20,427 nt of DNA from the IMG/VR virus record IMGVR_UViG_3300021962_000819, positions 1-20,427 of that record; one strand, given 5' to 3'. The stretch comes from a virus. The stretch's first letter is position 1; every line of letters starts with the position of its first letter. Positions 1 to 20,427 of the stretch are shown here, piece after piece. The notes beneath the pieces were generated by a model. That model saw only the letters and a program-made list of their open reading frames with translations. It searched no databases and had not been told where the DNA came from. Made by a program: the position numbers and the translations under genes.

Positions 1-695
1 CCGTGTTCTGTCATCATATGATCTGCTGCTTTATCGGGATCGGAAGCGAACAACATAGCGCCTGTCATACATTCGTGTGTCAGATGATATTTGAAACAGT
101 CATAAACATCAGCAACTCCAGGAACTTTCTTAGAACCAAGAACCTCCTGCAGTTGTTCATTAAGACCACCTGCCTTTTTCATATCCGACAGGATACGTTT
201 TGCTGTAGGCTGATCAACAGTGCCCTTGGCATTCTCACACTTGTTGTTAATCTTTTCCAGAATCAATTGAAGGTATCCCAGCGCAATAACATTGTTCTCA
301 CCACCACCACACTCAGCAGCAACCTTCTTAAGAACATTACTAAAAACTTGAGTTGACTTATCAATACCTGCGCTAGTCAACTGGAAAGATTTGCCCCACT
401 TCATTGAGCACTTGTATTTCTTTCCGTTTGCTGTGAACATAATATCTGTCTTCGGTTCTTCACCACCGCCAGACATTTTCTTATAAGACTTATAGTATTC
501 CTGATCTTTGTTGATGTTGTCACTTTTATAACTATCAACAATCTTCGTGGCAACTCTTTTAATATCATCACCAATAGAACTGTATTGTGCTGCAGCTGTG
601 TCCAGTGCTTTCTTTTGTTCAGTATCTGGGTTGACGATTCTACTCATCGCCTGATACATTACTGCGTGTTCAAATTGCAGTCCCTTGTTCGCCAC
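1..695 (-). CDS. Late-expressed protein, possible PD-(D/E)XK nuclease fold (3' end outside window)
   Basis: The reading frame is open from a GTG at 693-695 to the left edge, giving about 231 visible residues beginning VANKGLQFEHAV. The GTG is chosen because no ATG lies upstream in frame before the previous gene and a T4-type late promoter (AATAAATA, 720-727) sits 24 nt upstream, the usual spacing for a phage late gene. There is no clear Shine-Dalgarno. I do not recognise the family with certainty. Three motifs fall in the order of a PD-(D/E)XK nuclease core: a helix with Glu (GLQFEHAVMYQAM), an Asp after a short loop (PKTDIMF), then a strand with S-x-K (KYKCSMKWGKSFQLTSAG). That assignment is inference. 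A virion or head-associated protein is equally possible given the late promoter. Confidence 0.7.
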   Translation of the reverse strand, partial: MANKGLQFEHAVMYQAMSRIVNPDTEQKKALDTAAAQYSSIGDDIKRVATKIVDSYKSDNINKDQEYYKSYKKMSGGGEEPKTDIMFTANGKKYKCSMKWGKSFQLTSAGIDKSTQVFSNVLKKVAAECGGGENNVIALGYLQLILEKINNKCENAKGTVDQPTAKRILSDMKKAGGLNEQLQEVLGSKKVPGVADVYDCFKYHLTHECMTGAMLFASDPDKAADHMMTEH

Positions 696-719
696 GGTAG
701 TATAAGAATACGACGAAAG

Positions 720-727
720 TATTTATT
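720..727 (-). promoter_or_regulatory. T4-type late promoter AATAAATA
   Basis: The minus strand reads AATAAATA, a match to the T4/cyanophage late -10 motif NATAAATA recognised by the phage gp55-type sigma factor. It overlaps the TAA stop of the oxygenase gene and lies 24 nt upstream of the GTG start of the left-edge gene, implying a leader of about 19 nt. No -35 element is visible, as expected for this class. Confidence 0.65.
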
Positions 728-1271
728 AGAATGTACCTGGCTTCTTGTACATATTCATTGAAAACACTCTACGTCTTCCTTGTGTTGGTGGAACTTCGTG
801 GATTAGTTTGGAATCAAATATAAGCAGTTGTCTTTCTGAGGGATAGTAAGGACTCGTCCTATCATAGATTATTGGTGAAGAATTATCTTCAAGTCTAAGA
901 TAACCAACTGCAGCAAAATCTGCTGGATAGTGGTAATGAGGTTTTGTGTAATCTCCAGGACCATAGTCTGCTCCCCAGATGTTCTTTGCATAAAAATGCA
1001 GGTCGTTGGTGCCATCGTGTAAACCACCGTAGCACCTACCACCTGTATTATATACCAGATTGGAAATCATTCTGCAACATTCCGAGACATACTCCTCACA
1101 TTTCGGCATTTGCAGATCCCATTCAGTTTGTCTGGCGACAAGGTTTGATGCTGGAGGAGTTGGTTTATCCAACTCATTCCAGTCATCAATTACTTTGTTT
1201 GCTTCTTCAATGCAATCCTGTGGAAGAATGAATTCAAAAACAGGATAACCAGAACCAACGAATACAGTCAT
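726..1271 (-). CDS. 2OG-Fe(II) oxygenase family protein
   Basis: A 181-aa protein with the C-terminal double-stranded beta-helix pattern of phage 2-oxoglutarate/Fe(II) dioxygenases. Metal-ligand candidates are H112/H114 or D118 in PHYHYPAD and the distal H158 in LIHEVPP. R166-R168 followed by VFSMN would bind 2-oxoglutarate. Family members hydroxylate or otherwise oxidise a protein, nucleic-acid or small-molecule substrate; the substrate is unknown here. The start ATG overlaps the stop of the preceding small membrane-protein gene (TAATG), so the two are probably translated together. It is the last gene of the gp41-mazG run before a late promoter. Confidence 0.75.
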   Translation of the reverse strand: MTVFVGSGYPVFEFILPQDCIEEANKVIDDWNELDKPTPPASNLVARQTEWDLQMPKCEEYVSECCRMISNLVYNTGGRCYGGLHDGTNDLHFYAKNIWGADYGPGDYTKPHYHYPADFAAVGYLRLEDNSSPIIYDRTSPYYPSERQLLIFDSKLIHEVPPTQGRRRVFSMNMYKKPGTF

Positions 1272-1459
1272 TACTTAGCAATCATAAACACTCCGTGAGC
1301 GTAGAATGCCATAAACATAAATCCCAAGCAAGCAGAAATAATTGTTGCATTGCGATTGTGTCGTCTAATAGCATCGTCCACAATTTTATGGACATCCTCT
1401 ATGGTTGCCAACTGTTGCTCTGGATCATACATTGGACTAAAAGCAAGTGGATCAATCAA
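1271..1459 (-). CDS. Small membrane protein, conserved-type phage hypothetical
   Basis: A 62-aa protein with a soluble N-terminal half (…DVHKIVDDAIRRHNRN) and one C-terminal membrane span of about 20 residues (TIISACLGFMFMAFYAHG…). The basic IRRHNRN just before the span predicts an N-in topology. The start given is TTG at 1457-1459, which overlaps the mazG stop as TTGA and has GGTGAT just upstream. An ATG at 1430-1432 (MYDPEQQLATIED) is the alternative and would give 53 aa. The function is unknown. Its place between mazG and the oxygenase suggests co-transcription with the replication genes. Confidence 0.65.
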   Translation of the reverse strand: MIDPLAFSPMYDPEQQLATIEDVHKIVDDAIRRHNRNATIISACLGFMFMAFYAHGVFMIAK

Positions 1460-1965
1460 CGATCACCATCAGCGCGTTCTTCAGAACGTGTAACGGTGAA
1501 TTCACCTTCTGGATACCTAGCAGCGAGTTTCATAGTATTGCGGAAGAATACATCTTCAAATCGAAGATCGAGAGCAATGCAGGCTTGAGCAGCATACCAA
1601 AGAATGTCGCCCAGTTCTGTAGTCAGATGATCTTTGACATCATCATTCCAAGGTTTGCCTTGGAATTTAATCTTCTTAACCAGTTCCATAAACTCACCAC
1701 TTTCAGCAACAAGACCTGAGGCAGCAGTATCCAATCGTTCAATCTTACATCCTTGCTTATTCAGTTCTGCGTACCTGTTGACCAGTGCACCAAAATCCTT
1801 GGAAGGATCGCTAGTTACCATATCGACAAACTCAATATATTTATCAAGGTCGATTTCTAGTTGTTCTTGGCGCTGCTGTTTATCAACAAGTTTTTTTGCT
1901 GACGGTGTGGTGAACCCAGGATTATTAATGCCTTCGGGGATACCTTCTACATTAGGGATAGTCAT
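1456..1965 (-). CDS. mazG: MazG-like nucleoside triphosphate pyrophosphohydrolase
   Basis: A 169-aa protein whose residues about 78-151 carry the MazG/all-alpha NTP pyrophosphohydrolase signature. E88xxE91 (AESGEFMELVKK) and E117xxD120 (TTELGDILWYAAQA) are the Mg2+-binding acidic pairs. The family hydrolyses NTPs or dNTPs to NMP and PPi. Cyanophage MazG has been proposed to affect nucleotide pools or host (p)ppGpp signalling during infection. The N-terminal 40 residues are a polar extension outside the core. The ATG lies 2 nt after the gp41 stop, so it is probably translated from the same message. Confidence 0.88.
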   Translation of the reverse strand: MTIPNVEGIPEGINNPGFTTPSAKKLVDKQQRQEQLEIDLDKYIEFVDMVTSDPSKDFGALVNRYAELNKQGCKIERLDTAASGLVAESGEFMELVKKIKFQGKPWNDDVKDHLTTELGDILWYAAQACIALDLRFEDVFFRNTMKLAARYPEGEFTVTRSEERADGDR

Positions 1966-1967
1966 AG

Positions 1968-3347
1968 TTAAATCTTGAATTCATCGAAGTTTTTTTTGTT
2001 ACCAAAGACGTTGACAATCTCAACATCCTTGTCATCGTCACGACCAGCATCAACAATGTTCAACTGTTCGTCACAATCATACAGTCGCATTTTGGATCTG
2101 TCAATACCAACAACAAATCGTTTGTTCATTGTGGGATCATTGTATCTATTCTTGAGTTGTTTAATCATAATCTGACCTGCCTGCTCTAAGTCTTCCGATG
2201 AGATAAGAGCAAACATAAAGTCTGCAGTAGCAGGAAGACCAAAAGATTCTGAAGTATCGGTCAGTTCCACATCTGAGTTCCCATAACCACTTCTAGTAGT
2301 TTGAGTAGCGGATATGATAGGAACGTTGCACTCCCCAGCAAGACCACGGAGTTCTTCAGCGATTGCTTTAACATAAGTGTAAGAGTTTACAATGGCACCT
2401 TTGTATCGTGCAGAGGCACAAATATTCAGGTAGTCTACAAATATAACATCAGGAACAAAAGATTTTTTGATCGCCAGTTCCTGCAGCAATGATTTGAAAT
2501 GTCCAACGTGAGCAGATGCAGTCGGATATTCTTTGATCACAAGTCTACCCTGAGTCTTTTCACTCAGTTTAGTGATCTTGTTATCGAACATCATCTTAGG
2601 TAGAGTTGCCAACTGCTGAACAGACACATCCAGAAGGTTTGCGTCAATACGTTCGGCAATCTTTTCCTCTGCCATCTCCAGTGTGATGTAGAGAACGTTG
2701 TACCCCATCATCAAATGTGATGCGGCAACGTGACACATAAACAGACTCTTACCAACACCAGTACCTGCAAGTCCAATGTTAAGGGTCTTCCTACCAAGAC
2801 CACCCTTGGTAATCTTATTCAACAACTCAATATCGAATGGAATCTTTTCTTCCACCCGATGATAAAATTCAAATCGCTCATCGGCATCATAAATGTAATC
2901 GTGACCGATCGAATTATCAAAACTCACTGCAAGAGCATCCGACAAAATTGACGGGATAGAATCTCGTGTGCGTTTTGTATCATTGCCGTCAGCAATTTGA
3001 ATAGACTCAAGCAATGCATTATAGATTGCTCGGTCACGACACCACTTCTCAGTAGTGTCAATCAACCATTTCAATTCGTGAGGTTCTTCATCGGATGTAC
3101 GAATCAAATTTACAAGAGTATTGTACTGATCCGCAGTCAGATCTCTACGTGTCTCAAGTTCAATGCACAATGCTTCCCGTGTAGGGAGGGCATCATACTC
3201 AATAAAATACTTTCTGACTTCATCAAAGAGAACCTTATTAGATCCGTCTTCAAAGTATTCATCTTGAATATGAGGTAGAACTCTACGAACAAATCCCTCA
3301 TTAAAAATGAAAGAGTTGACTACAAGAGTTTCTACTGAACTAGACAT
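1968..3347 (-). CDS. gp41: Replicative DNA helicase gp41 (DnaB/SF4 type)
   Basis: A 459-aa helicase, close to the length of T4 gp41. The N-terminal about 150 residues are the helical hexamerisation/primase-interaction region. The RecA-like core follows, with Walker A GTGVGKS (about 195-201), the catalytic Glu in ITLEM (224), Walker B VIFVDYLN (D305) and ISATQTTRSGYG near 345. It unwinds the fork 5'-3' ahead of gp43 and works with the gp61 primase, which is not in this window. The ATG overlaps the stop of the upstream oxygenase gene by 8 nt (ATGTCTAG). mazG follows after 2 nt. Confidence 0.93.
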   Translation of the reverse strand: MSSSVETLVVNSFIFNEGFVRRVLPHIQDEYFEDGSNKVLFDEVRKYFIEYDALPTREALCIELETRRDLTADQYNTLVNLIRTSDEEPHELKWLIDTTEKWCRDRAIYNALLESIQIADGNDTKRTRDSIPSILSDALAVSFDNSIGHDYIYDADERFEFYHRVEEKIPFDIELLNKITKGGLGRKTLNIGLAGTGVGKSLFMCHVAASHLMMGYNVLYITLEMAEEKIAERIDANLLDVSVQQLATLPKMMFDNKITKLSEKTQGRLVIKEYPTASAHVGHFKSLLQELAIKKSFVPDVIFVDYLNICASARYKGAIVNSYTYVKAIAEELRGLAGECNVPIISATQTTRSGYGNSDVELTDTSESFGLPATADFMFALISSEDLEQAGQIMIKQLKNRYNDPTMNKRFVVGIDRSKMRLYDCDEQLNIVDAGRDDDKDVEIVNVFGNKKNFDEFKI

Positions 3348-3915
3348 AATGGGTGTAAGTGCTAACTATGTACTTATCATTTGAGGTAGTTGGTCTTCCT
3401 TTATGTGGAAAGCACCACAGCGGAGGGAAGATAATCATTCTACCAGATTTTGGTTTGATTGTCGGACCATTGTGAAAGACTGTTTCACCTCCTTCAGATA
3501 CATCATTTAGATACCAGAAGATTGAGAGAAACCGTTTTGCACTAGCGTGGTCACCAACATCAACGTGAAGATCGAATCTATCATCTGTTCCTGCCCGATA
3601 CTTCTTGATTCTAAATTGTTCAAGTTGCGATCTTTCGGGAAAGAACTGACGACATTCAACATCATCCATATACTTTTGAACCCAGTAGTGGGAGGATTCG
3701 ATAAGAGCATTCTGAAGAATGCCCATATCTTTCCAGTCCTGATGATGTTCTTGGTTATCGTCTATCCACTGAGTGACATTAAACTGAGTAAACTTTGGAC
3801 GACCATTGTGATCCAGTGTTTCTACATCGTGTTCTTCAAATAACCGAATGGCATTTTTGCAAACATCATCAGGTATTGTGTAGTCGTAAACACGAATGAA
3901 TTCATTAAGATCCAT
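3340..3915 (-). CDS. 2OG-Fe(II) oxygenase, prolyl-4-hydroxylase-like
   Basis: A 191-aa protein starting [13 protein letters not shown]117-x-D119 (DLHVDVGDH) and H171 (FPHKG) form the iron triad, and K181 (SNDKYIVST) is the likely 2-oxoglutarate-binding basic residue. The core [13 protein letters not shown]…[12 protein letters not shown] is typical of the P4H family. Upstream ATGs at 3942 and 3921 exist in frame, but 3915 is preferred because AAAGAG lies 7 nt before it and family members start this way. It overlaps the uvsX stop by 11 nt. The substrate is unknown; insertion between uvsX and gp41 suggests early expression. Confidence 0.85.
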
Positions 3916-4921
3916 AACCATACTCTTTCTGTGCACATTCATCCAGTGCTTGCATTACTTCGGGGGTGAAATATTTTTCGGGATCAGCAAGTATAACAGA
4001 AGGATAAACGGAAGATTCCCCAACAACGACGCGATTCCCCTTACGGGTGAATACTCCGTATTTCTCACCCAGTTCCAGTAATCCGAAATAGCGATCCAAT
4101 CCGCGTTCATCATAGTACAACCTCGTAGCAACTTTACTGTTCTCTTTAGTGAGTCGGGATTTCTTCGCCTCACACTTGATAATGTTACCCACTACCTCAG
4201 TACCATCCTTCTCCTTAGACTTGCTCAAGAACACAATAGTCGATGCAGCGTACTTCAGTCCACTACCACCGCCCATTTCTTTGGTTGGCACATAGGCACC
4301 CACCACGTCATAGGTGTGGTTGGTAACGATCATAGGAACGTTTGCTTTACCCAGTTTCAGAGTGAGCACACGGAAGATTGCTTTGACCACCTGAGCACGG
4401 GTCATATCACGAGTCTCTTTACCCGCTTCAGAGTCTTCGATTTCTTTTGTGGTAGACAACATACCAAGACTATCGAGAACAAACATCAAAGGTTTACGTT
4501 CGTCAAGTTTCTGCTCCATATACTTCTCAAGGATCTTGAGAGACTGAGTACGAAACTCCTGCACGGTAGTGACAGGAACAATCACCATACGTTTGCTGTC
4601 GATATTACGACTCTCGATCATCTCACGAGAGATTGCAGATTCAGACTCAAAATAAATGACTCCAGCATCAGGATCAGTATCGAGGAAATGACGAACGATA
4701 CTAAGAGCAAAGAAAGTTTTTCCAGTGCTGCTTTCTCCTGCAAGAGCGGTGATCTTGTTTGAAGGCAAACCTCCATAAATCGAACCACTAAGTAGGGCAT
4801 TGAAAATATAGCTGCCACTATCAATGTAAGATGCGATATCTCCAGCAGCAATGCCGTCAGAAACCACACCAGCATATTCGTTGCCAATCTCAGAGACAAC
4901 GTTATTTAGGAAACTGCTCAT
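3905..4921 (-). CDS. uvsX: UvsX RecA-like recombinase
   Basis: A 338-aa RecA/UvsX-family strand-exchange protein. It has Walker A GESSTGKT (62-69), YFESE near 90-94, Walker [12 protein letters not shown] (D150), and a DNA-binding loop region around [12 protein letters not shown]. It forms filaments on ssDNA and drives recombination-dependent replication and repair, normally with UvsY and UvsW, which are not in this window. Its ATG overlaps the gp43 stop as ATGA, consistent with coupled translation of polymerase and recombinase. The C-terminus ([14 protein letters not shown]) is acidic and runs into the next gene. Confidence 0.93.
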
Positions 4922-7395
4922 ACAAATAGATCTTCTAGGGTTGCAATTTTTTCTGCTCTCCAGTTGATCGTGTCAAGGATTACTTGGAGAGGATCGAGGA
5001 AACTCTTCTGGAATTGTAGGTCGTAATCAATGGACTTGTCAAGTCCAAATTCTGTTGGAAGAGTTTGGAAGAACGAGATGATGTTCTCGTTAATTTTATT
5101 TGGTTGACGAAGATACAGGAACTTGACCTTTTCACCTTCTTGTATCAACGGATACTTATGGGTGAGTTTGTTCTTCTTGTTATGGAAATTATATAGGAGT
5201 GCTCCACGAACTTGCACTGGAGTTGCCTTTGAGTAAATCGTTACTGGATTTGAATACTTGCTGAGACCGTTGCAACCTCGGGGGAAAGCGATGTCCTCTG
5301 GACGAAGAGATTCAAATTTGTTCCTGAAGTTTGCGACGAACTTTTGAACGTCGGATTCATCACCATTCATAATTACCTTAAGGGCATCCTTAATGGCAGT
5401 ACGGCAAGCAGCAGGAGTGGATGATTTAACTGCTTCAATACCCATCATTTTAAGTTTGGGTTCAGTGAACCTCACACCTTCAATGTCCCAGGCATTGAGA
5501 ATATACCTTTTCTTAGCAGTCCAGATGCCTTTGTTAGCGATGGTCTCTCGCTTCATAAACATCTTCTGCTCATAGGCATTTACATATCGTGCCAGTTCTT
5601 CGTAAGAACTTTCAATATAAGGTTCAAGTTCCATTGAACAGACCTTATCAAGGAACCCCACAATTTTCTCAGGAGTTTTCTCTCTCCCTTGGTATACACG
5701 GTCAACCAGAGGACCCAGGTTGAGATACAGAGAATCGGTATCAGAAGCAATAACATAATCAACGGAATCAGTTTTGAGGATTTTATTAAGATGCTGGTTC
5801 ATCTTATTCTCAATCCAGCGGATTGAAAGTTGACCAGAAAGAGTAATTGCCTCAGCATTTGCTAGGTTGAAGTACCGAAAATACTGATTACCAATGGCAC
5901 CATAAGCGGAGTTGAGTTGGATCTTTCGTGCCATCTGAATGTTATTGCACCGCGAGATCTCATTCTGAAGTGTTGGATCACCAGTCTCCTCAAACTTCTG
6001 CTTAGCAGCGAGCATCTTCTTTTTGTAGATGGTACGATCACTATAGATACGCTGCATCATTTCGGGCAAGAATCCGTGAATGTCCTTGCGATACTGTGCA
6101 CCATTAGCACATACACAATAGTCGTTTGCAATCTGAACATTGCCAGATAGAAGTTTATCCACCGAAATGCTAGGGAACCTAGAATCAATCAACGTCTCTG
6201 GAGAGATGTTGTACTGCATAATCAGGTGAGGATACAGACTATTGAGGTCAAATGATACGACCCATTCATACAAACCAGGAATGGGTTCTTTCACATATGC
6301 GCCAGCATACTTATCATTTTTATCGCTCTCCTGTTTGGGAGGAACACAGATCTTGCGTTCTTTAAGGTAGTTGTAGATAAGCGTATCCCACATACGGACC
6401 TGTGAATACACATCCTCAAAGTTCACCTTAGCATCATATGCCATAGTGACAGCAAGTTCCAACAGTTTCATCTTATGCTCAAGACGATCCACCAGTTCCA
6501 CGTCGTGCACGTTGTACTCAACAAACTTCTGCCAGTTCTGGGTATAGAAAGCTTTAAAGTTCTCAAACTCGCTGTGATCCAGTTTGTTGGCATTAAGTTC
6601 AACAAATGCAATATGATCCAGTCGATATGATTCTTGATTGCTATAGGTGAACTTTTGGTACAAATCAAGATAGTCAAGGATACTAACGCCCAGGATGTCA
6701 TAGGCAAGATTCTTGCGACCCTTGATATACACCTCACGCATATTTACCTTGTCCCAAGGAGAAAGTGATTTCATCCACTTCTCACCAAGAACACGCTCAA
6801 TGCGACGGCAAATGTATGGGATATCGTACAAGTTACAGTTCCATCCAGTCACAATGTCAGGGGTATTATCAACCCACCACTTGTGAAAGTCTGCGAGCAT
6901 TTCATTCTCAGTCCAGAATACACGATATTCAGTATCGAGTTTTGCTTCACGAGTTCCCCAGGTAATGAACTTACCAGATGAAAGATCCTTGATAGTAATA
7001 AGAAGCATCTCTTCCTGACACGCCTCAGTATCAGGGAATCCATTCTCGCAAGCAACCTCAATGTCGATCGTATAGATCTTCATATCCTTGAGATTAAATC
7101 TCAGGTCACCAGAATACTTCTCGCTGATCCATTGATATACGAATCGTTCATAACCGTGAACTTCAAATCCATCAACGTCCTTATACTTCTCAATGAACTC
7201 ACGAGCACGACGAGCACCATCCTGAACAACAGGTGCCATCGGTTTACCCTCAAGAGTCTTCCAGTCACCCTTAGGAGAAGGAACAAACAGAACTGGTTTA
7301 ATAATCTCCTTATATGAAATGGGCGATCCATTCTCATACCCACGGCAAAGAATGGCATCGCCCAACAGTGTAACATTCGTGTAATAACTACTCAC
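4918..7395 (-). CDS. gp43: DNA polymerase gp43, family B with 3'-5' exonuclease
   Basis: An 825-aa replicative polymerase. Exonuclease motifs: ExoI YTIDIEVA (D111, E113), Exo[10 protein letters not shown] (N186, D191), Exo[13 protein letters not shown] (D298). Polymerase motifs: [10 protein letters not shown] (D383), [10 protein letters not shown] (491-499), [10 protein letters not shown] (D552, D554). The extreme C-terminus, [10 protein letters not shown], resembles a sliding-clamp binding peptide. All catalytic residues are intact. The start is GTG at 7393-7395, overlapping the preceding gene's stop as GTGA; no in-frame ATG fits. It is somewhat shorter than T4 gp43 (898 aa). Confidence 0.95.
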
Positions 7396-7628
7396 AGATT
7401 CTTCTTGTACCTAACGATGGTTTCTTGTGACGGTTCCACTATAGTAAGAATGACATCACTTGTCAAGAAAATATCTCGTTGATCTGTGTAGAGGGGGAAA
7501 GGTATGATCGTATCATCACCTAGTTTTACACAGGACTGAACAAGGTACATCGGTTCCTCATCGAGTTCAACTACCTCCCCCATCAGATGTGTTTGATCCT
7601 TCAGAATCACGATTTTCAATGGATTCAT
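7392..7628 (-). CDS. Small beta-rich protein, Sm-like pattern (copy C)
   Basis: A 78-aa protein beginning MNPLKIVILKDQ. I do not recognise a named family. Its strand pattern matches the two other small proteins at 7567-7959 and 16826-17113: a K-I-x-x-L first strand, an (E/A)(V/D)V second strand, a central IPFPLY segment and a closing strand VILTIVEP followed by a short helix. The degree of identity is low, so common ancestry is inference. The ATG has AGAGGT about 8 nt upstream. It overlaps the preceding gene by 62 nt and gp43 by 4 nt, so its expression is tied to the polymerase. Confidence 0.7.
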   Translation of the reverse strand: MNPLKIVILKDQTHLMGEVVELDEEPMYLVQSCVKLGDDTIIPFPLYTDQRDIFLTSDVILTIVEPSQETIVRYKKNL

Positions 7629-7959
7629 TGTGGTGTACCTCTGTTAGTTTTTCCCATTTTGATTTTACTTCTGGATGCGGTTCGTAAATTGTAACCACTT
7701 GACTGACCTGAACCAGTGTTCTGTTATCTACTGATAGAGGAATCCAAGGAAACAATTCCAAATTTAGATCGTTGATTTTCTGAGGTTCATCAGTGGCACC
7801 AGACTCAAACAGCATTTCTGCTGTAGCAGTAAGTGTAATCTGATATGGATTGATCAGAAAATATCCAATAGGACTATAAGATTCTTGAGTTGGAAATGCT
7901 TCTCTAACGTCAGCAATTACATCTTCACCATTTCCGAGTCTTACGATTTTTACGGTCAT
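7567..7959 (-). CDS. Small beta-rich protein, Sm-like pattern (copy B) with acidic tail
   Basis: A 130-aa protein starting MTVKIVRLGNGEDVIADV. The opening closely matches copy A next to gp44 (MNVKLIRMWSGEDVVADL). Shared later segments are an N-P turn, (F)xPWxP and VSQVVTIYEPHPEV. This suggests a compact beta barrel of Sm-like size, which is inference only. The last 25 residues (ENRDSEGSNTSDGGGS) are acidic and probably disordered. The ATG at 7957-7959 follows GAGAAA; a TTG 12 nt earlier is less likely. It overlaps the 75-aa gene by 35 nt and copy C by 62 nt. Confidence 0.75.
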   Translation of the reverse strand: MTVKIVRLGNGEDVIADVREAFPTQESYSPIGYFLINPYQITLTATAEMLFESGATDEPQKINDLNLELFPWIPLSVDNRTLVQVSQVVTIYEPHPEVKSKWEKLTEVHHNESIENRDSEGSNTSDGGGS

Positions 7960-8152
7960 AGTTTTTCTCAATTAATTTGTAATAAACACCGCGAACGAGA
8001 TCAACGAATGCTTTTCTAGTAGTAATGTTTTTCTCATCTGCTAACAGACGAGACAAGTATAGCATTTCCTCAACGTGTTCCGTAGGAACATCAAGAGTAA
8101 TACTTTCATAATCTTCACACAGTCTAGGTGTGCAATTGACATAATGATTCAT
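7925..8152 (-). CDS. Hypothetical 75-aa protein
   Basis: The protein starts MNHYVNCTPRLCEDYESITL and ends with a strongly basic stretch (KLIEKNYDRKNRKTRKW). The middle (VPTEHVEEMLYLSRLLADEKN) is predicted helical. No family is recognised. The ATG is well supported by GAGGG 8-9 nt upstream. It is the first gene after the late promoter and terminator-like hairpin at 8167-8220, and heads a tightly overlapping run into gp43. The basic tail would fit nucleic-acid contact, but nothing proves it. Confidence 0.7.
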   Translation of the reverse strand: MNHYVNCTPRLCEDYESITLDVPTEHVEEMLYLSRLLADEKNITTRKAFVDLVRGVYYKLIEKNYDRKNRKTRKW

Positions 8153-8166
8153 AGAAAAATCCCTCA

Positions 8167-8195
8167 ACAAAAAGAGACCCCCAGTGGGAGTCTCT
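8167..8195 (-). terminator. Rho-independent terminator / attenuator hairpin
   Basis: On the minus strand a 10-bp stem (AGAGACTCCC paired with GGGGGTCTCT, one G-U pair, 3-nt loop ACT) is followed by TTTTTG. It lies between the stop of the barrel-like gene (8223) and the 75-aa gene (ATG at 8152). It would end transcripts from the right. It also lies only a few bases downstream of the late promoter at 8208-8215, so it could attenuate that promoter's RNA. Confidence 0.8.
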
Positions 8196-8197
8196 TC

Positions 8198-8220
8198 GAT
8201 TGTATTTTATTTATACAATC
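8198..8220. repeat. Perfect 8-bp inverted repeat enclosing a late promoter
   Basis: GATTGTAT and ATACAATC are exact inverted copies separated by 7 nt (TTTATTT). The late -10 motif TATAAATA on the minus strand (8208-8215) falls across the spacer and one arm. The repeat starts 3 nt from the terminator stem at 8173-8195. Confidence 0.8.
8208..8215 (-). promoter_or_regulatory. T4-type late promoter TATAAATA
   Basis: This is an exact match to the T4 late consensus TATAAATA on the minus strand, 55 nt upstream of the 75-aa gene start. Transcription would begin near 8200, so the leader contains the terminator-like hairpin. There is no convincing -35 box. It may give late transcription of the 75-aa gene, the Sm-like pair and gp43, if the hairpin is passed. 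Confidence 0.55.
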
Positions 8221-8222
8221 TA

Positions 8223-8600
8223 TCAGAAGGAATAACGAACTTTGAGTTCGCCACCGAGATCGGTAACCTTGGAAAGATTACCATACTCACCAGTAACCTT
8301 GGCAGCAACACCAACGTTCTTGGCAACCTTAGCCTTTACGCCAACTTCAGCAACAGCAACTTCTTCGTTTTTAGTTTTACCAGTGTTCCACTCGTAACCA
8401 GGGCCAATCTCACCATAAACGGTGACACCCTTAGCAACTTTCTCTTCATAACCAATACGAAGTTCGGTTTGAGCACCTTTGTAAGTGCTGTCACCGTTGG
8501 CAAAAGCAACACCAGAAGTAGTTTTGCTTTCAACGTAAGGACCAGCAAGGGCAGGAGCTGCCATCAGGGGAAGGGCAGCAAGAGCGATTGCGAATTTCAT
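8223..8600 (-). CDS. Small outer-membrane beta-barrel-like secreted protein
   Basis: A 125-aa protein with an N-terminal signal peptide ending near APALA|GPYVE. The mature part (about 105 aa) alternates polar and hydrophobic residues in several beta strands (TELRIGYEE, VTVYGEIGPGYEW, VGVKAKV) and ends in a phenylalanine (GELKVRYSF). A terminal Phe is the usual recognition signal for the BAM outer-membrane assembly machinery. It is clearly related to the neighbouring gene at 8691-9065 (AGPYV start, YGEIGP/YAQLGP, V(K/R)Y(S/T)F end). No Shine-Dalgarno is visible before the ATG, and a terminator separates it from its sister gene. The function is unknown; envelope insertion late in infection is inference. 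Confidence 0.75.
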   Translation of the reverse strand: MKFAIALAALPLMAAPALAGPYVESKTTSGVAFANGDSTYKGAQTELRIGYEEKVAKGVTVYGEIGPGYEWNTGKTKNEEVAVAEVGVKAKVAKNVGVAAKVTGEYGNLSKVTDLGGELKVRYSF

Positions 8601-8628
8601 AAAAGTTTTATGCGATTTACAGTGTCTT

Positions 8629-8660
8629 AAAAAAAGACCTCTACAATCTAGCAGAGGTCT
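8629..8660 (-). terminator. Rho-independent terminator after the upstream barrel-like gene
   Basis: On the minus strand AGACCTCT and AGAGGTCT form an 8-bp stem with a 10-nt loop, followed at once by TTTTTTT. It lies 30 nt after the stop of the 8691-9065 gene and 28 nt before the ATG of the next barrel-like gene. That next gene must be read through the hairpin or from an unseen promoter. Confidence 0.8.
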
Positions 8661-8690
8661 CGGATTTTGTCGTTAAGGTTTAGTTAATGA

Positions 8691-9065
8691 TCAGAAGGTG
8701 TACTTTACGCCAGCCTTCACGTTGGTCAGGAGGTTATCAACCTCAAAACCGTTGGTGGTCGAACCCCACACTTCACCGTAGATACCCAGACTATCGGTAG
8801 CGGCAATGTTGATGCCGACCTTACCAGACAGTTCAACTTCGCTATCGCCACCATCGGGAAGCACGAAGTTGGGACCGAGTTGAGCATAACCAGTCACGTT
8901 ACCACCCAGAGCACCTTCGACGCCCAGGTGAGTTTCAATGGTGCTACCACCATAGTTGCTACCAGCGAAACCTGAATTGGATTCAGCGTTAACGTAGGGT
9001 CCTGCCATTGCAGCACCAGCGAAAAGGGGAGCAGCAGCGAGTGCTGCGAATGCGGATTTAATCAT
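8691..9065 (-). CDS. Small outer-membrane beta-barrel-like secreted protein (paralogue)
   Basis: A 124-aa protein. The signal peptide is MIKSAFAALAAAPLFAGAAMA, with cleavage before GPYVN. The mature chain has repeated short beta strands (IETHLGVEG, VTGYAQLGPNF, VELSGKVGINI, LGIYGEVWGS) and a C-terminal VKAGVKYTF, a typical barrel end. It is a paralogue of the gene at 8223-8600. The start is supported by GAGGT 8 nt upstream. It is driven by the superimposed early/late promoter at 9183-9216 through a leader of about 110 nt that can form a hairpin. A host-surface role such as receptor masking or permeability change is possible but unproven. Confidence 0.78.
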   Translation of the reverse strand: MIKSAFAALAAAPLFAGAAMAGPYVNAESNSGFAGSNYGGSTIETHLGVEGALGGNVTGYAQLGPNFVLPDGGDSEVELSGKVGINIAATDSLGIYGEVWGSTTNGFEVDNLLTNVKAGVKYTF

Positions 9066-9114
9066 TTTAGATACCTCGTTATTTTCTCGCAGAATAATAT
9101 ACCTGCGGATGTAA

Positions 9115-9133
9115 AGAGACTCGACTTGTCTCT
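9115..9133 (-). other. Hairpin in the 5' leader of the barrel-like gene
   Basis: AGAGAC and GTCTCT form a 6-bp stem with loop AAGTCGA in the predicted leader RNA (minus strand). Only three U residues follow, so it is not a standard terminator. It may affect mRNA stability or translation. Confidence 0.45.
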
Positions 9134-9182
9134 GTTTAGTTCACGTCACTAGGCGAGTAGTTGAGGCTTCGTTTCGATCACT

Positions 9183-9190
9183 TATTTATA
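9183..9190 (-). promoter_or_regulatory. T4-type late promoter TATAAATA
   Basis: Exact TATAAATA on the minus strand, upstream of the barrel-like gene at 8691-9065. It overlaps the -10 box of a sigma70 promoter (9188-9193) by three bases, so the same site can serve both host and phage sigma factors. Confidence 0.7.
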
Positions 9191-9216
9191 ATACCAAGAA
9201 TCACCTGTCTTGTCAA
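9188..9216 (-). promoter_or_regulatory. Sigma70 (early) promoter TTGACA-17-TATTAT
   Basis: On the minus strand TTGACA (9211-9216, perfect) is followed after 17 nt by TATTAT (9188-9193, 5 of 6). The -35 box contains the TGA stop codon of hsp20. It should drive the barrel-like gene early in infection. Confidence 0.75.
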
Positions 9217-9668
9217 GAGATTTCGTAGACCTTTTTCTTTTGATGGTCTGGAATGACTTTCTCAAGTGAGATGGTCAGCATACCATTTGAAAACTGAACG
9301 TCTTTAACAATCACATCATCAGCAATATTGAACCCTCTGGTGAAGGATCTATTTGCTACTCCACGATGTAGATACTGAGCATCTTGTTCTGGTTGTGACT
9401 TAATAGATTCAATAATAAGGATATTGGATTCAGTAGTTACACTGATGTCATCCTTATCCCATCCAGCAAGTGCCATCTCAATTCTCCATTCGGTATTTGA
9501 ATCTTTAATCAAATTATATGGAGGATAGGAACCGCCAGGATGATTGGTGCCATATGAGTGCAGACGATTGAATACATCGTCCAGTCCTACACTATATCGA
9601 GTGACAGCATCCCTGATGCTATCAAGATCTTTCGTAGTGTAACGAACAATTTGATCGACGTTGGTCAT
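9213..9668 (-). CDS. hsp20: Small heat-shock protein Hsp20 (alpha-crystallin family)
   Basis: A 151-aa protein. An N-terminal helical region (about 1-45) is followed by YPPYNLIKD and an alpha-crystallin domain (about 50-140) with the WRIEMALAGWDKDDI strand pattern and the conserved G-x-L motif (NGMLTISLEK, 128-137). ATP-independent holdase chaperones of this family are a core feature of T4-like cyanophages, where a role in capsid assembly or protection of host proteins has been suggested. The ATG at 9666-9668 is decided by a strong AAGGAG 8 nt upstream; the longer frame to 9785 is non-coding leader. It diverges from the plus-strand secreted genes. Confidence 0.92.
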   Translation of the reverse strand: MTNVDQIVRYTTKDLDSIRDAVTRYSVGLDDVFNRLHSYGTNHPGGSYPPYNLIKDSNTEWRIEMALAGWDKDDISVTTESNILIIESIKSQPEQDAQYLHRGVANRSFTRGFNIADDVIVKDVQFSNGMLTISLEKVIPDHQKKKVYEIS

Positions 9669-9702
9669 TGTAGTTCTCCTTAAAAAGCGAGATTCGTTGT
9701 GT

Positions 9703-9719
9703 GGTCCCCGAAGGCAACC
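9703..9719 (-). other. UUCG-tetraloop hairpin in the hsp20 leader
   Basis: On the minus strand GGTTGCC-TTCG-GGGACC folds into a short stem with one bulged G, closed by C(UUCG)G, a very stable tetraloop. It sits about 35 nt upstream of the hsp20 ATG. It could block a nuclease or act as a temperature-sensitive element, but neither is shown. Confidence 0.5.
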
Positions 9720-9725
9720 GATAAT

Positions 9726-9753
9726 ATTTAACAAAATTACTTCCAAGTTGCAA
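9726..9753 (-). promoter_or_regulatory. Candidate sigma70 promoter for hsp20
   Basis: On the minus strand TTGCAA (9748-9753) is followed after 16 nt by TTAAAT (9726-9731). Both boxes match the consensus at 4 of 6 positions. The location before the hsp20 leader is sensible, but the match is weak. Confidence 0.3.
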
Positions 9754-9782
9754 CTACGGTTATCCACACCAGTAAACATTTT

Positions 9783-9790
9783 CATAAATA
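9783..9790 (+). promoter_or_regulatory. T4-type late promoter CATAAATA
   Basis: CATAAATA on the plus strand matches NATAAATA and ends 24 nt before the ATG of the first plus-strand secreted gene. This is the same spacing as at the left-edge gene. It is the only promoter seen for the three plus-strand genes. Confidence 0.65.
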
Positions 9791-9814
9791 GGATCGTAGT
9801 GTACTTACGAAGGA

Positions 9815-10294
9815 ATGAAAAAACTTATTCCTCTCGTTATGTTACTGATGACGGCACCTGCATATGCCGATGTTACACATAAACTGTCAACTTCAGTTCA
9901 ATTAACTGTTGATGCTGCTGCTTCACAAGCAACCCGTATTGGTTCAACTTATTCGGTAAGTGGCAACAACCTGACCATTACAACGGAGGGTGGACTTGGT
10001 TCACTTACTTCTGGTACTGCAGTTGGTTACACTCCAACCGACTATACAGCACCAAGCACAGCATTCACATTTACAGAATCTTTCATTCAGGGAGATAACG
10101 TCCCAACAGGAACAACCGTTACTAGCGGAGTCGTTGGTTCGCTTCCCGCATATGGAAACGTTACGACCACTGCTGGTGGGGTGGCTGGTTCTCTCGCTGG
10201 CACTATCACTACAGCTGGGGCGGTATCGCTAACTGCTGGTGGGGCAGGTACAAGTGCAACAGGGCAATTCGTGACAGAAATCACTGTCAAGTAA
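9815..10294 (+). CDS. Secreted Gly/Thr-rich protein of unknown function
   Basis: A 159-aa protein with a clear signal peptide (MKKLIPLVMLLMTAPAYA|DVTHK). The mature part is very rich in Gly, Thr, Ser and Ala with many short beta-strand patterns (SVSGNNLTITTEGGLG, GTITTAGAVSLTAGG) and almost no charge, as in extracellular fibre or surface-adhesin proteins. It has no recognised domain and no cysteine. The start is fixed by the signal peptide, although AAGGA abuts the ATG more closely than usual. It is the first of three plus-strand secreted genes downstream of the late promoter at 9783. Confidence 0.75.
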   Translation: MKKLIPLVMLLMTAPAYADVTHKLSTSVQLTVDAAASQATRIGSTYSVSGNNLTITTEGGLGSLTSGTAVGYTPTDYTAPSTAFTFTESFIQGDNVPTGTTVTSGVVGSLPAYGNVTTTAGGVAGSLAGTITTAGAVSLTAGGAGTSATGQFVTEITVK

Positions 10295-10305
10295 GTTGTA
10301 TAGAT

Positions 10306-10722
10306 ATGAAGAGAATACTTCTTGTGGTACTACTATCGGGATCGCCCGCTATGGCGGTCCCAGTTGTTCCTAACTTTACTCAAGGAACATTAACTTCCAC
10401 AACGACAACTAAATCAGTTGTCACTGAAACGATCAACTCCCGTGATTATAGAACAGGATGGGAATACACAATTACAGGTACGAACATTACGAATGGTGGG
10501 GCGAAAGTAAATCCATCCACAACAGTAACGTCAACCACGACAACAGGAACTCAATCCGCTCTGGATCTAAATTCACTTGGAAACTACACAATCCAAGACG
10601 CAACAAAATCCTGGCAGTTTACACAGACATATTCTGGTCCAGGTTTAGTAAACGAAACTATAATTCAAAGATCAACAGAAATAGAATCGGTCACAGAATC
10701 GGTGTCAGTATTCTCGCAGTAG
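10306..10722 (+). CDS. Secreted Thr-rich protein of unknown function
   Basis: A 138-aa protein with signal peptide MKRILLVVLLSGSPAMA|VPVVP. The mature part is rich in Thr/Ser with beta-strand character (GTLTSTTTTKSVVTETI, TGWEYTITGTNI) and ends in an acidic, alternating stretch (STEIESVTESVSVFSQ). The ending repeats an ESV unit, encoded by a 12-nt tandem duplication at 10683-10706. It starts 11 nt after the previous stop without a strong Shine-Dalgarno, so it is likely reached by coupling. Its 3' end overlaps the signal-peptide region of the next gene in another frame. The function is unknown. Confidence 0.72.
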   Translation: MKRILLVVLLSGSPAMAVPVVPNFTQGTLTSTTTTKSVVTETINSRDYRTGWEYTITGTNITNGGAKVNPSTTVTSTTTTGTQSALDLNSLGNYTIQDATKSWQFTQTYSGPGLVNETIIQRSTEIESVTESVSVFSQ

Positions 10723-11471
10723 GTCTTTATGGACTGCCCGCATATGCTCAGGATGTTGGGGGTGTATCTGCTACTGCTGCTCCTGTTGCTAATAGCAGTG
10801 GCAGCGTTACCAACCAGGCGATCCAGGTCTTACAGGGTCCGTATATTACAAATACCTACGGGGGTGGTGTATCCTGCCAAGGTCCAACGTTAAATATCAC
10901 ACCATTCATCACAGATAGCAAATCTAGGCAAGTACCCTACGAACAATATTATAACGATCCAGTCTATGATATGAGAGATCTGGATGATGATGGTGCACCA
11001 GATAACCCTGGCAATGTTCTATTCTACAAGCCAATCAGAACTGGTCAGAAAGATAGTTTATCTTTCAACTACGGTCTATCAGCAACCATATCAATACCAC
11101 TGGACTTCAGTCTACAGAGTAAATGTAGGGCAGCTGCTGATGCTCAGACAAAAATGCAAAACCAATTAATTGCTAACAAGAGATTGGATTTTGAGATTGC
11201 TCGTTTAAAGAACTGTGGTGAACTGATGAAACAAGGTATTATGTTTCACCCAAAGTCACCATACTATGCAATCTGTGCAGATGTGGTATTAGTCACTCCT
11301 AAGATACCCGTAGCGAATCACACGCACACTATTTCAGTCCCCGCTTCAACTGCTTCAAAGACTTCGTTAAATCCGACACAGCGCGGTTCCGATCCCTCTG
11401 AGACAGGATACGTTCCCTTACACTCTCACGGGGCGGTTCCTTCCCCCGTGCCTTCTGCAACTTCGCAATAA
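10671..11471 (+). CDS. Secreted protein with non-canonical start (probable AUC)
   Basis: The frame encodes a good signal peptide, basic NRNRIGHRIG then VSILAVGLYGLPAYA|QDVGG, followed by a mature protein of about 240 aa with SCQGPTLNI, an acidic turn (DLDDDGAPDNPG), a C-rich helical part (SKCRAAADAQTK … LKNCGELM) and a His-bearing tail (HTHTISV, PLHSHGAV). No ATG, GTG or TTG exists in frame between the upstream shadow frame and the signal peptide. The first candidate is ATC at 10671, with others at 10686, 10698 and ATT at 10710. The start coordinate is therefore a guess. The family is unknown. Its last 143 nt overlap the opposite-strand gene ending at 11329. Confidence 0.65.
   Translation: MNRNRIGHRIGVSILAVGLYGLPAYAQDVGGVSATAAPVANSSGSVTNQAIQVLQGPYITNTYGGGVSCQGPTLNITPFITDSKSRQVPYEQYYNDPVYDMRDLDDDGAPDNPGNVLFYKPIRTGQKDSLSFNYGLSATISIPLDFSLQSKCRAAADAQTKMQNQLIANKRLDFEIARLKNCGELMKQGIMFHPKSPYYAICADVVLVTPKIPVANHTHTISVPASTASKTSLNPTQRGSDPSETGYVPLHSHGAVPSPVPSATSQ
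10683..10706 (+). repeat. 12-nt imperfect tandem repeat
   Basis: AGAATCGGTCAC is followed directly by AGAATCGGTGTC. The repeat encodes the ESVTESV end of the upstream protein and the RIGHRIG n-region of the downstream signal peptide, so one duplication shaped both proteins. Confidence 0.7.
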
Positions 11472-12093
11472 TCTTTTTGATTGTCGGTTTAATCAACTTC
11501 AACAAAAAGTCCGCGAAAGGTTTTGCCAAGAGTGCTGAAGTAGTTGCAACTAGAGCAATTGATGCTGTAGTGGTAACTGCTTCAATGGGTGGCAGCAGAG
11601 ATTGCTCGGGAGTTATAGGTTGCTCAGGCAATACTTTAACGGGAGTTATAGGTTGCTGAGAATTCTCCTTGGTAGTATTCCCATTCTCGGATGAATTTAC
11701 GACAGCAGTGTTGATCTGTGCTGCACGTCTTGCGGCATCTAAAGCATCTGCCTTCGTCTGTTCGTCAGGTTCCGATTGCAATTTCGGGGGAACAACCTTA
11801 GGTCTGCTGAAGGTCATATCATTGGGGTTGTATTCAATCGGATTGTATGATGGCATCGTTCCATCACACAAAACCATATTACCCCTAGGATCTTGTGTAG
11901 GTAGATCCTTGTTATTGTTCTCTCTGGTCTCCACACAACCAGGAACTTGCATAATAGGAGTTCCTATAGTCTCAGTAACTATTGGAGTTCTCGGTATCAC
12001 AGGAGAAATCTCTGGCACTGCTACCGTAATTGGAGCAACACCAGAGATTCCAACATCAAGATTTGGTATACTTACATCCCGTATATCAGGCAT
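11329..12093 (-). CDS. Proline-rich protein with a membrane segment, unknown function
   Basis: A 254-aa protein starting MPDIRDVSIPNLDVG. Residues 1-55 are Pro/Val/Ile-rich (SGVAPITVAVPEISPVIPRT). The middle is polar, with a duplicated QPITP unit, and a hydrophobic segment follows (TTTASIALVATTSALLAKP, about 175-195). The C-terminus is strongly basic and helical (KKIIAKLQKARGKE…RERILSQRDRNRAVSD). One membrane span with a basic cytoplasmic tail is likely. The ATG overlaps the stop of the 35-aa gene as TGATG, with GAGG upstream. It is the last gene of the late operon starting at 12894, and its 3' end overlaps the plus-strand secreted gene by 143 nt. Confidence 0.75.
   Translation of the reverse strand: MPDIRDVSIPNLDVGISGVAPITVAVPEISPVIPRTPIVTETIGTPIMQVPGCVETRENNNKDLPTQDPRGNMVLCDGTMPSYNPIEYNPNDMTFSRPKVVPPKLQSEPDEQTKADALDAARRAAQINTAVVNSSENGNTTKENSQQPITPVKVLPEQPITPEQSLLPPIEAVTTTASIALVATTSALLAKPFADFLLKLIKPTIKKIIAKLQKARGKEPPRESVRERILSQRDRNRAVSDLTKSLKQLKRGLK
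11427..11450. other. GC-rich hairpin in the convergent overlap
   Basis: CACGGGG and CCCCGTG form a perfect 7-bp stem around a 10-nt loop, inside the region where two convergent genes overlap. No U-tract follows on either strand, so it is not a typical terminator, but its placement would suit stalling of converging transcription. Confidence 0.4.
11607..11657. repeat. 18-nt direct repeat, 33-nt period
   Basis: CGGGAGTTATAGGTTGCT occurs at 11607-11624 and again at 11640-11657. It encodes the repeated QPITP unit of the minus-strand proline-rich protein and looks like a simple in-frame duplication. Confidence 0.8.
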
Positions 12094-12200
12094 CAATCCT
12101 CAGTAAAAAAACCAACGATTCCAGAAAACAAGTGGAAGAAGAAAACATATAAAAAGAACTTCCCTTCGGTATCATTCTTCTTCCTTCTGCTAGTAGTCAT
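12093..12200 (-). CDS. 35-aa single-span membrane protein
   Basis: A small gene reading MTTSRRKKNDTEGKFF then LYVFFFHLFSGIVGFFTED. The N-terminus is strongly basic (SRRKK) and the second half is one hydrophobic aromatic span, so an N-in inner-membrane topology is expected. The TGA stop overlaps the ATG of the next gene as TGATG, a classic coupling junction. It fills the only sizeable gap in the late operon. There is no strong Shine-Dalgarno. The function is unknown; the size and shape also fit small phage lysis or membrane-stress peptides, but this is inference. Confidence 0.6.
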   Translation of the reverse strand: MTTSRRKKNDTEGKFFLYVFFFHLFSGIVGFFTED

Positions 12201-12227
12201 AGTATATGTTTATAGCTACAATATATA

Positions 12228-12527
12228 TCAGAAGGGAATTGCAGGACCAGACAGGATTGTTTTGTTTTGTAACGGTAATGCACCGCCAACTTTGGGAATG
12301 GATGTCTTAACCAGATTACCGATCATAGGTTTTACTGCATTGATTGCACCCTCGGTTGCTGCTTTAGTAACAACATCCTTAAGTTTCTTCTCTGCTAGTT
12401 CTGCTGCCTTGTCGGTAGCAGATTGAATGATCGCTTCCCTCTTAGCATAGACAGTAACACCAACCCCAACCAATGCCAGGTTCATACCAAACGATGCTAG
12501 GGCGAGCAAGTTAATTAGTTTCTGCAT
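12228..12527 (-). CDS. Membrane-anchored helical protein, unknown function
   Basis: A 99-aa protein starting MQKLINLLALASFGMN. Residues about 3-27 form a hydrophobic anchor (…LALVGVGVTVYAK). A long alanine/lysine/glutamate amphipathic helix follows (SATDKAAELAEKKLKDVVTK), then a Pro/Gly-rich end (NKTILSGPAIPF). The ATG at 12525-12527 lies 4 nt after the previous stop, and the longer frame upstream is a shadow of the neighbouring gene. It has no Shine-Dalgarno, so coupling is likely. It is the second gene of the late membrane operon. Confidence 0.75.
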   Translation of the reverse strand: MQKLINLLALASFGMNLALVGVGVTVYAKREAIIQSATDKAAELAEKKLKDVVTKAATEGAINAVKPMIGNLVKTSIPKVGGALPLQNKTILSGPAIPF

Positions 12528-12531
12528 AAGA

Positions 12532-12894
12532 TTATGTGCGAGGTTTAACGTAACCTTCCTGAGGTTCTTCACCACCATCTTCCTTCGGTTCATCTTCCCA
12601 AATAGGACGAACAGAAGGTTCTTCTTCATCTTTAGGTTTGGCATAAACTGGTGTTGCATCACCAGTTGGTGTATTGGTGCCATTACCAGTATTTTTTGCT
12701 GCAGCAATACCGAATCCAGCGAGAGATCCAGAGAATACAGAGGCAATAAAAGTGGGATCAAAATCGAGAATCTTCTGCCCAGATGGCAGGCGGAAATAAG
12801 ATGCAGTCAATAATGATGCGCTCCAAACCAGGATTGAAACTTTTATCAAATCAGATAACCATTCTCTTTTCTTTTCGTGGTCTTCGTTTTCCAT
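12532..12894 (-). CDS. Membrane protein with acidic tail, unknown function
   Basis: A 120-aa protein. It has a charged N-terminus (MENEDHEKKREWLSDLIK), a first hydrophobic segment (VSILVWSASLLTASYF), a second around ASVFSGSLAGFGIAAA, and then a disordered acidic Pro/Glu-rich tail (KPKDEEEPSVRPIWEDEPKE). Two membrane spans with both ends in the cytoplasm is the simplest topology. The late promoter AATAAATA at 12921-12928 lies 26 nt upstream of the ATG, making this the lead gene of a four-gene late operon ending at 11329. No family is recognised. Confidence 0.75.
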   Translation of the reverse strand: MENEDHEKKREWLSDLIKVSILVWSASLLTASYFRLPSGQKILDFDPTFIASVFSGSLAGFGIAAAKNTGNGTNTPTGDATPVYAKPKDEEEPSVRPIWEDEPKEDGGEEPQEGYVKPRT

Positions 12895-12919
12895 TTATTT
12901 AACATAAACGTTTGACACA

Positions 12920-13039
12920 CTATTTATTTTTTGGAGCATTGCAATCATTGCAGTAATAAGAAAACCCCCATCTAAAGGTTTTCACTACTTGATAGTGATC
13001 TTTATCCAGGGGTTTTTCTATGTCACATTTACTACAAAT
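12920..13039 (-). CDS. Small zinc-ribbon protein, probable AUU start
   Basis: A 39-aa frame with CSKC and CNDC pairs separated by 24 residues (CSKCDIEKPLDKDHYQ … FSYYCNDCNAPKNK). This is the C-x2-C … C-x2-C pattern of small phage zinc fingers related to HNH/endonuclease VII ribbons, but without catalytic His residues. The start is uncertain. ATT at 13037-13039 overlaps the upstream stop by 8 nt (ATTTGTAG), exactly as ATG does at two other junctions in this window. The only in-frame ATG is at 13112-13114, deep in the upstream gene. It probably binds nucleic acid or a protein partner. Confidence 0.55.
   Translation of the reverse strand: MCSKCDIEKPLDKDHYQVVKTFRWGFSYYCNDCNAPKNK
12921..12928 (-). 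promoter_or_regulatory. T4-type late promoter AATAAATA
   Basis: AATAAATA on the minus strand, 26 nt upstream of the ATG at 12894, overlaps the last codon region of the zinc-ribbon gene. It would start a late transcript for the four membrane/proline-rich genes down to 11329. Confidence 0.6.
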
Positions 13040-13208
13040 CCTTGTGCTGCTTTTTACGGACTCGTTTGAGTTCTTTGAGTTCTTCTTTAATGCGTTTGTA
13101 AGCAGTCTCAGCATCAATCTTGTCTCCAAGTTCCATTGCAATAATTATATCTACCCTAGTACCAAAATGTGCTAGGGCAGTTTCAAATTTGTCTAAATCC
13201 TCATACAT
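13032..13208 (-). CDS. Conserved-type phage hypothetical, 58 aa
   Basis: The protein reads MYEDLDKFETALAHFG then a predicted helix pair, with a lysine-rich end (EELKELKRVRKKQHKDL). It is almost entirely alpha-helical and may form a coiled coil. The ATG at 13206-13208 overlaps the regA stop by 8 nt (ATGTATGA), so translation is likely coupled to RegA; a TTG further upstream is not needed. Similar short helical proteins follow regA in other T4-like cyanophages as far as I recall. The function is unknown. Confidence 0.72.
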   Translation of the reverse strand: MYEDLDKFETALAHFGTRVDIIIAMELGDKIDAETAYKRIKEELKELKRVRKKQHKDL

Positions 13209-13635
13209 CAGTAGCAGCCTTTTTCTTGCCAATGTTGTATTTAGATTCCAGAATCCATTCGCCTTTGTCTTTGAAAGCGATAACTTTAATCTGATTCAAC
13301 GGAGCGATGTCTTCGATCTGCTCGTCTGCAACGATACCAACCAGTCCCCAATCGGAAAGAAGTTTGGTAATACGATTTCTACGCTGAACATCGTTGATTG
13401 TAAGGTTTGCGTGTTTGCCATCAAGGGCAAACAGTTCCTTAAAATGTACGATGTAGTATCTACCTTTCTTATGTAAGATATGGCAGGACTGAAACAGTTT
13501 CTTTTCTTTACGAGAAGCAACACCAATACGAGTAAGAGTTTCTCTAATCTTCAGAAAGTCATCTGGTTGTTTAAGAGTAACTTCCACCATCATATCAGGT
13601 GACCAGCTCAATTCGATGGATTTTTCATCCGTCAT
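13201..13635 (-). CDS. regA: RegA translational repressor
   Basis: A 144-aa protein whose residues about 16-140 match T4 RegA closely in pattern: VEVTLKQPDDFLKIRETLTR, SCHILHKKGRYYIVHFKELF, NDVQRRNRITKLLSDWGL. RegA binds the initiator region of early phage mRNAs and represses their translation, including replication genes. This version has about 15 extra N-terminal residues (MTDEKSIELSWSPDM) relative to T4. The ATG overlaps the gp62 stop as ATGA, preserving the T4 gene order 45-44-62-regA-43, although other genes are inserted here. Confidence 0.93.
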   Translation of the reverse strand: MTDEKSIELSWSPDMMVEVTLKQPDDFLKIRETLTRIGVASRKEKKLFQSCHILHKKGRYYIVHFKELFALDGKHANLTINDVQRRNRITKLLSDWGLVGIVADEQIEDIAPLNQIKVIAFKDKGEWILESKYNIGKKKAATDV

Positions 13636-14033
13636 TGTCTTCCTCCAGTATTCATCTTTTGTTTGATCAAATCAATTTGTTCTTTGGTCAGAATTCGTAA
13701 CGCATCCCGTGCCTTTTCATCTGAATACTTGAAGTAGTCTTTGATGAGAGCAAGATCATCAATCTTCTCTTTCTTTTGCCAGGGTGAGAAACGTTTTTTT
13801 CGTCTCAGACTATTTAGATAAAATAGATATTGGAGGTCTTTGTCTAGGTTGTATAACCTATTCATCTCGTTAGCATAGAGGACACTATCCATATGATAAG
13901 ACAACATCCTGTTGACAATGTAAGGAGGATAATGTTTTTTCCAACCAGGATCATCGGAATCTAGTAGATTTTCCTTAGAAAAATTAACAGAATTTAGATA
14001 GTCCTTGAGAGGATAGTCACTACGAGAACTCAT
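13632..14033 (-). CDS. gp62: Clamp loader small subunit gp62
   Basis: A 133-aa protein, shorter than T4 gp62 (187 aa) but typical of cyanophages. Recognisable parts are the N-terminal DYPLKDYLNSVN, the conserved PPYIVNRMLSYHMDSVLYANEMN (about 36-58, key P37, N41, R42) and the helical KKEKIDDLALIKDYF. gp62 joins four gp44 subunits to load the gp45 clamp. The position directly before regA confirms the call. The ATG comes 3 nt after the dam stop. Confidence 0.9.
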   Translation of the reverse strand: MSSRSDYPLKDYLNSVNFSKENLLDSDDPGWKKHYPPYIVNRMLSYHMDSVLYANEMNRLYNLDKDLQYLFYLNSLRRKKRFSPWQKKEKIDDLALIKDYFKYSDEKARDALRILTKEQIDLIKQKMNTGGRQ

Positions 14034-14036
14034 AAA

Positions 14037-14876
14037 TCAGGCAAGCAATTGTTCAATAGGTGATAGACAAGTGAAGTTTGTAATTAGCAATTCTTTCATC
14101 CCAGTATTGTTTGGACGATGCTGCATACCATAGGTAATGCTAAATGGACGTTGATGATAATACCTAAACAACTCTTTGATGTTGTCGTTGATATTGTAAG
14201 TGATCATCCAATTCAGATTACTGGCACCACATACATCAGCAAACTTTTGGTGATCAAATCCCCTGTGCATTGTTCCACCTTTGCCACCATAAAGAAAGTC
14301 TTTGATGTCATATGGGGGATCGAGAAACACAAAGGTATTCTCATCGCCAGGTTCCATAAGAAGATGACTGTAATCCGTATTGGTAATATGCCAATTCTGA
14401 ATCATCTCAGAATAATGTGGAAGATTTTTAATTCCACGCATCGTAAAGTTCTGAACAGATGCTTGCGGAGAGAATGACGAATTTTCAGTAAGACCAGAAT
14501 ACGAACACTTGTTCATAATCCAGAAATAAACTGCTGCCTGAAACTCACCCTGTTTATCGATGGTCTCTTTACACAGATTAAAGAGTTCTCGTGCACTCTC
14601 TTTGGTGTCGTACTTATCTTTGTACATCGCCAAGACATTTGAGAGATCTTCACCATACTCCTGAAGGATTGTCCAGAAGTTATAGAGATACCAATACTTA
14701 TCATTTACCCACACTGGATTATCAGGATTCCTGCGAGTAAACTCTAGGGCAACAGAACCCCCACCAAGAAAAGGTTCACGATACTCAGTCACATCCCTAG
14801 GGATGTTGTCACATAACATAGACGCTACACGAGACTTACCGCCAGGGTAGCGCAGTGGGGTTTTCAATCCTTTCAT
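14037..14876 (-). CDS. dam: DNA adenine N6-methyltransferase (Dam, D12 class)
   Basis: A 279-aa enzyme of the T4 Dam/DpnM alpha class. It has motif X LRYPGGKSRVA (8-18), the SAM-binding motif I EPFLGGGSVALE (34-45) and the catalytic motif IV FLDPPYD (DPPY 186-189), with NKCSYSGL near 122. It methylates N6 of adenine, classically in GATC, which would protect phage DNA from restriction; the target here cannot be read from sequence. The ATG overlaps the preceding stop as ATGA. It sits between the membrane protein gene and gp62, so it separates gp62 from gp44, which are adjacent in T4. Confidence 0.9.
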   Translation of the reverse strand: MKGLKTPLRYPGGKSRVASMLCDNIPRDVTEYREPFLGGGSVALEFTRRNPDNPVWVNDKYWYLYNFWTILQEYGEDLSNVLAMYKDKYDTKESARELFNLCKETIDKQGEFQAAVYFWIMNKCSYSGLTENSSFSPQASVQNFTMRGIKNLPHYSEMIQNWHITNTDYSHLLMEPGDENTFVFLDPPYDIKDFLYGGKGGTMHRGFDHQKFADVCGASNLNWMITYNINDNIKELFRYYHQRPFSITYGMQHRPNNTGMKELLITNFTCLSPIEQLLA

Positions 14877-15109
14877 TCAAACTCTCCAGTACGATTACGA
14901 ATCCGAGAGGTACTGTAACTAGAAGCAAGTGGCAGATCAGTTACGCAGGTGACACTAATCATTGTTGACTTAGTTGCTTCTGCCATTTGACGATACCCAA
15001 GACCAACGTAGATCTGACCACCGACAACAGCAACTGCCATCGATCCCCAGAAGATGTAGTACCACTTGGACTTGATCTGATACGGGAGAGTGTTTCGCAA
15101 TAGTTTCAT
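14873..15109 (-). CDS. Small membrane protein, unknown function
   Basis: A 78-aa protein starting MKLLRNTLPYQIKSKWYY. One membrane span (YYIFWGSMAVAVVGGQIYVGLGY, about 17-40) is flanked by a basic N-terminus, so the N-terminus should be inside and the 38-residue C-terminal part (ATKSTMISVTC … RIRNRTGEFE) outside. The ATG at 15107-15109 comes just after the previous stop; an in-frame ATG at 15142 would overlap the oxygenase gene by 31 nt. The 3' end overlaps dam as ATGA. No family is recognised. Confidence 0.7.
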   Translation of the reverse strand: MKLLRNTLPYQIKSKWYYIFWGSMAVAVVGGQIYVGLGYRQMAEATKSTMISVTCVTDLPLASSYSTSRIRNRTGEFE

Positions 15110-15111
15110 AA

Positions 15112-15660
15112 TCAATAGGAAGGGGACTCCGACTTTAACCATATATTACCAGACATCGATACCCTCTGTCCAGCGGATCGGAAGGGATATACATAATGAT
15201 TTAACCAAGAGGGGAAGATAAAGCAGTCACCGTTCTTTGGTTTGACAGGTCCCCATACGTTGTTGGATCCTTTCTGACGCTCACCATAATTGAAATACAG
15301 GGATCCTGCTTCTGGTGTTTCATCGTAAATCCCACTGGGGATATCCAGATAACAAACAAAACTTAGATCACCATCGTGATTGTGAACTGGTTGCCAATCG
15401 TTTGCTGTCTGAAAGTTTACCCATAACGGTTCGATATCAATATACCCCTTATGGTTATTCGTATATTCACGAACGTGATCAAGAATAACTTTCAGTTGAT
15501 GATCTTCAGGATAGATATACAACTGTTCAGCAAGTTGACCTACCAGTATTGGTGATGCATCATCTTGTGCATCAAATGCTATAGCGAGCAATTCTTTTCG
15601 GAGTTGCTCATTAATCTGCCCTTTATAAATTGAAGGACCGAAAGGACGAATCGTACTCAT
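15112..15660 (-). CDS. 2OG-Fe(II) oxygenase family protein
   Basis: A 182-aa protein. Ligand candidates are H93/H95 with D96 (PVHNHDGDLSFVCYL), the distal H155 (FPSWLNHYVYPF) and R166 (QRVSMSGN) for 2-oxoglutarate. The pattern WxPVHNHxGxLSF … FPSWLxHxVxPF … RxSxSxN is that of the phage 2OG-FeII_Oxy_5-like family. The substrate is unknown. It starts 1 nt after the stop of the preceding oxygenase gene, so two related oxygenases are produced in tandem. Confidence 0.82.
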   Translation of the reverse strand: MSTIRPFGPSIYKGQINEQLRKELLAIAFDAQDDASPILVGQLAEQLYIYPEDHQLKVILDHVREYTNNHKGYIDIEPLWVNFQTANDWQPVHNHDGDLSFVCYLDIPSGIYDETPEAGSLYFNYGERQKGSNNVWGPVKPKNGDCFIFPSWLNHYVYPFRSAGQRVSMSGNIWLKSESPSY

Positions 15661-15661
15661 A

Positions 15662-16270
15662 TCAGTTCAGAGAAAGATCTACCATATTTTGTCCATAAGG
15701 ACCAAAGTTAACTCCACCTGTAGGGAATGCATTCCAAGCGATTGCTGCCCTAAGTTCTGGACCGTGATGCGGTACAGACCAGTGGATCATCCAACTTGGC
15801 CAAATGAGAAGTTGCCCAGGAGTCGGTTCGACCGCTACAGCGTTCTCGTAGGTGCCACTGATGATTTCCAACTGGTTCATCGTTCGTGGCGTCAGAGGGT
15901 CCTGGAAGACCGTAGGAGACCCCTCTGTGAGGTAATAGATACCAGATAGGTAAGAGAAGGGATGACGGTGCGGTTGGTGGCATCCACCGCTCTCTGGACC
16001 GCTTACGTTGCCCCAGGCGAGGCACACCTCAAGGTCACCTTGCATTTGAAGTTGTTCTTCATTCTTGATCTCCTTGAGACAGTCTTCAATCCATTTGATG
16101 AGTGGTTGAAATTCATCCTGAAGATGGAGATCCCCTTTAGTAGTCTCAACCATATTCGGAATATTGAAGAGACCACGCTCACGTTCTAGCAAGGCATCCA
16201 AGGTGGGTTGTACCAGTTCTTCGTTATCAAACGAATAAAATCTAACTGGGAAGAAATCGTGCCTGTCCAT
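15662..16270 (-). CDS. 2OG-Fe(II) oxygenase family protein
   Basis: A 202-aa protein. It has H98, H101 and H103 (GCHQPHRHPFSYLSGIYYL), the distal H163 (WPSWMIHWSVPHH) and R174 (ELRAAIAWNAF). HxHxxSxxSGIYYL followed by IWPSWxxH is a hallmark of the 2OG-FeII_Oxy_5 family common in cyanophages. The N-terminal part (about 1-80) is less conserved. The ATG overlaps the upstream oxygenase gene by 29 nt. It has no strong Shine-Dalgarno and is probably coupled. The substrate is unknown. Confidence 0.82.
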   Translation of the reverse strand: MDRHDFFPVRFYSFDNEELVQPTLDALLERERGLFNIPNMVETTKGDLHLQDEFQPLIKWIEDCLKEIKNEEQLQMQGDLEVCLAWGNVSGPESGGCHQPHRHPFSYLSGIYYLTEGSPTVFQDPLTPRTMNQLEIISGTYENAVAVEPTPGQLLIWPSWMIHWSVPHHGPELRAAIAWNAFPTGGVNFGPYGQNMVDLSLN

Positions 16271-16829
16271 AATAATTGATGTTCAAGATGGTTCTGTCTT
16301 TGTGCTGACGAGGAGCAGAACCAGAATGGTAATGCAACCCATCGAAAATTACATACTTACCTTTTACAGGATCGATGTATTGTTTGGGTGTGACTTCAGA
16401 TGGTGGTGTACCATTGTAGGTTTCTTTATATATGTGAGTAGGTCCATCACTGTCATTAACATAATAGATCATCACATAATGTGGGTCGGGGCAATCAACG
16501 TGTGGTTGAGTGGGAGGAACAAAGTCCTTCATCACTTTAGCAGCACGTACACGGATCAACTGTTCAAAGTCCATATCGACATTGTTGAGCATCCATTCCC
16601 ATAGTTTTTTAAACACTATGTCATACGCTTTAGATGTAATCTCAAAGTCAGTATGAATTATATGCGCAAAATACGGATGCTCTTCGTACCCAGGTAACTG
16701 AAGAACCTCCGCATTGCCGTTGTATTTTGATGTAAATTCCTGATAGAACCAGGGAAAGGTGTTATCTCTACAAAGAACTTCGTAGATCCAATCACTGATT
16801 TCATCAGGAACGTATCCTACCTTAATCAT
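16242..16829 (-). CDS. 2OG-Fe(II) oxygenase family protein
   Basis: A 195-aa protein with H110-x-D112 (QPHVDCPDPHYVMIYYVN), the distal H166/H168 (FDGLHYHSGSAP) and R179 (KDRTILNINYYG), the full set of iron and 2-oxoglutarate ligands. The sequence differs clearly from the two oxygenases downstream, so it is not a recent duplicate. The ATG overlaps the preceding Sm-like gene as ATGA. It is the first of three oxygenase genes in a row between gp44 and dam. The substrate is unknown. Confidence 0.8.
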   Translation of the reverse strand: MIKVGYVPDEISDWIYEVLCRDNTFPWFYQEFTSKYNGNAEVLQLPGYEEHPYFAHIIHTDFEITSKAYDIVFKKLWEWMLNNVDMDFEQLIRVRAAKVMKDFVPPTQPHVDCPDPHYVMIYYVNDSDGPTHIYKETYNGTPPSEVTPKQYIDPVKGKYVIFDGLHYHSGSAPRQHKDRTILNINYYGQARFLPS

Positions 16830-17113
16830 ACAATGATCTTTTTACTTGGTGTTTCGATAAGAGAAAACATTTGTTCGTACTGCTCAACAATTTGATCTTG
16901 GGTTTCTGCGATGTACACAACATACGATTTAGGAATCTCAAGATCGACTCCCCTACCTTTAAGAATAGGTGACCAGGGAGCAAATGCCATAGTCCCAGTG
17001 CCAGAAGGAATGGCAACGATAGGGTTACGGATAACAATATTGTCGGTAAGATTACCAACAAGGTCTGCGACGACATCTTCGCCAGACCACATTCGGATTA
17101 GTTTAACGTTCAT
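16826..17113 (-). CDS. Small beta-rich protein, Sm-like pattern (copy A)
   Basis: A 95-aa protein starting MNVKLIRMWSGEDVVADL. Later features are IRNPIVAIP, MAFAPWSPIL, YVVYIAETQDQIVEQY and a C-terminal SKKIIV. It shares its opening and overall strand order with the two genes upstream of gp43. The fold is probably a five-strand barrel plus a helix, by inference. The ATG at 17111-17113 overlaps the gp44 stop as ATGA; an earlier in-frame start (17125) is less likely. Its position in the clamp-loader message suggests a replication-linked job, but no function is known to me. Confidence 0.78.
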   Translation of the reverse strand: MNVKLIRMWSGEDVVADLVGNLTDNIVIRNPIVAIPSGTGTMAFAPWSPILKGRGVDLEIPKSYVVYIAETQDQIVEQYEQMFSLIETPSKKIIV

Positions 17114-18051
17114 TTGAATTGACACTGCATCATAATTTCAGTTAGAAATGCCACCAAGTTGATCTCTTGATCGGCAACGAAAGCAGACTTGTACTGGTAC
17201 TCACCCAGGATAAGAACTGCTTGGGGAATGCTCTGAGGTTGAAAATACTCGTAGAGACTGTCATAGATGTTCCTCATAATTTGTGTTGGTTCATTGTCCA
17301 GATTAGTTGTCACCCACTTCTTCATCTTCGTGAACTCTTTGGTCTTCAAATAAGAAACCAGTTCATTAAGATTTAGGTTAGATACAACAGCAAGAATACC
17401 ATTATCGATCTTACCGATAGAGGCATACCGCTGCAGTTCGTTCAGGGTACGACGAAAGTCTGGAAAATACTTCTGAACTAGCGCCGCCAGAACACGAGGT
17501 TCGGCATCAATTCGTTCGGTTTCAAGAATCTTCTGAACCCGAGTAAAGAAAGCAGCAGCGATCTTTTGCTTTTCCGACTTGCCGAAGTTGAAGTCAACAA
17601 CAGAACATCTTGAGTGGAGTGGTTGAATAATTTTGTTCTTGTAGTTGCAGGTGAAGATGAATCTACAGTTGCGACTAAATTCCTCAATAGACGCCCGTAG
17701 GAGGAGTTGTACGTCGCTCCCTGTGTTATCTGCCTCATCAATGATGATGACTTTGTGTTTAGCAGTCGATGTAAGTGAGACGGTCGAAGCGAAGTTCTTC
17801 GCATTGTTTCGGACAGTTTCAAGGAATCGACCCTCGTCGGATCCATTAATGACATAGTAATCGGCACCAATTTCATTACACAGTGCTTTTGCAACGGTAG
17901 TCTTACCCAGACCAGGACCACCAGAAAGGAGTAGATTGGGGATCTCTCCCTTCTCAACAAACTTCAGGAATACATCCTTCACAGATTCGGAGAGAATACA
18001 ATCCTCAACTTTCTGAGGACGGTACTTTTCACACCAAAGAAAATCTGACAT
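17110..18051 (-). CDS. gp44: Clamp loader large subunit gp44 (AAA+ ATPase)
   Basis: A 313-aa AAA+ protein, like T4 gp44 (319 aa). It has the N-terminal FLWCEKYRPQKVEDCIL, Walker A GGPGLGKT (44-51), Walker B IIIDEADN (102-109), sensor 1 FTCN (133-136) and the arginine-finger SRC motif (147-149). Four copies with gp62 open and load the gp45 clamp at primer ends in an ATP-dependent way. It begins 7 nt after the stop of the 18059 gene and is followed by the Sm-like copy A. Confidence 0.94.
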   Translation of the reverse strand: MSDFLWCEKYRPQKVEDCILSESVKDVFLKFVEKGEIPNLLLSGGPGLGKTTVAKALCNEIGADYYVINGSDEGRFLETVRNNAKNFASTVSLTSTAKHKVIIIDEADNTGSDVQLLLRASIEEFSRNCRFIFTCNYKNKIIQPLHSRCSVVDFNFGKSEKQKIAAAFFTRVQKILETERIDAEPRVLAALVQKYFPDFRRTLNELQRYASIGKIDNGILAVVSNLNLNELVSYLKTKEFTKMKKWVTTNLDNEPTQIMRNIYDSLYEYFQPQSIPQAVLILGEYQYKSAFVADQEINLVAFLTEIMMQCQFK

Positions 18052-18058
18052 AATAATA

Positions 18059-18586
18059 TTAAATCCAGTCGGGTTTACGGTCGGGGATGCGAAGATAATT
18101 ATCTTTCACCCAAGGTTTAGATGCGATATACCGTTTGTAAGCGGTGAACGTATCTATTGTATCATCTTCTTTCCATTCAACGGGCATAGCACGAACAAAT
18201 GGAGTTGGACCTTTGCCAGATCGTCCTGCAGGATCTGGACGGGGAAACAACTTGTTAGCAGCAGAAAGAGTATGCAAGCAAGAATGAATCTTGGCATACC
18301 GATTGGAATACTCTTCACAGAGTGCTAGACCGTGATCAATCAACCACGACCAGTTGTGAACAAATTCTCCTGCCCAAATGGTGCAAGGATGATTACGAAA
18401 GGCACCTTTCTCGGTGCTGTATGGAGTTCCATCTACTTTGGGCAGAGTACCGAAACCTCTACCCCATTTATCAGATGCAATAATAGAAAGCATCTGGCAG
18501 CACTCTAGTGGCATCTTGACAATGTGCTTGTCTGGAAGAACTCGTGCTGAAAGGACGGGAGAGGGATCGGTAACAAAGATGTTCAT
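18059..18586 (-). CDS. Conserved phage protein of unknown function
   Basis: A 175-aa protein starting MNIFVTDPSPVLSARVLPDKHIVKM. I recognise the pattern (FVTDPDPV … DKHVVKMxLECCQMLS … FRNHPCTxWA … WLxxHGLALCEEYxxRY) as a widespread phage family, but know no proven function. The DKHxxKMxLE segment loosely recalls the N-terminal LADQH…E region of T4 endonuclease V, a pyrimidine-dimer glycosylase; this is a weak hint only. The ATG overlaps the gp45 stop as ATGA, so it is made with the clamp. Confidence 0.75.
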   Translation of the reverse strand: MNIFVTDPSPVLSARVLPDKHIVKMPLECCQMLSIIASDKWGRGFGTLPKVDGTPYSTEKGAFRNHPCTIWAGEFVHNWSWLIDHGLALCEEYSNRYAKIHSCLHTLSAANKLFPRPDPAGRSGKGPTPFVRAMPVEWKEDDTIDTFTAYKRYIASKPWVKDNYLRIPDRKPDWI

Positions 18587-19266
18587 TTTGTTTCTGGTTC
18601 TAGAGCGATGTAATACTGAAGATCCAATGCTGCAGACTTGGCAACAAAGTGAGCAACACGTCCTCCAGATATGCTCACATCATAATCAACTTGCTGGAGT
18701 CGGAGGTTCTCAACCTTGAAACAGTAACAAAACTCAGTGTCATCGTCACATTCACCAACAGGAATCTCAAAGGTATTGCTGGTTTCGTTCTTCTTGTCAC
18801 ATACCCGAAGGATAATTTCATTTCCTTTGGTAGTCAGACACAGATCAGGAACAGCATAGATTTGCGATGCCTTAGAAAGTTTGTCAAGATCTGCAGCAGT
18901 TACAGTGAATTGAACATTCACATTGGTCATTGGGATCTCTTTGTTTGGCGGACGTACAATGAGATCGGGATCGCTGTAGTAGAAACTGGTGCGTCCTCCA
19001 CGGTTTTGATCTGAGACGATAACCTTTCGATCATCAGTGAAGTCCAAGACAGGATCTGTAAACAACGAGATACCACTGAGAAATACAGGGAGGTCATAGA
19101 TTGCGACCTGAGTTGGGAAGTCTTCGTTAACCTTAGCAGAAGCGTAAATGTTCTTGTTAACAGAAATCGTGCGGATATAAGAACCAGGATCGATAACGAT
19201 AGACTTGTTGATGGTTGCAAAGTTCTTCAGTGTATTGTAGGTTTCTTTACTCAGGTTCATCTTCAT
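18583..19266 (-). CDS. gp45: Sliding clamp gp45
   Basis: A 227-aa protein, the length of T4 gp45 (228 aa). The opening (LSKETYNTLKNFATINKSIV … TQVAIYDLPVFLSGISLF) follows the T4 clamp pattern closely. The rest alternates beta strands and helices as in a two-domain trimeric clamp. It tethers gp43 to DNA and in T4 also activates late transcription through gp33 and gp55, which ties it to the late promoters seen here. The ATG at 19264-19266 overlaps the preceding stop as ATGA with GAGGAG 10 nt upstream; a second ATG lies 6 nt on. Confidence 0.93.
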   Translation of the reverse strand: MKMNLSKETYNTLKNFATINKSIVIDPGSYIRTISVNKNIYASAKVNEDFPTQVAIYDLPVFLSGISLFTDPVLDFTDDRKVIVSDQNRGGRTSFYYSDPDLIVRPPNKEIPMTNVNVQFTVTAADLDKLSKASQIYAVPDLCLTTKGNEIILRVCDKKNETSNTFEIPVGECDDDTEFCYCFKVENLRLQQVDYDVSISGGRVAHFVAKSAALDLQYYIALEPETK

Positions 19267-19550
19267 CGGTTAGGGTACTCCTCACGAGTTGCGTTTTTAT
19301 CATTAAAGTGTAGCAGAAGAACTGCATAATGCAGCACCTTCAAAATGTCACGGCGGGCAGTGCCCTTTTTATCATAGCGAGAGGCATACTTCAGGATGTT
19401 ACTACGGCAGAATGCCTCACCATCGCCACACGCTTCAATCAAATCAAGTGTCTGAATACCGTCATCACCAGAAGAATAGTGCTGTCGATATGTGTCGGTG
19501 ATGTAGGTACGCACCTCATCGAGAATTGCTTCTTCGTTGTACTTGAACAT
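19263..19550 (-). CDS. DUF3310-like small protein
   Basis: A 95-aa protein. The central EACGDGEAFCRSNILKYASRYDKKGTARRDILKVLHYAVL resembles the DUF3310 pattern (GNxxKYxxRxxxKxGxxDLxKAxxYL) found in many phages, sometimes labelled a nucleotide kinase without proof. The function is unknown. The start ATG is the first after the sigma70-type promoter at 19575-19604, so this gene leads the early gp45-gp44 message. It overlaps gp45 by 4 nt. Confidence 0.8.
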   Translation of the reverse strand: MFKYNEEAILDEVRTYITDTYRQHYSSGDDGIQTLDLIEACGDGEAFCRSNILKYASRYDKKGTARRDILKVLHYAVLLLHFNDKNATREEYPNR

Positions 19551-19574
19551 AGTGTAAGGGGGTGGTATTTACCC

Positions 19575-19604
19575 AGTATAAGGTTTACAGATGGATCGTG
19601 TCAA
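19575..19604 (-). promoter_or_regulatory. Sigma70 (early) promoter TTGACA-18-TATACT
   Basis: On the minus strand TTGACA (19599-19604, perfect) is followed after 18 nt by TATACT (19575-19580, 5 of 6). The -35 box contains the TGA stop of the cobS-like gene. It lies 25 nt upstream of the DUF3310-like ATG and should start early transcription of the clamp, clamp loader and downstream genes by host RNA polymerase. Confidence 0.8.
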
Positions 19605-20427
19605 GTGAACACGGTGGGGTTTTCGTTGCTGATAACTTCAATGGTGTCGGCATTAAAGTCAACATCAATCTTATCGTACAGTTCAAGGAATGCTTGCTTG
19701 GTCTCATCATCGAAACGATTGACACTGTACTTGATGGCATCTTCCTTGGAATTGAAGATGGAGTATGCCTTGATGATATGAACAAGGCGACGAGTGGAGA
19801 TCACTTCATCAATGCCACCATCGAAGAAGGTCTTACGAATGACTTGTGCCCAATCACACAGGCGCTTGCAGAAGTCACGGTCTTCCACGCCAAGGTCCAG
19901 AGCAACCCCCTCCAGGATCTTCTGTTCGGTCGCAGGGGCAGGATATTCTTGTTCTAGGGTGATAGCAAAACGCTCAAGGAATGCTTCATTGAGAACGTTG
20001 GTGCCGATAAAGCGACCGTCATCAGAACCCTTGCCCTTGGTGTTGGCAGTGGCAACAACGTTAAACCCAGCAGCAGGTTTGACAAACTTACCAATTTTCT
20101 TCAGGTAAACACCTTTACCCTCAAGGATAGATTGCAGACAAAGGATCTTATTAGAAGCAAGATCAACCTCATCTAGAAGCAGCACTGCTCCCCGTTCCAG
20201 AGCTTCAACCACTGGACCGTTGTGCCAAACAGTATCGCCATTGACAAGACGGAAACCACCAATAAGGTCATCTTCATCGGTCTCGATGGTGATGTTCACC
20301 CGAACGAACTCCCTATTTAGTTGGGCACACGCTTGCTCAACGGAGAAGGTCTTACCATTACCAGAGAGACCAGTGATAAAAGTAGGATAGAAAATGCCTG
20401 CCTTAAGAATTTTCTTTACGACAGAAA
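19601..20427 (-). CDS. cobS: CobS/MoxR-like AAA+ ATPase (5' end outside window)
   Basis: About 274 residues are visible and the frame is open to the right edge. It has Walker A GLSGNGKT (just inside the edge), then NITIETDEDDLIGGF, Walker B VLLLDEVD, sensor 1 VVATANTKGKGSDDGRF and ISTRRLV. The AAA+ pattern, including ATANT-x-G-x-G-D near sensor 1, resembles CobS, the ATPase subunit of aerobic cobaltochelatase, and T4-like cyanophages are known to carry this gene under that name. No partner CobT/CobN is seen here, so a cobalamin role is not shown. Its own start is beyond the window; the GTG at 20299 lies after the Walker A and is not the start. Confidence 0.88.
   Translation of the reverse strand, partial: SVVKKILKAGIFYPTFITGLSGNGKTFSVEQACAQLNREFVRVNITIETDEDDLIGGFRLVNGDTVWHNGPVVEALERGAVLLLDEVDLASNKILCLQSILEGKGVYLKKIGKFVKPAAGFNVVATANTKGKGSDDGRFIGTNVLNEAFLERFAITLEQEYPAPATEQKILEGVALDLGVEDRDFCKRLCDWAQVIRKTFFDGGIDEVISTRRLVHIIKAYSIFNSKEDAIKYSVNRFDDETKQAFLELYDKIDVDFNADTIEVISNENPTVFT

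Follow-up and report, generated by a model that had tools for sequence, protein, structure and literature searches.

The interval between regA and gp43 in a T4-like cyanophage contig contains a two-operon core cassette, in which genes D, E, and F on the plus strand face genes G, s35, H, and I on the minus strand. The families of genes D to I remain together in cyanobacterial myo-, sipho-, and podoviruses. The cassette may well be a portable cyanophage exit (lysis) cassette, in which I is a holin-like protein and D, E, and F are exported proteins acting on the envelope, a reading to which we give an even chance. The two barrel genes and the hsp20 gene from the same interval are loosely linked to the cassette.

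Composition of the regA–gp43 interval

The window, which is the entire 20,427-base IMG/VR contig, carries on its minus strand the T4-like cyanophage replication module gp45, gp44, gp62, regA, gp43, uvsX, and gp41, where gp45, gp44, uvsX, and gp41 were named from their sequence and gene order. In T4, regA and gene 43 are adjacent. In the window, the end of gp43 (4918–7395, minus strand) and the start of regA (13201–13635, minus strand) are 5.8 kb apart, in agreement with the gap of about 5 kb given in the preliminary description. Both ends of the interval are occupied by other small cyanophage genes (7392–8170 and 12920–13232). The remaining genes are designated A and B (barrel proteins) and C (hsp20) on the minus strand, D, E, and F on the plus strand, and G, s35, H, and I on the minus strand. 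The ingredients listed in the preliminary description are all present: A and B both belong to the PF24653 family, C is a PF00011 protein, D, E, and F have Sec-type signal sequences, and G, s35, H, and I, which had been described as membrane or proline-rich proteins, bear membrane spans according to hydropathy.

The island as described is nevertheless a composite. The linkage was determined from viral contigs containing F, which were profiled, and gene pairs were counted where the contig was long enough. The genes D-E-F are collinear in all 46 scorable relatives, a convergent G follows F in 70 of 70, and H is located beyond G in 43 of 45. The hsp20 gene adjoins D in 9 of 41 relatives and a barrel gene is present at 19 of 81 loci, and on these counts the whole island was rejected as one unit. 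The joint envelope system that had been proposed is supported for D to I and not for A, B, and hsp20. Likewise, the suggested comparison of the regA–gp43 interval among relatives, in which scattered and unlinked genes would count against the proposal, separates the unlinked A, B, and hsp20 from the linked D to I. A and C are neighbours of the cassette and not its members.

The position of the cassette within the replisome genes is incidental. It is located between regA and gp43 in the window, S-RIM50, and S-TIM4. S-RSM4 has it near genes for photosynthesis and the tail, in P-HM1 it is close to hli and psbA, and Syn1 and P-SSM2 have it near talC; I and H of P-SSM2 are a few kilobases further away.

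Late-promoter-like sites

The published late motif of phage S-PM2 is NATAAATA (PMC2984593). The window contains six exact copies of the heptamer ATAAATA compared with 3.3 expected, and at least six copies were found in 10 of 100 shuffles, so that the count is not significant; the evidence for the late motif is its position. Late-promoter-like sites precede the D-E-F operon (9784–9790, plus strand) and the I-H-s35-G operon (12921–12927, minus strand). A third exact site (9183–9189, minus strand) is located at the 5′ end of the leader of B, and a fourth (8208–8214, minus strand) is positioned downstream of A and points at the gene at 7925–8170.

Relatives were scanned for ATAAATA with at most one mismatch 25–42 nt before each gene, with shuffled stretches as the control. 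The motif precedes D in 41 of 48 relatives (10.4 expected), I in 37 of 56 (7.0 expected), and H in 19 of 57 (7.0 expected). It was found before G in 4 of 50 relatives and before E in none of 53. The fixed distance of the motif from D and I suggests that D-E-F and I-H-s35-G are late operons that converge. Of the gene groups to each of which a late promoter had been assigned, these two operons and the leader of B have late-promoter-like sites in the window; A is preceded by a weak Pho-box-like site and no late site, and hsp20 has no exact ATAAATA directly upstream in the window. Two late promoters had also been placed on the opposite strand, whereas one of the four sites (9784) is on the plus strand, where it serves D, E, and F.

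Exported proteins D, E, and F

D (9815–10294, plus strand) is an exported beta-rich protein of phrog_564 and a paralogue of E (10306–10722, plus strand), which is an exported protein of PF19847/DUF6322 and phrog_650. The signal-peptide segments of both were identified by hydropathy. F (phrog_848; 10458–11471 from its candidate start, plus strand) overlaps the 3′ part of E in the −1 frame. It has a signal-like segment near positions 10698–10748 that ends in AYA, and four cysteines that are invariant among relatives. The PHROG families of D, F, G, and s35 are of unknown function. None of the AxA-type signal ends of D, E, and F is followed by a cysteine at position +1, and the proteins thus do not contain a lipobox, which indicates that no classical outer-membrane spanin is present.

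The frame of F overlaps the last 54–64 codons, approximately, of E. Within E, the −1 frame runs for a median of 64 codons without a stop; synonymous recodings gave 13.8, and p is below 0.05 for 92% of the 66 sequences. The +1 frame has no excess openness over the recodings. The dual coding of E and F is therefore well supported, and the start codon of F is a candidate. The hydrophobic signal-like segment of F straddles the stop codon of E, usually with no ATG, GTG, or TTG nearby. In most myovirus relatives, an in-frame ATG of F is located exactly 54.3 codons before the stop codon of E, and the corresponding upstream in-frame ATG in the window is at 10458. A non-AUG start was rejected, as the column of near-cognate starts is not conserved, and so was a frameshift, as inspection by eye found no slippery heptamer in the overlap in the window. 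The upstream in-frame ATG accounts for F better than either. The start of F is inconsistent between database records and is a recurrent annotation problem.

The AlphaFold models of F and E have a pLDDT of about 68, and that of E (m6fc8926eb991) is of low confidence. A Foldseek search with the two models gave no significant match in the PDB, a second look gave Z-scores below 5, and sequence-profile searches returned nothing useful. These failed structure matches are not evidence of a new fold. The Pfam search identified no transporter or enzyme domain in D to I.

Membrane proteins G, s35, H, and I

I (12532–12894, minus strand) is a two-span holin-like protein of PF20048/DUF6450 and phrog_721 that scores 87.8 bits against a curated cut-off of 25. 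Its spans, determined by hydropathy, comprise residues 13–31 and 48–66, which is in line with the two or three spans of holin-type proteins. H (12228–12527, minus strand) is composed of an N-terminal span and a helical tail, and its family, phrog_568, is labelled "plasmid stability" in records. The 35-residue single-span protein s35 (12093–12200, minus strand) belongs to phrog_8670, and its stop codon overlaps the start of G in the sequence TGATG. G (11329–12093, minus strand; phrog_570) is rich in proline and has a C-terminal membrane span and a basic tail. The 3′ ends of G and F overlap. The spans of s35, H, and G were also assigned by hydropathy.

Neighbouring barrel proteins, hsp20, and a leader RNA

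A (8223–8600, minus strand) is a small beta-barrel protein of the outer-membrane type with a signal peptide (PF24653/DUF680, phrog_417), and B (8691–9065, minus strand) is a second barrel protein of PF24653 with a signal peptide. The signal-peptide segments are evident from hydropathy. C (9213–9668, minus strand) is an Hsp20 small heat-shock protein (PF00011, phrog_432). Members of the A/B family in P-SSM2 carry the name DUF680/PhCOG173 in the record, and this barrel family has been tied to phosphate stress (PMC6224464, PMC9146016). A gene of the DUF680/PhCOG173 type from S-TIM4 lost function on passage with Synechococcus WH8102 (PMC6224464), and a relative of A was detected in purified particles of S-SZBM1 (PMC9146016); the latter is 61% identical to A. 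In S-TIM4, pstS is located beside hsp20. The Pho-box-like site (8670–8688, minus strand), which matches at 14 of 16 positions and is placed 88 nt before A, is weak on its own, with two matches in the window compared with 2.8 expected. No mention of PF24653, DUF6450, or DUF6322 was found in the literature searched.

B is preceded by a structured 5′ leader RNA (9066–9191, minus strand), identified by covariation and model hits. The leader contains two hairpins, and the ribosome-binding site of B may also be paired. In the covariation analysis, 95.5% of cells are paired, and there are 40 double-sided, compensatory changes compared with 14.4 in shuffles. A search with the leader model through about 1 Mb of loci, which include the training set, gave 20 copies.

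Distribution of the cassette

Matches to F were found in 441 phage records and matches to I (DUF6450) in 436, nearly all of them cyanophages by name. The siphovirus MED4-184 has I-D-E-F facing G-H. In the T7-like phages P-SSP7, S-TIP37, and P-GSP1, the genes G-I-E-F are on one strand between the tail-fibre genes and the small terminase gene, and most of 80 further loci with I have the same order. Neither F nor DUF6450 was found in S-CREM1 and Syn5; S-CREM2 has no F and a sub-threshold match to DUF6450, and no F was found in S-SZBM1. The cassette is therefore common and not universal.

Three freshwater Synechococcaceae contigs carry D-E-F without I or H. Two of them have a weak G-like gene, ndhI is found alongside, and citrate synthase genes are present in two. 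A common host origin of the families was rejected, as DUF6322 occurs in one of 386 sampled cyanobacterial genomes. F was found in six of 250 genomes of the cyanobacterial order, and two of the six matches are weak. The locus L121 was judged spurious, as it is antisense to another long open reading frame, and L122 may be a remote relative.

In one clade (loci L045, L052, L074, L081, L083, and L098 and the group L130–L144), a C39-peptidase-type gene that scores to the endolysin family phrog_10051 immediately follows I on the same strand, which favours a lysis cassette. The freshwater phage DSL-LC02 encodes a phage lysozyme and a C39 protein within a few kilobases of I, and the two share an N-terminal domain. 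In P-SSP7, a weak match to an endolysin family is located between the terminase genes. No endolysin gene was found beside I in the window, or nearby at most cassette loci.

Possible function of the cassette

The genes D, E, F, G, s35, H, and I agree well with a late exit system directed at the envelope, based on the linkage across three tail types, the signal peptides and membrane spans, the late-promoter-like sites, and the endolysin-family adjacency. The gene order kept at varying genome positions, the place of G-I-E-F in T7-like cyanophages, where T7 has its holin gene, and the near restriction of F and DUF6450 to cyanophage records point the same way. The genes, their order and linkage, the promoter positions, the signal peptides, the conservation of cysteines, and the endolysin-family adjacency are direct observations; every step of the following mechanism we infer. 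Late in infection, gp55-type promoters would fire the two converging operons. One operon would supply the holin-like I, the single-span H and s35, and the proline-rich G with its C-terminal span, and from the other D, E, and F would be exported through Sec, after which F may become disulfide-bonded in the periplasm. I would permeabilise the inner membrane, so that an endolysin, encoded next to I in one clade and presumably elsewhere in the genome in most phages, could cut the wall. H, G, D, E, and F would act on the outer layers of this envelope by disrupting or spanning them. We propose more tentatively that marine cyanophages of three tail types might use a single transferable exit machine suited to the envelope of cyanobacteria, in which a DUF6450 holin, single-span partners, and exported D-E-F proteins, partly from overlapping genes, replace classical spanins.

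Several observations speak against the exit reading. Most cassette loci have no endolysin gene nearby, and with no lipobox in D, E, and F a classical outer-membrane spanin is missing. The phages without F (S-CREM1, Syn5, S-CREM2, and S-SZBM1) still lyse cells, the structure models are of low confidence and had no structural match, and the freshwater Synechococcaceae contigs contain D-E-F without I or H. These contigs suggest a role other than killing the cell, and they are part of the case for the main rival, surface remodelling or superinfection exclusion, in which D, E, and F, exported late, would coat or alter the outer envelope and block other phages, with G, H, and I as membrane helpers. 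The signal peptides and invariant cysteines agree with such a role, as do the barrel proteins in the same neighbourhood and the large exported protein additionally encoded at loci L002, L005, and L051. However, remodelling or exclusion leaves the holin-like I and its endolysin-family neighbour unexplained, and exclusion factors are usually early rather than late; we consider this explanation unlikely.

The late promoters could also serve a virion or tail-associated module of particle parts or tail-fibre assembly helpers, and the cassette adjoins tail-fibre genes in P-SSP7 and in S-RSM4 is near structural genes of the tail. Particle proteins that assemble in the cytoplasm would not, however, usually carry membrane spans or Sec signal peptides, and the same families are found in three tail types, which makes this role improbable. 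The virion proteome tables looked at were those of S-SZBM1 and S-CREM2, both phages without F. A nutrient or stress module, in which the cassette together with hsp20 and the barrels would alter uptake during infection, draws on the tie of the neighbouring DUF680 barrels to phosphate stress (PMC6224464, PMC9146016) and on pstS beside hsp20 in S-TIM4. It is the loose linkage of D to I with the barrels and hsp20, the lack of a transporter or enzyme domain in D to I, and the near absence of DUF6322 from the sampled cyanobacterial genomes (1 of 386) that make it very improbable.

Marine cyanophages are very abundant, and their lysis of cells contributes a large flux to the carbon cycle of the ocean. 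The cassette provides a short list of testable candidate genes, present in more than 400 phage records. If the exit reading is true, T4-like marine cyanophages would have their first assigned lysis cassette, judging from the literature searched. A 2026 study of lysis timing in Syn9 leaves the holin-endolysin route open (PMC13371907).

Comparison with known systems

Under the labels of Sullivan et al. 2010 given in the records, G, F, E, D, I, and H correspond to the cyanomyovirus T4-GC clusters 234–237, 218, and 414. They are annotated there only as hypothetical or "plasmid stability", and the part of the comparison text searched contains no description of them as one unit. A and B score as members of the PF24653 Phage_OMP/DUF680 (PhCOG173) family, with 81.9 and 145.6 bits against a curated cut-off of 27; B of the window differs in its structured leader RNA, for which, as for the rest of the window, the Rfam search gave no match. 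The holin and endopeptidase of the Planktothrix cyanophage PaV-LD are two tandem lysis genes (PMC9096620), a layout similar to that of I and the C39 gene.

The position of F over E, in the −1 frame, is similar to that of Rz/Rz1 spanins, where the second gene is out of frame within the first. The E/F overlap alone proves nothing about function, and D, E, and F are not filed as Rz/Rz1, as their signal ends have no cysteine at position +1. The lysis region of T7 comprises the gene 17.5 holin, the gene 18 small terminase, and the gene 18.5/18.7 spanins. No sequence match to this region was found, D, E, and F are not lipoproteins, and the cassette is also present in myo- and siphoviruses, where its operons are convergent. 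Nevertheless, the G-I-E-F genes of T7-like cyanophages occupy the genomic slot that holds the gene 17.5 holin in T7, and they share with the T7 region a small two-span protein and overlapping genes for exported proteins.

Overlap of the genes E and F

The gene of the exported DUF6322 protein, E (PF19847), and that of the exported phrog_848 protein, F, overlap on the plus strand of the window (10458-10722). The -1 frame is open over the 3′ end of E, and the open stretch is far longer than expected from synonymous recoding. The placement of the start of F differs between database records. In one phage, L080, the two genes are set apart by several hundred inserted bases (approximately 1270-1880), which begin precisely where E ends.

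F is absent from the T4-like phages of estuarine Synechococcus S-CREM1, S-SZBM1, and S-CREM2, as well as from the podovirus Syn5. An additional membrane-anchored family, phrog_605, which in relatives is often encoded between the genes of the membrane or proline-rich proteins G and H, is absent from the window and present in L090 (11423-12058) and 52 other loci.

Possible regulatory elements of the barrel genes

The neighboring barrel gene B is preceded by a structured 5′ leader RNA (9066-9191, minus strand), two hairpins of which contain compensatory changes across relatives. Pairing within the leader may cover the ribosome-binding site of B. The leader has 20 copies among the approximately 1 Mb of fetched loci, training set included, and a search of the window gave no Rfam match. 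Upstream of barrel gene A is a statistically weak Pho-box-like tandem repeat (8670-8688, minus strand), and several A-type relatives have similar, also statistically weak, sites.

Cyanophage-like contigs in other assemblies and the D-E-F trio in Synechococcaceae contigs

Cyanophage-like contigs (L097, L098, and L100-L104) are deposited under Bacteroidota, Chloroflexota, and other genome assemblies, including that of the isolate Nonlabens xiamenensis; misbinning or contamination is the likely source of this placement. Three freshwater Synechococcaceae contigs (L105, L106, and L107) carry genes D, E, and F of the exported proteins alongside ndhI, and two of them also citrate synthase genes. The trio was possibly captured from phages or donated to them.
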